Source: Qipengyuania mesophila (GTDB taxonomy: Bacteria; Pseudomonadota; Alphaproteobacteria; Sphingomonadales; Sphingomonadaceae). From it: 64,000 nucleotides of DNA. Position numbers and translations under genes: made by a program. The first letter of the stretch is position 1, and each line of letters starts with the position of its first letter. Below the pieces are notes generated by a model, which searched no databases, was not told where the DNA came from, and saw only the letters and a list, made by a program, of their open reading frames with translations. The stretch covers positions 62,001 to 126,000 of the forward strand of contig NZ_JAIGNU010000001.1 in the NCBI RefSeq assembly GCF_019711655.1, written 5' to 3'. Positions 1-64,000 of the stretch are shown here, one piece after another.

Positions 1-280
1 CCGGGCCGTAATTCGAGCCGTCGAACAGCGGGACGAGGCTGTCATCCGTCTCGGCAAGCCGTAGCATCGCCGCCCGCCCCGTCTCGGGCACCGGCCCGCA
101 GGCGCGGATCGCGGCGAAGACCAGCTCGCGGATCGCGCGGCGGTCCTTCGATCCGGCGAAGCGGTTGTTGCGGAACCAGTCGGCGAGGATGCGGTCGGCG
201 GGTGCGGCCTTGGCGCGCGCCGCCGCGATGATCGCGTCGAGCAGCTCGATCGCGGTCTGGACCCTGGCAGAGGGGGTCAT
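1..280 (-). CDS. RsmB/NOP-family rRNA cytosine-C5 methyltransferase, N-terminal part
   Basis: The first 93 residues read from an ATG whose complement ends at 280; the gene runs off the left edge. The visible part contains ADRILADWFRNNRFAGSKDRR-type sequence (about residues 27-48), which I recognise from the helical NusB-like N-terminal region of sphingomonad RsmB-like 16S rRNA m5C methyltransferases. The SAM-binding catalytic domain would lie outside the window, so activity cannot be checked here. It lies 15 bp downstream of guaB on the same strand, suggesting co-transcription, an arrangement I associate with this order. Confidence 0.7.
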   Translation of the reverse strand, partial: MTPSARVQTAIELLDAIIAAARAKAAPADRILADWFRNNRFAGSKDRRAIRELVFAAIRACGPVPETGRAAMLRLAETDDSLVPLFDGSNYGP

Positions 281-295
281 GCCTGAGCTCCGGGC

Positions 296-1816
<1,521 letters not shown>

Positions 1817-2161
1817 CTAGCTAGTGCCTCTCCCGACTTCCTTGCCACTTGCGCGGTGGCGATACAGGCGGAGGAAGACGAGCAGCGCCCCGACGGGAAA
1901 CAGGAACTGCAGCACCTGCGGTTGCCAGCGAGCATCGAGGCCAGTGAAAGACGCGGTCGGCAGCGCTATCCCGAAGAGCCAGTAGACCCGGTCGGGCCGC
2001 GCGAGGACAAGTGCCCCTCCCCCGACGCCGAAAAGTGCAAGGATCGACCAGAGCGGCTTGCGGGGAAGGCCCGGTTCGCGGAGCGCGAGCACCATCGCCG
2101 CCAGGCTGGCAAGCAGGCTGCCCGCCATGGCGGCGAGGAAGGCAATCTCGACCGTAGTCAT
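1817..2161 (-). CDS. Small integral membrane protein of unknown function
   Basis: A 114-residue protein with three likely membrane helices (about 5-27, 37-55 and 60-100, the last hydrophobic stretch perhaps split) and a basic C-terminus. I do not recognise the family. It starts 6 bp after the stop of the upstream dehydrogenase on the same strand, and guaB follows 58 bp later, so it may be in that transcript. Codon use resembles the neighbours. Confidence 0.6.
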   Translation of the reverse strand: MTTVEIAFLAAMAGSLLASLAAMVLALREPGLPRKPLWSILALFGVGGGALVLARPDRVYWLFGIALPTASFTGLDARWQPQVLQFLFPVGALLVFLRLYRHRASGKEVGRGTS

Positions 2162-2167
2162 GGAGCG

Positions 2168-2923
2168 TTATTCCGCAGTCCAGCCGCCGTCGATGCTCCA
2201 GTTGGCGCCGTTGACGTTCTGCATCTCGTCGCGGCAAAGGAACACGGCCAGCGCGCCGATTTCCTCGGGCTGGACGAACTTCTTGGTCGCCTGCTTCACC
2301 AGCAGCACGTCGTTGATCACCTCGTCGCGGGTCATGCCGCGCGCCTTCATCGTATCGGGGATCTGGTTCTCGACCAGCGGGGTCCAGACATAGCCGGGGC
2401 TGATGCAGTTCGCCGTCACTCCGTGCTCGGCGAGTTCGAGCGCGATGGTCTTGGTAAAGCCGTCGAGCCCGTGCTTGGCGGCATTGTAAGCGCCCTTGAA
2501 CGGGCTCGCGACCTTCGAATGCGCGCTCGCCGTGTTGATGATGCGACCCCAGCCCTTCTTCTTCATGCTCGGCACCGCGAGGCGCGTGGTGTGGAAGGCG
2601 GCACTCAGATTGAGTGCGAGGATGAGGTTCCACTTGTCGACCGGAAACTCCTCGACCGGGGCGACGTGCTGCATCCCGGCATTGTTGACGAGGATATCGA
2701 TCTCGCCCGCCTGCTCCATCATCGCCCCGACCTGCGCGACGTCGGTCAGGTCGGCACCCGAATGCGTGGCGCCCAGTTCCTCGCACAGTTTCGCGATCTC
2801 GTCCTCGTCGCCGAAGCCGTTGAGCACCACTCTGGCCCCCTCGCCCGCCAGCGCCCGCGCGATGGCGAGGCCGATACCGCTGGTCGATCCGGTGACGAGT
2901 GCGCGTTTTCCTTCGAGAAACAT
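2168..2923 (-). CDS. bdhA: 3-hydroxybutyrate dehydrogenase (SDR family)
   Basis: A 251-residue classical short-chain dehydrogenase: TGSTSGIG cofactor motif (about residues 11-18), NNAG (85-88), catalytic Ser near 136 and YNAAK (about 147-151). The segment PGYVWTPLVENQIPD and the following TMKARGMTRDEVINDVLL region match D-3-hydroxybutyrate dehydrogenases rather than generic SDRs. It would interconvert 3-hydroxybutyrate and acetoacetate with NAD. That fits the PHA synthase and depolymerase genes at 55.7-58.3 kb, although the loci are far apart. Confidence 0.85.
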   Translation of the reverse strand: MFLEGKRALVTGSTSGIGLAIARALAGEGARVVLNGFGDEDEIAKLCEELGATHSGADLTDVAQVGAMMEQAGEIDILVNNAGMQHVAPVEEFPVDKWNLILALNLSAAFHTTRLAVPSMKKKGWGRIINTASAHSKVASPFKGAYNAAKHGLDGFTKTIALELAEHGVTANCISPGYVWTPLVENQIPDTMKARGMTRDEVINDVLLVKQATKKFVQPEEIGALAVFLCRDEMQNVNGANWSIDGGWTAE

Positions 2924-3012
2924 TCGGGGCTCCAGGCGTTATGTCGATAATCGAAGGCCGACATCGCGCACATGGGGTGCGCTGTAAAGCGGCCATGCCA
3001 AAGGGGGAGCGC

Positions 3013-3867
3013 ATGCGGCTCAATCCGTTCAATACCGGGAATATCGACGTGCGTTCGAGCGGTGGCGGCATGCCCGGGGGCAAGGCCGGCGGCATCGGCT
3101 GCGGCACGATCGTGATCGCCGCGCTGGGATATTTCGTCTTCGGCCTCGATCCGATGCAGACTGCGGGGATGGTCGAAAGCGTCCAGCAGGGCCAGGAGCA
3201 GGCAGGGCCCGCCAATACCGACGAGCAGGCGATCTGTACCAGCAGCGCCTATGCGCGCGAGACCTGCAACGGCCTCCAGTCGCTCAACGAGACCTGGGGC
3301 CAGACCTTCTCGGCGCAGGGCTATGGCGACCAGTTCAAGCAGCCTACGCTCGATCTCTACGGCGGCGGTGGGGTGCGCACCGCCTGCGGCAGCGCCAATT
3401 CGGCGATGGGCCCGTTCTACTGCCCGGGCGACCAGACGATCTATATCGATACCAGCTTCTACGACACGCTCGAACGCCAGCTCGGCGCGGGCGGCGATTT
3501 CGCGCGCTACTACGTGCTCGCGCATGAATACGGCCACCACGTCCAGACGCTCACCGGGGTTTCGAACCAGATCCGCAGCGCGCAGGAACAGAACCCCCGC
3601 CGCGCGAACCAGCTGCAGGTGCTGATGGAACTGCAGGCCGATTGCTACGCGGGCGTGTGGGCGGGCAAGAACCGCAACCTCATCGAGCCGGGCGATATCG
3701 AGGAAGGCATGCAGGCCGCCGCCGCGATCGGCGACGACCGCCTGACCGGGGGACGCGTCTCGAGCGAGAACTTCACCCACGGCACCAGCCAGCAGCGCAG
3801 CGATGCGCTGCGGCTCGGCCTCCAGGGCGACGACCGCGCCTGCGACCGGATCACAGCAGTCGGCTGA
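3013..3867 (+). CDS. YpfJ-like neutral zinc metallopeptidase
   Basis: A 284-residue membrane-anchored protein. After a Gly-rich segment, one transmembrane helix (about residues 28-48) is followed by a periplasmic zinc-metallopeptidase domain of the YpfJ/putative neutral zinc metallopeptidase family, with LAHEYGHHVQ as the HExxH motif and ELQADCYAG as the downstream acidic ligand region. I chose the ATG at 3013 because AAGGGGGAG lies just upstream; an ATG at 2995 is in frame. The physiological substrate is unknown. It is divergent from the dehydrogenase gene. Confidence 0.85.
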   Translation: MRLNPFNTGNIDVRSSGGGMPGGKAGGIGCGTIVIAALGYFVFGLDPMQTAGMVESVQQGQEQAGPANTDEQAICTSSAYARETCNGLQSLNETWGQTFSAQGYGDQFKQPTLDLYGGGGVRTACGSANSAMGPFYCPGDQTIYIDTSFYDTLERQLGAGGDFARYYVLAHEYGHHVQTLTGVSNQIRSAQEQNPRRANQLQVLMELQADCYAGVWAGKNRNLIEPGDIEEGMQAAAAIGDDRLTGGRVSSENFTHGTSQQRSDALRLGLQGDDRACDRITAVG

Positions 3868-3888
3868 GTCCCGGCACATCCATGGGAA

Positions 3889-3915
3889 AGGGCGCGGGCC
3901 AGCCGGCCGCGCCCT
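3889..3915. terminator. Stem-loop between convergent genes
   Basis: Perfect 9-bp arms (AGGGCGCGG at 3889-3897 and CCGCGCCCT at 3907-3915) around a 9-base GC-rich loop. It sits between the stop of the metallopeptidase gene and the stop of the BlaR1-like gene, so it may end transcripts from both sides. No U-tract follows, so intrinsic termination is not certain. Confidence 0.45.
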
Positions 3916-3936
3916 CCCAGGGCCGCGCTGCAGGGG

Positions 3937-5766
3937 TCAGCGCGAATGTTCGGCGATTTCCTCGTCGAGTTCACGCAAGGCCTCGGCCCGCGCTTCGCTT
4001 GACAGGTTGCGGTCGCGCGCGATCGCATGGCGCGCGGACTGCATGGCCTTGAGCGCGACGCGATCGCCGAACTCCTCGCAGACGTAGAGCACGGTCCGGC
4101 CCCTGCTGTCGGTTCGGCTGGTCACGGGCGACTCGTTATCGATGCACTTCTCGACGACACGCGGTGCCGATGCCCTCGCGGCAGCCGCCGACGCATGCGC
4201 TTCGGCGATCGCGACGCGGCTCTCGGCATGCACCCTGGCGGTAGCCTTGCGCAGTTCACGCTGCATTTCACCATCGGCGCGCATCTGGTCGAGCGCTCTC
4301 TCCATCTCGACGCTGAATTCACCGCCCTCGGCGAACTTGAGCCGCAGCTTCTTCATTTCCTTTTCGAACGCCTTGCGTTCGGAGGCCGACATCTCGTCCC
4401 AATCCTTGCCGTTCCAGTTGATCTGGCGGTGGGAGAGCGCATCGTGGTCGCCTCGCGCAATCTCGCGCTCGATTTCGCGAAGTTCCGCCCGCGCTTCGGC
4501 CATCTCTTCGCGCGCTTCCTGGGCTCTTTCACGCGCCTCTGCGGCTCGCTCACGCGCTTCTTCGGCTCGTTCGCGGCTTTCCTCCATGCGGTCGCGCAGG
4601 GCATCGGCAAAGGCCTCGGAATCGAGGAAGGCGAGCTGGGCGTGCTCGGCGATCGGCGCGGGATCGGCCAGCATGTCCGGTTCGGCCACCGGGTTCACCA
4701 TCCCCGTCATTTCGGGCTGCGCCTCGCCCGCCAGCGCCGGCGCGGCGCCGACATAGCAGATGCTAGCGGTCATCGGCAGCGCCAGAAGCGCGGCGCCAAC
4801 GGCCCCGCGCGCGGCCATGCGGCGACGACGCGAGTCGTCGGTCATGGGCAGGTTCCGCAGGCGGTGGATGATCGACTTGTCGCCGAGCACGGGGCAGGCC
4901 ATCGGAGCAGCCAGCGCGGGTCGGGGGCATATTTGCGGGCGACGCGCGAAATCGGCGATCACCGCGGCGTAGGCGGCGCGCTCGTCGCGGCTGCGGCTGG
5001 CGACCACGCGGGCGTCGCAGGCGGCCTCCTGGTCGCGGCGCATGGCGGTCCAGCCCATCCAGCCGAGCGGGTTGAACCAGTGCACGGCGAAGAGCGGCTG
5101 GATCAGCACGTTGACGAGGATATCGTGCCCGCGATGGTGCGCCAGCTCGTGCGCAATGGCGAGATCGCGGACCTGGCGCGGGCGGCTGGCCATGAAGCCG
5201 TCGGGCAGTGCGATGACCTTGTCGAAGACGCCGAAGGCCATCGGTCCCGAGATCGCGGGCGTCTCGACCAGGCGGATACTGCCGACCTCGCCCATCGGGC
5301 GGGCGTCCTCGAGCAGCTCGCGACGGAGCTCACCATAGAGCCAGAAGCGGCGAATGAGGAAGATCGCGGCGCCGAGCAGCCACAGGAACACCAGCGGGGT
5401 GACGAAGTCGATCGGCGATTCGAGCGGCACCGGCGCGACCGGGACAACGAATGATGCCTGCGACAGTCCGGCGTCAGCAGCGGGCGCGGCGGCGGCGAAA
5501 TCGGCCATCGCCGGATCGAACTCGGCCATGGCCGGTTCGAAGGCGGTCTCGGTCTGCAGGAACGAAGGCTGCATCCAGGCGGGCAACTGGACCGGCGGGA
5601 ACAGCAGCCGGGCGAGCGGCAGGAACCACAGAGCATAGGCGGCGCCAGCGCCGAGATGGCGCCCGACGGGGCGGCGCAGCAGCAGCGCGACGCCGATGAG
5701 CACGCCGGTCCACAGTAGCGTATCGAACAGGAACCAGTCCCAATAGTCGCGAAATAGCTCGGTCAT
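3937..5766 (-). CDS. BlaR1-type M56 family metallopeptidase/sensor
   Basis: A 609-residue membrane protein. The N-terminal half has hydrophobic helices (about 10-30, 42-60, 122-140) and the cytosolic gluzincin motif HELAHH (residues 206-211), followed by the family's HWFNPLGW and DQEAACDARV elements. A further membrane helix lies near 320. The C-terminal half, presumably periplasmic, has no penicillin-binding-protein-like sensor domain. It is a long charged Glu/Arg/Ala coiled coil (about 385-490) plus an ordinary tail. It should transduce an envelope signal by cleaving the BlaI-like repressor encoded just upstream. Its start overlaps the BlaI stop by 4 bp (translational coupling). Confidence 0.85.
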   Translation of the reverse strand: MTELFRDYWDWFLFDTLLWTGVLIGVALLLRRPVGRHLGAGAAYALWFLPLARLLFPPVQLPAWMQPSFLQTETAFEPAMAEFDPAMADFAAAAPAADAGLSQASFVVPVAPVPLESPIDFVTPLVFLWLLGAAIFLIRRFWLYGELRRELLEDARPMGEVGSIRLVETPAISGPMAFGVFDKVIALPDGFMASRPRQVRDLAIAHELAHHRGHDILVNVLIQPLFAVHWFNPLGWMGWTAMRRDQEAACDARVVASRSRDERAAYAAVIADFARRPQICPRPALAAPMACPVLGDKSIIHRLRNLPMTDDSRRRRMAARGAVGAALLALPMTASICYVGAAPALAGEAQPEMTGMVNPVAEPDMLADPAPIAEHAQLAFLDSEAFADALRDRMEESRERAEEARERAAEARERAQEAREEMAEARAELREIEREIARGDHDALSHRQINWNGKDWDEMSASERKAFEKEMKKLRLKFAEGGEFSVEMERALDQMRADGEMQRELRKATARVHAESRVAIAEAHASAAAARASAPRVVEKCIDNESPVTSRTDSRGRTVLYVCEEFGDRVALKAMQSARHAIARDRNLSSEARAEALRELDEEIAEHSR

Positions 5767-6152
5767 TTGCGCATCTCCCTCAAGAGCGCTTCGATTTCGG
5801 CGAGATCCTCGTCACTCAGCGCCTCGCTCTCGGCAAGCTGCGCGAAGAGCGGTGCTGCGCGCCCGCCGAACAGCCGGTCGACCAGGCGACGGCTTTCACC
5901 TCCGACATAGTCGGAGCGTTCGATCAGCGGACGATAGAGGAATTTACGACCCTCGGGTTCGGTGCCGACAACCTCCTTCTGGACGAGGCGGCTGAGCAGC
6001 GTCTTGACGGTGGGGATCGACCAGTCGCGCTGGGCGCAGATCGCATCGCAGACTTCGGAAGCGGAGATGGGATTCTGGTCCCACAGCACTTCCATCACCG
6101 CGTGTTCGGCCTCGCTGATCCGTTCTCCGGGTGCATCCTTGCGCTTGGCCAT
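5763..6152 (-). CDS. BlaI/MecI/CopY-family transcriptional repressor
   Basis: A 129-residue winged-helix repressor with SEAEHAVMEVLWDQNPIS at the N-terminus, PTVKTLLSRLVQKEVV as the recognition-helix region, and FLYRPLI before the dimerisation helices, all typical of BlaI/MecI. It overlaps the M56 protease gene by 4 bp. By family analogy it is inactivated by proteolysis by its partner. Operator-like dyads lie 16-60 bp upstream of its start, suggesting autoregulation. Confidence 0.9.
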   Translation of the reverse strand: MAKRKDAPGERISEAEHAVMEVLWDQNPISASEVCDAICAQRDWSIPTVKTLLSRLVQKEVVGTEPEGRKFLYRPLIERSDYVGGESRRLVDRLFGGRAAPLFAQLAESEALSDEDLAEIEALLREMRK

Positions 6153-6167
6153 TTCCCACTCCGTAAG

Positions 6168-6212
6168 CGTAATTCTTCGATTACGTCTGTAGCCGCAACG
6201 ACTACGCCTGTA
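6168..6212. promoter_or_regulatory. Candidate BlaI-type operator cluster
   Basis: Three dyads sit upstream of the BlaI-like gene. CGTAAT-N6-ATTACG (6168-6185) is a perfect inverted repeat. TACGTCTGTA (6182-6191) and TACGCCTGTA (6203-6212) both keep the TAC...GTA outer bases of the BlaI/MecI operator (TACAnnTGTA) and are spaced 21 bp apart, two helical turns. Repressor binding is inferred. The cyclophilin gene starts 70 bp to the right, so it could share the control. Confidence 0.55.
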
Positions 6213-6282
6213 AACCTGTAGCCTGGATGAACGGGCGCGAAACGCGCTTGCTTCTCGACCAACGCCCTATCAGGGTGGATGA

Positions 6283-6948
6283 ATGACACGCGCCGTCGCC
6301 CTGCTCGCCCCCCTTGCGTTCCTCGCCTCACCGCTGCTCGCGCAGGAGGCTGCCCCGGATGCGCCGCACGAATTCACGACGCAACTGGTGGTGATAGAGA
6401 CCACCAAGGGCGACATTACCGTGGCGATCGAGACCGAGCGCGCGCCGATTACCGCCGCCAATTTCCTGCGCTATGTCGACGAGGACCGCTTCGACGGCAC
6501 GCATTTCTACCGCGCGATGCATCTCGACTGGGGCGAGCCGCCCAACGGGCTGCTGCAGGGCGGGACGCAGATGGACCCCGAGCGCGTCCTGCCGCCGATC
6601 GCGCATGAACCGACCACGGAAACGGGGCTCAGCCATACCGACGGGGCGCTGTCGATGGCGCGCTACGATCCGGGCAGCGCGACCGGAGACTTCTCGATCA
6701 TGATCAAGGACCAGACGGGGCTCGACGCCACGCCCGGCTCGTCCGATCCGAGCCTGCAGGCCGGTTTCGCCGTGTTCGGCCATGTCGTCGCGGGGATGGA
6801 CGTGGTCAACGCGATCCACGCCATGCCGCCCGATCCCGACAAGGGCGAAGGCTGGATGAAGGGGCAGCTGCTCGCCGATCCGGTCGAGATCGTCGACATG
6901 CGGCGGGTGGAGACGTTGCCCGAGGAAGCACCAGCGGAAGGCGGGTGA
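6283..6948 (+). CDS. Secreted cyclophilin-type peptidyl-prolyl cis-trans isomerase
   Basis: A 221-residue protein with a Sec signal peptide (basic start, hydrophobic stretch to ALAQ-like SPLLAQ, residues 1-21). The cyclophilin fold follows: VVIETTKGDITVAIE, ITAANFLRYVD, FDGTHFYRAM and LSHTDGALSMAR-like segments. It should assist folding of periplasmic proteins. The last roughly 110 bp are duplicated at 8684-8800 as a remnant, flanking the nitric-oxide cassette. Usual length for the family with a signal peptide. Confidence 0.9.
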   Translation: MTRAVALLAPLAFLASPLLAQEAAPDAPHEFTTQLVVIETTKGDITVAIETERAPITAANFLRYVDEDRFDGTHFYRAMHLDWGEPPNGLLQGGTQMDPERVLPPIAHEPTTETGLSHTDGALSMARYDPGSATGDFSIMIKDQTGLDATPGSSDPSLQAGFAVFGHVVAGMDVVNAIHAMPPDPDKGEGWMKGQLLADPVEIVDMRRVETLPEEAPAEGG

Positions 6949-6956
6949 CGCGCCGC

Positions 6957-7232
6957 TCAGAACTGGTGCTGGAAGGCAATCGATAGGCTGAAGGCGCACT
7001 GTGGTTCGAGATGATGCGGGCGCGCCGGCGGAATGACCGCAATGTCGCCCTCACCAAGGCGGACAGGAGCGCCATTCCCGTCGTCCCACACGAGCAGGAC
7101 TTCGCCGGCAATCATGTCGAGACGCCCCCAGCAACCCGCCTTGAGGCGGTGCTCCTTCAGCAAGCCCTGCGGCAGGGTGCGCTCGTCGAACGGCCCGATG
7201 GTTCGGTAGGTCTCCAGCCGCGCCGCGTTCAT
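6957..7232 (-). CDS. DUF1971 / YeaR-TehB-like cupin protein
   Basis: A 91-residue small cupin. Recognisable features are FDERTLPQGLLKEHRLKAG, WGRLDMIAGEV and a PPARPHHLEP segment, as in the YeaR/TehB N-terminal domain (DUF1971). In E. coli, yeaR belongs to the NsrR regulon. Here the gene ends an apparent operon with a truncated haemoglobin, next to an NsrR-like gene, so a role in nitric oxide or nitrite stress is reasonable. Its ATG overlaps the stop of the upstream membrane-protein gene by 4 bp. The biochemical function of the family is not settled. Confidence 0.8.
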   Translation of the reverse strand: MNAARLETYRTIGPFDERTLPQGLLKEHRLKAGCWGRLDMIAGEVLLVWDDGNGAPVRLGEGDIAVIPPARPHHLEPQCAFSLSIAFQHQF

Positions 7233-7678
7233 GCGGAAAGGGCGCAGATGATCGCGATCCCGATGGCGAACAGGGCAAGGACAACCGGTACGATCAGCAC
7301 CTGGGCAAAGACCGTGCGCGATTCCATCGGACCCGTCCAGGTCGACAAGGCCTGCCCCCGGTCGAGCGGGGAGCGTGCCTCGGGGCCCGCCTGCCGCGCA
7401 CCGATCCGTGCCACCCCGAAAAAGACGAAAGTGTAGAGGACCGAGATCACGATGGCGAAACGGGCCGCCCCGCTGCCGCCGGTCGCGATCGCGATGGCAC
7501 CGAAAAAGACGCCATAGCAGGCGAGCATCGAGAGCCACAGCCTGCGCGGCAACTGGAAGCCGGGGTTGGCCGGTGGGACGAGCGGCGCGGCATGGGGAAG
7601 AAAGGCGGCATCGAGCGCCTCCAGTTCCGCGGCTGCATCGCCTACGTCGACATTCGGGAAATCGTGCTGCTCATACAT
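7229..7678 (-). CDS. Small membrane protein in the truncated-haemoglobin operon
   Basis: A 149-residue protein with an acidic soluble N-terminus (about 1-45) and three predicted membrane helices (about 47-66, 72-92, 123-147). I do not recognise a named family. It overlaps the haemoglobin gene by 8 bp and the DUF1971 gene by 4 bp, so the three are co-translated. The context suggests a membrane component of a nitric-oxide response, but that is inference only. Confidence 0.6.
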   Translation of the reverse strand: MYEQHDFPNVDVGDAAAELEALDAAFLPHAAPLVPPANPGFQLPRRLWLSMLACYGVFFGAIAIATGGSGAARFAIVISVLYTFVFFGVARIGARQAGPEARSPLDRGQALSTWTGPMESRTVFAQVLIVPVVLALFAIGIAIICALSA

Positions 7679-8150
7679 GCGGGAGGTCCTTTCCTGCTCG
7701 CGAGCCGACCAGCCCGTCGCGGCGGACGGCGATCCCGGTCAGCAGGCTGTCGGCTATGGAACGCGCGCGCGCCGCGACGAGGAGCGTTCCCCCGGGGCTC
7801 TCCTCGAGGTCGCGCAATGTGGCGTAGAACAAGTCGAGCCAGCGGCTGAAATGCCGCTCCTCGAGTCCGGGAATGGCCATGTGCTGGCGCATCGGGTTGC
7901 CCGAGAATTCGCCACTGTTGAACAGGATCGAGCGCCAGAAGCTCTTCATCCGTTCGAGATGTATCGGCCAGTCCGCGATCCTGTCGGAGAAGATCGGCCC
8001 GAGCAGTGGGTCCTCGCGCACGGCGGCGTAGAAACTCTCGACCAGTCGCGCGACGAAAGCCTCGTCCACGCCGAGCGCTTCGGCCTCGGCACGCTTGGCG
8101 GCGCGGGCCGCCTGAACCTCTTCCCGCGATCGTTCCCGGACTTGCTGCAT
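7671..8150 (-). CDS. Group III truncated haemoglobin
   Basis: A 159-residue globin with FYAAVREDPLLGPIFSDRI in the B-E region, MKSFWRSILFNSGEFSGNPMRQH around the distal/E-F region and HFSRWLDLFYATL with the proximal His. This pattern is that of group III (P-type) truncated haemoglobins, which bind haem and are implicated in NO or oxygen chemistry. A helical, Ala/Arg-rich extension precedes the globin fold. It is the first gene of a three-gene operon, divergent from an NsrR-like regulator whose probable operator lies 23 bp upstream. Confidence 0.85.
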   Translation of the reverse strand: MQQVRERSREEVQAARAAKRAEAEALGVDEAFVARLVESFYAAVREDPLLGPIFSDRIADWPIHLERMKSFWRSILFNSGEFSGNPMRQHMAIPGLEERHFSRWLDLFYATLRDLEESPGGTLLVAARARSIADSLLTGIAVRRDGLVGSRAGKDLPHV

Positions 8151-8172
8151 GGATTCTTACCGACTCATTATC

Positions 8173-8189
8173 AGGTATATGAGATACCT
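8173..8189. promoter_or_regulatory. Candidate NsrR/Rrf2 operator
   Basis: A perfect inverted repeat AGGTAT-N5-ATACCT lies between the divergent haemoglobin and NsrR-like genes. A further AATATACCTC half-site lies near 8219-8230, overlapping the start region of the regulator gene. Its size and position suit an Rrf2-family dimer site controlling both genes. Binding is not shown by sequence alone. Confidence 0.5.
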
Positions 8190-8234
8190 TTTATCGGCCT
8201 TGCCGCGAAAAGCAATATTCAATATACCTCTTTT

Positions 8235-8669
8235 ATGCAGTTGAACCTTCGCACCGATTACGCGCTCCGCACGCTCATGGCGCTGGCCGCGACCGACGAG
8301 ACGATTTCGATCGACTGGATCGCGGAACGCTATGCCATCTCGCGCAACCATCTCGCCAAGGTGGCGCAGGATCTTGCCGCGGCGGGATTCGTCGAAACGC
8401 AGCGCGGTCGCGGCGGGGGTCTGCGGCTGGCGCGCCCGGCAGAGCAGATCAATGTCGGCGACGTCGTGCGCCGGCTCGAACATTTCGAGGGCTTCGTGGC
8501 CTGCATGGGCGGCAAGGCCGAATGCGCGATCGACGGATCCTGCGGCCTCAAGCCGGCACTTTCGGGCGCGCTCGAGGCGTTTCTCGGCCATCTCGAAGGC
8601 TATACGCTCGCGGACATAACCGGCAGCCCGGCCAAGTTGCTTCGCCAGCTCGCGAGCCACGCGAACTGA
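8235..8669 (+). CDS. nsrR: Rrf2-family regulator, NsrR-like
   Basis: A 144-residue winged-helix protein: LRTDYALRTLMALA at the N-terminus, ISRNHLAKVAQDLAAAGFV as the recognition helix and RGRGGGLRLAR as the wing. Three cysteines (about 90, 97 and 103, ending in CGLKPAL) sit where NsrR binds its Fe-S cluster. NsrR represses NO-detoxification genes and is relieved by NO. The divergent truncated-haemoglobin/YeaR-like operon is a fitting target. Other Rrf2 subgroups (IscR, RirA) have different spacing and context, so NsrR is the best call. Confidence 0.85.
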   Translation: MQLNLRTDYALRTLMALAATDETISIDWIAERYAISRNHLAKVAQDLAAAGFVETQRGRGGGLRLARPAEQINVGDVVRRLEHFEGFVACMGGKAECAIDGSCGLKPALSGALEAFLGHLEGYTLADITGSPAKLLRQLASHAN

Positions 8670-8686
8670 AACCTCTCGAACAGGCC

Positions 8687-8800
8687 ATGGCGGGATTATC
8701 CGGCGAGGCCGAAGGTTGCATGGAGGGGCAGCTGCCCGCCGACCCGGTCGAGATAGTCGAGCTGCGACGGGTGGAGGCGCCTGCCGATCCGACCGGCTAG
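8687..8800 (+). pseudogene. Remnant of a cyclophilin gene 3' end
   Basis: Translation of this short open stretch gives MEGQLPADPVEIVELRRVE, clearly homologous and in the same frame to the C-terminus of the secreted cyclophilin at 6283-6948 (MKGQLLADPVEIVDMRRVE). The DNA aligns without gaps from about 8684 to 8778 with 6811-6919 region sequence. No cyclophilin core precedes it. It is therefore a decayed or truncated second copy, in direct orientation, on the far side of the NO-response cassette. Its TAG stop overlaps the convergent lipoprotein stop. Confidence 0.7.
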
Positions 8801-9660
8801 CACACCTCGGCGGTGTTTTCCGGCGGCGGGCCCGGCGGGACGCGGCCGGGATGCAGGTGGAAGGGGTCGCTCTTCAATGTGTGACTTGAACCATAGGCCT
8901 CGCCGAGCACCGCATAAAGCTGCGGATCATAGGTGGCGAGATCCTCGTGGTCGAGAATCCGCCGCCCGTCAAAGACCTGCAGGCGGTTCGAATCGAACCA
9001 GAACTGCGTCCCCTCGGCCCAGTATTCCTGCATCGTCGTGGTGGTGTATTCCTCGAACCACAGCTCACTGGCCAGCGCATTGGCATAGGCGGCTTCGACC
9101 CTGGCATAGAGCGCCGGATCGGCGCCCTCGATCGCGAACAGCACATTGTGCGCGAATTCGTGGACGAAGATCGTCTCGCCCCAGTAGCGCGAGGTTGGCA
9201 GGCCGAGCACATCCTCTTCGGAGCCGACCATGCGCCGGCCGCCGATCCCGCGCGCCCGCTCTTCCCAATATTCGCGGGTCGTCTTGGCCCCGATCCTCTC
9301 GTCGTAATGCTTTATCTCGCAGCGGGTGAGCCGTGGATCGTCGCGCGCGGGCTTCGTCCAGTCTGCGTTCTCGGGCAAGTCGAGCAGCGCCTCGTCCTGC
9401 GCGATCAGCGCGACGCGGTAGTCGTGCGCTACCAGCCAGCGGGCAAGATCCGGTCGGTGTGCGAGCATCCCGCGGATCATGTCGCGCGCCGCGAAGAGTG
9501 CCGCATCGGGCACGCGCGCGGAGGACAGCACGGGAATCCCCGCCGCATCGACATGCTTGGCATAGAACGGGGCGGTGCCCAGACGCGCGGGCGGCGCACC
9601 GGCGTTGGTCGCGCAGGCCGCGAGCAGCGCGGTAGCGGCAGCGAGGGCAAGCGACCGCAT
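8797..9660 (-). CDS. Lipoprotein with HExxH-type metallopeptidase motif
   Basis: A 287-residue protein with a lipoprotein signal (LLAAC, Cys near 16), so probably anchored in the outer membrane or periplasm. The core has VHEFAHN (about residues 167-173), an HExxH-like zinc motif, followed by EEYTTTTMQEYWAEGTQFWFD, where a Glu could be the third ligand. The family resembles uncharacterised proteins with a gluzincin-like fold. The substrate is unknown. It lies 8 bp downstream of the M20 peptidase gene, suggesting one transcript. Confidence 0.65.
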   Translation of the reverse strand: MRSLALAAATALLAACATNAGAPPARLGTAPFYAKHVDAAGIPVLSSARVPDAALFAARDMIRGMLAHRPDLARWLVAHDYRVALIAQDEALLDLPENADWTKPARDDPRLTRCEIKHYDERIGAKTTREYWEERARGIGGRRMVGSEEDVLGLPTSRYWGETIFVHEFAHNVLFAIEGADPALYARVEAAYANALASELWFEEYTTTTMQEYWAEGTQFWFDSNRLQVFDGRRILDHEDLATYDPQLYAVLGEAYGSSHTLKSDPFHLHPGRVPPGPPPENTAEVC

Positions 9661-9668
9661 AGCCGCAG

Positions 9669-10976
9669 CTACTCGGACGAGGACACTTTCGCCAGTCGGC
9701 TCATCAGGATCGCGGCGCGCTGTGCCTGGCGCACCATCGAGCGCAGGTCGATCGACTCGCCCGCGGCATGGCTGCCGCTGCCCGAGGGGCCCATGCCCGC
9801 GAGCCCGTCGACATAGGGCGCGACGAAGCTGATGTCGGCGGCGCCGCGGCGGGAGGGCGGATAGGGGGCCATCACCTCGAGCCCGAGATCGGCATTGATC
9901 GCATTGAGCCTGCCCAGCAGCGCATCATTGCCCGCGGTCGGCGCCATCGGCGGATAGCGGAACTCGATCGCGATCTCCGCCTCGGTCCCGGGCAGGTGCT
10001 CGGCGACGATGGCGCGCATCTTCGCCGCAGTGCGCTCGTTCTGCTCCTGCGTCAGCGCGCGCAGGTCCCCGCGCGCCACCGCGGTCGACGGAATGATGTT
10101 GGTCTTGCCGGTGGTGGTGGCGGAAAGGCCGTCCTCGCCGATCTCCGCCGGAGTCCCGCCCGCCATGAAACCGACGTTGTAGGTCAGGTTCTCCTCCGGC
10201 AACTCGCGCCGGAAGGCATCGAGGATGCGCGCCATTTCATAGATCGCGCCATAGCCGACGCCCTCGGCGAAAATGCCCGAGCTGTGCCCGCTCCGCGCGC
10301 TGGTGGTCAGCGTCCAGCTGCCCGAGGAACGCCGCGCGACGACGCCCGTGTCCTTGCCGTCGAGGATCGACAGCGCCTCGAAGCCGATCGCGACATCGGC
10401 CCATTGGCCAGCCTCGATCAGATCCCTGCGCGCGACCTCCAGCGGGTCACCCGCATCCTCCTCGTCGCCGGTCAGCGCGACGACGATGTTCGCATCGTCG
10501 AGCGTCCCCGCCGCCTTCATCGCGCGCAGAGCGGAGAGGATCACCACCACTCCGCCCTTGTCGTCGAGAATCCCGGGGCCGACCGCCGTATCGCCCTCGC
10601 GGACGAAACCGGTGAAGGGAGAATCGGGTTCGAAGACCGTGTCGAGATGCCCGATCAGCAGCATCTTCGTGCTGCCCGGTGCACCTTCGTGCCGCGCGAA
10701 GAGGTGCCCTGCCCGCCCCGCGGCGGACTGATCGATCCATTCGGTGGTGAAGCCCAGCGCCTCGAATTCGGGCACCAGAGCTTCGGCCACGGCCTTCACG
10801 CCCGCATGGTTGTGCGAGCCCGAATTGATCAGCGTGATCCTCTCGAGCAGCGCGACGTCGGTTTCATAGTCCGCCTCGACCGAGGCGACGATCGCCTGTT
10901 CGGGTGCGGAAAGCTGGGCAGCTGCGGGACTGGCAAATACGGCGGCGCAAAGAAGCGCAGGGATCAGAATACGCAT
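9669..10976 (-). CDS. M20 family peptidase, carboxypeptidase G2-like, secreted
   Basis: A 435-residue di-zinc exopeptidase with a Sec signal peptide (residues 1-20, ASPAAAQ). Metal-site motifs are present: GHLDTV (about 107-112), ILDDKGG, the catalytic Glu pair in TGDEEDAG, and a late His in GSGSHAAGE. An inserted dimerisation domain lies between about 215 and 330. The closest named group is glutamate carboxypeptidase (CPG2), which removes C-terminal glutamate, but the true substrate cannot be told. Intact and of normal length. Confidence 0.85.
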   Translation of the reverse strand: MRILIPALLCAAVFASPAAAQLSAPEQAIVASVEADYETDVALLERITLINSGSHNHAGVKAVAEALVPEFEALGFTTEWIDQSAAGRAGHLFARHEGAPGSTKMLLIGHLDTVFEPDSPFTGFVREGDTAVGPGILDDKGGVVVILSALRAMKAAGTLDDANIVVALTGDEEDAGDPLEVARRDLIEAGQWADVAIGFEALSILDGKDTGVVARRSSGSWTLTTSARSGHSSGIFAEGVGYGAIYEMARILDAFRRELPEENLTYNVGFMAGGTPAEIGEDGLSATTTGKTNIIPSTAVARGDLRALTQEQNERTAAKMRAIVAEHLPGTEAEIAIEFRYPPMAPTAGNDALLGRLNAINADLGLEVMAPYPPSRRGAADISFVAPYVDGLAGMGPSGSGSHAAGESIDLRSMVRQAQRAAILMSRLAKVSSSE

Positions 10977-11007
10977 GTGAAGAACTGGCCGGTGAAGCGA
11001 CGCTGAG

Positions 11008-11553
11008 TCAACCTGCTATCCGAGTAAGATGGACTGGCGCAAAACGTCTGATTGCATCGTTCAACGCCTCTCGATCGGCATCCATCGACCCCGTGGCAAT
11101 CGCTAGGGAGGAGCCCACCAGAGTTCGGTTTGTGGCCGCTAGAACTCTGTGCCACCCTGACAGATCGCGGCGAACATCTCGAGTTACCTCGAATAGGACA
11201 AAGCGAGGGGCAAACTTGATGGACGTGATTTCGTCCCAAGAGAAGGCGCGATTGTAGTGCTGCGCGCACGAAATGCCCAGAGCGTCGACACGAACTGCGT
11301 TGTTGGGCGAAGCAATTCTGCGAACAATGATTGTCGCGGCCCAAACAAAGAAGGCTACGGCAGGCCAACCGAAGTACGGGGAAGTAGCCAGCTCCGCGAA
11401 GATCATGCGTCTTCCGGTTGCCGGCACCTCCACATCTCCGAAGACCCCGAGCATCCAAAGCTGGCCTACGACAAACCCCAAAGAACCAAGCAGAAGCAGG
11501 TATAGTCGTTTGCGAGAGTGGTGAGCGACGAAAGCATCGCGTTCGTCGCCCAT
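11008..11553 (-). CDS. STM3941-like membrane protein of unknown function
   Basis: A 181-residue protein with two membrane helices (about 15-35 and 62-80) and a C-terminal soluble domain resembling the bacterial PH-like proteins of the STM3941 type (VDALGISCAQHYNRAFSWDEITSIKF). Base composition is visibly more AT-rich than the neighbours, which hints at acquisition. It sits 4 bp after the sdhA stop, the place where sdhB is usually found. Function unknown. Confidence 0.55.
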   Translation of the reverse strand: MGDERDAFVAHHSRKRLYLLLLGSLGFVVGQLWMLGVFGDVEVPATGRRMIFAELATSPYFGWPAVAFFVWAATIIVRRIASPNNAVRVDALGISCAQHYNRAFSWDEITSIKFAPRFVLFEVTRDVRRDLSGWHRVLAATNRTLVGSSLAIATGSMDADREALNDAIRRFAPVHLTRIAG

Positions 11554-11557
11554 CCGG

Positions 11558-13402
11558 TCAGTACACCCGCTTCTTCGGCTGGATATAGGTCACATCGTCG
11601 GTCAGGGTGTATTCGTGGACCGGGCGGTAGTCGATCTTCACGCCGCCGCCATTGCCGCCCCAGCCGTCGAACCAGGCGATGGTGTGCTTCATCCAGTTTG
11701 CGTCGTCGCGCTCGGGGAAGTCCTCGTGCGCATGCGCGCCGCGGCTTTCCTTGCGGTTCTCGGCCGAGGCCATGGTGACATTGGCCTGCGCCATGAGATT
11801 GTCGAGCTCGAGGGTCTCGATCAGATCGCTGTTCCAGATCAGCGAGCGGTCGTGGACCTTGATGTCCGTCATCCGCTTGTTGATTTCCTTCAGCTGCTCG
11901 ACGCCCTCGGCGAGCAACTTGCTGTCGCGGAACACCGCCGCGTGGCGGGTCATCGACTTCTGCATGTCGGCGCGCAGCGCGGCGGTCGAGGTGCCGCCGT
12001 CGGCATAGCGGAAGTGGTCGAGCCGGGTCAGCGCCAGGTCCGCGCTGTTGGCGGGGAGCTCGTCGAAGCTCGTGCCCGGGGTGATCAGTTCCTTGAGGCG
12101 ATGGCCGGTGGCGCGGCCGAAGACCACGAGGTCGATCAGCGAGTTGGAGCCGAGGCGGTTGGCGCCGTGAACCGAGACGCAGGCAGCCTCGCCCACCGCG
12201 AACAGGCCGGGAACGATCTTCTCGGGATCGCTGGAGTCGCCCGCCATCACTTCGCCGTGATAGTTACAGGGGATGCCACCCATGTTGTAATGGACCGTCG
12301 GCGTGACCGGCAGCGGTTCGCGGGTCAGGTCGACCCCGGCGAAGATCTTGCCGCTCTCGGTGATGCCCGGCAGGCGCTGCGCGAGCACCGCCGGATCGAT
12401 GTGATCGAGGTGGAGGTAGATGTGATCCTTTTCGGGGCCCACACCGCGGCCTTCGCGCATCTCGAGCGCCATCGAGCGGCTGACGACGTCGCGCGAGGCG
12501 AGGTCCTTGGCGCTCGGGGCATAGCGCTCCATGAAGCGCTCGCCTTCGGAATTGGTGAGGTAGCCGCCCTCGCCGCGCGCGCCTTCGGTGATGAGCACGC
12601 CCGCGCCGTAGATGCCGGTCGGGTGGAACTGGACGAATTCCATGTCCTGCAGCGGCAAGCCGGCGCGTAGCACCATGCCGCCGCCGTCGCCGGTGCAGGT
12701 ATGCGCGCTGGTCGCGGTGAAATAGCAGCGGCCATAGCCGCCGGTCGCCAGCACCACCGCCTTCGAACGGAAGCGGTGGATGGTACCATCGTCGAGGCAC
12801 ATGGCGATGACGCCGACGCATTCCTTCTCGCCGTTGGCGCCGTCCTTCATGATCAGGTCGAGCGCGAAATATTCGATGAAGAAGTCGGCGTCGTACTTCA
12901 GGCTCTGCTGGTAGAGCGCGTGGAGCATGGCATGGCCGGTACGGTCGGCGGCGGCGCAGGTGCGCTGCACCGGCGGGCCTTCGCCCATGTTCTGCATGTG
13001 CCCGCCGAACGGCCGCTGATAGATCGTGCCGTCGTCGTTGCGGCTGAAGGGCACGCCGGCGTGCTCGAGCTCGTAGACTGCCTGCGGCGCCTCGCGCACC
13101 ATGTATTCGATCGCGTCCTGGTCGCCGAGCCAGTCGGAGCCCTTGACGGTATCGTACATATGCCACGTCCAGTGATCGGGCGTGTTGTTGCCGAGGCTGG
13201 CGGCGATGCCGCCCTGTGCGGCGACGGTGTGGCTGCGGGTCGGGAAGACCTTGGTGATATTGGCGGTCTTGAGGCCGCTCTCGGCCGCGCCCATGGTGGC
13301 GCGCAGGCCCGAACCGCCCGCGCCGACGACGACCACGTCATAGGTGTGGTCGGTAATCGGGTATTCGCGACCGTTGATGCTGAAGGTTTCGTTCCGGGCC
13401 AT
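11558..13402 (-). CDS. sdhA: Succinate dehydrogenase flavoprotein subunit
   Basis: A 614-residue SdhA that oxidises succinate to fumarate in complex II. The FAD-binding [12 protein letters not shown] (about residues 25-36), the covalent flavin site [10 protein letters not shown] (His near 58), the substrate loop and [19 protein letters not shown] are all intact. It overlaps the sdhD stop by one base. The iron-sulfur subunit gene sdhB does not follow it. Confidence 0.97.
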
Positions 13403-13788
13403 CAGGCGGCTCCTCCAAGGGCGATGCGGGCGATCGAGACGAGGCCGAAGGCGCCGCCGCCAATGGTTGCAAGATTGAGAAGGGCGAGGACGCCGAACTT
13501 GGTTCCGGCGTCGTGGACATAATCCTCGATCAGCACCTGCAGGCCGAGGCGCGCGTGCCAGAAGACCGAGACCACCAGCAGCGCCAGCGCGGTCGCGGGC
13601 AGCGTCTGCCCGGCCCAGGCGGTGACCGTGCCGAAGCTGTAGTTGGGCAGAAGCGCGAGGCTGATCGCGAGAAACAGCATCAGCACGAGATTGCCGATCG
13701 CGGTGAAGCGCTGCAGCAGCCAGTGATGCGCGCCCTCATGCGCCGAGCCGAGCCCGCGAACGCGTCCAATGGGGGTTCCGTTAGCCAT
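13402..13788 (-). CDS. sdhD: Succinate dehydrogenase hydrophobic anchor subunit
   Basis: A 128-residue membrane anchor with three helices (about 33-52, 60-85, 98-120). The [13 protein letters not shown] start and the [22 protein letters not shown] segment carry the haem/quinone-site His and Tyr/Asp typical of SdhD. It holds SdhAB to the inner membrane with SdhC. It lies 12 bp after sdhC and overlaps sdhA by one base. Confidence 0.93.
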
Positions 13789-13800
13789 GGGTCTTTGCCT

Positions 13801-14181
13801 TTAGCGAAGCAGGATGAGGGCCCAGAAGCCCGCGGTTAGAAGGATGCCGAGCAGCGGCGCGAGGATCGACCAGGTCTTGTTGGTGTCGAGTTCGTATCCC
13901 GCGCCAATATCGAGCACGAAGTGCCTGAGGCCGCTCATCATATGGGAGAAGAAGGCCCAGGACAGGCCGACCAGCACGACCAGGCCGAGCGGTGATCCCA
14001 TCGCCTCGGCGAAGACGGCATAGGCCTCGGCCCCCGCCGCCATCGCCCCGAGCCACCACAGCAGCACGCCGAGGCCGACCAGGGCGAGCCCGTCGCCGGT
14101 GATGCGGTGGAGGATCGAGACCGCCATGTGCGGCCCCCATTTCCAGATTTGCAGGTGCGGCGCCATCGGGCGATTGGCCAT
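13801..14181 (-). CDS. sdhC: Succinate dehydrogenase cytochrome b556 subunit
   Basis: A 126-residue three-helix protein. SILHRITGDGL near residue 22 is the SdhC signature with the quinone-site Ser and Arg, and SHMMSGLRHFVLDIG (about 79-93) holds the haem-ligand His. I chose the ATG at 14181 because GGAAG lies 6 bases upstream; an in-frame ATG at 14187 is only one base from that site. First gene of the sdhCDA operon. Confidence 0.92.
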   Translation of the reverse strand: MANRPMAPHLQIWKWGPHMAVSILHRITGDGLALVGLGVLLWWLGAMAAGAEAYAVFAEAMGSPLGLVVLVGLSWAFFSHMMSGLRHFVLDIGAGYELDTNKTWSILAPLLGILLTAGFWALILLR

Positions 14182-14290
14182 GGTCATCTTCCGGTTCAAA
14201 CGAATTGGTGTGCTTCCCTTAGCGATGTGAACGTGCGTGACAAGGCGCGCGGCCTCGACAAGTTGCGCAAATTTTTCGAAGAGGCTTTGC

Positions 14291-15001
14291 ATGACATGCA
14301 TTCTTCTCACCGGCTCGAGCCGCGGGATCGGCGCCGCAGCCAAGGCGGCGCTCGAGGCGCGCGGCGCCAGGGTCGTCGGCCAGGCGACACACAGCTCCTC
14401 GGTCGACACCGTACCAGCCGATTTCACCGAGCCCACCGCGCCGCAGGAATTGTGGCTCGCCGCGCTCGCCCGCGCGGGCGGCCAGATCGACGTGCTGGTC
14501 AACAATGCCGGACTGTTCGATCCCAATCCGATCGAGCGCTCGGACATCGAATGGCTCGACGCCTGGGAAGACACGATGCGGATCAACCTCACCGCCGCGG
14601 CGCAACTGAGCCGCTTCGCCGTGAAACACTGGCAGGAGCGCGGGATCCCCGGACGTATCGTCCATGTCGCCAGCCGCGCCGGCCATCGCGGCGATTCGCC
14701 CGCGCACTGGCACTATGCCGCGAGCAAGGGCGGGATGCTGGCGATGCACAAGAGCATCGCTCGGGCCTATGCCGGCGAAGGCATCCTCAGCTTCGCCATC
14801 ACTCCCGGCTTCACCGACACGGCGATGGCGGGCGACTATCTCGCGAGCCGTGGCGGCCCTGGCCTGCTCGCCGACATCCCGCTCGGCCGCGTAGCCGAGC
14901 CCGAGGAGATCGCCAAGTTGATCGAATTCTGCGCGCTCGACGCCCCGCCCAGCCTGACCGGCGCAACGCTCGACGCGAACGGGGCCAGCTATGTCCGCTA
15001 G
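14291..15001 (+). CDS. SDR family oxidoreductase
   Basis: A 236-residue short-chain dehydrogenase. The cofactor motif is TGSSRGIG (residues 7-14), then NNAG, a Ser near 137, and YAASKGG with the catalytic Tyr and Lys (about 151-155). PGFTDTAMAGDYL follows, and the C-terminus ends in LDANGASYVR, as in FabG-like enzymes. The substrate is unknown. The start was chosen by GAGG 7 bases upstream. The 3' end overlaps the metallo-beta-lactamase-fold gene by 11 bp. Confidence 0.85.
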   Translation: MTCILLTGSSRGIGAAAKAALEARGARVVGQATHSSSVDTVPADFTEPTAPQELWLAALARAGGQIDVLVNNAGLFDPNPIERSDIEWLDAWEDTMRINLTAAAQLSRFAVKHWQERGIPGRIVHVASRAGHRGDSPAHWHYAASKGGMLAMHKSIARAYAGEGILSFAITPGFTDTAMAGDYLASRGGPGLLADIPLGRVAEPEEIAKLIEFCALDAPPSLTGATLDANGASYVR

Positions 15002-15923
15002 GATTTTCGGGTTTGCGCTCGCGCTGATCTCGGCCGCCTGTACCACCACCGAAACCGCGGAGATGGATGCGGCGGCGGAGGATGCGGCGAACGCGGCTGC
15101 ACGCCGTGCGTGGGTGGAACGCTGCACCGATTTCGACGAATGGGACAAACCCGCGCCTCCGTTCCGCATCTACGGCGATACCTATTACGTCGGGACCTGC
15201 GGGATCAGCGCGATCCTCGTCGTCGGCGGACCCGAGGGCGATGTGCTGATCGATACCGGCACCGAGAAAGGGGCGGAAATCGTCCTCGCCAATATCCGCG
15301 CGCTCGGCGTCGACCCACGAAATGTGCGCAGCGTGTTCATGAGCCACGAGCATTTCGATCACGTCGGCGGGATGGCGCGGTTCCTGGCGGCGACTGGCGC
15401 GAAAGTTACCGCCAGCGCTCCGGCTGCCGCGGTGCTGCGCACGGGACGTGTCTCGGTCGATGACCCGCAGGCAGGCAGCGGCCATCCGCCGTTTTCGCCG
15501 GTGGAGGACGACGCGCTCGAGGTCCTCGACCCCGAAGGGCGCGCAATCACCGCCGCCGGGCACGAATTCGTCCCCATCGCCACCCCCGGGCATACGCTCG
15601 GCGCGACCAGCTGGACGTGGGAGGAGTGCGAAGGCGGTGACTGCAAGCGGATCGTCTATGTCGACAGCATGAACCCGATCAGCGACGACACCTATCGCTT
15701 CTCCGACCATCCCGCACTCCTCGCCGCGTTCCGCAAGGGGATTGCCGACATCGCCGCGCTCGATTGCGACATCGTCCTGGCCCCGCACCCGAGCGCAGCG
15801 AAGATGCGCGACCGGCTGCTCGGCGAAGCGCCGCTGGTCGATCGCAGCGGCTGCCGCGCCTACGCCGCCGCCGTGGCCCAACGCCTCGACCAGCGCCTCG
15901 CCAAGGAGCGCGGCGATGACTGA
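14991..15923 (+). CDS. bla: Subclass B3-like metallo-beta-lactamase-fold lipoprotein
   Basis: A 310-residue protein with a lipoprotein signal (ISAAC, Cys17). The zinc motif HEHFDH (residues 119-124) matches the HxHxDH of the fold. The second His lies in ATPGHTLGATSW, with the B3-type serine-containing downstream context, and the third in LAPHPS. This arrangement is that of B3 beta-lactamases. The canonical B3 Ala between the first two His is Glu here, so beta-lactam hydrolysis is likely but not certain. It overlaps both the upstream SDR and the downstream prmA (8 bp). Confidence 0.75.
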   Translation: MSARIFGFALALISAACTTTETAEMDAAAEDAANAAARRAWVERCTDFDEWDKPAPPFRIYGDTYYVGTCGISAILVVGGPEGDVLIDTGTEKGAEIVLANIRALGVDPRNVRSVFMSHEHFDHVGGMARFLAATGAKVTASAPAAAVLRTGRVSVDDPQAGSGHPPFSPVEDDALEVLDPEGRAITAAGHEFVPIATPGHTLGATSWTWEECEGGDCKRIVYVDSMNPISDDTYRFSDHPALLAAFRKGIADIAALDCDIVLAPHPSAAKMRDRLLGEAPLVDRSGCRAYAAAVAQRLDQRLAKERGDD

Positions 15924-16821
15924 CACCTGGAAGATTTCCGCCGAGGTCTCGAAGACCGCCGCGCGGGCGGCGCTGGTCGCGCATGAGGATGCGACCGACT
16001 GGCCCGACACCTGGGTCGTGACCGGCATGGAAGTGGCCGACCACCTGCCCGAGGAATGGGTTTTCGAGGTCTATCTCGACCAGGAACCGACCTGCTGCGA
16101 TCTCAAGCGCGTGGGCCGCCTTTTCGAGGGCAAGCCGCCCCGGTTCGCCGTCGAGAAGCTGCCCGAGACCGACTGGGTGACCGAAAGCCAGAAAGGGGTC
16201 GATCCGATCCGCGCGGGGCGATTCCACATCCGCACCCCCGAACACCAAGCCGATCCGGAGATGGTCGATTTCGTCATCCCAGCGAGCCAGGCCTTCGGTA
16301 CCGGCCAGCACCAGACCACCGCCGGCTGCCTCGCCATGCTCGACCTGATGAAGCGCGAGGGGATCCTGGCGCGCAGGATCGCCGATATCGGCACCGGCAC
16401 GGGTCTGCTCGCCTTCGCCGGCATGCATCTGTGGCCGGGCGCGCAGGCGACCGCTTCGGATATCGACCCGGTCTGCGCCGGAGTGGTGCGCGACAACATG
16501 GCGCTCAACGGCGTGGCCGAGGGCGGCGGTGCGGGCGAGCTGACCATGGTGATCGCCGACGGGATGGACGATCCGCTGCTCGAACTGCGCGGCCCATACG
16601 ACCTGTTCATCGCCAATATCCTCGCCGGCCCGCTAGTCGAACTCGCCCCGTCCTTCGCCGCAGCGATCCCGTCGGGGGGCAATCTGCTGCTCGCCGGCCT
16701 GCTCGAAACGCAGGAGGCGCGCGTGCGCCGCGCCTATCGCGCGCTCGGCTTCCGTCTCGCCCGCCGGCTGGTCAAGGGCGACTGGTCGATCCTGTGGTTG
16801 CGCAGGAGCCGCGTGAGGTAG
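15916..16821 (+). CDS. prmA: Ribosomal protein L11 methyltransferase
   Basis: A 301-residue SAM-dependent enzyme that trimethylates ribosomal protein L11. The N-terminal substrate-recognition domain (about 1-105) is followed by FVIPASQAFGTGQHQTT (the PrmA signature), ADIGTGTGLLAFA (SAM motif I, about 155-167) and FIANILAGPLVELAP. AAGGAG lies 7 bases before the ATG, inside the end of the previous gene. Intact. Confidence 0.92.
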   Translation: MTDTWKISAEVSKTAARAALVAHEDATDWPDTWVVTGMEVADHLPEEWVFEVYLDQEPTCCDLKRVGRLFEGKPPRFAVEKLPETDWVTESQKGVDPIRAGRFHIRTPEHQADPEMVDFVIPASQAFGTGQHQTTAGCLAMLDLMKREGILARRIADIGTGTGLLAFAGMHLWPGAQATASDIDPVCAGVVRDNMALNGVAEGGGAGELTMVIADGMDDPLLELRGPYDLFIANILAGPLVELAPSFAAAIPSGGNLLLAGLLETQEARVRRAYRALGFRLARRLVKGDWSILWLRRSRVR

Positions 16822-16888
16822 GCCGCCTGCCCGGCGCTGAGCACGCAAACGCTCGACAAACCACTGGGTTCACGGTTAAAACAAGGTA

Positions 16889-17476
16889 ATGCGCACTGCC
16901 GCCGAGCCTCCGATGACCGGATCCGACACGCCGGCCGCGCTCCCGGTGCAGCACCAGGCCACGCGTCGCAGGTCGCTGGCCAAGGCGATTTCATGGCGCA
17001 CCGTTGGATCGCTCGACACGCTGCTGCTGTCCTATCTGCTGATTACCTATCTCGGCCCGCTGGTCGGGCTCGAACACAGTTCCCGCCAGGCGCTCGGCGC
17101 GGCGAGTCTGATCGCGGCGACCGAGGTCGCGACCAAGATGGTGCTCTACTATCTGCACGAACGATTCTGGGAATGGACCAGCTGGGGGACCAGTCCCAAC
17201 GGCAACCGGCGCCGCGAAAGCTACAGCCGCAGCACCACCAAGACCGCGACCTGGCGCGTGCTCGCCTCGCTCGATACCACGCTGCTCGCCTGGCTCTTCA
17301 CCGGCAATGTCGCCACCGCCGCTTCGATCGGCGGGCTCGAAGTGGCGACCAAGCTGGTGCTCTATTTCTTCCACGAGCGCGCCTGGGCGCATATCGGCTA
17401 CGGCCTCGTCACCGCCTCGCCGATCACGCTCGCGCCCGTGCCCGACCCCACGCCGGTCGAACCTCTCACCTCCTGA
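16889..17476 (+). CDS. Protein with two DUF2061 membrane domains
   Basis: A 195-residue protein holding two copies of the short DUF2061 membrane domain: AISWRTVGSLDTLLLSYL... (about 30-92) and TATWRVLASLDTTLLAWL... (about 118-172). Each copy ends in the family motif TK(M/L)VLY-(Y/F)-HER-(F/A)-W. The function of DUF2061 is unknown. The proposed ATG at 16889 has AAGG only two bases away; a second in-frame ATG at 16913 is possible. It follows prmA by 67 bp and may share its transcript. Confidence 0.8.
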   Translation: MRTAAEPPMTGSDTPAALPVQHQATRRRSLAKAISWRTVGSLDTLLLSYLLITYLGPLVGLEHSSRQALGAASLIAATEVATKMVLYYLHERFWEWTSWGTSPNGNRRRESYSRSTTKTATWRVLASLDTTLLAWLFTGNVATAASIGGLEVATKLVLYFFHERAWAHIGYGLVTASPITLAPVPDPTPVEPLTS

Positions 17477-17488
17477 CCCCTCCGCCGC

Positions 17489-18958
17489 TCAGGCGAAGCC
17501 GGCATCCGCCGCCGATTCGCCGGGTAGCGGTCGCCCGACGCCGAGCATCGTCCGCACGCGTTCGGAGAACATCAGCCGCCCTTGCGGATAGTGCTGTCGG
17601 TGAATGCGCATCAGCTCGGCAAGATGGCTATCGTCGAGCGCGGAGCAGAAATCGGGCCCCAGCGCGCTCTTGCCGAAATGCGGCCGCGTGGCGGGCTCGT
17701 AATGCATCACCAGCCGCTGCAGCCGCTCGAGCCAGGCATAGTCGCGCGGGTCGGCGAAGAGGTCGATCGCGGCCACCGGCCAATGCGCATTGGCGGCGAA
17801 GACTGGACCCGCCGTCCCCGGCAGCTCGCGCACCGAGATGATGCCCTTGAGGTAGAAGCCGAGATCGCGCAGCGCGTCCGCCTCGCGCATGATGAACTTG
17901 ACCACCGCCGGCGCCCTTTCGAGCGGGACGAAAAAGGCGAGATTGTACCCCGTGTAAGTGGTCGAGAAGAGCCCGCGGGTGATGCTCGGCGCGCGGTTCT
18001 CCTTGAGCCCCGGCTTGGGGTCGTAGAGATAATCGAGATCGCCCGGATCGGTGATCACGCGCTCGCTCTGCTTCAGATCGAGCCAGTCGATGAAGCGCTG
18101 CATCGGGCGCCGCAAGGCGGGCAGGAAGCGGTCCAGAGCGTAGTAGCGCTTGAGCACCCAGGCGGCGAATTTGCCGCTTCCTCCCTTGGGCTCCGGATGC
18201 GCCTGGAGTTTCTCCGCCTCGTGGCATTCGGCGAGCGCGTGGAGCATGATCACCGGGTCCTCGGGATCGGTATAGGGCATCACGGCCCAATTGGCGGCGA
18301 TCGCTCCCTGCTTGAGTTCGTCGAGCTTGGACAGGCGGCTCATCGAGCTGACCGAGACATAGGGCTCGAGCGGCTTGGTCTCGAGCACCAGTTCGATGAT
18401 CGGCGCGATCGTGCCGAAGGACAGCGCGACATAGCGAAAATCGGGGTCGCCGCGCTTCAGCGTCACGCGCTTGCCCGCGCCGTCGAGGAAGGTCAGCTCG
18501 ACGATGCTGTCGGCCATCACCGCGCGCGGGCCGAAACCGTGCGTCCCGGTGGCCAGCGCCCCGATGACCGACTGTTCCATGTAATTGCCCGAATTGAACA
18601 GGCCGCGGCCATGCTCGTCGCGCAGGTAAGTCTTGAGCTCGCGCACCGAGACGGAGGCACCGACGCGCACCGTTCCGGTTGCCGGATCGTAGGACAGCGT
18701 CGTGAGCCCGCCCTCGCGCATCATCATCGCGGTGACGCCGGGCACCACCTGCACTCCGTTGTAGCTGTGCGACTTGCCGACGCAGCTGTAGAGCCCCTCG
18801 CCGATCAGGCGACCGAGCCCCCCCTCGTCGGCGGGCACGCGCGCCTCGGTTTCGGTCCGATAGACGTTGATCCACGAGCGGACCCAGCGTTTACCGTCGG
18901 TCCCCACGGCGCGCGCGTCGGCGCGTTTCCGCATGGTGCGTCGATAGAGTGCGATCAT
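17489..18958 (-). CDS. FAD-linked oxidase, sugar-lactone oxidase-like
   Basis: A 489-residue protein of the PCMH-type FAD-binding superfamily. The FAD domain spans about 30-215 (GKSHSYNGVQ, TGTHGFG), and the C-terminal part resembles the D-arabinono-/L-gulono-1,4-lactone oxidase (ALO) domain, ending in HPHFGKS-like PATRPHFGKSALG. I chose the ATG at 18958 because a G-rich ribosome site precedes it; a TTG at 18976 is in frame. The substrate is unknown. It probably oxidises a sugar lactone or polyol. Confidence 0.75.
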   Translation of the reverse strand: MIALYRRTMRKRADARAVGTDGKRWVRSWINVYRTETEARVPADEGGLGRLIGEGLYSCVGKSHSYNGVQVVPGVTAMMMREGGLTTLSYDPATGTVRVGASVSVRELKTYLRDEHGRGLFNSGNYMEQSVIGALATGTHGFGPRAVMADSIVELTFLDGAGKRVTLKRGDPDFRYVALSFGTIAPIIELVLETKPLEPYVSVSSMSRLSKLDELKQGAIAANWAVMPYTDPEDPVIMLHALAECHEAEKLQAHPEPKGGSGKFAAWVLKRYYALDRFLPALRRPMQRFIDWLDLKQSERVITDPGDLDYLYDPKPGLKENRAPSITRGLFSTTYTGYNLAFFVPLERAPAVVKFIMREADALRDLGFYLKGIISVRELPGTAGPVFAANAHWPVAAIDLFADPRDYAWLERLQRLVMHYEPATRPHFGKSALGPDFCSALDDSHLAELMRIHRQHYPQGRLMFSERVRTMLGVGRPLPGESAADAGFA

Positions 18959-19102
18959 GGCGTCCCCCCCTGCCAAGTCCCTGTACGCGCGTCATAACCG
19001 GTTCCGCGCGCGGATGCGAGGACAGGAACGACATGGCCCGGAAGGGAACTTCCGCTGCGCGGGGACGCTCTTCGAGCGAAGCGAAATCGCCAAGGAGGAC
19101 AC

Positions 19103-19774
19103 ATGCCCAGAACCCTGCTCATCACCGGCGCATCGAGCGGCATCGGCGCCGCCACCGCGCGTGCCGCGGCCGCCGAGGGATGGAATGTTGCGCTGCTCGC
19201 GCGTTCGAAGGACAAGCTCGAGGAGCTCGCCGGCGGCATCGGCGCGAGCGCGCTGGCGCTGCCGTGCGACATCACCAAGCGCGACGAACTCGAGCCCGCG
19301 GTCGAGCAGGCGGTGACGCATTTCGGCGGGCTCGATGCGGTCTTCGCCAATGCCGGCACGGGCGTTTCGAGCCCGGGCATCGAGACGGGCAATCCCGACG
19401 AATGGCACGCGATGATCCATCTGAACGTGCTCGCCGTGCTGTCCACGGCGCATGCCACGCTGCCGCATCTGCGCAAGACCGGGGGCCAGTTCGTCGTGAC
19501 CGGGTCGAAGGCCGGGCGCGACCATCTCAAGGGCTCGGTCTATGGCGCGACCAAGTGGTTCGTGCAGGGCTTCGCGGGCAATCTCGCCGAAGAAATGCGC
19601 GAATGGGGCGGACGCTGCACGGTGATCACCCCGGGCATGGTCGACACGCCCTTCTTCGACGAGCCCAAGCCGGACAAGATCCAGCCCGAGGACGTCGCGA
19701 ATGCGGTGGTCTTCGCGCTTGCGCAGCCGAAGACGGCCGCGGTGCGCGAGATCCACATCATGCCCAACGACTGA
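19103..19774 (+). CDS. SDR family NAD(P)-dependent oxidoreductase
   Basis: A 223-residue short-chain dehydrogenase. TGASSGIGAATA (residues 8-19) is the cofactor loop, with NAG (about 87-89) and the catalytic YGATKWFVQGF (about 148-158). AAGGAGG stands before the ATG. The C-terminus (REIHIMPND) resembles the YdfG/serine-dehydrogenase-like subgroup. The substrate is not identifiable. Confidence 0.85.
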   Translation: MPRTLLITGASSGIGAATARAAAAEGWNVALLARSKDKLEELAGGIGASALALPCDITKRDELEPAVEQAVTHFGGLDAVFANAGTGVSSPGIETGNPDEWHAMIHLNVLAVLSTAHATLPHLRKTGGQFVVTGSKAGRDHLKGSVYGATKWFVQGFAGNLAEEMREWGGRCTVITPGMVDTPFFDEPKPDKIQPEDVANAVVFALAQPKTAAVREIHIMPND

Positions 19775-20266
19775 TCAGCGCGACAGCGCGTCCTCGAGCG
19801 CCTGCAGCGCGGCGCGGGTGAAGGCCTCCATATTGGCGATGCGGTCGTCGCTGCCGGTCTCGGTCAGGCGGGCAAATTCGAAACCGTCGGGCCCGACCAC
19901 TGCGGCGCAGCTACGACCCGCAGGCGCGCCGCTCGGGTGCGTCGATCCGCCGACCGAACCGCTCTCGGCCAGTCCCCAATCGGCGCCGAAATTGTCGCGG
20001 ATGGCGCGCGCCTGGAGCATCGCATAGTCCGAGCTTGCCCCGCGCATGCCTTTATAGGCCTCGCGCGGGAGGTCGAACAGCACGTCGCGCGCGCGGAAGG
20101 AATAGACCACCCCGCCCCCGACGAAGAAATCGAGCGCACCCGGAACGGTGAGCAGCGAGGCGGCGAGCAGCCCGCCGGTCGCACCGTCCGCCACGGCGAG
20201 CTTCTCGCCCCGCTCGCGCAACAGATCGGCAATGCGCAGCGCCTGCGGGTGCAGTTCCTCGAGCAT
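19775..20266 (-). CDS. cinA: CinA C-terminal-type nicotinamide-nucleotide amidohydrolase
   Basis: A 163-residue stand-alone CinA C-terminal domain. Family enzymes (PncC) deamidate nicotinamide mononucleotide in NAD salvage. The core is present (LAVADGATGGLLAASLLTVPGA, GGGVVYS, GLAESGSVGG), though the usual ESxTGG segment reads ADGATGG, so the first catalytic residues differ. It sits one base after the SDR stop (convergent) and starts 2 bp from the ligA stop, likely as the last gene of the recN-ligA-cinA row. Confidence 0.8.
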   Translation of the reverse strand: MLEELHPQALRIADLLRERGEKLAVADGATGGLLAASLLTVPGALDFFVGGGVVYSFRARDVLFDLPREAYKGMRGASSDYAMLQARAIRDNFGADWGLAESGSVGGSTHPSGAPAGRSCAAVVGPDGFEFARLTETGSDDRIANMEAFTRAALQALEDALSR

Positions 20267-20267
20267 G

Positions 20268-24115
<3,848 letters not shown>

Positions 24116-24243
24116 GCCCTTGCTTCCTAGCCAAAGCGGAACCCCAAGTCAGCAGGCCAGCAAATCCTATCGACAAGCGCGCCCCGCAAGTTTCGCCGGG
24201 CGTCGTAACCGCGCCTTAGCAATTGATATCCTAGGGCTGCGGG

Positions 24244-25404
24244 GTGTTATGGCGACGCATCCTCGCAGGCCTGTCCGGGCCGGACGTTCCCGCGCACCTG
24301 CGCGCCGACTTCACGCTGCTCACTGCGGATCACATGCGCGGCCAGGCGCAGCTGCTGTTCCTCGGCTTCATCCTCAGCCTGCCGATGGTGGTCTATGGTG
24401 CCAGCCCCGGCGCCGGCCCGATCGTCGCCTACGGTCTCCCGCTGGCCATCTTCGTGCTGTCGTCCACCGGGCTGTTCGCCCTGTCGCGCCCGCGCGCCAA
24501 GGTACCGAATTGCGAAGAGGCGCTGCGGGTCATCGATACTGTGTGGAAGCTGTGCCTGGTGACCGCCGCCATCGGCAGCATCTGGTGCATTGCCAGCTGG
24601 GCCAGCGCACCGCTCCAGACCCGCATCTACTACCCCGCGATCATGTCGATCGGGGGGCTCGTGCTCGGTTACTGCCTGATGGCCGAACGCAGCGTCGGCA
24701 TGACGGTCGTCGTCGTCACCATGGGCCCGCCGATCGCGGTCCTGGCGAGCACCGGCATGGTGATGGATGTGGTCCTTGCCGTCGCCATGGCGATCGGGGT
24801 CGGGTTCCAGCTGACCATGATGGTGCGCCACCAGCGGTTGCTGCTGAACCTCGTCGAGGAACGGTACCGATCGGCCGAACTGGCGCGGCGCGATCCGCTC
24901 ACCGGCCTCGCCAACCGCCGCGCGCTGATCGAACGCTTCGAAAGCTTCGCGCGCCGGGACATGGCGGTGCGGCTGATGGTGGTCGATGTCGACCGCTTCA
25001 AGGGCATCAACGACCGCTTCGGCCACGACATGGGCGACCGGGTCCTGCAAACGCTCGCCACGCTGCTGGCCAGCCACGCGCGCGGTGAAATCTGTGCTGC
25101 GAGACTCGGCGGCGAGGAATTCGGCCTGCTCGGCAGCGCCGAAGCGCTCGACCCCGCCATCGCGCTGCAATTGCTGCGCGAGATCGGCTGCGCCGAGATG
25201 CCGCATGGCGAAACGATCACCGCGAGCATCGGCGTGGCCGATGCGGTGGTCTCGAGCCCGGAAGACTGGAACCCGCTCTATGCGCAGGCCGACCGGGCGC
25301 TCTATTGCGCGAAGAACGAAGGACGCAACCGTGTTGCCTCGTGCGAACCGCCCGAATCGCACTCCCCTGAGGAAATCCGGACGGCGCGCGTCTCGAACGC
25401 CTGA
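24244..25404 (+). CDS. Membrane-bound diguanylate cyclase (GGDEF)
   Basis: A 386-residue protein. The N-terminal half has about six membrane helices (36-185), possibly a MASE-like sensor. The C-terminal GGDEF domain (about 212-365) begins DPLTGLANRRAL and has the active-site motif GGEEF, which is catalytically competent in known enzymes. It should make cyclic-di-GMP. No clear RxxD inhibitory site precedes the active loop. The start codon is GTG. Confidence 0.88.
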   Translation: MLWRRILAGLSGPDVPAHLRADFTLLTADHMRGQAQLLFLGFILSLPMVVYGASPGAGPIVAYGLPLAIFVLSSTGLFALSRPRAKVPNCEEALRVIDTVWKLCLVTAAIGSIWCIASWASAPLQTRIYYPAIMSIGGLVLGYCLMAERSVGMTVVVVTMGPPIAVLASTGMVMDVVLAVAMAIGVGFQLTMMVRHQRLLLNLVEERYRSAELARRDPLTGLANRRALIERFESFARRDMAVRLMVVDVDRFKGINDRFGHDMGDRVLQTLATLLASHARGEICAARLGGEEFGLLGSAEALDPAIALQLLREIGCAEMPHGETITASIGVADAVVSSPEDWNPLYAQADRALYCAKNEGRNRVASCEPPESHSPEEIRTARVSNA

Positions 25405-25640
25405 GCCGGCCCCCGGCGCATCAGAGCGTGCCATTCTGCGACAGGTCGCACCCCCAGGTCGACACAATGAATTCAGACTGGTAGATGGTTAACGCTTCAT
25501 GGTTGCAAGCCCTCGGCACGAAGGGCTGCATATCGGGCGTTCATGAACATCTGAGGGGCCGGGCACAATCGGCCTCCGGTCGCATCGACCCAAGCGGCTC
25601 CGCCTGAACGGAGCCGGATGTTCAAATGGAGAGAGATATC

Positions 25641-25943
25641 ATGAAAAAGCTGATCGTTGCCGCAGCCGTGGCTGCGCTGGTGCTGCCGAGCACTGCCATG
25701 GCGAACCACCCGCTGGGGAATGGGCCCGGCGGCCAGGTGAACCAGGCCAACCCCGACGGTTTCAAGAATCGCGGCCAGTGCCAGTCGGCTCTCAGCGCCG
25801 AAATCAATCGCCAGCGGCAGAATCCCGAAGAGCGCGTGGCCTCCCGCCAGGACCAGAAGGCTTCGGATTTCCAGCGCGACATGCTCGATCGGTTCGAATG
25901 CCGGTCGGAAGACGACGGACCCTATCGCGTCTACCTGCGCTGA
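25641..25943 (+). CDS. Small secreted protein of unknown function
   Basis: A 100-residue protein with a clear signal peptide (MKKLIVAAAVAALVLP, cleavage near AMA-N at about 22). The mature part is hydrophilic and rich in Asn, Gln and Arg, with two cysteines (about 47 and 86) that could pair. GGAGAGAG lies 8 bases before the ATG. A strong terminator follows, so it is a single-gene unit. I do not recognise the family. Confidence 0.7.
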   Translation: MKKLIVAAAVAALVLPSTAMANHPLGNGPGGQVNQANPDGFKNRGQCQSALSAEINRQRQNPEERVASRQDQKASDFQRDMLDRFECRSEDDGPYRVYLR

Positions 25944-25961
25944 TCCGGCGTCGTAGAACTG

Positions 25962-25994
25962 GGCTCGTGCGGAGCGATCCGCGCGGGCCTTTTT
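25962..25994 (+). terminator. Rho-independent terminator after the small secreted protein gene
   Basis: A 12-bp stem (25962-25973 with 25978-25989, including two G-U pairs), a GCGA tetraloop and then five T residues. It lies 19 bp after the stop codon. The opposite-strand TonB receptor gene ends just beyond it. Confidence 0.8.
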
Positions 25995-26001
25995 CTTGCA
26001 C

Positions 26002-28254
26002 CTAGAACAGCTTGCGAATGCGCAGCCGGACCGCGCGGCCTTCGGGATCGAGATAGGCCGGCAGCAAGGCGCGCGGGGTCGCCCCGCTCGCGTCGCGTAC
26101 GGTGCGTCGCGCGTTGAAGAGGTTGTCGATCTCGATGCTGACCCGCAGACCCTCGCTCCAGCGATAGCGCGGTTCGGGCGGGAACCGTTCGCCAAGGTCG
26201 ACGAACGCCTTGAACCCGATCCTCGCCAGCGCGGGGTAACGCAAGCTGCCGCGCGTGCCATCGGCCTGCAGCGCATCGCGCACCGTGCTCCTGCTCTCCC
26301 ACTGCAGATCGAGCGCCCCGCCGAGCCCATTGCGGCGATAGCTCGCGTCGGCGCTCACCCGGTGGCGTGGATTGGCCCCCGCACTGCCATCGAGGTAGTC
26401 GATCACCGGCAAGTGCGCGAAGGATTGTAGTTCGTCCCGCAGCGCTATCGTGTGCGAGATGCCCAGCAGCAGGGCCCCGCCTCCGCGCAGCCGGTCGAAC
26501 CGGCGTGACACCGCATCAATCGTGTCGTCGCCCATCGACGGTGGCAGGAAGGTGCGCGAGAAGTTGAGCGACCATGCCAGGCTGTCGCGATCGCGGCGGT
26601 AGAAGTTGACCGGACGGGTGTCGATCCGCAGCAGCCGCCCCGCAGGATCGCGCAGGAAGCGCCCGGGATAGGCCGCCGCGAACTCCTCGCTCGGAATTGC
26701 GACTCTCCCCACCGCATTGCTCCCGCGCGAGCGCCGGTAACTGGCTTCGAAACGCAGGTCCCGCACGAAGAGCGGCGTGATCGAGAGCGTAGCTGCGAAC
26801 CGCCGCTCGAGCGAAGGTGCGAGCAGCGGGTTGCCGCCTTCGATCCGCTCCACATCCACGGTCTGTCCGGTGACGAAATCGTAGACGCGCACATTGGGAA
26901 TGACCTCCAGTGGTGCGGCAAGATCGCTCACCCCGGGTGCACTTTCGTCACGCGACCATAGCGCCCGCAACCGAACCGGGCGGGCGGGTCGCCAGGTGAA
27001 CCCCGCCGAATGGCTTTCGAGCGCGGCGAAATCGGACGGATCGGAGAGACCATAGCGCAACTCGCCGACAAGGCTTCCTACACCGGGATCGAGTTCGCCC
27101 CCTAGCAACGGCAGGCTAAGCCCGAATTCGGCGCCGAAAGTGCTCCGCGCAGCCGTGCGAGGAGCAGCACCGGCGATGCTGCTCCTCCCCTCGGTCCGCT
27201 CATGTCCTGCCGTCATCGCGATGTCGGCATAGATCGCACCGGCTGGCAACGATGCGAGATCGCCGCTCAGGACGAGTTCGGCCTCGGCCAAGGTGGTCGT
27301 GTCGCGGGCGGTTTCTCGCGCGACCGAAACGCCCTCGGCGCGATCGAAGCGGTTGCGGTCGGCAAAATGATCGAGTGCGGCCCGGCCGAACCAGGTCCAT
27401 TCTTCCAGCATCCCGCTCGCGCTCGCAGCCAAGCCCAGCGATCGGCTGCGCGAAGATTGCTTGAGCGCCCGCATATCCTCCGGCGGTCCAACGCTGCCTG
27501 TCCGGCCTTCGGTGGTCCGCACATCCAGCGTGCTCGCCAGGTCGAACGACACCCCGGCATCGGATTCCATGGCCCAGCTTGCGCCGATCCGGGCGCGATC
27601 GCTCTGCGACAGCAAGGTCCGGAAGCGCCCCTCTCCGCGCGGGATCGACCGCTGCGCCTCGTCGAGACTGTCTCGCCGTTCGAGGAAACCCGACAGGCTC
27701 CAGCGCCGAGACGATACCACGCGTGCATAGCCGAGATCGCCGCGATAGATGCCCCTTCCCCCCTCGGTTGCCGCGCCGAGCTGGCCCTCGGTGGTCACTG
27801 CCCCGAACCGCTCGCGCAGGATCAGGTTGAGCACCTTGCGATCGCCCGGAAAGCCATAACGCAGGGCCAGTTCCTCGGGCAGGATCTCGATCCTCCGCAC
27901 CGCCTCGGGCGCGAAGGCATCGATGCTCGACAGGCTGGCGATACGCTTGCCATTGACCAGCACCAGCGGGGCGTTCCCCGCCTCGCCGGAAAGAAGTCGC
28001 AGCAATTCGCCGATCGTCGAGGCCGCAAGCGCCGCAATCTGGTCTTCGTCGATCTCGACCAGCGGCGGCACGTCGGTCGGCACGGTACCACGCGGGTCCC
28101 GGCCAGTGACGACGATGGGCCGCCCATCGCCCGGCGCCACCGCCTCTTCACCGCTCGACTTGGAGGCGGCTCCCGCTTCGCCGGCAATCGCCATGCCCGG
28201 CATCGAGAAGGCCAGGCAAAGGCAAAGGAAAAGGAAAAGACACGGCCAGCGCAT
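26002..28254 (-). CDS. TonB-dependent outer-membrane receptor
   Basis: A 750-residue outer-membrane transporter with a signal peptide (residues 1-24). The plug domain (about 48-150) includes IVVTGRDPRG, LVNGKRIASLSSIDAFAPEAVRRIEILPEE and a beta-barrel region ending in a C-terminal Phe (RIRKLF), the usual barrel-assembly signal. The substrate is not indicated by the neighbours. Subgroups of this kind, with short plugs, are abundant in sphingomonads. Confidence 0.85.
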   Translation of the reverse strand: MRWPCLFLFLCLCLAFSMPGMAIAGEAGAASKSSGEEAVAPGDGRPIVVTGRDPRGTVPTDVPPLVEIDEDQIAALAASTIGELLRLLSGEAGNAPLVLVNGKRIASLSSIDAFAPEAVRRIEILPEELALRYGFPGDRKVLNLILRERFGAVTTEGQLGAATEGGRGIYRGDLGYARVVSSRRWSLSGFLERRDSLDEAQRSIPRGEGRFRTLLSQSDRARIGASWAMESDAGVSFDLASTLDVRTTEGRTGSVGPPEDMRALKQSSRSRSLGLAASASGMLEEWTWFGRAALDHFADRNRFDRAEGVSVARETARDTTTLAEAELVLSGDLASLPAGAIYADIAMTAGHERTEGRSSIAGAAPRTAARSTFGAEFGLSLPLLGGELDPGVGSLVGELRYGLSDPSDFAALESHSAGFTWRPARPVRLRALWSRDESAPGVSDLAAPLEVIPNVRVYDFVTGQTVDVERIEGGNPLLAPSLERRFAATLSITPLFVRDLRFEASYRRSRGSNAVGRVAIPSEEFAAAYPGRFLRDPAGRLLRIDTRPVNFYRRDRDSLAWSLNFSRTFLPPSMGDDTIDAVSRRFDRLRGGGALLLGISHTIALRDELQSFAHLPVIDYLDGSAGANPRHRVSADASYRRNGLGGALDLQWESRSTVRDALQADGTRGSLRYPALARIGFKAFVDLGERFPPEPRYRWSEGLRVSIEIDNLFNARRTVRDASGATPRALLPAYLDPEGRAVRLRIRKLF

Positions 28255-28413
28255 CTCCCCAGACTGCCCTCACGCCGCCAATGAATCATCCCCCCGCGCG
28301 ATATTTCATGAGGCTGTCCCGCAAGGGGATGAGTTCACTCACGCGTCACTCGCGTGCACCAATCTCGACTCGCCCTAAGGTTTGTCACCCATGAAATTGT
28401 TTTCCAGAGGAAA

Positions 28414-29217
28414 TTAGCTGGGATGGACGCCCGCTGCGTGGTCCTGCACCAGCTCATAGGCCTTGTCGTACCATTCGCTGCCCGGGTAATTGGCCCCGAG
28501 CACGGACGCATACTTCACCGCTTCGTCCGGAATGCCGAGCGCTAGGCTCGTTTCGGTCAGGCGATAGAGCGCTTCGGCCGCGTGGCTGGTGGTCTGGTAA
28601 TTGTCGACCACGTTCTGGAAGCGGATCTGCGCCGCGATCCACTTGCCCGAGCGCTCGTAATGGCGGCCGATTTCCATTTCCTTGCCCGCGAGGTGGTCGC
28701 GGACGAGGTCGATCTTGAGCCGCGCGTCGGCCGCGTAGTCGGTATTGGGATAGCGGCGGTTAATCTCCTGCAGCGCGGTGAGCGCCTGGTCGGTGATCTT
28801 CTGGTCGCGCTGGACATCGCTGATCTGCTCGTAATAGCTCAGCGCGATCAGGTAGAAGGCGTAAGGCGCGTCCTTGTTGCCCGGGTGGATCTGCAGGAAG
28901 CGCTGGGCGGACTGGATCGCCTTGTTGTAATCCTTGGCGACGTAATAGCTGAACGAACTCATCAGCTGCGCGCGGCGGGCCCAGGGCGAATAGGGATGCT
29001 GGCGCTCGACCTCGTCGAACAGGGCCGCGGCCATCTGCGCCTGGCCGTTGTCGAGCCTGCGCTTGGCCTCCCAATAGAGCGTTTCCACGTCGCGCGCGAC
29101 ATAGGCCGTGTCCTTGGGCCCGTTGTCGCGACCGGCGCATGCGGCGGTGAGGAGGCTCGCACCGGCAAGCGCGGCGCCGAAGAACAGCTTGGTGCTGGAA
29201 CGGGTCTGGGTCGTCAT
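28414..29217 (-). CDS. bamD: Outer-membrane assembly lipoprotein BamD
   Basis: A 267-residue lipoprotein (lipobox LTAAC, Cys27) with tetratricopeptide-like helices, YAFYLIALSYYEQI among them, as in BamD/YfiO. It works with BamA to insert beta-barrel proteins into the outer membrane. I chose the ATG at 29217, which begins the signal peptide directly; a longer reading from 29286 lacks support. Confidence 0.93.
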   Translation of the reverse strand: MTTQTRSSTKLFFGAALAGASLLTAACAGRDNGPKDTAYVARDVETLYWEAKRRLDNGQAQMAAALFDEVERQHPYSPWARRAQLMSSFSYYVAKDYNKAIQSAQRFLQIHPGNKDAPYAFYLIALSYYEQISDVQRDQKITDQALTALQEINRRYPNTDYAADARLKIDLVRDHLAGKEMEIGRHYERSGKWIAAQIRFQNVVDNYQTTSHAAEALYRLTETSLALGIPDEAVKYASVLGANYPGSEWYDKAYELVQDHAAGVHPS

Positions 29218-29301
29218 GGGAAGCAGCCTATAACCAGCGTCCCCATGAACGCCAAGTGAAGTTCGCCCGCCTGTCCCCCGCCTCACCGGACTAACCGGCC
29301 A

Positions 29302-29316
29302 TTAAATCGAAATTAA
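29302..29316 (+). promoter_or_regulatory. CtrA-type binding box upstream of the Flp pilin gene
   Basis: TTAA-N7-TTAA (29302-29305 and 29313-29316), the full CtrA consensus, followed by CC. A second TTAACCGT copy lies at 29337-29344. The box is about 82 bp upstream of the pilin ATG, and in Caulobacter the pilin gene pilA is CtrA-activated. Regulation here is inferred. Confidence 0.6.
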
Positions 29317-29397
29317 CCGTACCCTTGCGTTCCGCCTTAACCGTGGCGGTGCGATGTTCCTGCTCGAGTAAGGCAGACATAACCCTTGGGGATCGAC

Positions 29398-29571
29398 ATG
29401 AAACATCTGAAGAAATTCTGGAACGACGAACGCGGTGCTACCGCCATCGAATACGGCCTGATCGCAGCGCTCATCGCTGTGGCAGCCATCACCGCGCTGC
29501 AGTCGCTCGGTGGCCAGCTGTCGACGACCTTCAACAAGGTCTCGACCACCATGAGCTCGGGTAACGTCTGA
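29398..29571 (+). CDS. Flp/Fap-type pilin subunit
   Basis: A 57-residue prepilin for the Tad (tight adherence) pilus. A short basic leader is followed by the processing and hydrophobic segment RGATAIEYGLIAALIAVA (about residues 14-31); TadV-type peptidase would cleave after the Gly. The ATG at 29398 was chosen over 29386 since GGGG precedes it. The minor Tad proteins lie at 37-40 kb; the tad secretion genes are not in this window. Confidence 0.93.
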   Translation: MKHLKKFWNDERGATAIEYGLIAALIAVAAITALQSLGGQLSTTFNKVSTTMSSGNV

Positions 29572-29585
29572 TCTCCGCGCGGAAG

Positions 29586-29611
29586 TGCCGGGCCGTTAGT
29601 TCGGCCCGGCA
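29586..29611. terminator. Bidirectional stem-loop after the Flp pilin, overlapping the proB stop
   Basis: Perfect 10-bp arms, TGCCGGGCCG (29586-29595) and CGGCCCGGCA (29602-29611), around a 6-base loop. The proB stop codon lies in the loop. On the + strand ATTT follows, a weak U-tract. It likely ends the pilin transcript. Confidence 0.65.
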
Positions 29612-30744
29612 ATTTCCTCCGGCGCGTCCCACAGAAGGTGGCGCGTCTCCAACATGACCAGATTCGCGCTGCGGATGACCTCGCCCTTGGTGCGGTAACC
29701 GAGCAGCCTTTCGGCCCCGGTATCGGGGTTGTTCGTCAGCACGCGCAATTCCTCCGACGTGAAATCGCTCAGGCCGCGGGCGCGCTCGATGCCCTTGCTG
29801 TCGTATATGTGCAGCACGTCGCCGCGGGTGAAATCCCCCGTCATCGACACGATATCCTCGCGCCGGATCGGCCGGTCTCGGCCCAGTCCCGCAGCGATCG
29901 AATCGGAGATCACGATACTGCCCGCCATCTGCAGGCGGTTGGCGATCCAGCTGTCCCAGCCTGACAGCGGGTTGGGATGCGGCAGGATCTTGGTCGCGCG
30001 ACGCGCACCCGAAAGCACGCTCGACACGGGTCTGTCGGCATCGCCCTGCGCGATCCAGGTGGTCACGCCGGCTTCCTGCGCCATGTTCGCGGCGAGCAGC
30101 TTGGTCTCCATCCCCCCGGTTCCCAGCGTGCTCTTGCCGCGGGTCGCTTCCATATAGGGCGCGACGTCTTCCACCTCGGGAATGAACTGCGCGCCGGGTT
30201 CGTCGGGATTGCGGTCGTACAGACCGTCCACACCGGTCAGGATGACGAAATCGTCGGCCCCGACCATCTGCGCCACCTTGGCCGCGAGCCGGTCGTTGTC
30301 GCCGACGCGGATTTCCTCGGTGGTGATCGTGTCGTTCTCGTTGACGATCGGCATCACTCCCGCCTCGAGCAGGCGGTGCACCGTGTTGCGCGTGTTGAGG
30401 AAACGGCGGTGGTCCTCGAAATCGCCCAGAGTCAGCAGGACCTGCGCGATCTCGAAGCCGAATTCGTGGCCGACCTGCTTGTAGGCGTTGAGCAGCAGCG
30501 GCATGCCGCAGGCGGCGGCCGCCTGCTTGTCGGAAACCCCGGCGCTCTCGGGCGTTTCACCAATGATGCGCAGGCCCAGGGCCACCGAGCCGGAGGAGCA
30601 CAGAATGACATTCGTGCCTTCCGACCGCAGCTGGGCGATATCCTCGAGCAGGCGCTGGAGGAAGCCGTAGCGCGGCGTGAGCAGTTCGAGGTTCGCAAGG
30701 AGGGCCGAACCGATTTTGACGACGACGTTTCGCTTCTTGGTCAT
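29596..30744 (-). CDS. proB: Glutamate 5-kinase
   Basis: A 382-residue enzyme phosphorylating glutamate, the first step of proline synthesis. The amino-acid-kinase domain shows VVKIGSALL (about 8-16), SSGSVALGL, PIVNENDT and a TGGMETKL segment. A C-terminal PUA domain (about 285-365) follows. The ATG at 30744 begins the kinase fold directly; a longer reading from 30813 is unsupported. It is divergent from proC. Confidence 0.93.
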   Translation of the reverse strand: MTKKRNVVVKIGSALLANLELLTPRYGFLQRLLEDIAQLRSEGTNVILCSSGSVALGLRIIGETPESAGVSDKQAAAACGMPLLLNAYKQVGHEFGFEIAQVLLTLGDFEDHRRFLNTRNTVHRLLEAGVMPIVNENDTITTEEIRVGDNDRLAAKVAQMVGADDFVILTGVDGLYDRNPDEPGAQFIPEVEDVAPYMEATRGKSTLGTGGMETKLLAANMAQEAGVTTWIAQGDADRPVSSVLSGARRATKILPHPNPLSGWDSWIANRLQMAGSIVISDSIAAGLGRDRPIRREDIVSMTGDFTRGDVLHIYDSKGIERARGLSDFTSEELRVLTNNPDTGAERLLGYRTKGEVIRSANLVMLETRHLLWDAPEEIAGPN

Positions 30745-30976
30745 ACTATCCCAAAGTTGCGGAGGCTTGAAATTTCTGAGTCGCAATATAGATAGTGATT
30801 GTGCAGCGCACAACCACCTTTTATGAATATCGGACCAGCGCGAAGAACATGACTACTGCCATAGTCATAATGCATATTGCAGAGGGCGGATATTCTATTG
30901 GCAAGTAAGTCGAAGAATTAAAAAGAGTCATACGGCTCGGAAACGGATTTTAGTCATCATCAAAACTGTCTGTATT

Positions 30977-31741
30977 GTGGGATGCGGAAAAATGGGTTCC
31001 GCTTTGCTTTCGCAGTGGGTCGAGGGTCCCGAGGCGATCACCGTGGTCGATCCCGCGGGAAGCGATGTGCCCGATGGCGTGACCTTGGTGACCGACCGCG
31101 CCGCCATCGCCGACCGGAATTTCGACCTCATCGTGGCCGCGGTCAAACCGCAGCTGATAGACGATGTCCTGCCCGACTATGCCGCCCACCTCGCGCCCGA
31201 AGGCTACGTCCTCTCGATCGCCGCGGGCTATTCGGCGAGCCGCCTGTCCAAGGTGATGGGCAATGCCCCCGTCATCCGCACCATGCCCAATTTGCCCGCC
31301 GCCATCGGTCGCGGCGTCAGCGGCATCTGCCCCGGCCCGCTCGCGACCGCTGCCCACACCGAGCATGCCGAAGACTTCATGCGCCGCGCAGGAACGACGA
31401 TCACCGTCGACAGCGAGGAAAAGCTCGACCGCGTGACTGCGGTCGCCGGCTCGGGTCCGGGCTACGTCTTCGAGATCGCCCGCGCCTATGCCGAAGCCGC
31501 GATGGCGCAGGGCTTCGACGAGGACGAGGCACGCAAGATGGTGCTCGGGACCATCGGCGGCGCGGTGGCCATGGCCGGCGAGCCCGGCGCGCCGAGCCTC
31601 GAGGAGCTTCGCAATTCGGTCACCAGCAAGGGCGGCACCACCGCCGCCGGCCTCGCCGCGCTCAACGGCGACGGTGGCCTAACCACCCGCCTGCATGATA
31701 CGCTGCAGGCAGCATATGAACGGGCGGTCGAGCTGCGCTGA
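30977..31741 (+). CDS. proC: Pyrroline-5-carboxylate reductase
   Basis: Reduces pyrroline-5-carboxylate to proline. GCGKMG is the Rossmann glycine motif, and [11 protein letters not shown] plus [13 protein letters not shown] are the P5CR signatures. The GTG at 30977 is the first canonical start codon, but it gives a protein lacking the first beta strand. The same frame upstream (from about 30956) reads IIKTVCIV, the expected strand, with no ATG, GTG or TTG back to at least 30842. True initiation may therefore be at an AUC/AUU codon, or the 5' end was altered. The upstream DNA is AT-rich. Confidence 0.88.
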
Positions 31742-31784
31742 CCACCGCGCCTCCCGCCCCCGACGAACCAAGACGAGAGAGCAC

Positions 31785-33050
31785 ATGAACGACCAGACAC
31801 TCGACCCGCAGATCCATATCCACGACCTCGGCCAGCGCGCCCGCAAGGCAGCGCGCGGGCTGCTGTCGGCCAGCACCGAGGCGAAGAACACCGCGCTGCG
31901 CGAAGCCGCCAAGGCGCTGCGCAGCCGCACGGGCGAACTGCTCGAAGCCAATGCAAGCGACGTCGAGAGCGTCGCGGGCAAGAAGCCCGAAAGCTTCATC
32001 GACCGCCTGCGCCTGACCGAGGACCGCGTCGAGGCGATGGCCGGCGCGCTCGAGGAAATCGCCGAGCTGCCCGACCCGGTCGGTCGCCAGCTCGCCCGTT
32101 TTGAGCGCCCCAACGGTCTCAGCATCGAACGCGTCGCCGTGCCCATCGGCGTGATCGGGATGATCTACGAATCGCGCCCCAATGTCGGCGCCGACGCCAG
32201 CGCATTGTGCCTCAAGTCGGGCAATGCGGTGATCCTGCGCGGCGGCAGCGAAAGCCGCCATTCGACCCGCGTGATCGTCGAATGCATGCGCGCCGGGCTC
32301 AAGGCCGCAGGCCTGCCCGAGGACGCCGTCCAGACCGTCGGCACCACCGACCGCAACGCCGTCGCCGCATTGCTCAAGGCCGATGAATTCGTCGATCTCG
32401 TGATCCCGCGCGGCGGGCGCGGCCTCGTCGAGCTGGTGCGCGACCAGGCGAGCGTCCCCACCCTCCTCCATCTCGACGGCAACTGCCACAGCTATGTCCA
32501 CGAGGCCGCCGACATCGACAAGGCGGTCCGGGTGATCCGCAACGCCAAGCTGCGCCGCACCGGCGTCTGCGGGGCGACCGAGAGCGTGGTGGTCGACCGC
32601 GCGGTGGCCGGGGCCTTCATCCCGCGGTTCGCCGACACGATGGGCAGCGACTGCGAATTGCGCGGCGATGCCGAAGCGGTCGCCATCGACGACCGGCTCA
32701 AGCCTGCCAGCGAGGACGACTGGAGCACCGAATATCTCGATCCCATCGCCAGCGTGAAGGTGGTCGACGGGCTCGATGAAGGCATCGCCTGGGTCGAAGA
32801 ACATTCGAGCCACCACACTGACGCAATCATCACCGAGGACGACGACGCAGCCCGCAAGTTCATGACTTCGATCGACAGCGCCATCGTCATGCACAACGCC
32901 TCCACCCAGTTCGCCGACGGCGGCGAATTCGGAATGGGCGCCGAAATCGGTATCGCGACCGGCAAGATGCATGCACGCGGGCCCGTGGGGCTCGAGCAGC
33001 TGTGCAGCTTCAAATACCTCGTCCACGGCGACGGCCAGACACGCCCCTGA
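31785..33050 (+). CDS. proA: Glutamate-5-semialdehyde dehydrogenase
   Basis: A 421-residue enzyme reducing gamma-glutamyl phosphate, the second step of proline synthesis. Family segments include [21 protein letters not shown] and the catalytic Cys262 in TGVCGATE, and the C-terminal GPVGLEQL. It lies 43 bp after proC on the same strand; with proB it completes the pathway from glutamate. Confidence 0.95.
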
Positions 33051-33141
33051 CCCCTCCGCCGCCTGTGCGGCTGGAGAATTCGACGCAACTGCCCTATGAT
33101 CCTCCCCGGTCGCATCGCGCGTTTCCGGGGAGGATTGCGTT

Positions 33142-33516
33142 ATGGCACTGAAGCTTTGGGCACGAGCAGCGGTGATGGCAGCGTTCTTGCTGCCAACAGG
33201 CGCGCTGCATGCCGAAACGCTGGCCGAGCTCGACGCCCTGTCCGATGCCGCGCAGGACGAAGGCGGCGCGATCGCGGCGGCGCAGGACCTGGCCGCGGAC
33301 GGCGCCTATCTCGAGGCGCTGGCGACGCTCGAGCGCATGCTCGCGGTCCATCCCAAATCGCCCGAGGGCCGCCTGCTTCACGCGCTCTATTTGTGTCGCG
33401 TCGACGACCAGCGCGGCGGGCAGGTCGAGATCGGCAAGCTCAAGGAGCGGGAATTCGGCAGCCAGACGCTCGCCGATGCCCGCGCCGCCTGCGAAGCCGG
33501 TGGAGAGGTGCCATGA
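33142..33516 (+). CDS. Small secreted TPR-like protein
   Basis: A 124-residue protein with a signal peptide (residues 1-24, ALHA) and one tetratricopeptide-like helical pair (AAQDLAADGAYLEALATLERMLAVHPKSPEGRLLHALYL). It overlaps the FecR-domain gene by 4 bp (ATGATG), so the two are co-translated. Proteins of this kind often accompany FecR and CHASE2-cyclase genes. Exact function unknown. Confidence 0.7.
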   Translation: MALKLWARAAVMAAFLLPTGALHAETLAELDALSDAAQDEGGAIAAAQDLAADGAYLEALATLERMLAVHPKSPEGRLLHALYLCRVDDQRGGQVEIGKLKEREFGSQTLADARAACEAGGEVP

Positions 33517-34403
33517 TGCGCCAGCCCTCCCCCCTCGTCGCCGCGCTGCTCGCCACCAGCCTGCTCGCCAGCCCGCTCGCCGCGCAGCAGCGGGTCGAGG
33601 TGGGCAATGCCGCCACCGTCGTCGGCGATGTGCGGATGAGCAATGCCCAGATCCGCAAGCCGAAGAAAATCGCGCGCAAGCAGCGTCTGGCCTGGGGCGA
33701 TCTGATCGACACGGCCCGAAAATCGCAATTGCAGATCCTCCTGCTCGACCGCTCGAGCTTCGGTATCGGCGCCTCCTCGCGCGTGCGGATCGACCGCTTC
33801 GTCTACGATCCCGAGGCCGGGCGCAGCTTCTTCGCGACCATGGTCAAGGGCGCACTGCGCTTCTTCTCGGGCCGCGAGGAAGGCGAGAACAGCGGCGAGA
33901 TCCAGACCCCCTCGGGCCGCATCGGCATTCGCGGCACCGCGCTCGACCTGCTGGTCGGCGAGGAGGCGGAGGCGATCGCCGAAGACGAGGACTTCGTCGG
34001 CAATGTCGACAGCGACGAGGACGAGGCGACCCTCGTCGTCCTGCGCGGCCCCGGCGCAGCCACTGCCGGCGGGCTCATGCCGGGGCGGGCCGAGGTCAGC
34101 GCCGCGGGAAAGACCGTGGTGCTCGACCAGCCCGGCCTCGCGGCCTACATCCCGCGTAACGGCGCGCCCCCGATCGGGCCGTTCTTCCTCTCCAATCCGG
34201 GCCTCGCCGAGCTGCAGGACCAGCTTCAGCCCGAAGTCGCCCGCGCCGCGCAGGGAGGCGGTGGCGGCGGGTTGCTGCGCGCGCTGCTGCCGCTCGCCGG
34301 CGCGATCGCGGTGGGCTCCTTGCTGAGCGGCGGACGCGACAGGACCGACAGCCAGGCCGAACCGCAGACCCGCAAGCCGAACGATCGCCAGGACCAGCCC
34401 TGA
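33513..34403 (+). CDS. FecR-domain secreted protein
   Basis: A 296-residue protein with a signal peptide (residues 1-24, LAAQ). The FecR-like beta domain (about 30-170) shows LAWGDLIDTARKSQLQILLLDRSSFGIGASSRVRID and the TPSGRIGIRGTALDL segment. An acidic patch lies near 150-168, and a Gly-rich, hydrophobic C-terminal stretch (about 250-275) may contact a membrane. It is coupled to the TPR-like gene. It probably senses or binds in the periplasm beside the CHASE2 cyclase gene. Confidence 0.8.
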   Translation: MMRQPSPLVAALLATSLLASPLAAQQRVEVGNAATVVGDVRMSNAQIRKPKKIARKQRLAWGDLIDTARKSQLQILLLDRSSFGIGASSRVRIDRFVYDPEAGRSFFATMVKGALRFFSGREEGENSGEIQTPSGRIGIRGTALDLLVGEEAEAIAEDEDFVGNVDSDEDEATLVVLRGPGAATAGGLMPGRAEVSAAGKTVVLDQPGLAAYIPRNGAPPIGPFFLSNPGLAELQDQLQPEVARAAQGGGGGGLLRALLPLAGAIAVGSLLSGGRDRTDSQAEPQTRKPNDRQDQP

Positions 34404-34413
34404 GCCGCTCGGG

Positions 34414-36651
34414 CTACTTGCTCACCGCCTGGTAGACTCCGTCCCAGCCCTCTCCCGGCGGGTCGCCGCGCAGGCTGGCGATCCGCTCGCGCATGAGCGC
34501 GGCCAGCCCGGCTACGCCGAGTGCCGCATAGGCCCCCTCCCCGTCGTCGAGCAGCGCCTCCGCCCGATCCCACTCCTGCGCACGATAAGCCTTCAGCAGC
34601 GCGGAATGCGTCTCGGCGAGCCGCACGAAACCGCTCTCGTCCGCCAGACCCTCGTCGCCGAGCAGCGCGAAAATCGTCTCGGGCGCATCGCGGCCCACCA
34701 CGCGCACCCGGTCGAGCTCCACCAGCGCGAAACCGGGCAGCTCGGCCGCCAGCGCGCTGCCGACCACGATCGGCACATGATACTGCTTGGTCAGCCCCTC
34801 GAGCCGCGAGGCCATGTTCACCGTATCGCCGATCAGCGAATAGGACAGCCGCTGGCGCGAGCCCATATTGCCGACGCAGCACAGCCCCGCATTGATCCCG
34901 ATGCCGATGCTCACCTCACCCGGCCAGACGACGCCCTTGCGCCCGGGCATGGTCCGGTTGAGCTCGGCGGTCGCAGCGACCATCTCCAGTGCGGCGCGCG
35001 CGGCATTGCGCGGGTGGTCGGGATCGTCGAGTGGCGCGTTCCAGAAGGCGAGGATCGCGTCGCCGATATATTTGTCGAGCGTCGCCTGGCGGGCGAGCAA
35101 TATGTCGCTCATCGGGGTCAGGAACTCGATCAGGAAATCGATCACCTCGCGCGGGCTGTAACGCTCCGACATGCGGCTGAAGCCGCGAATGTCGCACATC
35201 AGCACGCTCATCTCGCGCTCCTCGCCGCCCAGTTCGAGCTGGTCGGGATCCTCGGCGATGCGGCGCACCATTTCGGGCGAGAGATAGCGGTCGAAGGCCG
35301 AGTGGATATAGGCGCGCCGACGCTCCTCGCGGTAGAAGACGGCGACCGTCTGCACCGCATAGACCGCGAGCAGCGCGAGCACCGGCCAGGTCGGATCGAG
35401 CAGGTAGTTCGCGCGAGTGAAGGCCAGCCAGCTGCCCCCGCCGACCAGCGCGATGCCTCCAAGCACCGCGAGTGCCCCGAACGCGGCGCCGAGCCGGGGC
35501 AGCAACAGCACGAGCCCGCCGCCGAGCAGCAGCACCAGCACCAGTTCGAGCCCGAATGCCCAGTCGGGCCGTTCGAGGAAATCGCCCGCCAGCATCTGCT
35601 CGGTCGCTGCGGCATGGACGGTGACGCCGCCGACGCGTTCCGCCAGCGGGGTCGAGACGAGATCCTGCAGCCCCGCCGCGCTGCCGCCGATGAAGACGAT
35701 CTTGCCGCGCACCGCGCGCGCCAGCGCGGCATCGTCGAGCGCCCCGTCGATTACCTGCCAGGCGGGCAGGACCATGCGCTCGGCGGAAGGGAAATGGACC
35801 CACATCTCGCCCGCCCCGTTGACCGGGATCGCGCGCCCTGCCAGCCGCACCGCGACCGCCGCTCCACCTGCGCCCAGCGTCTCGCCGCTGCCGTCGCTGG
35901 CGAGCAGATCGGGCGATCCCGCGCCCTCGGCCACGCGCAAGGCCTCCAGGCTGAGCGAAGGCACGAGCACGCCGCGATGGATCGCCACCAGCGGCGCGCG
36001 GCGCACGATCCCGTCGGCATCGCTTTCGAGGCTGACGAAGCCGCTGCCCCGTGCCGCCGCCTCGAGCGCGGGCAGCGGCTGGATCGCGCCGTCGTAATGT
36101 CGCACCTCGCGCGAGGGCAGCGTCCCGTGGAGGGTGAAGGAGGCCTTGGGTTCGATGGCCACACCATGGCCCCCGCGATCGAGGAAATAGGCCGCGACCA
36201 CGGGCGCGCGAGCGAAGCTGCGCGCCAGCAAGGCGTCGTGGCTCGGGAGCTGCGCGAAGGCTTCGGTGAGCGCCGCCTCGGTCCCCAGTCGCCGCTGGAG
36301 CGCGGCCACTTCGGCAGGCGAGGTGCGGTCGGGTTCGGAGAGCACGATATCGAACACCACCGCCGCCGCACCCGCCGCGGCCAGTCGGTCGGTCAGTGCG
36401 GCCAGTTCGGTGCGCGGCCAGGGCCATTGGCCGAGACGCTCGATCGAGGCTTCGTCGATATCGACTACCGCCACGCGGGCGTCTTCATCGACCTGGCGCG
36501 GCGCGGCGCGCTGATAGGCGTCGAACACCGCCAGCCCGACGCGCCCGAGCGATCCTGGCTGGGCAAGCTGTAGCAGGACCACCAGCGCGAGCGCGACCAG
36601 CCCGGCGACGATCGCGGGTGCATCGCGCAATCTGCGCAAGCGGTGGAACAT
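34414..36651 (-). CDS. CHASE2-domain adenylate/guanylate cyclase
   Basis: A 745-residue receptor cyclase. One N-terminal membrane helix (15-33), a periplasmic CHASE2 sensor (about 40-345), three closely spaced membrane helices (about 360-435), then a class III cyclase domain (about 475-660). Metal-binding LMCDIRGFS and DKYIGDAILAFW are present, and DTVNMASRLEG supplies the transition-state Asn and Arg. The Lys in DKYIGD suggests ATP as substrate. A short helical tail follows. It is convergent to the FecR gene, a grouping known in proteobacteria. Confidence 0.9.
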   Translation of the reverse strand: MFHRLRRLRDAPAIVAGLVALALVVLLQLAQPGSLGRVGLAVFDAYQRAAPRQVDEDARVAVVDIDEASIERLGQWPWPRTELAALTDRLAAAGAAAVVFDIVLSEPDRTSPAEVAALQRRLGTEAALTEAFAQLPSHDALLARSFARAPVVAAYFLDRGGHGVAIEPKASFTLHGTLPSREVRHYDGAIQPLPALEAAARGSGFVSLESDADGIVRRAPLVAIHRGVLVPSLSLEALRVAEGAGSPDLLASDGSGETLGAGGAAVAVRLAGRAIPVNGAGEMWVHFPSAERMVLPAWQVIDGALDDAALARAVRGKIVFIGGSAAGLQDLVSTPLAERVGGVTVHAAATEQMLAGDFLERPDWAFGLELVLVLLLGGGLVLLLPRLGAAFGALAVLGGIALVGGGSWLAFTRANYLLDPTWPVLALLAVYAVQTVAVFYREERRRAYIHSAFDRYLSPEMVRRIAEDPDQLELGGEEREMSVLMCDIRGFSRMSERYSPREVIDFLIEFLTPMSDILLARQATLDKYIGDAILAFWNAPLDDPDHPRNAARAALEMVAATAELNRTMPGRKGVVWPGEVSIGIGINAGLCCVGNMGSRQRLSYSLIGDTVNMASRLEGLTKQYHVPIVVGSALAAELPGFALVELDRVRVVGRDAPETIFALLGDEGLADESGFVRLAETHSALLKAYRAQEWDRAEALLDDGEGAYAALGVAGLAALMRERIASLRGDPPGEGWDGVYQAVSK

Positions 36652-36774
36652 GGCGGGCCCTCCCCGGCTGCGATCCTATGACGCGCTGGCCGAAGTTCAA
36701 GCCGCATCGCACGGGCGATCCCACCTCCCGGCGGCCACCCCCTGGATTTTGCATCGGTCTCCCGACGCGTCGCG

Positions 36775-37089
36775 CTACTGGATCTCGCTGGCGGCCGCGA
36801 CCTTGGGATCGACCACCGCCTGCGGCACGGGGATGCGCACTTCCTTGTACTCGTAGACCGGAATCGCGGGCCGCGGTGCCGCCGGTGCGGGGGCGAACCA
36901 GTCGGCGCTTGCCTGCGTGTTCGTGCTCCGCGGAGCAGGGGCCGGCGCAGCTTCGCCCTGCGCCGCCGGCGCGGCATCGGCCCGCACGGGACGCTGCGCC
37001 AGCTGCGACACCGTGCCGCCCTCGCCCATCGTGAGCGCCACGAGCAGCAGGACGGTGGCAACGATGGCCAGCGCGGTTTTCATGTTCAT
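36775..37089 (-). CDS. Ala/Pro-rich membrane-anchored or secreted protein
   Basis: A 104-residue protein with a hydrophobic N-terminus (about 4-22) that may be a signal anchor, and a Pro/Ala-rich middle. The C-terminal segment VYEYKEVRIPVPQAVVDPK has no recognised domain. It stands 36 bp downstream of the TadE-like gene on the same strand and so may belong to the pilus transcript. Function unknown. Confidence 0.5.
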   Translation of the reverse strand: MNMKTALAIVATVLLLVALTMGEGGTVSQLAQRPVRADAAPAAQGEAAPAPAPRSTNTQASADWFAPAPAAPRPAIPVYEYKEVRIPVPQAVVDPKVAAASEIQ

Positions 37090-37125
37090 GCTTCGATACC
37101 TCCGGCGCCCGAAGCGCCCCTTCGC

Positions 37126-37788
37126 CTAGCAGGAATTGACGGTGAGGTTCTGCGCGTTGGAAATCGACTGGTTGCTCCGCTCGCGCACGTTGAACGCGCT
37201 CTCGTAGCGCAGATCCAGGCCGCCGGTGACGATGCTCGGCAGGATCTGCGGCGTGTAGCGATAGGACACCTCGACGAACATCACCGCGGTCCCGTCGGCG
37301 GCCCTGATCTTGTTGCCAGTCGGGCCCATCCCGTCGATCAGCGAATAGTCGCTGTTGCCCTTGGTCTCTTTCCCGTACGCAGGCTCGACCGCGAGCGAAC
37401 CGTGGCACCGCTGCCAGCCGATCATCTGACCGCTCTTGCCGCTTTGCGGCGGCATGGTGTTGGGCTGGAGCGATGACAGGACGATCTTGCCATTCTGCGC
37501 GAAATCGGTGGAGCCTGCGACGAGGTCGGCGCCCGCGAAAATCTCGTAGATGTCGGATTCGTCGATGCTCTGCCGCACGCGCCCGGCATTGTCGGCCACC
37601 GAAATGGCGATCTGGCTGACGCGCATATGCGCCATCACCAGATTGATGACCTCGAGCCCCCCGAACAGCAGGGTGACGAAGATCGGCAGCGCGAAGGCGA
37701 ATTCGGTCAGCGCGATGCCGCGCTGCGAGCGGCGCAACCGGCTCAGCAGGCCCCGGACATCCGTGGCTGGGCTCGGGATCATACGCAT
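37126..37788 (-). CDS. TadE/TadF-like minor pilin
   Basis: A 220-residue protein. The TadE-like prepilin segment (SQRGIALTEFAFALPIFVTLLFGGLEVINLVMAHMR, split here as residues about 20-55) is followed by a periplasmic domain with cysteines including the C-terminal Cys. It overlaps the TadE gene upstream by 10 bp. It is a pseudopilin needed for Tad pilus biogenesis in known systems. Confidence 0.8.
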   Translation of the reverse strand: MRMIPSPATDVRGLLSRLRRSQRGIALTEFAFALPIFVTLLFGGLEVINLVMAHMRVSQIAISVADNAGRVRQSIDESDIYEIFAGADLVAGSTDFAQNGKIVLSSLQPNTMPPQSGKSGQMIGWQRCHGSLAVEPAYGKETKGNSDYSLIDGMGPTGNKIRAADGTAVMFVEVSYRYTPQILPSIVTGGLDLRYESAFNVRERSNQSISNAQNLTVNSC

Positions 37789-38384
37789 ACCGTCGAGGGC
37801 GTCTGCTGCGTGGTATAGGGCTGGTTGCGCACCGCAGCGGTGGCGTTGATTTCGTAATTGGGCGTCGCGGTGATGAATTTGTGGATCGGGAACAGCCGCG
37901 GCATGATCAGCTTGACCGTGTAGAACACGACATCGTCCGCGCCGCCCACGCCGGTGCGTCCCGCACTGGTGTCGAAGGAGCCGTTTCCGTTCAGGTCGAC
38001 GAAGCAGTCGCCCGTGTCGTACTGGCCGTTCGAATTGTAGTCGGTCACCAGCTTCTCGCTGCGTCCGACGGTGGAGAAGTCATAGAAGTTCTTGGTCGTG
38101 ATCGTGTAGGTCGCGTTGCGCGCGACGAGGTCGGACCGCGCCTTGATGGCGCATTCGATCTGGAGCTCCACCGTGGCCCCGGTGCAGTTGAGCTGCGGCC
38201 CTTCGAGCGAGCCCGTGCGCGACACGTCGTTGAGCGCGCCCTGTACCACCGAGCGCAGATAGGCCTGGTAGCCGAGGTCGAAGCCGCCGAGGATGAACAG
38301 CAGCATCGGCACCAGCACGAGTGCGAATTCGACGATCGCCGCCCCGCGCTCGTCGCGCCGCAGATTTCGCGCGAACCGGGTCAT
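37779..38384 (-). CDS. TadE-family pseudopilin
   Basis: A 201-residue protein beginning with a basic leader and DERGAAIVEFALVLVP (about residues 11-26), the TadE prepilin signature. The C-terminal periplasmic domain contains DYNSNGQYDTGDCFVDLNG-like Asp/Asn-rich sequence that could bind calcium. It overlaps the vWA/TadG gene by 4 bp and the next gene by 10 bp, so all three are one operon. Confidence 0.85.
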   Translation of the reverse strand: MTRFARNLRRDERGAAIVEFALVLVPMLLFILGGFDLGYQAYLRSVVQGALNDVSRTGSLEGPQLNCTGATVELQIECAIKARSDLVARNATYTITTKNFYDFSTVGRSEKLVTDYNSNGQYDTGDCFVDLNGNGSFDTSAGRTGVGGADDVVFYTVKLIMPRLFPIHKFITATPNYEINATAAVRNQPYTTQQTPSTVCV

Positions 38385-40318
38385 TGCGTCAGCCTCAGCG
38401 CGCCGATCTTGTTGCCGATCTGCTGGAACTTGGCGATCAGCGCGGTACGGTTGCTGGCCGTATCGGCCTGCTCCGAGCTGCTCGCGCAGCCGCTGAGATT
38501 GCTGTTGAGCGCGGTGTCGAAGCCGATCACCCAGACCGAGGCGCCGAGGTTCTTGGCCGCGTTGCAGGCCATGCGGAAACGCTGCTCGTGCCGGATCAGC
38601 TGGTCGGTACAGCTGCCCGAGCCCGTCACGCGCATGTCGTTCTGCTCGACGCCATAGGCGGTGTAGACGTTGCAGTAGGCGGTCTGCTGGCCGTCGGTCA
38701 TGAAGATCACGTGGCGGTTGCAGGGCATCGAGTTGTAATAGGTGCAGGCATCGCCGAAGGCCCCGCCGGTCGAGACCATCCGGGCGCCCCAGATCATGCC
38801 GATGTCGTGATAGGTGCCGCCCACGGTCTGGAGTCCGGTGAGATAGGTGTCGAGCGAGGTGCGATCCCACACCGCCAGTCGACGCGCTTCGGTCGGGCAG
38901 GCCCAGTAACCCTGGCTGTAGCCGTAGTTCAGGATCCAGCCGCTGGTGGTGGTCGAGTTGGTGCTGGTCTGCGAGGTCGTGCCGCCGGAGCGGGTGTAGA
39001 TGAGATCGGGCACCATCGGCCGCCAGCGCGTCGCATCGCTGCTCGGGATCAAATTGATGTCGAGATCCTTGGCACCCGAGGGGATCGTCAGGCTGGTCCC
39101 GCCGTCGATCGAGGTGGTGGTGTCACGCTCCTCGATGCAGCCGTTCCAGGTCGCGGTGGAGGTGCTCGTCCCGGTCCCGCTCGCGGCGAGCTGCCGGAGG
39201 TTGTAGGTTCCGCCGGGTGCAGGAACGGTGCCGGCGCCGCTGGTCGCATAGGTCATCGTGCCCGTGGGCGTGATGTAGTTCGACAGGTCGTAGGTGGTCT
39301 GCTGGTAGGTCCAGCTGCTGAAGGCCTTCTGGCTGCCCGTGGCATAGGTCGTGGTCTCGACCACCTTCCACCGGCGGCAGCTGCGATAGGTGCCCGAGGT
39401 GTCCGATGCGCCCGAATAGCCCCAATCGTTCGACTGGCTGTAGCCGCTGCTCGACGAGGTGCCCTGGTAGCGCGTCACCGTGGTCGCCGTCGGCGCCGGC
39501 CCGCCGCCGGTCGTGCTCGATGATTCGACCCAGCTCTGGCAGGCGGAGCTCGTGTAGCTGCCGCTGGCATATTCCCACGACCCGCTCGAGGTCGGCGTCT
39601 GCGGCGTATAGACATCCGCGTTGAAATTGGCGACGCGCGAGGGGATGGTCACGCTCGAGCGGATGTAGCTCGGATCCTTCGCATAGAGCAGCCGCCCGAC
39701 ATTGACCGTGCTCGAATAGGGCACGATGCCGTAACGCAGCCGCAGCCCCTGCGATTCCAGCTGCGTCTGGACGGGGGCGAGCTCGTCGTAGAGCGCCAGC
39801 ACCGCATCCTGCAGCGCCTCGATCTTGGGCGTGCCGTTGAGATCGTTGGCCATCGAGCCGGTGACGTCGAGCACCAGCACGATGTCGGTGTTGACGAAAT
39901 TGAGCGAGGCGTCGCAGGTCACCGCCACGGGCAGCGAACCAAAGCCGAACAGCTTCATCACCACCGTCGGGATGGTCGTGTTGGCGGCCACGCGGATCAC
40001 GCCCGCCGAAGGCTTGGTCACCGTCGGGGTGAAGGCCGCGGTGCCATAGAGTCCCTGCGGGAAGTTGAAGCCGAAGAATTCCTTGCCGGTGGTCTCGACG
40101 CTGGTGGTCAGCGTGTCGTTGAGGAGCACGCGGCGCGCGGCCAGCGAGGCGGAGTCGCAGGCGCTCTGCATCTTGCTCTTGGCCATATAGGCGCGGCTGA
40201 GGTCGATCCCGCTGCCGATCATGATGGTGAGCGGCACCAGCGCCGCGCCGACGATCGCCAGCACGTTGCCCCTGTTGTCGCGCGAAAGGCTCGCAAGCAG
40301 ACGTCGGAAAAATGCCAT
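38381..40318 (-). CDS. TadG-like pilus protein with vWA domain
   Basis: A 645-residue protein. The N-terminus has the Tad-type hydrophobic segment (RGNVLAIVGAALVPLTIMIG, about 17-36). A von Willebrand A domain begins with IVLVLDVTGSM (MIDAS Asp151-x-Thr-Gly-Ser) and is interrupted by a long Ser/Thr/Tyr-rich region (about 250-470). It resumes with VIFMTDGQQT near 540. First gene of the tadG-E-F operon, with a CtrA-like box 80 bp upstream. Confidence 0.88.
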   Translation of the reverse strand: MAFFRRLLASLSRDNRGNVLAIVGAALVPLTIMIGSGIDLSRAYMAKSKMQSACDSASLAARRVLLNDTLTTSVETTGKEFFGFNFPQGLYGTAAFTPTVTKPSAGVIRVAANTTIPTVVMKLFGFGSLPVAVTCDASLNFVNTDIVLVLDVTGSMANDLNGTPKIEALQDAVLALYDELAPVQTQLESQGLRLRYGIVPYSSTVNVGRLLYAKDPSYIRSSVTIPSRVANFNADVYTPQTPTSSGSWEYASGSYTSSACQSWVESSSTTGGGPAPTATTVTRYQGTSSSSGYSQSNDWGYSGASDTSGTYRSCRRWKVVETTTYATGSQKAFSSWTYQQTTYDLSNYITPTGTMTYATSGAGTVPAPGGTYNLRQLAASGTGTSTSTATWNGCIEERDTTTSIDGGTSLTIPSGAKDLDINLIPSSDATRWRPMVPDLIYTRSGGTTSQTSTNSTTTSGWILNYGYSQGYWACPTEARRLAVWDRTSLDTYLTGLQTVGGTYHDIGMIWGARMVSTGGAFGDACTYYNSMPCNRHVIFMTDGQQTAYCNVYTAYGVEQNDMRVTGSGSCTDQLIRHEQRFRMACNAAKNLGASVWVIGFDTALNSNLSGCASSSEQADTASNRTALIAKFQQIGNKIGALRLTQ

Positions 40319-40397
40319 CGGTCCCCAATCTCGATACCAGCGGGGCCTCGCCCCGATCCACGACGCAAAACCCCATTCCCCCGCTATCCCTGCGGGG

Positions 40398-40412
40398 TTA
40401 AGAATTGGTTAG
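40398..40412 (-). promoter_or_regulatory. CtrA-like box upstream of the tadG operon
   Basis: TTAA-N7-TTAG on the + strand (40398-40401 and 40409-40412), one mismatch from the TTAA-N7-TTAA consensus. It is about 80 bp upstream of the tadG start, the same distance as the box ahead of the Flp pilin, which supports shared control. Confidence 0.45.
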
Positions 40413-40502
40413 AAGCGGTGCTTTCCTACTCGGTCATTTTCTGATCCAAGCTGTCCGATGGAAGAGGATCAACCGAGCGAAGCGAGGCAAGCGCGGAAGC
40501 AA

Positions 40503-40653
40503 GGCGAAAGCCGCAGCTGGCCAGAGGCCACCTGCACGGCCGCCCGCAGCGGAATCGAAGCGACAGCGAAGATGGCCGAAGGCCACCCGCCCGCAGGGCG
40601 TATGAGCGAGGAATTCGCACCTGCGGGAAGCGCAGCTGAACCGGCGAAGCCGG
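40503..40653. repeat. Array of seven 10-13-nt mini-hairpins in the tadG upstream region
   Basis: The 360-bp gap 40319-40678 holds the CtrA-like box and this array. Perfect short dyads lie at 40503-40512 (GGC-GAAA-GCC), 40518-40530 (TGGCC-AGA-GGCCA), 40540-40552, 40573-40585 (TGGCC-GAA-GGCCA), 40588-40600 (CGCCC-GCA-GGGCG), 40622-40634 and 40641-40653 (CCGGC-GAA-GCCGG). Loops are 3-5 bases, often GNA. A 74-codon reading frame (40458-40682) crosses it and overlaps the next ATG by 4 bp, but its sequence follows the hairpins and I do not call it a gene. Confidence 0.65.
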
Positions 40654-40678
40654 GACAACCAGGTGCGGAACACAAAAA

Positions 40679-41551
40679 ATGACCCGCAAGGCCGACCCGC
40701 ACGAGACCCGCCTGCCCGTCCCCCGGGGCGAGCTGCCCCCCTTCGACCCCGTGCCGCGCAAATGCGCGCGCCACGACGGCTGGACCGCCACCCGCCAGCG
40801 CCGCTTCATCGAGGCGCTGGCCGACAGCGGCAGCGTCGAATCCGCCTGCCGCACGGTCAATATGAGCACGGTCGGCGCCTATCACCTGCGCCGCCAGCCG
40901 GGCGCCGACAGCTTCCGCGCGGCGTGGGAGGCCGCGCTCGACCTCGGCGTCCAGCGGATCGAGGACGCGGCGATGGACCGCGCGCTCAACGGCACCGAGG
41001 AGACGATCCACTACCACGGCGAGCATGTCGCCACCCGCCGTCGCTACAACGAGCGGCTGGTGATGTTCATCCTGCGCAACCGCGCCGCCGACCGCTTCGG
41101 CGAACACGGCGCGAAGGGCCCCGACGCGGTGGGCAAGATGGAGCTCGAGCGGCTGCGCAGGAAATGGCGCAAGCAGTGGGAGCGCGAATGGGGCGCCGAG
41201 CAGATGAAGCGCGAATGCGAGACCATGGCCTCGATCAACGCCAAGATCGACATGGTCCGCGCCAAGGAGGCCGGCCTCGAAAGCCCCCGCGTGCGCGCCG
41301 CGCGCGAGGCGCTCGAAGAGGCCATCGCCGCCGACCGCGCCGAGCGCTACGACCCCACGCGCGATCCCGACCACGAACTCTATCGCGGCGAGCGCGCGCT
41401 GCCGGGGCGCGAGTACGATTTCGGGATCGTGTGGGAGGGCGAGGAGGTGGACGAGGCGGCGGAGGGCGATGGCGACGCGCCGAGCGAGGATCAGGCGCCC
41501 GCGCCCGGCGTACCGCGCCTACGATCGCTCAGGGATGGTGGGTGGGACTAG
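40679..41551 (+). CDS. HTH-like protein of unknown function
   Basis: A 290-residue hydrophilic protein. The N-terminal region (about 30-80) reads like a terminase-small-subunit or homeodomain-type helix-turn-helix (TRQRRFIEALADSGSVESACRTVNMSTVGAYHLRRQ). It is followed by a charged helical middle (about 140-220) and an acidic tail. Similar proteins are frequent in sphingomonads without assigned roles. DNA binding is likely but not shown. It borders the left edge of the accessory island. Confidence 0.7.
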   Translation: MTRKADPHETRLPVPRGELPPFDPVPRKCARHDGWTATRQRRFIEALADSGSVESACRTVNMSTVGAYHLRRQPGADSFRAAWEAALDLGVQRIEDAAMDRALNGTEETIHYHGEHVATRRRYNERLVMFILRNRAADRFGEHGAKGPDAVGKMELERLRRKWRKQWEREWGAEQMKRECETMASINAKIDMVRAKEAGLESPRVRAAREALEEAIAADRAERYDPTRDPDHELYRGERALPGREYDFGIVWEGEEVDEAAEGDGDAPSEDQAPAPGVPRLRSLRDGGWD

Positions 41552-41648
41552 ACACAAGCCAAGGCTCTGGACTATCTCAAGAAAAGAATTGCTTGAAAGA
41601 TCTTTTCCAATTCCCAGATATTGCGTGCGGTACAAACGGGGAATTCTC

Positions 41649-42017
41649 ATGGAACAAATTGGCATCTACAATGCCAGGGAAGTGGGCGGGCTTGCAGAGC
41701 TTCTTGCAACGATCGATTGTGAACTCGGTGAAAACGAGCACTTCCTGATCGTAGTCAACAACCAAGAGATCGCTGAAGATGAGGGGCTGGAAACAGCCAT
41801 GATGAGCGCTCTTGCTAAGGGAGCGAAAATCATCGTGGTATGGCCTCTTGAGGGGCCACACCTAGCCCTGCCTGACATTCTGCGGAAGATTCGAATAGCC
41901 CTCATCAAGTTTGATTCAGAGGCGCTACACGACGTCATATGCAATAAGAATGGTCGGAATGACGGCCCTGGGGGCGGAAGGCTACCAGCACCAAAAACTG
42001 ATCGGCACTGCTGCTGA
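41649..42017 (+). CDS. Small Rossmann-like alpha/beta protein coupled to Nmad2
   Basis: A 122-residue protein. Alternating strands and helices (HFLIVVNN, EDEGLETAMMSALAKGAKIIVVWPLEG, IALIKFD) suggest a small nucleotide-binding fold, distantly like nucleoside deoxyribosyltransferase or TIR folds; that comparison is only by pattern. ACGGGGAA precedes the ATG. Its TGA shares one base with the next ATG (TGATG), so it is translated together with the Nmad2 protein. Base composition is lower in GC than the core genes. Family not recognised. Confidence 0.6.
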   Translation: MEQIGIYNAREVGGLAELLATIDCELGENEHFLIVVNNQEIAEDEGLETAMMSALAKGAKIIVVWPLEGPHLALPDILRKIRIALIKFDSEALHDVICNKNGRNDGPGGGRLPAPKTDRHCC

Positions 42018-42547
42018 TGCAAGTTCATACATACTGCGTCGAGCATGACCTCGGATTTGCGCCCAATCCCTTTCATGGAATTTGCTCTCTTGCGTGTTGC
42101 GCCCCTCAGCTTCGCAAGCATGCTGAAGAAGGAGACTTGGTCGTAGGACGAGGTAGTGTCAGGGCGGGCCGCCCAAATAATCTTGTCTACTGGATGTTGA
42201 TCGAGAACATTATCCAGTTCGAGGATTACGACGCTGACCCAGCTTATGCGGCGAAAATTCCGGATATGAGCGGAAGCACCATGGTTCGATTTGGCGACAA
42301 TATCTACTTCCGTGACCCGGTAACAGGCCAGTTCATCCAGCGCGATTCTTTCCACAGCAACGAAGATGGTGTCCAAAGCCCGACCGACATTCAGACCGAT
42401 ACAGGCACCACCACCAATGTGCTCCTGGGTCGGCAGTTCACATATTTTGGCGGCGAAGGCCCAAAAATTCCCGACCAGCTCCGAGCGATGTTCCCGCGCC
42501 GAAATCGGCGATGTCACCACTCCCCTAAAAAAAAGGTGATTGTATAG
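42017..42547 (+). CDS. Nucleotide modification associated domain 2 (Nmad2) protein, 3' end altered by transposon
   Basis: A 176-residue protein. HDLGFAPNPFHGICSLACC (residues 9-27), the RKHAEEGDLVVGRGS segment and a C-terminal VLLGRQFTYFGGEGPKIP match my memory of the Nmad2 family, which was defined by its association with nucleotide and DNA-base modification genes. Catalysis is unknown. The last residues (VIV and stop) are encoded by the terminal inverted repeat of the inserted IS1595-type element. Joining the two sides of the insertion at the A-tract gives an uninterrupted tail (KKKRRIARVA) with a stop at 44907-44909. The functional core seems untouched. Confidence 0.78.
   Translation: MQVHTYCVEHDLGFAPNPFHGICSLACCAPQLRKHAEEGDLVVGRGSVRAGRPNNLVYWMLIENIIQFEDYDADPAYAAKIPDMSGSTMVRFGDNIYFRDPVTGQFIQRDSFHSNEDGVQSPTDIQTDTGTTTNVLLGRQFTYFGGEGPKIPDQLRAMFPRRNRRCHHSPKKKVIV
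42527..42534. repeat. Target-site duplication (AAAAAAAA), paired with 44877-44884
   Basis: Eight A residues abut the left inverted repeat, and the same eight abut the right one. The tract being homopolymeric lowers the certainty of the exact length. Confidence 0.6.
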
Positions 42548-42560
42548 TTTGCAAACACGC
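42535..42560 (+). repeat. Left terminal inverted repeat of the IS1595-type element
   Basis: Begins GG and contains TATA followed by TTTGCAAACAC (core at 42548-42558). It pairs with the reverse complement of 44851-44876 at 21 of 26 positions. It also supplies the present stop codon of the Nmad2 gene. Confidence 0.75.
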
Positions 42561-42606
42561 TGGCCATGCGGCATTGTTTCCGACCAATCACCGTGGAGTC
42601 GGATGC

Positions 42607-42882
42607 GTGGATTACGATGCTGAAATTAGGCGGCTAGCCGCCGAGAACATGGCCCAACAGTATCTCTTAATTGGCCTATGCCGCGGGATCGTTGGGCTGG
42701 ACGGGCGCAACGCCCCTGTCGTCGAAGATGCCTTCCGCTATGCGGAGAGCATGGTTGAAATCGCTGCGACTAAATTCTCTGGGACAGGGCACGGCGCTCA
42801 TGTCGCCAGTATTGCAGAGGTAGTGGAACAGCTTCGCGCCGCGCTTCTCGATGATGGCGGCCAGCCTAAGGACGCTGTTTAG
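42607..42882 (+). CDS. Small helical passenger protein, unknown function
   Basis: A 91-residue mainly helical protein (MDYDAEIRRLAAENM... to ...QPKDAV). The GTG at 42607 was chosen because GGAG ends 8 bases upstream; a TTG at 42574 is in frame but lacks a ribosome site. It lies inside the IS1595-type element, and its 3' end overlaps the convergent 54-residue gene by 17 bp. I do not recognise the family. Confidence 0.5.
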   Translation: MDYDAEIRRLAAENMAQQYLLIGLCRGIVGLDGRNAPVVEDAFRYAESMVEIAATKFSGTGHGAHVASIAEVVEQLRAALLDDGGQPKDAV

Positions 42883-43030
42883 CTTCGTCGGACTCATCGC
42901 GACCACCCCTCACCACCTTGCGAAGCCGCTCTTCCCAGCGCGCTTCGTCCTCGTCCGCTTCGTGCTCGCGAGCGGCCTCTTTGAATTTGTCGGATTGACT
43001 CTTGGAGTCTGACTGCGTTGATCCTGTCAT
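42866..43030 (-). CDS. Small acidic charged protein, divergent from DUF3800
   Basis: A 54-residue protein. The core SDKFKEAAREHEADEDEARWEERLRKVV resembles a widespread alphaproteobacterial small protein with the pattern DKF..AARE.E.DE.E..F.EKLRKI, usually annotated hypothetical. CGAGG lies 5-6 bases before its ATG, inside the DUF3800 coding start. The two start codons are back to back (CATATG). Function unknown. Confidence 0.6.
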   Translation of the reverse strand: MTGSTQSDSKSQSDKFKEAAREHEADEDEARWEERLRKVVRGGRDESDEAKQRP

Positions 43031-43735
43031 ATGCACCTCGTTTATATTGACGACTCCTATGAGAAGCCGCGCCAGATATATTCGGCTGTGGCGATACCCG
43101 CGAATAGGTGGGCCGCTTGCTTTGCCGAGATTAAAGCATGGCGACGCAAACTCAAAGAAAGCGACGGCATTCTTATCACCAAGGAGTTTCACGCCACCAG
43201 CTTTTGCGCGGGGCGAGGGAGGCTGGGTCCTCAAGTCGTTGGCAAATACCGCCGGTCCCTCATTTTTCGTGAAGCCCTTGAATTGCTGAACGGGATGGAG
43301 GGGGTGAAGGTGTTCAACGTGTGTCGCTCGTCCAATCTTGATTGGGCGATGGAGCGACTTCTCACTCGCATCAACAAGACCATGCAAACTTGGGATAGCC
43401 ACGCAGTTCTCATGTTCGACGAGGGCAAAGAGGCCGAGATTACGCGGCTTCTGAGGCGCATGGGCGCGTTCAATCCCGTCCCCGTCTACGTTGCTCCTGG
43501 AGTAACCGAACTGCGCAACCTCAAATTGGATCGCATACTTGAGGACCCCGTGTTCAAAGACTCTGAGCGCTCATACTTCGTTCAAATGGCAGACTTCGTC
43601 GCCTACTCGTTATTACGGAAAGAGCAGCCCCTCGCTTCGAAGAACGCCTACGGATACCACGAGTGCTTCGATATTTTAACCGATGTAGCCGCGCGAGAGG
43701 CCAGTCTATCAGACCCTATGGGGGTGATACGGTAA
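43031..43735 (+). CDS. DUF3800 protein
   Basis: A 234-residue protein of the DUF3800 family, thought to have an RNase H-like fold. The early acidic VYIDDSYEK (Asp7, Asp8), the KEFHATSF segment (His near 54), a central FDEGKEAEI and the late QMADFVAYSLL (about 187-197) are the family markers. DUF3800 genes are frequent on mobile DNA, sometimes near defence genes, and no enzymatic activity is established. It is carried by the IS1595-type element. No clear ribosome site precedes the ATG. Confidence 0.8.
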   Translation: MHLVYIDDSYEKPRQIYSAVAIPANRWAACFAEIKAWRRKLKESDGILITKEFHATSFCAGRGRLGPQVVGKYRRSLIFREALELLNGMEGVKVFNVCRSSNLDWAMERLLTRINKTMQTWDSHAVLMFDEGKEAEITRLLRRMGAFNPVPVYVAPGVTELRNLKLDRILEDPVFKDSERSYFVQMADFVAYSLLRKEQPLASKNAYGYHECFDILTDVAAREASLSDPMGVIR

Positions 43736-43758
43736 GGGCGACCCCGAGGGGCCGCCCT
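43735..43758. terminator. GC-rich stem-loop after DUF3800
   Basis: AGGGCG-A-CCCC (43735-43745) pairs with GGGG-C-CGCCCT (43748-43758), with one mismatch and a two-base loop. It begins on the last base of the DUF3800 stop. There is no U-tract. 43759-43874 holds nothing else that I can identify before the convergent transposase stop. Confidence 0.5.
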
Positions 43759-43874
43759 AAGTAAGCAGGGCCTACACCGCCCGCTAAAGAACGGTTCAGT
43801 CCTGCGAGATCAAACTAACATCATCCCAATCGAACTCAAGCTGAACGGACTCAGCCTGACTCGATTTTGACTCG

Positions 43875-44810
43875 TTACGCCGCAATAGGCCCCCCATACG
43901 TAAGGCGCTTGCCGACGATACCGCGAAGAGCATTCCCAGCGCGGTCAACGTCGTTGAAGCCGAGTGCAACGCGGTTGTTATACCGGAACTCGAATTCGGC
44001 CAGATACCGATGAAGGTGATCTTCGCCGCAATGCTGGTAAACGCCCTTCATGCCGCGCTTGAAGATCGAGAAATAACCCTCAACCGTATTGCTGTGGACC
44101 GTGCGGTCCTCAAGGTTCACGTATTCGCCCTTGCCGTGGCTGGTGGTGCCGTGACCGGCGAAATAGTGCTTCACGTCGCGGTAGCCGCTGTGTTCGTCCG
44201 TCATAATGCGTGCTTCGCGCTCAACGTTGGCGATCACCAGCGGCATGAGGGTTTCGGCCTTCACATCGTCAATCACCATCGTGCGGGCCTTGCGGGTGTC
44301 GCGGTCCACTAGGGCCAGAACCTTCATCTTGTGGTGGAAGGCACGGCGCTTCTTCATGCCCTTCTTCTTGCCGATGAAAGTCTCGTCCACTTCCACGATA
44401 CCGCCGTTGCCGCCCATCGGGGGAAGCTCGCCACCGTCGCGCATTGCCTCGCGAATGCGGTGCAGGAGAAACCATGCCGACTTGTAGGTGATTTCCAGCG
44501 TGCGGTGCAGCTGGTGAGCACTGATACCCTTCTTGCTGCTCGTTACCAGATAGACCGCCTGAAGCATCTTGTGCATCGGAATGCGGGCGTGTTCGAAAAC
44601 CGTGCCGACCTTGACGGTGAACTGCTTCTTGCAGTCGCCACAGCGCCAGAGGCCGACACGAATACGCTTCTCGGGGTTCGCCTTCACCTTCGTGATGCGA
44701 TCTACGCCACCACAGTGAGGGCAAACGGCTCCGTCCGTCCAAATCACACTTTCAAGGTAAGCGAAGGCCGCTTCCTCGTTGTGGAAATAGGGCTTTGAAA
44801 GGACAGACAT
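43875..44810 (-). CDS. IS1595-family (ISXO2-like) transposase
   Basis: A 311-residue transposase. The N-terminal zinc ribbon has Cys30-x2-Cys33 and Cys57-x2-Cys60 (CPHCG, CGDC). The catalytic domain has EVDETFIG (Asp142), MTDEHSGY (Asp near 204) and the HSNTVEGYFSIFKRG stretch with the Asn and Glu of the DDN(E) set. All key residues are present, so it may be active. GGAGAAG precedes the ATG at 44810; longer readings upstream have no such support. Confidence 0.93.
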   Translation of the reverse strand: MSVLSKPYFHNEEAAFAYLESVIWTDGAVCPHCGGVDRITKVKANPEKRIRVGLWRCGDCKKQFTVKVGTVFEHARIPMHKMLQAVYLVTSSKKGISAHQLHRTLEITYKSAWFLLHRIREAMRDGGELPPMGGNGGIVEVDETFIGKKKGMKKRRAFHHKMKVLALVDRDTRKARTMVIDDVKAETLMPLVIANVEREARIMTDEHSGYRDVKHYFAGHGTTSHGKGEYVNLEDRTVHSNTVEGYFSIFKRGMKGVYQHCGEDHLHRYLAEFEFRYNNRVALGFNDVDRAGNALRGIVGKRLTYGGPIAA

Positions 44811-44820
44811 TTCTACTTCT

Positions 44821-44850
44821 CCGTTGGTGAACCCTTTATAGCACCAACGG
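44821..44850. promoter_or_regulatory. 9-bp inverted repeat ahead of the transposase gene
   Basis: CCGTTGGTG (44821-44829) and CACCAACGG (44842-44850) form perfect arms around 12 bases, 10 bp upstream of the transposase ATG and touching the right inverted repeat. In the mRNA this hairpin would sit over the ribosome-binding region, which could lower transposase translation or protect it from outside transcripts. Inference only. Confidence 0.5.
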
Positions 44851-44876
44851 GTGTGTTTGCAAAGTATATTATCGCC
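44851..44876 (-). repeat. Right terminal inverted repeat of the IS1595-type element
   Basis: Read on the minus strand it starts GG and contains TTTGCAAACAC (44853-44863 complement), matching the left end. Ten A residues (44877-44886) follow outside; the first eight equal the left flank 42527-42534. Confidence 0.75.
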
Positions 44877-45021
44877 AAAAAAAAAAGACGCATTGCTCGA
44901 GTGGCTTGATGTGAGCAATCCGAGAGGCATTGTAGGATTGCCAACAGATTGGGCGGATATCCACCACTGATCAGCCCATGATTCGAGACGAATCGTTCAG
45001 GTTTCGATAGGTCCAAGCGCT

Positions 45022-46044
45022 ATGGATCACCTGTCTCGCAGCCCAGCGTTTGACGACTACTGGAAATTCGCGGCGAAGCGGCATGAAGCATACCTGAGTC
45101 GGGCGCAGGGTCAGCCCGGTCCATGGACCGACGATCCAATCATTGCAAAATTCAGATTCACCAACACATTTCGCGCCGCCGATCGAGTAAGCCAATTTCT
45201 CATTCGTCACATCCAATATGATCGCTCTAATGATTTAAGCGACGAAGACATTTTGTTCCGCACACTACTGTTCAAGATTTTCAACAATATCGATACTTGG
45301 AAATCCCTCGAGAGAGAATTTGGACAAATCCGCTGGATAGATTTTAACTTCGGCCTGGCAAACGATCTGCTCGAAGCCGCCATAAGCTCTGGCAGAACGA
45401 TTTACTCTGCAGCATACATAATGCCGTCACCAGCGTTCGGTGCAAAGCGAAAGCATACCAATCATCTACGTTTATTGAAGTCGATGATGGAAGAACGGCT
45501 AACGCAACACGTAACTTCAGCGAATTCCCTTCAGAGTCTCTATCACACGCTCCTTAACTACAAAGGGCTTGGGCCATTTTTGGCATTCCAATACGCAATC
45601 GATATAAATTACTCTCAGCTTACAGATTTTGAAGAAAATGAATTTGTGGTTGCCGGACCTGGAGCTCATGACGGAATACGCAAGGTATTTCCTGACGCTG
45701 CGCCCAACGATGCAGAGGATATCATCCACTGGATGGTTGAAAGGCAGGACCGGGAATTCGAGAGGCTTGGCATAGATTTTGAAGGGCTTTTCGGCCGCAA
45801 ATTACGTGCAATCGACTGCCAGAATATATTTTGCGAAATTTCTAAATACTGCCGCGTCGCTCATCCGAGCCTACAAGGCATAAGTGGCCGAAAGCGCATA
45901 AAGCAGAGTTTTTCAAGTTCGCGCCGCTCGGCAATGCCCGCGCCGTTCTTCCCTCCGAAATGGAAGATAAACGACAAGATTGAGCTGTCATACTCTTCTT
46001 CCCATTGCGGTGATACTCAAGCCCAACTTGAGCTAAGCATTTAA
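45022..46044 (+). CDS. 5-hmdU DNA kinase / alpha-glutamyl-putrescinyl-thymine pyrophosphorylase superfamily protein
   Basis: A 340-residue protein. FRFTNTFRAADRVSQFLIRH (about residues 44-63) is the hallmark helical segment of this superfamily, defined from phage thymidine-hypermodification systems. Further conserved parts are IYSAAYIMP, FVVAGPGAHDGIRK (about 208-221), AIDCQNIFCE and the late FFPPKW. Family members in phages act on modified bases in DNA; the bacterial versions have no proven role. The gene is AT-richer than the core. It overlaps the convergent MazG-like gene by 4 bp at the stops. Confidence 0.72.
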   Translation: MDHLSRSPAFDDYWKFAAKRHEAYLSRAQGQPGPWTDDPIIAKFRFTNTFRAADRVSQFLIRHIQYDRSNDLSDEDILFRTLLFKIFNNIDTWKSLEREFGQIRWIDFNFGLANDLLEAAISSGRTIYSAAYIMPSPAFGAKRKHTNHLRLLKSMMEERLTQHVTSANSLQSLYHTLLNYKGLGPFLAFQYAIDINYSQLTDFEENEFVVAGPGAHDGIRKVFPDAAPNDAEDIIHWMVERQDREFERLGIDFEGLFGRKLRAIDCQNIFCEISKYCRVAHPSLQGISGRKRIKQSFSSSRRSAMPAPFFPPKWKINDKIELSYSSSHCGDTQAQLELSI

Positions 46045-47660
46045 GAAGGAACTCCGATAGCCATCGCTAAGCAAATCCAGCGCCTTCCAGTTTTGGTCCA
46101 TTGCGTCCGGAAGCCAACAATAGAACGTTCCCAAATCGCCTCTTGCACATCGCCGTGGGCTTTTACGCTTATTTGCTTACTTCTTGAGTGGGCGACCTTT
46201 ATTTTAGATAGATTCTCGAAACTCGCCTCAACCCTCAGAATACGGAGTATTGCAGCTGCTTCTACCTGCGCCCTCTCGGCGTCTGTAATATCTCGTGAAA
46301 GAAGCGATTTCGGTCGAAAAATTTCGATTGCAGTGTCGACTACGGGGCCATGGACATCAGCGATGACCATCGGCGAATATGTCACTTGGCGTTTCTCAAG
46401 GTCAATCGATACAGTGCCCTGCTTCTCTTCGTGCAACTGGGCATAGAGGCGATGCCCCGCTACTATCGCTTTTCGCCACTCCCAATCTCTGCTTTTTTCA
46501 ACTTCGAGATCTTTGGCAAAGGTCCTGACAAGTTTTAGGAAGTGATAGGGTATCTGTCCAGCATCGGTGAACAAACGACGGCGTGCTTCGTCGGTACTCA
46601 ATCCCTCATACTCACCAATCAGTATGGCGTACGAGTGGACAGCCTTAACGATTGCTTCTTCTACTATTCGCGCTCTTGCGCCATCCTCTGTTCGATCAAT
46701 GATAGGATTATATTTCCGCTTTAATCCCATCAATGATCGCATCACCGGGGACCAACCTAGTACCGCAATGTTAGCCAGATGCAGTGCGTCGTGAAACCTA
46801 TACCCATCATCGGTTCTTGCATTGTCGTCGAGCTCGTCTCCTAGAGGACGTCCTCGATAGAACATCTGCAATCGGTCGCGCTTGGTCGAGACGTAAGAGA
46901 TCTCGAACTTAAGCGGAAATTGTTGTTCTTCTGGAATTCCCTCGATACGGTCATACAAAGCAGTCGGCTGTGAATCCGTTCGATTGGAAATTTCCGTAAT
47001 TTTTAATTCATTCGCTTCGGCGACTTTGCAAAGGGATAGGTCATAAAGAGAAGCGATAGCGCTTAAATGCCATAATATTGCACCAAGTGTACGATCTTGA
47101 ACGAATGGCGGGATATCATCTCTCAATCCGGCTTCAGCCGTAGGAAACTGCTGCCCCATAATCGCAGTTGAAAGGAGCATTAAGCGCGTTAGGCAAACAT
47201 CTAAGAGCTCCTGCCCCTGCGTCCGTGCCGTTAGGAATGCAACCGACTGATAGGCATCTAAGGAAGCGCCCTTGCCTTCTTTTATCAATTCTGCAGAATT
47301 TTTGCAGAAATCCTCAAAATCACCATCATCGATAGCATTTTGAAAATTTTTATTAGACTCGATCTTCGAAGCCAAGGCCTCGAAATCGGCCTTGATTATT
47401 GAAGCTAAGCCACCTCCATTCTCCATGGAAGCGAGTTGAGTAACATACCAAAGACTGTCGCCAAGTTCCTCGATGATCTCTTCGTTGCTGATATTCCAAT
47501 GCTCAGCTTCGTGATGTAGAACTTTTTTCTTAAGTGCTGAAGCTAGGGCACCTATCTCTGCTGCCAAGCCATATCTCGCAATTCGAAAACGCTCTTCAGT
47601 CGGTTTCTCGTTAGTCCAATCAGAGTCCCTTACGAATTCATCGTAGCTTGCGAGTCGCAC
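46041..47660 (-). CDS. MazG-like NTP pyrophosphohydrolase with long C-terminal extension
   Basis: A 539-residue protein. The N-terminal 110 residues hold the all-alpha NTP pyrophosphohydrolase motif: LAAEIGAL (Glu35) and EEIIEELGDSLWYV (Glu60, Glu61, Glu64, Glu65, Asp68), the metal-binding set. A second conserved block (FHDALHLANIAVLGWSPVMR and EDGARARIVEEAIVKAVHSYA, about 285-345) may be a divergent second helical NTPase-like unit. The last 190 residues are unassigned. The GTG start has AAGGGGG 5 bases upstream. It begins 11 bp after the lepA stop on the same strand, so it may be read from lepA. Confidence 0.75.
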   Translation of the reverse strand: MRLASYDEFVRDSDWTNEKPTEERFRIARYGLAAEIGALASALKKKVLHHEAEHWNISNEEIIEELGDSLWYVTQLASMENGGGLASIIKADFEALASKIESNKNFQNAIDDGDFEDFCKNSAELIKEGKGASLDAYQSVAFLTARTQGQELLDVCLTRLMLLSTAIMGQQFPTAEAGLRDDIPPFVQDRTLGAILWHLSAIASLYDLSLCKVAEANELKITEISNRTDSQPTALYDRIEGIPEEQQFPLKFEISYVSTKRDRLQMFYRGRPLGDELDDNARTDDGYRFHDALHLANIAVLGWSPVMRSLMGLKRKYNPIIDRTEDGARARIVEEAIVKAVHSYAILIGEYEGLSTDEARRRLFTDAGQIPYHFLKLVRTFAKDLEVEKSRDWEWRKAIVAGHRLYAQLHEEKQGTVSIDLEKRQVTYSPMVIADVHGPVVDTAIEIFRPKSLLSRDITDAERAQVEAAAILRILRVEASFENLSKIKVAHSRSKQISVKAHGDVQEAIWERSIVGFRTQWTKTGRRWICLAMAIGVPS

Positions 47661-47671
47661 TTTTTACCCCC

Positions 47672-49507
47672 TTATTCTTCTCCCATACGAAGTGCGGCTA
47701 TAAACGCTTCCTGCGGGATAGACACATTGCCATACTCCCGCATCCGCGCCTTGCCCTTCTTCTGCTTCTCGAGCAGCTTCTTCTTGCGCGTGATGTCGCC
47801 GCCGTAGCACTTGGCGGTCACGTCCTTGCGCAAGGCGGCGATGGTTTCGCGGGCGATCACCTTGCCGCCGATCGCGGCCTGGATCGGGATCTTGAACAGG
47901 TGCCGCGGGATGAGGTCCTTCAATCGCTCGCACATGCCGCGGCCGCGTTCCTCGGCCACACTGCGGTGAACGATCAGGCTGAGCGCGTCGACCGGCTCCG
48001 CATTGACGAGGATGTTCATCTTGACGAGGTCGCCCTCGCGCAGGCCGATCTGCTCGTAATCGAAGGAGGCGTAGCCTCGCGAGATCGACTTCAGGCGATC
48101 GTAGAAGTCGAACACCACCTCGTTCAGCGGCAGCTCGTAGCTCACCTGCGCGCGGCCGCCGACATAGGTGAGGTTGGTCTGGATGCCGCGGCGGTCCTGG
48201 CACAGTTTCAGGATCGCGCCGAGATATTCGTCGGGCGTGTAGATCACCGCCTTGATCCACGGCTCCTCGATCGTCTCGATGCGGTTGACGTCGGGCCAGT
48301 CGGCGGGGTTGTGGATGTCGATCGTCTTCGCGTCCTCGGTCTTCGAATGGCCGAGGTGGACGCGGTAGACCACGCTGGGGGCGGTGGTGATGAGGTCGAG
48401 ATCGTATTCGCGGCTGAGCCGTTCCTGGATGATTTCCAGGTGCAGCAGGCCGAGGAAGCCGGCGCGGAAGCCGAAGCCCAGCGCGGCGCTGCTCTCCATT
48501 TCGTAGCTGAAGCTGGCATCGTTGAGGCGCAGCTTGCCGATCGACTCGCGCAGCTTTTCGAAATCCGCCGCGTCGACCGGGAACAGGCCGCAGAACACCA
48601 CCGGCTGGACTTCCTTGTAGCCCTTCAGCGGGGTGGGCGCGCCGTTCTTGACCGTGGTGATGGTGTCGCCGACGCGCGCCTGCTCGACTTCCTTGATCTG
48701 CGCGGTGATGAAGCCGATCTCGCCCGGGCCCAGTTCGGGCAGGTCGGTGCGCTTGGGGGTGAAGCAGCCGACGCGGTCGATCAGGTGTTGCGTGCCGCCC
48801 TGCATGAACTTGACCTGGAGGCCCTTCCTGATGACCCCGTCCATCACGCGCACGAGAATGACGACGCCGAGATAGGGGTCGTACCAGGAGTCGACGAGCA
48901 TGGCTTTCAATGGCGCGTCGCGGTCGCCGGTGGGGGCGGGAATGCGCTTGACCAGCGCCTCGAGCGTGTCCTCGATGCCGATGCCGGACTTGGCGGAGGT
49001 GAGCACCGCGCCGCCCTCTTCCCACGGGCCGGTCGCCTCGATCCCGACGATTTCCTCGATTTCCTCGGCGACCCGCTCCGGTTCGGCGGCGGGGAGGTCG
49101 ATCTTGTTGATCACGGGGACGATCTCGTGGTCGTGCTCGATCGACTGGTAGACATTGGCGAGCGTCTGCGCCTCGACCCCCTGTGCGGCGTCGACCACGA
49201 GCAGCGCGCCCTCGCAGGCGGCGAGGGAGCGGGAGACCTCATAGGCGAAGTCGACATGGCCGGGCGTATCCATGAGGTTGAGCTCGTAGGTCGCGCCGTC
49301 GCGCGCGGTGTAGTTCAGGCGCACGGTCTGGGCCTTGATGGTGATCCCGCGCTCCTTCTCGATGTCCATGTTATCAAGCACTTGCTCGGACATCTCGCGC
49401 TCGGTCAGCCCGCCGCAGTGCTGGATCAGCCGGTCGGCGAGGGTCGATTTGCCATGGTCGATATGGGCGATGATCGAAAAATTGCGGATCTTGGAAAGGT
49501 CAGTCAT
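47672..49507 (-). CDS. lepA: Elongation factor 4
   Basis: A 611-residue GTPase that back-translocates ribosomes. The G1 motif AHIDHGKST (residues 14-22), the switch region with [18 protein letters not shown] and NKIDLP are present, followed by the LepA-specific C-terminal domain ending near [17 protein letters not shown]. Complete. Its stop forms the right edge of the accessory island. Confidence 0.97.
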
Positions 49508-49562
49508 TGCGCCGCCCCATTAGCCGCGCCGCATCCCGCTGTCAGCAGGCAAAGCGCAAGCG

Positions 49563-51782
49563 TCAGGCGGCGTCTTTCCCGCCCGTCTGGCGGGGCGCGT
49601 TGGCCGACAGCGCGAACTGGGCGAAACTGCTGCCCGCGGCATTGTCGGGCGCCATCGCGTATTTGCCCGGGGGCAAGGCGGTGAGCGGCGCTCCGGCGGC
49701 GGCGAGTTCGTAGGGGCTGACGCGGTGCCGCGTGCAGAGCCCCCCCGCCCCGTCGTCGACCAGCTCCTGTTCGAATTCGAGCCCCTGCGTATCGCCCATC
49801 GTGCGCTTGACCGAACAGACGGCGAGCTGGCCCTGGCCGAAATCGAGCACGAAGAGGGTACCCACCGGCACGCCCTCGAGCCCCTGGATCATCGCCCCCG
49901 AACGCGAGAGGTTGCGCAGGGTCACGTCGTAATAGTGATCCTCGTGGATCAGCCCGATCTTGCGCAGGACGGTACGGCGCGAGGCACGCTGCGTCCCGTT
50001 GTCGGTCGGCGCGAGGGTCCATTCGCCCTTGGCGATCTCCTCGCCGACCTGCTCGGCGGTCAGCGCTTCGGAATAGACGAAGCCGCTGACCCGGTCGATG
50101 CCGAGCCGCTTGAGTTCGTGCATCAGCTCGAGCGCGTGCACGCCCGAGGCGACGGTCTCCATGCCCATGGCACCGCCAAGCGCGACGACCGCGCGGACCA
50201 GTTCCATGTCCCCGAGGTCGTTGCCCATGACCGGCTCGAAGAATTCGCCGCCGATGCGAAGCGCGCCGAGCGGTGCGCGGCGGAGGTAGGAGAGCGAGGA
50301 GAGCCCCGAGCCGAACTGGTCGAGCACCAGCCGGGCACCGAGCTTGAACAGCGTGGCGAGCGCCTGGTCGACCTTGGCGGGCTCGCCGAGCAAGACGCTT
50401 TCGGGCAGGCGCAATTCGAGCCGCGCCGGATCGAAGCCGGTTTCCTCGAGGACCTTCTCGATCCCCGCGACGAAGCCGGTCGCTTCGAACTGGACCCGGC
50501 TGACGGGAAAGGAGATGGACAGGCTCTCGGGCCAGCCGAGTGCATCCTCGCAGGCCCGGCGGATCGCCCATTCGCCTATCGGTACGATCAGGCGACTGCC
50601 TTCGGCCACCGGCAGGAAGGTCTCGGGCGCAACGCGGCCGCGTTCCTCGTCGACCCAACAGTATTGGGCTTCGAGCGCGACGACACGGTCGTCCGCCGGC
50701 GTAACGACGGGCTGGTATTCGAGCGCGAAATGGCCTGCCTCGATCGCTTCGGCGAGGTCCTCTTCCATGCGCCTGCGCAGATTGGCCTCGTGTTCGAGGT
50801 CTGCGGCATAGAAGCGGAACTGGCCGCGACCGCCGTTCTTGGAGGCGTAGAGCGCCAGGTCGGCCGCGCGAGTCAGTTCGTCGCGTCCCAAGCCGTCGTA
50901 AGGCGCAATGGCGATGCCGACCGAACAGCCGATGATCGCGCGACCTTCCTCGACGGGATAGGGCTGCGAAAGGATCTGGATGATCTTCTTGGCGATCGCG
51001 CCCAGTTCGCCGCGATCGTCCATGTCGGGGACGAGGATCTGGAATTCGTCGCCGCCTAGACGCCCGATCTCGCCGCGCCCGCCAATCACGCCGCGCAGCC
51101 GCTCGGCGACCTGCTGCAGCAACTGGTCGCCCGCCGGATGGCCCAGCGTGTCGTTGACCTGCTTGAACTTGTCGAGGTCGAGCATCATCAAGGCGGCGCT
51201 GCGCTTGGCGGCCTTGAAGGCGTGCAGAGTCGAATCGATCCGCTGCTCCATCCGGTGCCGATTGGCGAGACCGGTCAGCGAATCGAACTTGGCCAGACGA
51301 TTGGCCTCTTCCTCGCTGCGGAATTCCTCGGTGATATCGAGCGCGCTCCCGCGAAAGCCGAGGAATTCGCCGGCGTCGTCGCGCAGCGGATGGCCCGAGA
51401 GCTTCAACACGACATCGTGCTGTTCGTCCGCCGCGCGAACCGTGAGGTTGGTGAACCTTTTGCGGGTATTGAGCTTGAGGCCGAGAGAGCGCCCTTCTCC
51501 ATCCCCTTCGACCGGTACCAGAAGGCGCTGGAGTCTCTCACCTACGAGGTTTTTGGACGTCGCGCCCAACCGTTCGCAGATCGAGGGGCTCAGGTAGACC
51601 GCACGGCCGTCGGCATCGGTCGCCCAGAAGGCCAGCGCTCCGCTGCGCTCGATCTCGTCGATCACCGCCAGCTTGCCCGCTGGTTCGAGAGGATCGACAG
51701 GCTGTGACGGAGGGCCTTCGACCGGAGTTTCTACTTCGCTCCTGCCTTTTCTGAAATATTCGGTGAAGGGCAAAGCCCCCAT
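49563..51782 (-). CDS. PAS-GGDEF-EAL-PilZ protein with intact GGDEF and degenerate EAL
   Basis: A 739-residue cyclic-di-GMP protein. A PAS sensor (about 40-155) precedes a GGDEF domain (165-330) with RLGGDEF intact (243-247), so a diguanylate cyclase is likely. The EAL domain (345-590) has lost key residues: EAQ instead of EAL (371-373), no Asn in the NVS position, LPES for TES, DQFGSG for DDFGTG and no KID Lys. It is therefore probably not a phosphodiesterase. A PilZ-type domain (about 615-715) follows. The ATG at 51782 has AGGA upstream. Paralogue of the next gene. Confidence 0.88.
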   Translation of the reverse strand: MGALPFTEYFRKGRSEVETPVEGPPSQPVDPLEPAGKLAVIDEIERSGALAFWATDADGRAVYLSPSICERLGATSKNLVGERLQRLLVPVEGDGEGRSLGLKLNTRKRFTNLTVRAADEQHDVVLKLSGHPLRDDAGEFLGFRGSALDITEEFRSEEEANRLAKFDSLTGLANRHRMEQRIDSTLHAFKAAKRSAALMMLDLDKFKQVNDTLGHPAGDQLLQQVAERLRGVIGGRGEIGRLGGDEFQILVPDMDDRGELGAIAKKIIQILSQPYPVEEGRAIIGCSVGIAIAPYDGLGRDELTRAADLALYASKNGGRGQFRFYAADLEHEANLRRRMEEDLAEAIEAGHFALEYQPVVTPADDRVVALEAQYCWVDEERGRVAPETFLPVAEGSRLIVPIGEWAIRRACEDALGWPESLSISFPVSRVQFEATGFVAGIEKVLEETGFDPARLELRLPESVLLGEPAKVDQALATLFKLGARLVLDQFGSGLSSLSYLRRAPLGALRIGGEFFEPVMGNDLGDMELVRAVVALGGAMGMETVASGVHALELMHELKRLGIDRVSGFVYSEALTAEQVGEEIAKGEWTLAPTDNGTQRASRRTVLRKIGLIHEDHYYDVTLRNLSRSGAMIQGLEGVPVGTLFVLDFGQGQLAVCSVKRTMGDTQGLEFEQELVDDGAGGLCTRHRVSPYELAAAGAPLTALPPGKYAMAPDNAAGSSFAQFALSANAPRQTGGKDAA

Positions 51783-51839
51783 CGTTTTCCTGCCTTGCAA
51801 GAGGGTTGAAACCTGTCCCTGTCGACTAGGCCACAATGG

Positions 51840-51854
51840 TTAGTTTTGCCCTAA
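51840..51854. promoter_or_regulatory. Weak CtrA-like dyad between the cyclic-di-GMP genes
   Basis: TTAG-N7-CTAA, a symmetric site with one substitution per half from TTAA-N7-TTAA, 58 bp upstream of the 49563-51782 gene. A further CTAAC lies at about 51864. Suggestive only. Confidence 0.25.
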
Positions 51855-51870
51855 CGGGCAGGGCTAACGA

Positions 51871-54090
51871 TCAGTAACCGGAGCCGGTCTTGGGGCCCCC
51901 CACCTCGACTTCGACGAATTTCTTTCGCGAGTTCGCCCCAATCTGCTCGGCCATGATCAGCGAGTAAGGGTCCTGCGGCAAAGCCGCGAGCGGCCGGCCT
52001 GCAGCTTCGATCTGATAGGGCGAGACGCGGTGGCGCGTGCAGAGCCCGTCCGCGCCGTCGCTAATCAACGGCGTTTCGAATTCGACGCCCTGCATCGGCC
52101 CCTTGGAGCGGCGCACGGTCGCCACCGCGAGCTGTCCCCCGCCGAGATCGAGGACAATCTGGGTGCCAAGCGGCACATCGAGCAAGCCCTCGATCATCGC
52201 GCCGGTCTTCGACAGGTTGCGCATCACGACCTTGTAGCGGCTGTCTTCGTGGATCAGGCCGATCCGCCGGAACACGGTCTTGCGCGCCGCGCGATATTTG
52301 TCCGGTCCGAGTGGTTCGTATTTGAGCTTCCCTTCCTTGAGGCGCTCGAGGAAGTCCTCGCTTGGAATGGCACGCGAGAAGATATGCCCCTGAATCAGCG
52401 TGGCGCCACGCTGGGTGACGAGGTCGAGTTCGTCCTTGGCCTCGACTCCCTCCGCAACGGTCTCCATTTCCAGAGCGTTCGCCAGGCTCACGATGGCGCT
52501 TAGGATCGCTGCGTTGTTGCTGCCCTCCTCGGTCGCGCCGCGAACGAAGCTCTGATCGATCTTGATCTTGTCGAAGGGTGCATTGCGGAGATAGCTCAGC
52601 GAACTGTACCCGGTCCCGAAATCGTCCAATGCGAGCCTGACACCGATCGCCTTCAGTTCGCCGAACATGCGCTGGGTTCGGCCGGTATCGCCGAGAAAGA
52701 CGCTTTCGGTGATTTCCAGTTCGAGCCGGTGGGGCGCGAGCCCGCTTTCGGCCAGCGCGCTCTTGACGACGCTTGGAAAGTCGTCCTGGCTGAACTGCAT
52801 GGCGGAGACATTGACCGCAACGCGCAGTTCGACCGGCCAGCTCATCGCCTGGCGGCAGACTTCGTTGAGGGCCCATTCGCCCATCTGTCGGATGATGCCG
52901 ATTTCCTCGGCCACCGGAATGAAATCGGCAGGAGAGATCTCGCCACGCTCGGGGTGCGTCCAGCGCATCAGCGCCTCGCAACCCTTGACCATATGGGTCT
53001 TGGAGCACACCAGCGGCTGGTAGTGCATCGCGAGTTGATGATTGTCGATCGCGTCGCGCAGGTCTTCCTCGATCTGGTGACGATTCTTCGCCCCATCCTT
53101 GAGGTCGCTCGAATAGAAGCGGTACTGTCCCCGCCCGCCGGCCTTCGCCGCCTGAAGCGCGAGATCTGCCGCGGCAGTCAATTCCTCCGTATCGAGACCG
53201 TCATAGGGGGCGATCGCCACGCCGCTCGATGCTCCGATGATCGCTCGTGCACCACTGACGATGTAGGGCTGTGAGACCATCTGGATGAGCCGTTGACCCA
53301 GGTCGCCGAGCGCACCGCGATCGTCGATGTCGGGAAGGACGATCTGGAACGCGTCACCGCTCATGCGACCGATTTCGCCCTTGTTGCCGAGGATCCGCCC
53401 AATCCGCGTCGCGACCTGCTTGAGGAGTTCGTCGCCCGCTGCACGGCCAAGCGTGTCATTGACATGCTGGAAGCGCTCTAGATCGAGGATCATGAGCGCA
53501 CACGACCGCTTGGAATTGCGATAGGCCTTGAGCATTTCGGTCAGCCGCTGCGCCATGCGCTGCTGGTTTGCGAGCCCGGTTACGGGATCGTACTCGGCCA
53601 TGCGCTGGGCAGCGCGATCCTTCTCGCGGGTCGCGGTGATGTCCTTGGCACTGCCGCGATAGCCCGTGAAACGATCCTGCTCGTCGAATTGAGGCTTGCC
53701 GGCGATCTCCCACCAGACCTCTTTGGCCTCGATGGCCAATCGTACGTTGAGCTGGCTGATCGAATTACGAGCCCTCAACAGGAATGCGAGGGGTCGCTGC
53801 GGCTTGTCGGGATCGTCCACCTTCTCGGGAATGAAAAGCTCAGACAGCGACTTGCCGATCGCTTCGTCATCGCTCCAGCCGAGATTCCGGGAAGCCCCAT
53901 GGGACAGGTAAATAATGCGCCCTTGGGCATCGGTCGCCCAGAACCAACCAAGACCCGCTGCCTCGAAACTGTCGAGCATTTCCACGCGCCGCGCCGCGTC
54001 GGTGGCTTCGATGGGCCGGAGCGGAGCGGATTCGAGCGCAGTATCGTCCTCAGCCGTGGCCCGCGCCGAACGCGAGAAAAACCCTGCCAT
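51871..54090 (-). CDS. PAS-GGDEF-EAL-PilZ protein with degenerate GGDEF and intact EAL
   Basis: A 739-residue paralogue of the downstream gene, same domain order. Here the cyclase motif is SGDAF (244-248) in place of GGDEF, so synthesis is unlikely. The EAL domain keeps CEALMRW (372-374), VNVSAMQF, EITES, LDDFGTGYSSLSYL and KIDQSF, hence probably a cyclic-di-GMP phosphodiesterase. A PilZ-type C-terminal domain (about 615-715) could bind cyclic-di-GMP. It is upstream of the paralogue with about 90 bp between. Confidence 0.88.
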   Translation of the reverse strand: MAGFFSRSARATAEDDTALESAPLRPIEATDAARRVEMLDSFEAAGLGWFWATDAQGRIIYLSHGASRNLGWSDDEAIGKSLSELFIPEKVDDPDKPQRPLAFLLRARNSISQLNVRLAIEAKEVWWEIAGKPQFDEQDRFTGYRGSAKDITATREKDRAAQRMAEYDPVTGLANQQRMAQRLTEMLKAYRNSKRSCALMILDLERFQHVNDTLGRAAGDELLKQVATRIGRILGNKGEIGRMSGDAFQIVLPDIDDRGALGDLGQRLIQMVSQPYIVSGARAIIGASSGVAIAPYDGLDTEELTAAADLALQAAKAGGRGQYRFYSSDLKDGAKNRHQIEEDLRDAIDNHQLAMHYQPLVCSKTHMVKGCEALMRWTHPERGEISPADFIPVAEEIGIIRQMGEWALNEVCRQAMSWPVELRVAVNVSAMQFSQDDFPSVVKSALAESGLAPHRLELEITESVFLGDTGRTQRMFGELKAIGVRLALDDFGTGYSSLSYLRNAPFDKIKIDQSFVRGATEEGSNNAAILSAIVSLANALEMETVAEGVEAKDELDLVTQRGATLIQGHIFSRAIPSEDFLERLKEGKLKYEPLGPDKYRAARKTVFRRIGLIHEDSRYKVVMRNLSKTGAMIEGLLDVPLGTQIVLDLGGGQLAVATVRRSKGPMQGVEFETPLISDGADGLCTRHRVSPYQIEAAGRPLAALPQDPYSLIMAEQIGANSRKKFVEVEVGGPKTGSGY

Positions 54091-54273
54091 GTTCGCCTTC
54101 GCTCCCGAATGTTGCCCAGCTGGTGATAGCTCGATGCCACGCGGCAGTCTCGGTCATAGGGAAAATTCCTTTCCAAACGCATAACCATGTTCGCAACTGT
54201 CGGCGCCCTTCTCGCCCAGCTTGCCAGCCGTTCGGCGTGCGTGCATGAGCTGACTGTCTTGTGGGAGAGGGAC

Positions 54274-55584
54274 ATGCGGCATATCGCAATCGTCGGCTCG
54301 GGTCCGGCCGGCTACTACACCGCAGAGGCAGCGGTGAAGAAGTGGGGCGAGGAAGCCAGGATCGATGTGATCGACCGTCTCCCGGTTCCCTACGGCTTGA
54401 TCCGCACCGGCGTCGCCCCCGATCACCAGTCGATCAAGGCGGTTTCGCGGCGCTATGAAAAGACTGCCATCGGCGAAACCGTCCGCTTCGTCGGCAATGT
54501 CGACATCGGCACCGATATTTCCATCGCGGAACTCGGGTCGCTCTACGACGCGGTCATACTTGCGACGGGCGCACCCAAGGACCGCACGCTCGCCATCGAG
54601 GGCGCAGACACGGCGAATGTCTTCGGCAGCGCGGCCTTCGTCGGCTGGTACAACGGCCATCCCGATTTTGCCGCGCTCGCCCCCGATTTGTCGGGCAGCC
54701 ATGCAGTGGTGATCGGCATGGGCAATGTTGCGCTCGATGTCGCCCGCATCCTTGCCAAGACCGAAGAGGAGTTTGCCGGCTCCGACATCGTCGCGCACGC
54801 GCTCGATGCCTTGCGGGACAGCCGGATCGAGCACATTACAATCCTCGGGCGTCGCGGGCCGCACCAGATCATGATGACGCCCAAGGAGCTGGGCGAACTG
54901 CTGCATCTCGAGCGTGCCGCCCCCGAAGTCGATGCCGCCGATTTACCACCCGAGGGCGATGACGCGATCCTTGAGCCGGGTCTGCGCAAGTCGGTCACCC
55001 TGGTGCGCGAATTCGCCGCACTTCCCGAGACAGCCCGCAGCGAGAAACCCATCACGATTACCTTCGATTTCTTTGCCAGCCCGCGCGCGATCGTGAGCGA
55101 CGATGGGAGGATTTCGGCCATCGAGGTCGAACGTACCAAGGTCGAGCTCGGCCGCGCGGTCGGCACGGGCGAGACCTACCGCCTGCCCGCCGACTTGCTC
55201 GTCAGCTGCATCGGCTACCAGACCTCGGCGATCGAGGGGGTCCCCTTCGACCAGCGCGCGGGCCGCTTTGCCAATGACGGCGGGCGCATCCTGCCGGGGC
55301 TCTATTGCGTCGGCTGGGCGAAGCGCGGCCCCAGCGGCACGATCGGCACCAACCGCCCCGACGGTTATGCCGTGATCGACCTCGTCGATGAGGATATCGG
55401 CCCGGGCGCGCGCAAGCGCGGACGCGAGGGGTTCGACGAACTCATCGCCGAGCGCGGGCTCGATGTAGTCACTTTCCGCGACTGGCAGAAAATCGAGGAA
55501 GCGGAGATCGCGGCGGCGCGCGAAGGCGCCCCACGCGAGAAATTCGTCGACATCGAAAGCATGATCGCCGCGCGTGGCGCCTAG
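54274..55584 (+). CDS. Ferredoxin-NADP+ reductase, adrenodoxin-reductase type
   Basis: A 436-residue flavoprotein. FAD-binding IVGSGPAGYYTAEA (residues 5-18), PYGLIRTGVAPDHQ (the family's signature), the NADP site VVIGMGNVALDVARIL and LGRRGPHQ, and a late CVGWAKRGPSGTIGTNR are in order. It passes electrons between NADPH and ferredoxin, for example to P450s or Fe-S assembly. GGGAGAGG precedes the chosen ATG. Confidence 0.92.
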   Translation: MRHIAIVGSGPAGYYTAEAAVKKWGEEARIDVIDRLPVPYGLIRTGVAPDHQSIKAVSRRYEKTAIGETVRFVGNVDIGTDISIAELGSLYDAVILATGAPKDRTLAIEGADTANVFGSAAFVGWYNGHPDFAALAPDLSGSHAVVIGMGNVALDVARILAKTEEEFAGSDIVAHALDALRDSRIEHITILGRRGPHQIMMTPKELGELLHLERAAPEVDAADLPPEGDDAILEPGLRKSVTLVREFAALPETARSEKPITITFDFFASPRAIVSDDGRISAIEVERTKVELGRAVGTGETYRLPADLLVSCIGYQTSAIEGVPFDQRAGRFANDGGRILPGLYCVGWAKRGPSGTIGTNRPDGYAVIDLVDEDIGPGARKRGREGFDELIAERGLDVVTFRDWQKIEEAEIAAAREGAPREKFVDIESMIAARGA

Positions 55585-55673
55585 GGCGCGCTTGCAATCG
55601 CCCCACGAGCAAAGCATGACCATGCAACCGGCCCCGCGAGAAGGGCCCGACCAGACCGGAGACAGCGACGAAT

Positions 55674-57362
55674 ATGAGCCAGCTCGAAGATGAAGCAGCC
55701 CAGCATACCAGCGCGCTAGGTCCGCTTGTCGGGCTGACACGCGAGGACATCTTCGGGGCGGTGGCCGTTCTGCTGCGCGAAACCGCATCAGACCCGCAAC
55801 GACTGATCAAGCATAGCCAGTCGATGGGCGAGGACATGATCAAGATCATGACCGGCAAGAGCGAGCTCGCCCCCCACCCCAAGGACAAGCGCTTCCAGGA
55901 CCCGGCGTGGCAGTACAATCCCTTCATGCGCGCCGGAATGCAGTACTACCTCGCCGTCCAGAAGGGCGCAGCGCATTGGCTCGAGGACCTCGAACTCGAC
56001 GATCTGGAGAAGGATCGCGCGCGCTTCATCTCGACCATCATCATCGACTCGCTCGCGCCGACCAACACGCTGGCGGGCAATCCCAGCGCGCAGAAGATGG
56101 CGATCACCAGTGGCGGCCTGAGCCTGATCAAGGGGCTCAAGAACGCCTATGACGACATGGTCCACAACAAGGGCATGGTCAGCCAGGTCGACAAGAAGCC
56201 GTTCAAGCTGGGCGAGAATGTCGCGACCTCGAAAGGTTCGGTAGTGCTGCGCACCGAGATGATGGAGCTGGTTCACTACGCCCCGACGACCGACGAGGTC
56301 TACGCGATCCCGCAGCTGACGATCCCGCCGCAGATCAACAAGATGTACATCAACGACCTGTCACCGGAAAAATCGGTGGTGAAATACCAGGTCGACAACG
56401 GCATCCAGACCTTCGTCATCAGCTGGAAAAACCCGTCGAAGGACCAGGGCCACTGGGACATGGCCGATTACGTCAACTCCTGCCGCGAGGCGATGGAGGC
56501 GGTGTCGAAGATCACCGGCAGCAAGAAGGTCAATGTCTCGGCCGGCTGCTCCGGCGGCCAGACCGCGGCGATGCTGGCGAGCAAGCTCGCCGCCGACGGC
56601 GACGACCTGCTCGGGGCCCTGACGCTGATGGTCTGCGTCCTCCACCCCAAGCAGAACGATATCGAGGCAGGGTCGCTGGTCAGCAAGAACGGCCTCGAGC
56701 TCGCCCGGCAGCGCGCCTCCAAGAAGGGCGTCATCAAGGGCGACGACCTGGCGCGCGGCTTCGCCTGGCTGCGCCCCAACGACCTGATCTGGAACTACGT
56801 CATCAACAACTACCTGCTCGGACAGGACCCGCCCGCCTTCGACGTGCTGTTCTGGAATGCCGACGCGACCAATCTCTCGGCCAGCCTGATGGGCGATTTC
56901 CTGACCATCTTCGAAACGCTGGCCTTCACCAAGAAGGGCGAGGTCGAGATGGTCGACCACAGGATCGACCTGTCCAAGGTGACCGGCGATCTGTTCATCC
57001 TCGGCGGGGTGACCGATCACATCACCCCGTGGAAGGCGACCTATCGCTCGACGCAGCTGTTCGGCTCGAAGGACGTGACCTACGTGCTCAGCCAGTCGGG
57101 CCATATGCAGGCGATCCTCAACCCGCCGGGCAATCCCAAGGCCAAGTACTACGTCCAGAAGGACGCGACCAAGCCGCTGCCCGAAACCGCCGACGAATGG
57201 CTCAAGGGCACCGAGGAAGTCGCCGGCAGCTGGTGGCCCTTCTGGCTGGAATGGCTGCAGAAGCGCAGCGGTGACAAGAGCAAGGCACCGGCCAAACTCG
57301 GCAATGCCGCATACAAGCCGCTGGACCCCGCGCCGGGGCTCTACGTTATGGAACCCTGCTGA
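55674..57362 (+). CDS. phaC: PHA synthase, class I/II-like
   Basis: A 562-residue polyhydroxyalkanoate synthase. The N-terminal PhaC domain (about 50-220) is followed by the alpha/beta hydrolase core. The catalytic Cys is in SAGCSGGQ, resembling the ACSGG box of mcl (class II) enzymes rather than GYCxGG. The Asp is in GGVTDHITPW and the His in SQSGHMQAILNPPGNPKA, all conserved. It polymerises hydroxyacyl-CoA. It is followed by a depolymerase gene 23 bp away. Confidence 0.9.
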   Translation: MSQLEDEAAQHTSALGPLVGLTREDIFGAVAVLLRETASDPQRLIKHSQSMGEDMIKIMTGKSELAPHPKDKRFQDPAWQYNPFMRAGMQYYLAVQKGAAHWLEDLELDDLEKDRARFISTIIIDSLAPTNTLAGNPSAQKMAITSGGLSLIKGLKNAYDDMVHNKGMVSQVDKKPFKLGENVATSKGSVVLRTEMMELVHYAPTTDEVYAIPQLTIPPQINKMYINDLSPEKSVVKYQVDNGIQTFVISWKNPSKDQGHWDMADYVNSCREAMEAVSKITGSKKVNVSAGCSGGQTAAMLASKLAADGDDLLGALTLMVCVLHPKQNDIEAGSLVSKNGLELARQRASKKGVIKGDDLARGFAWLRPNDLIWNYVINNYLLGQDPPAFDVLFWNADATNLSASLMGDFLTIFETLAFTKKGEVEMVDHRIDLSKVTGDLFILGGVTDHITPWKATYRSTQLFGSKDVTYVLSQSGHMQAILNPPGNPKAKYYVQKDATKPLPETADEWLKGTEEVAGSWWPFWLEWLQKRSGDKSKAPAKLGNAAYKPLDPAPGLYVMEPC

Positions 57363-57385
57363 ACAGCAGTGCAAAGGACCCCAGC

Positions 57386-58252
57386 TTGACCGCATCGAAA
57401 TCCCAGACCCCGACCGCAACCTTCCGCATGATGGAGGCCGGCGGACGGAGCCTGCGCGTGGCGCACTGGCGGCTCGACGAACCGCTCGACCATCCGCCGA
57501 TCCTCTTCTTCAACGGCATCGGCGCCAATATCGAGGCGGTCGCCCCGCTCGCCGAAATGCTCACCGAGCGCGCCTTCGTGATGTTCGACATGCCGGGCAC
57601 GGGCGAAAGCCCCGATCCGACACTGCCCTACAATCCCTTCACCATGAGCTGGACCGCGCGGCTGATCCTCGACCAGCTCGGCGTGGACGAAGTCGACGTG
57701 ATGGGCGTGTCGTGGGGAGGCGCAATGGCGCAGCATTTCGCGCTGCAATATCCCAAACGCACCCGCCGCCTCGTCCTCGCCGCGACGACGGCGGGCATGC
57801 TGATGGTACCGGGCAATCCCGCGGCGCTGACCAAGATGGCCAATCCGCGCCGCTATATCGATCCAAATTTCATGAACGAGCACTTCCAGACGCTCTACGG
57901 CGGGACCGATCGCGACGGGCAGGCGCACCAGAAGGATGGCCATATCGGCCGGCTGAAGCCGCCCAGCCCGCGCGGATACTTGTACCAGCTCATCGCCATG
58001 CTTGGCTGGACCAGCCTCCCCGCGCTGCCCTTCCTGAGCAAGGAGGTGCTGGTGATGATGGGCGACGACGACCAGATCGTCCCGCTCATCAACGGCCGCA
58101 TCCTCGCCGGTGCGATCCCCAATGCGCAGCTCGAGGTGGTTGAGGGTGGCGGGCACCTGTTCCTGCTGACTCATGCCGACGAGAGCGTCGCGAGGCTGCG
58201 CGCCTTCCTCGACGCCCCGGCCACACCGGCGGAACTCGACCGCGCCGCCTGA
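57386..58252 (+). CDS. phaZ: Intracellular poly(3-hydroxyalkanoate) depolymerase-like hydrolase
   Basis: A 288-residue alpha/beta hydrolase. ILFFNGIGANIE, the lipase box GVSWGGAMAQ (Ser near 112), GDDDQIVPLINGR and GGGHLFLLTHA match the intracellular mcl-PHA depolymerase PhaZ of pseudomonads. It releases hydroxy acids from stored PHA. The start is TTG with AAAGGA 7 bases upstream. It directly follows phaC on the same strand, as in Pseudomonas pha loci. Confidence 0.85.
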   Translation: MTASKSQTPTATFRMMEAGGRSLRVAHWRLDEPLDHPPILFFNGIGANIEAVAPLAEMLTERAFVMFDMPGTGESPDPTLPYNPFTMSWTARLILDQLGVDEVDVMGVSWGGAMAQHFALQYPKRTRRLVLAATTAGMLMVPGNPAALTKMANPRRYIDPNFMNEHFQTLYGGTDRDGQAHQKDGHIGRLKPPSPRGYLYQLIAMLGWTSLPALPFLSKEVLVMMGDDDQIVPLINGRILAGAIPNAQLEVVEGGGHLFLLTHADESVARLRAFLDAPATPAELDRAA

Positions 58253-58287
58253 GGGCACGGGTCACGCGATCGGGAGGGAAAGCGACG

Positions 58288-59775
58288 ATGGCCACCGATC
58301 CTGCACTCGCTGCGAACCCCCTCGCCAACCAGCCGGTCCGCGCGAGCAAGGGTGAAGGCGGTGCACTCGGCAAGACGGGCTTCGCCTGGGCGGTCTTCGA
58401 ATGGGCGCGCAATCCCTATTACATCCTGATCGTCATCTACATTTTCGCGCCCTATTTCGCGCGCGACATCATCGGGGCCGACCTGCTCGCCAGCGGCGCG
58501 CTCGACGGCTTGCCGCCCGACAAGGCGCTCGCCGCGGCCAACGCGCAGGGACAGGCGACCATCGCCTCGGTGACCAAATGGGCCGGCTTCATCGCCGCGA
58601 TGACCGCGCCCTTCCTCGGCGCGGCGCTCGACCGGGGGGGACCTCTCAAGCCGATCCTCGGCCTGTTTCTCGGATCGATCGTGATCTGCTCGTCCATGCT
58701 GTGGTTCGCGATGCCGGGCGGACAAGGCCTCGGCGTCGGGACCATCATGGCGTTGCTCGTGATCGCCTATGTCAGCTACACCTACTCCGAGGTAACGCAC
58801 AACGCGATGCTGAGCGTCGCTGGCGAACCCAAGCGGCTGGCGATGATCTCCGGGCTTGGCCTCGGGCTCGGCAATGGCGCGGCGACACTGATCTTCCTCG
58901 CGATCGCCATGCTCTTCGTCCTGCCGGCGACCACCGGCTGGCCCTTTGCCACGCCTCAATTCGGCGTCGACCTCGCCAAGTTCGAACATGCCCGCCTCGC
59001 GGGCCCGATCTGCGCAGCCTGGCTGGCGCTGTTCTCGATCCCATTCTTCCTCAATGCGCGCGATCCCGGGGTGCCGGGCGCGAGCTGGCCGAAAGCCTTC
59101 CGCGAAGGTGCCGCCAGCGTCTGGCGCACGTTGCGGGCGGCGTCGCAATACCGCCAGCTGATGAAGTTCCTCGTCGCGCGCATGTTCTATGCCGATGCCA
59201 TGGCGGCGCTGCTGGCGCTGGGCGCAGTCTATGTCGCGCTCTTCCTCGGCTGGGATTTCCTCGAAATGCTCTGCTACGCGATCTTCGCCAGCGCCTGCGC
59301 CTTCGCGGGGGGCATTTTCGGCGGATGGCTCGAAAATCGGATCGGGGTGAAGCGCGCGCTGGTGGTCGAGATCCTCGCGATGGTGGCGACCGGCCTCGTG
59401 CAATTGAGCATCACGCAGGAGAGCCTGTTCCTCGGCCTCGTCGAAAACCGCGAGGTCTGGGCCGGGCCGGTCTTCCCGACGCTTTCCGACATCGTGTATC
59501 TCAGCCTCATCAGCGTGGTCGCGGTTACCGCGACAGCCAGTATCTCGTCGGGTAGGACGATGCTGGTGACGCTCGCCCCACCCGGGCGCAGCGGGGAGTT
59601 CTTCGGGCTCTATGCCATCGCCGGCACAATCACCGTCTGGATGGGACCGCTGCTGGTCGAGCAGTTCACCCTCTGGTCCGGCGACCAGCGCGTGGGCATG
59701 GTCTCCATCAACCTGCTCTTCTTCATCGGTCTCGGTGTCCTGCTGACCGTCCGAATGCCCGAACGCACTACCTAA
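58288..59775 (+). CDS. UMF1-family MFS transporter
   Basis: A 495-residue membrane protein with about 12 helices. FAWAVFEWARNPYYILIVIYIFAPYF (about 32-57) is the family's first helix region, and DRGG in the first loop and the late SSGRTML/PPGRSGEFFGLYA are typical of the UMF1 (Atg22-like) branch. Substrates are not known in bacteria. It follows the PhaZ gene by 35 bp and may be in that operon. Confidence 0.85.
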   Translation: MATDPALAANPLANQPVRASKGEGGALGKTGFAWAVFEWARNPYYILIVIYIFAPYFARDIIGADLLASGALDGLPPDKALAAANAQGQATIASVTKWAGFIAAMTAPFLGAALDRGGPLKPILGLFLGSIVICSSMLWFAMPGGQGLGVGTIMALLVIAYVSYTYSEVTHNAMLSVAGEPKRLAMISGLGLGLGNGAATLIFLAIAMLFVLPATTGWPFATPQFGVDLAKFEHARLAGPICAAWLALFSIPFFLNARDPGVPGASWPKAFREGAASVWRTLRAASQYRQLMKFLVARMFYADAMAALLALGAVYVALFLGWDFLEMLCYAIFASACAFAGGIFGGWLENRIGVKRALVVEILAMVATGLVQLSITQESLFLGLVENREVWAGPVFPTLSDIVYLSLISVVAVTATASISSGRTMLVTLAPPGRSGEFFGLYAIAGTITVWMGPLLVEQFTLWSGDQRVGMVSINLLFFIGLGVLLTVRMPERTT

Positions 59776-59838
59776 ACACCGCTGGACTCATCGGTTGCAT
59801 TGTGGAACCTTCTTCCATGGAGAGAGGAGCACGCAGCC

Positions 59839-61590
59839 ATGCCCGCATACGACCTGATCATTCGCAACGGGACCATCGTCGATGGCACCGGACAGGACCG
59901 CTTCACCGGCGACATCGCCATCAAGGACGGGCTGATCGCCCAGGTCGGCCAGGTCAGCGGCGACGCCGCGGAGGAAATCGATGCTGGCGGGCACCTCGTC
60001 ACCCCCGGCTTCGTCGACATCCACACGCATTACGACGGGCAGGCAACCTGGGACCAGGAAATGGCCCCGAGCAGCTGGCACGGTGTGACCACGGTGGTGA
60101 TGGGCAATTGCGGGGTCGGCTTCGCCCCGGCCAAGCCCGACAAGCACGAATGGCTGATCGGCCTGATGGAGGGTGTCGAGGACATTCCAGGCACCGCGCT
60201 GGCCGAAGGGATGAGCTGGGACTGGGAAACCTTCCCCGAATATCTCGACGCGCTCGAGAAGCTCCCGCGCACGGTCGATGTCGGCACGCATGTCCCGCAC
60301 GGCTCGGTGCGCGCCTATGTGCTGGGTGATCGCGAGCGCCCCGGCGCCGTCCCGACCGAGGACGACATCAAGGAAATGAGCCGTATCGTCGAGGAAGGCG
60401 TGCGTGCAGGCGCTCTCGGCTTCTCGACCTCGCGTACCGTGCTCCACCGAGACATCGATGGCGAGGTCGTCCCCGGCACGACGGCTACAGCAGAGGAACT
60501 GGTCGAGATCGGCCGTGCCATGGGCCGCGCCGGCCACGGCGTGTTCGAGATGGCCAGCGACATGATGCGCGAATGGGACGAATTCGGCTGGATGGGCAAG
60601 ATGAGCCGCGAGACCGGCCTGCCCGTCACTTTCGCCGCGCTGCAGTCGATCGCCAAGGAGCTGCCGCTCGAAGAGCAGATCGAGAGCATGCGCGCCGAGA
60701 ACGACAATGGCGCCAATATCGTCGCGCAGATCGCGCTGCGCGGCAACGGCATCGTCATGGCCTGGCAAGGGACCGTCCACCCCTTCCGCCTCAAGCCGAG
60801 CTGGAAGGAAATCGAGGACCTGCCGTGGGAAGAGCAGAAGGCCAGGCTGTTCGATCCCGAGTTCAAAGCGCGGATGCTCGCCGAGCAGCATGACTTCTCC
60901 GAGGTCAACCAGGACATCATCGGCCTGATCATGGTCGTCTGCGGCGGCTGGAACATGCAGTTCGAGATGGATCCCGACTTCAACTACGAACCGACCGCGG
61001 CCGAGAGCATTCTCGAACGGGCCAAGGCGGCGGCCGTCTCGGGCGACGAATACGCCTACGACCTGCTGTGTCGCGACGACGGCAAGGGCTTCATCTACCT
61101 GCCGATCCTCAACTATGCCGACGGCAATCTCGACTTCCTGATGGATCTCCAGCAGTCAGACGACACGGTGAATTCGCTGTCCGACGGCGGCGCGCATTGC
61201 GGCACGATCTGCGACGCGGCCTCACCCACCTTCATGCTGCAGCACTGGGTGCGCGACCGTTCGCGCGGCACGATCACGCTCGAGAATGCCATCAAACGCC
61301 AGTGCGCCGACACCGCGCGGCTCTACGGCCTCGAGGATCGCGGCGTGCTCGCCCCCGGCTATCTCGCCGATCTCAACATCATCGACATGGACCGGCTGAG
61401 GCTCGGCAAACCCTGGCTCGCCTTCGACCTGCCCGCGGGCGGCAAGCGGCTGCTGCAGAAGGCCGAAGGCTATGTCGCCACGATCAAGAACGGCAAGGTC
61501 ACCTTCCGCGAGGGCGAGTGGACCGGCGAGACGCCCGGCGGGCTGATCCGCGGCCCGCAGCGCGTCGAACTGCTCGAGGCGGCGGAATGA
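59839..61590 (+). CDS. N-acyl-D-amino-acid deacylase-family amidohydrolase
   Basis: A 583-residue metal-dependent hydrolase. [14 protein letters not shown] starts the beta-sandwich, [12 protein letters not shown] (His-x-His near 58-60) is the metal site, GNCGVGFAP and SDGGAHCG supply further family features. It belongs to the D-aminoacylase/dihydroorotase-like group, but actual substrates vary. GGAGAGAGG precedes the ATG at 59839. Its stop overlaps the next start by 4 bp. Confidence 0.85.
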
Positions 61591-62597
61591 AGGCGATTCG
61601 CACCGGCGCCACGCCATCGAACCTCGAAGCTCTCGAATATTGCGATGTCGACGATGCCCCCGCCCCCGGGCCGGGCGAGATCAGCGTCGACCTGAAGGCG
61701 AGCTCGCTCAACTATCACGACTATGCCGTGGTCAAGGGGATGATCCCCGCTGCCCAGGGCCGCATTCCCATGTCCGACGGGGCTGGCGTCGTCACCGCAG
61801 TGGGCGACGGGGTGAGCGAATTCGCGGTGGGCGACCATGTCGTCAGCACCTTCTTTCCAGACTGGCTCGACGGGGCCCCGCCCGCGAGCGCCTTTACCCG
61901 CGTGCCGGGCGATGGGATCGACGGCTATGCGCGCGAGGCCGTGACCGCGCCGACGCACTGGTTCACCCGCGCGCCCAAGGGCTTCAGCCATGCCGAAGCG
62001 GCGACGCTGACCTGCGCCGGGCTGACCGCCTGGCGCGCGCTGTTCGTCGACTATGCGCTCAAGCCCGGCGACACCGTGCTGGTTCAGGGCACCGGCGGCG
62101 TGTCGATCTTCGCACTGCAGTTCGCCAAGGCGGCGGGCGCGACGGTGATCGCCACCAGCTCTTCGGACGACAAGCTCGAACGCGTCAAGGAGATGGGCGC
62201 CGACCACCTGATCAACTACAGGGAAGTCCAGGCCTGGGGACCCAAGGCACTCGAGCTGTCCGGAGGTCGCGGGGTCGACTGCGTGGTCGAAATCGGCGGC
62301 GCGGGAACGCTCGACCAGTCGATGCTGGCGACACGCGTGGGAGGACATATCGCGCTGATCGGCGTGCTCGCGGGCTTCGCCGGCCCGGTGCAGACCGCGC
62401 TGCTGTTTTCGAAGAACCTGAAGGTCCAGGGCCTGACGGTCGGCAGCCGCGCGATGCAGCAGGACATGATCGCGGCGATCGAGGCGAACGGCATCAGGCC
62501 GGTGATCAGCGATACCTTCGCGCTGCAGAACCTCGCCGATGCCTTCCGCCACCAGGAAAGCGGCGGCCACTTCGGCAAGATCGCGGTCGAGATCTAG
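61587..62597 (+). CDS. MDR-family zinc/quinone-type oxidoreductase
   Basis: A 336-residue NAD(P)-dependent medium-chain dehydrogenase. GroES-like part (about 1-130) with SSLNYHDYAVVKG, then the Rossmann motif GTGGVSIFALQFAKAAGA (about 168-185). The catalytic zinc cysteine is lacking, so it is likely a zinc-independent quinone oxidoreductase or enoyl reductase. ATGA overlap with the amidohydrolase gene indicates co-translation. Substrate unknown. Confidence 0.85.
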   Translation: MKAIRTGATPSNLEALEYCDVDDAPAPGPGEISVDLKASSLNYHDYAVVKGMIPAAQGRIPMSDGAGVVTAVGDGVSEFAVGDHVVSTFFPDWLDGAPPASAFTRVPGDGIDGYAREAVTAPTHWFTRAPKGFSHAEAATLTCAGLTAWRALFVDYALKPGDTVLVQGTGGVSIFALQFAKAAGATVIATSSSDDKLERVKEMGADHLINYREVQAWGPKALELSGGRGVDCVVEIGGAGTLDQSMLATRVGGHIALIGVLAGFAGPVQTALLFSKNLKVQGLTVGSRAMQQDMIAAIEANGIRPVISDTFALQNLADAFRHQESGGHFGKIAVEI

Positions 62598-63664
62598 GGC
62601 TCGATCACGATCCCCTTGGCGGGATCTACCGTGCCGCCTGCCATCTCGACGAAGACGTCGCGCGCGGCGGCGAGCCCCTTGTGGCGCTCGATCGTCACGC
62701 TGTCGCCCGCATCGGCGAGGAAGGCACGCCAGCTTTCCGCCATCTGCCTGCCCGCTTCCCCGGGACCGACGCTCTTGAACAGTGCCACGGCATGGTCGGG
62801 CGCGAAGAACAGCGTCGGCGTCGGGCCGGGAAGCTGCGACGCGTCGCCGCCCCGCTCGTCGATATGCGTGACGCCCACGAGGCAGGAATATTTGAGCGCG
62901 TCGCCCAGATGCGCGTGGATCGCGCCGAGCAGCTTGGCGTTGCCGGCGAAGTCGACCGAGGCGCTGGACTCGGTCGGGATGCTACCGATCTCGTCATAGG
63001 CCAGCACCTGGTCGTAGAGGCCGCTCGCCTTCACGAAATCGACATTGCCTGCGGAAGTGAGTCCGATCCACTTCACCTGCGGCGAGCGGTGCCGTGCCAC
63101 GCTAGCAAGGCCCATCGCGGTCTTGGAGGAGGCGCTGGTGAGAATGAGTTGAGAGGAGCCGAACCACTCTTCCGAGCGCATGAAATACTCGATCAGGAAG
63201 CCGGTCTTGAACAGCGGCCCGAAGATCATCCGCTCGCCCTCGCGCGCCGGATCGTGCTCGGGATCGGCGGCGAGGCGCGAATACTGGTTGTAGATCGGGC
63301 TCATCGGCTGGCGATGTGCCGCCATGTCGGTGAAGCCGGAGGCCGACACCTTGCCAGGCATCACGTCGAGATGCGTCGCCATCGGCAAATAGCCATAGAC
63401 GCGCTCGCCCTCGGCGATGTCCGGATGGTTGCTCCCGATGACCCGCGCATGGCCCCACATGGGCACGATGCCCTTGCCCTCGGGCGCGGGAAAGAAGTTC
63501 CAGTAGCCGAACCCGTCGCCGACGACCGCATAGGTCACGTTGTTGGATGTGACCGAGAAGCTCTCGATCGCAAGCCGCACCGCACCCTCACCCAGCTCGC
63601 CAAGCTCTCGCTCGACGAGTTCGGCGTCCCCGATCGCATCCTTGCGGACATGTACCTGCTGCAT
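62594..63664 (-). CDS. DUF2855 family protein
   Basis: A 356-residue protein. SVTSNNVTYAVVGD, WNFFPAPEG, GHARVI, FGPLFKTGFLI and SASSKTAMGLA are DUF2855 features. The family resembles MDR oxidoreductases with degenerate cofactor regions, and its reaction is unknown. It is convergent with the upstream MDR gene, the stops overlapping by 4 bp (CTAG). Confidence 0.85.
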   Translation of the reverse strand: MQQVHVRKDAIGDAELVERELGELGEGAVRLAIESFSVTSNNVTYAVVGDGFGYWNFFPAPEGKGIVPMWGHARVIGSNHPDIAEGERVYGYLPMATHLDVMPGKVSASGFTDMAAHRQPMSPIYNQYSRLAADPEHDPAREGERMIFGPLFKTGFLIEYFMRSEEWFGSSQLILTSASSKTAMGLASVARHRSPQVKWIGLTSAGNVDFVKASGLYDQVLAYDEIGSIPTESSASVDFAGNAKLLGAIHAHLGDALKYSCLVGVTHIDERGGDASQLPGPTPTLFFAPDHAVALFKSVGPGEAGRQMAESWRAFLADAGDSVTIERHKGLAAARDVFVEMAGGTVDPAKGIVIEP

Positions 63665-63719
63665 TCGCCTCTCTCCTTCGCGAGAGACGCTAGCGGCAGT
63701 GCGCTACCGAAGCGAGGGT

Positions 63720-64000
63720 TTAGACCCGCATCGGCATCAGCACGTAGAGCGCGGGCGCGTTCTCGTCCTTGCGGATCAGCGTCGGCGCACCGGCATCGGC
63801 GAGATGGATCTCGACCGTGTCCGAATCGATCTGGTTGAGGATGTCCTTGAGATAGCCGGCGTTGAAGCCGATCTCGAAGCCGTCGGCCGAGTATTCGGCA
63901 GGCACTTCCTCGGTCGCGGTGCCGTTGTCGGGGCTGGTGACGGTGAGCGTCACCTTGTCCCGGTCGAGCCCCATCTTGACCGCCCGGGTCTTCTCGGTGG
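63720..64000 (-). CDS. dnaN: DNA polymerase III beta sliding clamp, C-terminal part
   Basis: The last 93 residues of DnaN; the gene continues past the right edge. FEIGFNAGYLKDIL, the acidic VEIHLADAGAPTLI and the terminal YVLMPMRV are characteristic of the clamp's third domain. Its function is processive replication. A core gene whose partial state is only due to the window end. Confidence 0.95.
   Translation of the reverse strand, partial: TEKTRAVKMGLDRDKVTLTVTSPDNGTATEEVPAEYSADGFEIGFNAGYLKDILNQIDSDTVEIHLADAGAPTLIRKDENAPALYVLMPMRV

Follow-up and report, generated by a model that had tools for sequence, protein, structure and literature searches.

Thoeris consists of a ThsB TIR protein plus a SLOG-bearing ThsA, and nucleotide signals operate in immune systems such as Thoeris and Kongming. 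Phage thymidine hypermodification pathways have been described for M6, ViI and phiW-14 (in sections of PMC6449724), MazG-family proteins clean nucleotide pools (in sections of PMC3855555 and PMC4491611), and CapH plus CapP act as a controller of immune operons (in a section of PMC13373217). Further, in the available text of the DefensePredictor study (PMC13092281, 2026), the legend on validated systems names 5hmdU DNA kinase, TS, NMAD and MPP, and MazG, MazG_C, NMAD and aGPT-Pplase are predicted as defence domains. The words TIR and SLOG do not occur in its main text, and the minimal TIR-like/Nmad2/HMUDK_hel/MazG_C form considered here is not described in the text compared. As far as the available text goes, the defence prediction for NMAD, MazG and MazG_C is already published.

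The cassette resembles Thoeris in that the small protein paired with Nmad2 is matched by the ThsB profile PDLC00418 and sister loci have a SLOG protein. However, the TIR in the window (the whole 64,000-nucleotide stretch of Qipengyuania mesophila DNA analysed) lacks the catalytic motif, the cassette adds Nmad2, MazG_C and HMUDK_hel, and no ThsA-like, SLOG-bearing effector was found among its Pfam matches. With the phage pathways it shares HMUDK_hel, homologues of which occur in 491 phage records, including Pseudomonas and Salmonella phages, some of them annotated aGPT-Pplase1, Nmad5 or 5-hmdU DNA kinase helical domain. The best identity of the window protein to the listed phage records was about 37%, and some viral contigs reach 52%. 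In contrast to the phage loci, the cassette has no kinase motif, no TS-like gene nearby by the two profiles used, and other partners, and no phage structural gene was found among the ORFs examined, as had been stated earlier. The DCTPP1/MazG house-cleaning pyrophosphohydrolases are matched by the N-terminal MazG-like unit of the cassette protein (2q73, dCTP pyrophosphatase 1), while the cassette family adds MazG_C and a probable second MazG-like unit, its long members also being extended at the C-terminus.

Gene content and composition of the cassette

Four genes, encoding a small TIR-like protein, Nmad2, HMUDK_hel and MazG-MazG_C, form the cassette beside lepA (Table 1). The Pfam matches of Nmad2 (ORF 42017-42547), HMUDK_hel (profile positions 2-280/281) and MazG_C were all over cut-off, and the GC content of the cassette genes was 0.47-0.53, whereas lepA has 0.64 and the window overall 0.65. 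The preliminary description, which had placed Nmad2, HMUDK and MazG-like families together in low-GC DNA beside lepA and had proposed a profile search, was thereby borne out for these three families. However, it missed the fourth, TIR-like gene, the DUF3800 gene turned out to be cargo of an IS1595 element, and Nmad2 proved to be interrupted.

Table 1. Features of the cassette and its surroundings (window positions)
Feature	Position	Strand	Evidence
Small TIR-like protein, 122 aa	41649..42017	+	ThsB-profile match, profile comparison, motif census
Nmad2 part 1 (interrupted gene)	42017..42534	+	PF18753 E 1.2e-53, profile positions 3-168/200
IS1595-family element within Nmad2	42535..44876	.	inverted ends, flanks, transposase PF12762
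orf102, no family match, inside IS1595 element	42574..42882	+	
DUF3800 protein, IS1595 cargo	43031..43735	+	PF12686 1.2e-11; between IS ends
IS1595 transposase ORF	43875..44930	-	PF12762 9.1e-35, NF033547 1.6e-57
Nmad2 final 27 codons + stop, past IS1595	44887..44970	+	alignment to L170 Nmad2 C-terminus
HMUDK_hel protein, 340 aa	45022..46044	+	PF18723 E 1e-105
MazG-like NTPase with MazG_C domain	46041..47660	-	PF18722 E 2.8e-55; convergent with HMUDK_hel
lepA, host gene adjoining cassette	47672..49507	-	

The cassette was probably acquired horizontally. No second lepA end that would mark a clean attachment site was found in the window; a second, diverged lepA end adjoins the same cassette in genome G570 (loci L031/L170), that of a relative in the same genus, and a literature search for lepA as an insertion site gave no matching paper. 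Between the window and L170, pN was 0.14-0.30 in all four genes, the TIR-like gene without catalytic motif included, with saturated pS values of 0.77-0.94, indicating purifying selection. The HTH-like gene at 40679-41551, which had been named as the other border of the island, does stand in that position, but with a GC content of 0.724 and without the conservation of the four cassette genes (44% identity and a dN/dS of 0.90 against the same-place gene in L170) it looks like a neighbour and was rejected as a member. It adjoins the cassette in both genomes.

In the MazG-MazG_C protein, the MazG profile PF03819 itself gave E 6e-4 and 20.4 bits, the cut-off being 22, and the PHROG MazG-like profile gave 6.6e-23. 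The family profile matched DCTPP1-type structures, with 5ie9 and 2gta further down. This match and the pool cleaning by MazG-family proteins would fit a housekeeping or self-modification role, in which the four genes would serve to keep the dNTP pool clean or to modify the DNA of the cell itself and would have no anti-phage role. However, the low GC content, the insertion beside lepA, the patchy distribution and the ThsB- and CapHP-like context of sister loci described below speak against this, and we consider it quite unlikely.

The HMUDK_hel protein had been described as 5-hmdU-kinase-like, but a motif scan found no P-loop in it, and the kinase assignment is not supported for the window protein. 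A P-loop occurred in 6 of the 108 HMUDK ORFs surveyed (the window being counted twice); the one of these six given to Pfam, L095, matched thymidylate kinase. The predicted model is all-helical (pLDDT 91). In a fold search with a best E of 0.48, the structures 2h56, 3knt, 4uob and 3i0w and the queuine salvage enzyme 7ugk were among the top 11 rows, prenyl synthases being interleaved. Profile comparison with three HhH glycosylases gave nothing, and a sequence search against the PDB gave no match. From the modelled fold, HMUDK_hel is perhaps glycosylase-like.

An interrupted Nmad2 and a TIR-like protein without catalytic motif

Nmad2 is split by the IS1595 element, the ends of which (42535-42558 and 44853-44876) are 24 nt long, 83% complementary and flanked by A runs, and the tail of 27 codons beyond it aligns to the C-terminal end of the L170 Nmad2, which is uninterrupted. 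The transposase ORF is listed with a start outside the inverted ends and probably begins further inside the element. Both orf102 and the DUF3800 gene, lying inside the element, were rejected as cassette members. Since the element separates the Nmad2 tail, the window cassette may be impaired. It might even be a decayed remnant, useful in relatives and now being lost after inactivation by IS1595, to which the absence of an effector gene would also correspond. However, the HMUDK_hel and MazG_C frames are open and the Nmad2 part before the element spans positions 3-168 of the 200 in the profile (Table 1), and decay of this kind seems distinctly improbable.

A fold search of the PDB with a model of the Nmad2 relative from L145 ranked ZmASCH at 1-6, THYN1 at 7 and PH1033 at 9. 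These matches were weak (best E 3.7e-3, TM about 0.32-0.47, none at E ≤0.001), with unrelated folds (e.g. DrmAB and ATP sulfurylase) interleaved. By sequence, Nmad2 found only uL13 ribosomal proteins in the PDB, at E 0.74 and worse. An ASCH/EVE-like reader is thus a possible, weakly modelled identity for Nmad2.

The small protein encoded before Nmad2 matched the PADLOC ThsB profile with E 3.9e-4 over residues 33-122, and a reading of it as a STAS protein was rejected in favour of this match. Consistently, profile comparison with Nmad2-linked TIRs gave a probability of 98.8, vs. ≤1.5 for eight unrelated profiles. The window protein carries neither F(I/V)SH nor (W/Y)VNxE, the latter of which we take to hold the catalytic Glu. 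Judged by its sequence, it is a ThsB-like TIR descendant without the catalytic motif. In a motif census, both motifs were absent from 10/10 such motif-less proteins and present in 18/18 TIRs. In detail, the 18 TIRs comprised 16 of 20 rows plus the full-length L174 and L175; L018, L021, L029 and L030 were left out as partial or as occurring again in the larger L174, L175, L169 and L167. L084, the pairing of which was missed, and L145, which has an in-frame stop, were left out as well. The window protein ends in RHCC, its stop overlapping the Nmad2 start, and a Cys was last or next-to-last in all 28 TIR and motif-less proteins compared upstream of Nmad2.

Since catalytic and motif-less versions alike keep the terminal Cys, the TIR fold might serve as a carrier or tether, perhaps covalent, for an EVE-like reader that steers MazG and glycosylase-like enzymes. 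TIR/Nmad2 would then form a novel pair of immune proteins, to which all versions of the TIR contribute their C-terminal Cys rather than NAD cleavage. We offer this only tentatively and hold it to be rather doubtful.

Distribution and sister loci

The families are patchy yet repeatedly side by side in other genomes, HMUDK_hel being found in 8/385 genomes of a class sample, and MazG_C in 25/396 and Nmad2 in 12/296 genomes of order samples. HMUDK_hel was absent within about 1.5 kb on each side in 16 of the 25 MazG_C genomes. The neighbourhood survey, which the preliminary description had also suggested, confirmed co-location: among 80 named HMUDK loci, which are the best 80 of at least 382 matches and therefore biased towards close relatives of the window protein, MazG_C was present in 59 and Nmad2 in 18, and neither in 15. 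Where at least 6 kb was available on both sides (57/80 loci), one or more of the families MazG_C, TS-like, Nmad2 and M78 occurred at every locus. The minimal four-gene form was found in nine loci, at some of which a further gene is possible because the flanks are short (L173 is a 7.7 kb contig, and L145 has <3 kb before Nmad2). A distant DNA search of E. coli genomes, for which a betaproteobacterial locus and a Pseudomonas locus served as queries, gave no match.

Sister loci also hold CapH/CapP-like, TS-like, ThsB-TIR and TIR-SLOG genes. Three Nmad2-adjacent TIRs tested matched the PADLOC ThsB model at 7e-52 to 5e-54, TIR-SLOG proteins matched LD_cluster2 in 3/3 tested, three capP-like peptidases tested gave 2.5e-12 to 2.8e-17, and the one capH-like HTH tested gave 9.8e-14; the CapP-like and capH-like proteins matched PADLOC RmrA models too, more weakly. 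LD_cluster2 (SLOG) was not found in the window's genome, in a search in which no control gave a signal. The family TS1 was called TS-like from a profile comparison with TS2 (probability 96.9) and one weak Pfam match, 4 of the 5 members given to Pfam having no match. Two profiles built here found no TS-like gene in the window.

Such neighbours could also indicate signalling, in which HMUDK_hel and MazG_C would make or edit a modified-nucleotide signal that the TIR/Nmad2 pair senses: TIR-SLOG and ThsB TIR genes adjoin MazG_C and HMUDK_hel, or TS-like genes, in sister loci, and the six P-loop-bearing HMUDK ORFs with the thymidylate kinase match of L095 point the same way. However, the window form lacks a TS-like gene (with the profiles used), the kinase motif and the catalytic TIR motif, and PF00303, which the diverged TS-like family would mostly escape, matched a single thymidylate synthase of the usual kind, at another place in the genome. 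We regard signalling as unlikely.

Proposed function

Relatives of the cassette in many bacteria often adjoin genes that resemble components of known antiviral systems, and the cassette is therefore probably an immune module. From its gene families and context, we suggest with middling confidence a horizontally acquired four-gene anti-phage module that would sense and process abnormal (modified) nucleotides. Nmad2, as a PUA/ASCH/EVE-like reader, would bind a modified base or nucleotide appearing during infection, and its small TIR-like partner may tether or couple it through the C-terminal Cys. MazG-MazG_C would hydrolyse the matching modified dNTP to dNMP, and HMUDK_hel, perhaps glycosylase-like, would have as its target either the modified nucleotide or the base within DNA. 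Since the TIR of sister loci keeps the catalytic motif and adjoins a TIR-SLOG protein, the read-out there might be NAD depletion; in the minimal form it would presumably be destruction of the nucleotide. The earlier suggestion of a modified nucleotide in phage defence gains support from context, namely the ThsB TIR, TIR-SLOG and CapH/CapP-like genes of sister loci, and from the prediction in PMC13092281, in which some of the same domain names are among the validated ones; a thymidine-type nucleotide is not supported.

Several observations weigh against a defence role: the cassette has no effector gene, its catalytic TIR motif is lost, its Nmad2 is interrupted, the fold matches are weak, and 10 of 11 HMUDK loci on viral contigs lack both MazG_C and Nmad2.

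The terminal Cys, which TIRs keep whether or not they have the catalytic motif, gives a concrete and testable hint of the way in which the reader would be coupled. A Cys-tether role, if true, would extend the known immune jobs of TIR proteins. The minimal four-gene form is small enough for reconstitution. If the proposed anti-phage module is real, bacteria of many phyla would carry immunity genes drawn from the same enzyme families with which phages disguise their DNA.

Gene content of the cassette and its minimal form

Pfam profile matches confirmed Nmad2, HMUDK_hel and MazG_C at the positions given in the preliminary description. GC content was 0.47–0.53 in the cassette DNA vs. 0.65 in the window, 11 bases separated the end of the MazG frame from lepA, and none of the 10 ORFs passed the Pfam cut-off as a phage structural gene. 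A 5-hmdU-kinase-like protein had further been proposed; the HMUDK_hel family assignment stood, but the kinase part was not supported, as a motif scan found no P-loop motif in the window protein. The genome search counted a single HMUDK_hel gene. A 122-aa gene overlapping the Nmad2 start had been missed; it had no Pfam match, and the last 90 residues of its product matched the PADLOC ThsB profile (E 3.9e-4). A profile of ten such dead-TIR proteins, small TIR-like proteins lacking the catalytic motif, matched the TIR proteins preceding Nmad2 elsewhere with a probability of 98.8, while eight unrelated control profiles gave at most 1.5.

Coordinates of the features (window-based unless a locus is named)
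Feature	Position	Strand	Remark
HTH-like gene	40679–41551		
Small TIR-like gene	41649–42017		122 aa
Nmad2	from 42017		
IS1595-family element	42535–44876		runs of A on flanks
Inverted ends of the element	42535–42558 and 44853–44876		
Nmad2, last 27 codons	44887–44970		
HMUDK_hel	45022–46044	+	
MazG_C	46041–47660	-	
lepA	47672–49507	-	
lepA-end site, window	47672–47740		
lepA-end site, L031	1–780		
Metallophosphoesterase protein, L144	4814–6967	-	near HMUDK

Twenty-eight proteins encoded upstream of Nmad2, the window protein among them, were compared. Both the F(I/V)SH and (W/Y)VNxE motifs were present in 18 of them and neither in 10, while a cysteine was the last or next-to-last residue in all 28. 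That this cysteine is a by-product of the overlap with the Nmad2 start was rejected, because it is next-to-last in several proteins and some gene pairs do not overlap.

The minimal form, in which the small TIR-like gene accompanies Nmad2, MazG_C and HMUDK_hel and the other partners are absent, was found at nine loci, some of them short on one side (the window, L167, L170, L171, L172, L173, L014, L076 and L145). L076 is labelled Methylocystaceae and L145, whose small gene reads with an in-frame stop, Alphaproteobacteria; the remainder are from the window's class. Flanking ORFs, judged by eye, differed among L167, L170, L171 and L172. A quick tree built from 100 HMUDK proteins requires the minimal form to have been gained or lost at least twice on well-supported branches, and five times by simple counting. 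Between the window and its same-genus relative L170, pS of the four cassette genes was saturated (0.77–0.94) with pN of 0.14–0.30, indicating strong constraint on all four, even the gene for the dead TIR. The lepA dS between the same two genomes was 0.44, so the cassette was probably not inherited together with lepA in both.

A possible insertion site at lepA and the element within Nmad2

In genome G570 (L031/L170), the cassette follows lepA, and a second, diverged copy of the lepA end precedes it. MazG and Nmad2 likewise lie 3′ of lepA at L168, and in G777 a second lepA end is present and an Nmad2 match (L049) adjoins lepA. The first 40 bases after lepA were of many kinds among 30 loci, with at least two groups sharing theirs. 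Insertions may recur at the lepA end in this genus, making it a possible hot spot. No integrase was found among the ORFs searched with Pfam at the window locus.

The HTH-like gene on the other flank is high in GC, with a sub-threshold Pfam match to phage terminase small subunit. It adjoins the cassette in the window and L170, though poorly conserved, and has four further matches elsewhere in the genome.

The IS1595-family element, carrying DUF3800 and a small unknown ORF (orf102), sits in a run of A and interrupts Nmad2, the frame of which stops at 176 aa; the last 27 codons, beyond the element, match the C-terminal end of the uninterrupted L170 Nmad2. Of 149 genomes from the same family, 33 held matches to pieces of the element, mostly to its transposase part; this count takes in the window genome and weak matches. 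The transposase part with a short left-hand piece at like spacing recurs in G841, G848 and G837.

Neighbours and predicted roles

A scan of named genomes yielded 382 HMUDK_hel relatives, and the best 80 were surveyed with MazG_C and Nmad2 profiles built in this analysis. The families were neighbours in other genomes too, MazG_C occurring in 59/80 loci and Nmad2 in 18/80, with neither in 15/80. The HMUDK–MazG gap was ≤300 bases in 31 and ≤3 kb in 56 of the 59. On viral contigs, 10 of 11 HMUDK loci lacked both.

Two larger arrangements were seen. One comprises an HTH gene (60/80), an M78 peptidase (60/80), a TS-like gene (62/80), HMUDK_hel and MazG_C. Members of its HTH and M78 groups matched PADLOC capH and capP, respectively, and more weakly the RmrA models; according to the available text of PMC13373217, capH/capP regulate immune operons, CBASS among them. 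The other, comprising TIR-SLOG, a ThsB TIR, Nmad2, MazG_C, a second TIR and HMUDK_hel, forms a conserved operon at L084, L088, L092, L096, L097 and L134 (labelled Polyangiaceae, Myxococcus, Bacteroidetes, Microbacteriaceae, Myxococcales and Pseudomonadota), the second TIR-group gene not being called in L097. Single-member Pfam and PADLOC checks were consistent with the group labels except for TS1, which is TS-like mainly on profile comparison. The L144 metallophosphoesterase protein is a probable fusion with a TS-like part, since the second half of its group profile matches the TS-like profile (probability 95.6).

For an Nmad2 model of the L145 relative (17 sequences, pLDDT 76), all six leading PDB rows were ZmASCH structures; THYN1 (5j3e, with 5-methylcytosine DNA by its title) and PH1033 followed, with YTH domains lower. 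Unrelated folds were interspersed, and the best E was 3.7e-3, none reaching 0.001. The ASCH/EVE-like fold class reads modified bases. The HMUDK model was good (pLDDT 91) but matched the PDB weakly (best E 0.48); HhH glycosylases stood near the top, as did 7ugk, a queuine salvage enzyme, with prenyl synthases interleaved. The MazG profile matched DCTPP1-type enzymes and, further along, 5ie9 and 2gta, suggesting a second MazG-like unit in the protein.

Relation to known systems

The DefensePredictor legend of validated systems names 5hmdU kinase, TS, NMAD and MPP, and MazG, MazG_C, NMAD and aGPT-Pplase are predicted in further systems, none of these predicted domains having been validated before according to the available text (PMC13092281). 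A phage 5hmdU kinase is described in the accessible part of PMC6449724. Literature searches on Nmad2, HMUDK and aGPT-Pplase, with subscription journals mostly outside coverage, gave no further paper on the neighbourhood among the matches listed. Similar systems are thus already known, and the new points are the dead-TIR minimal form and the C-terminal cysteine.
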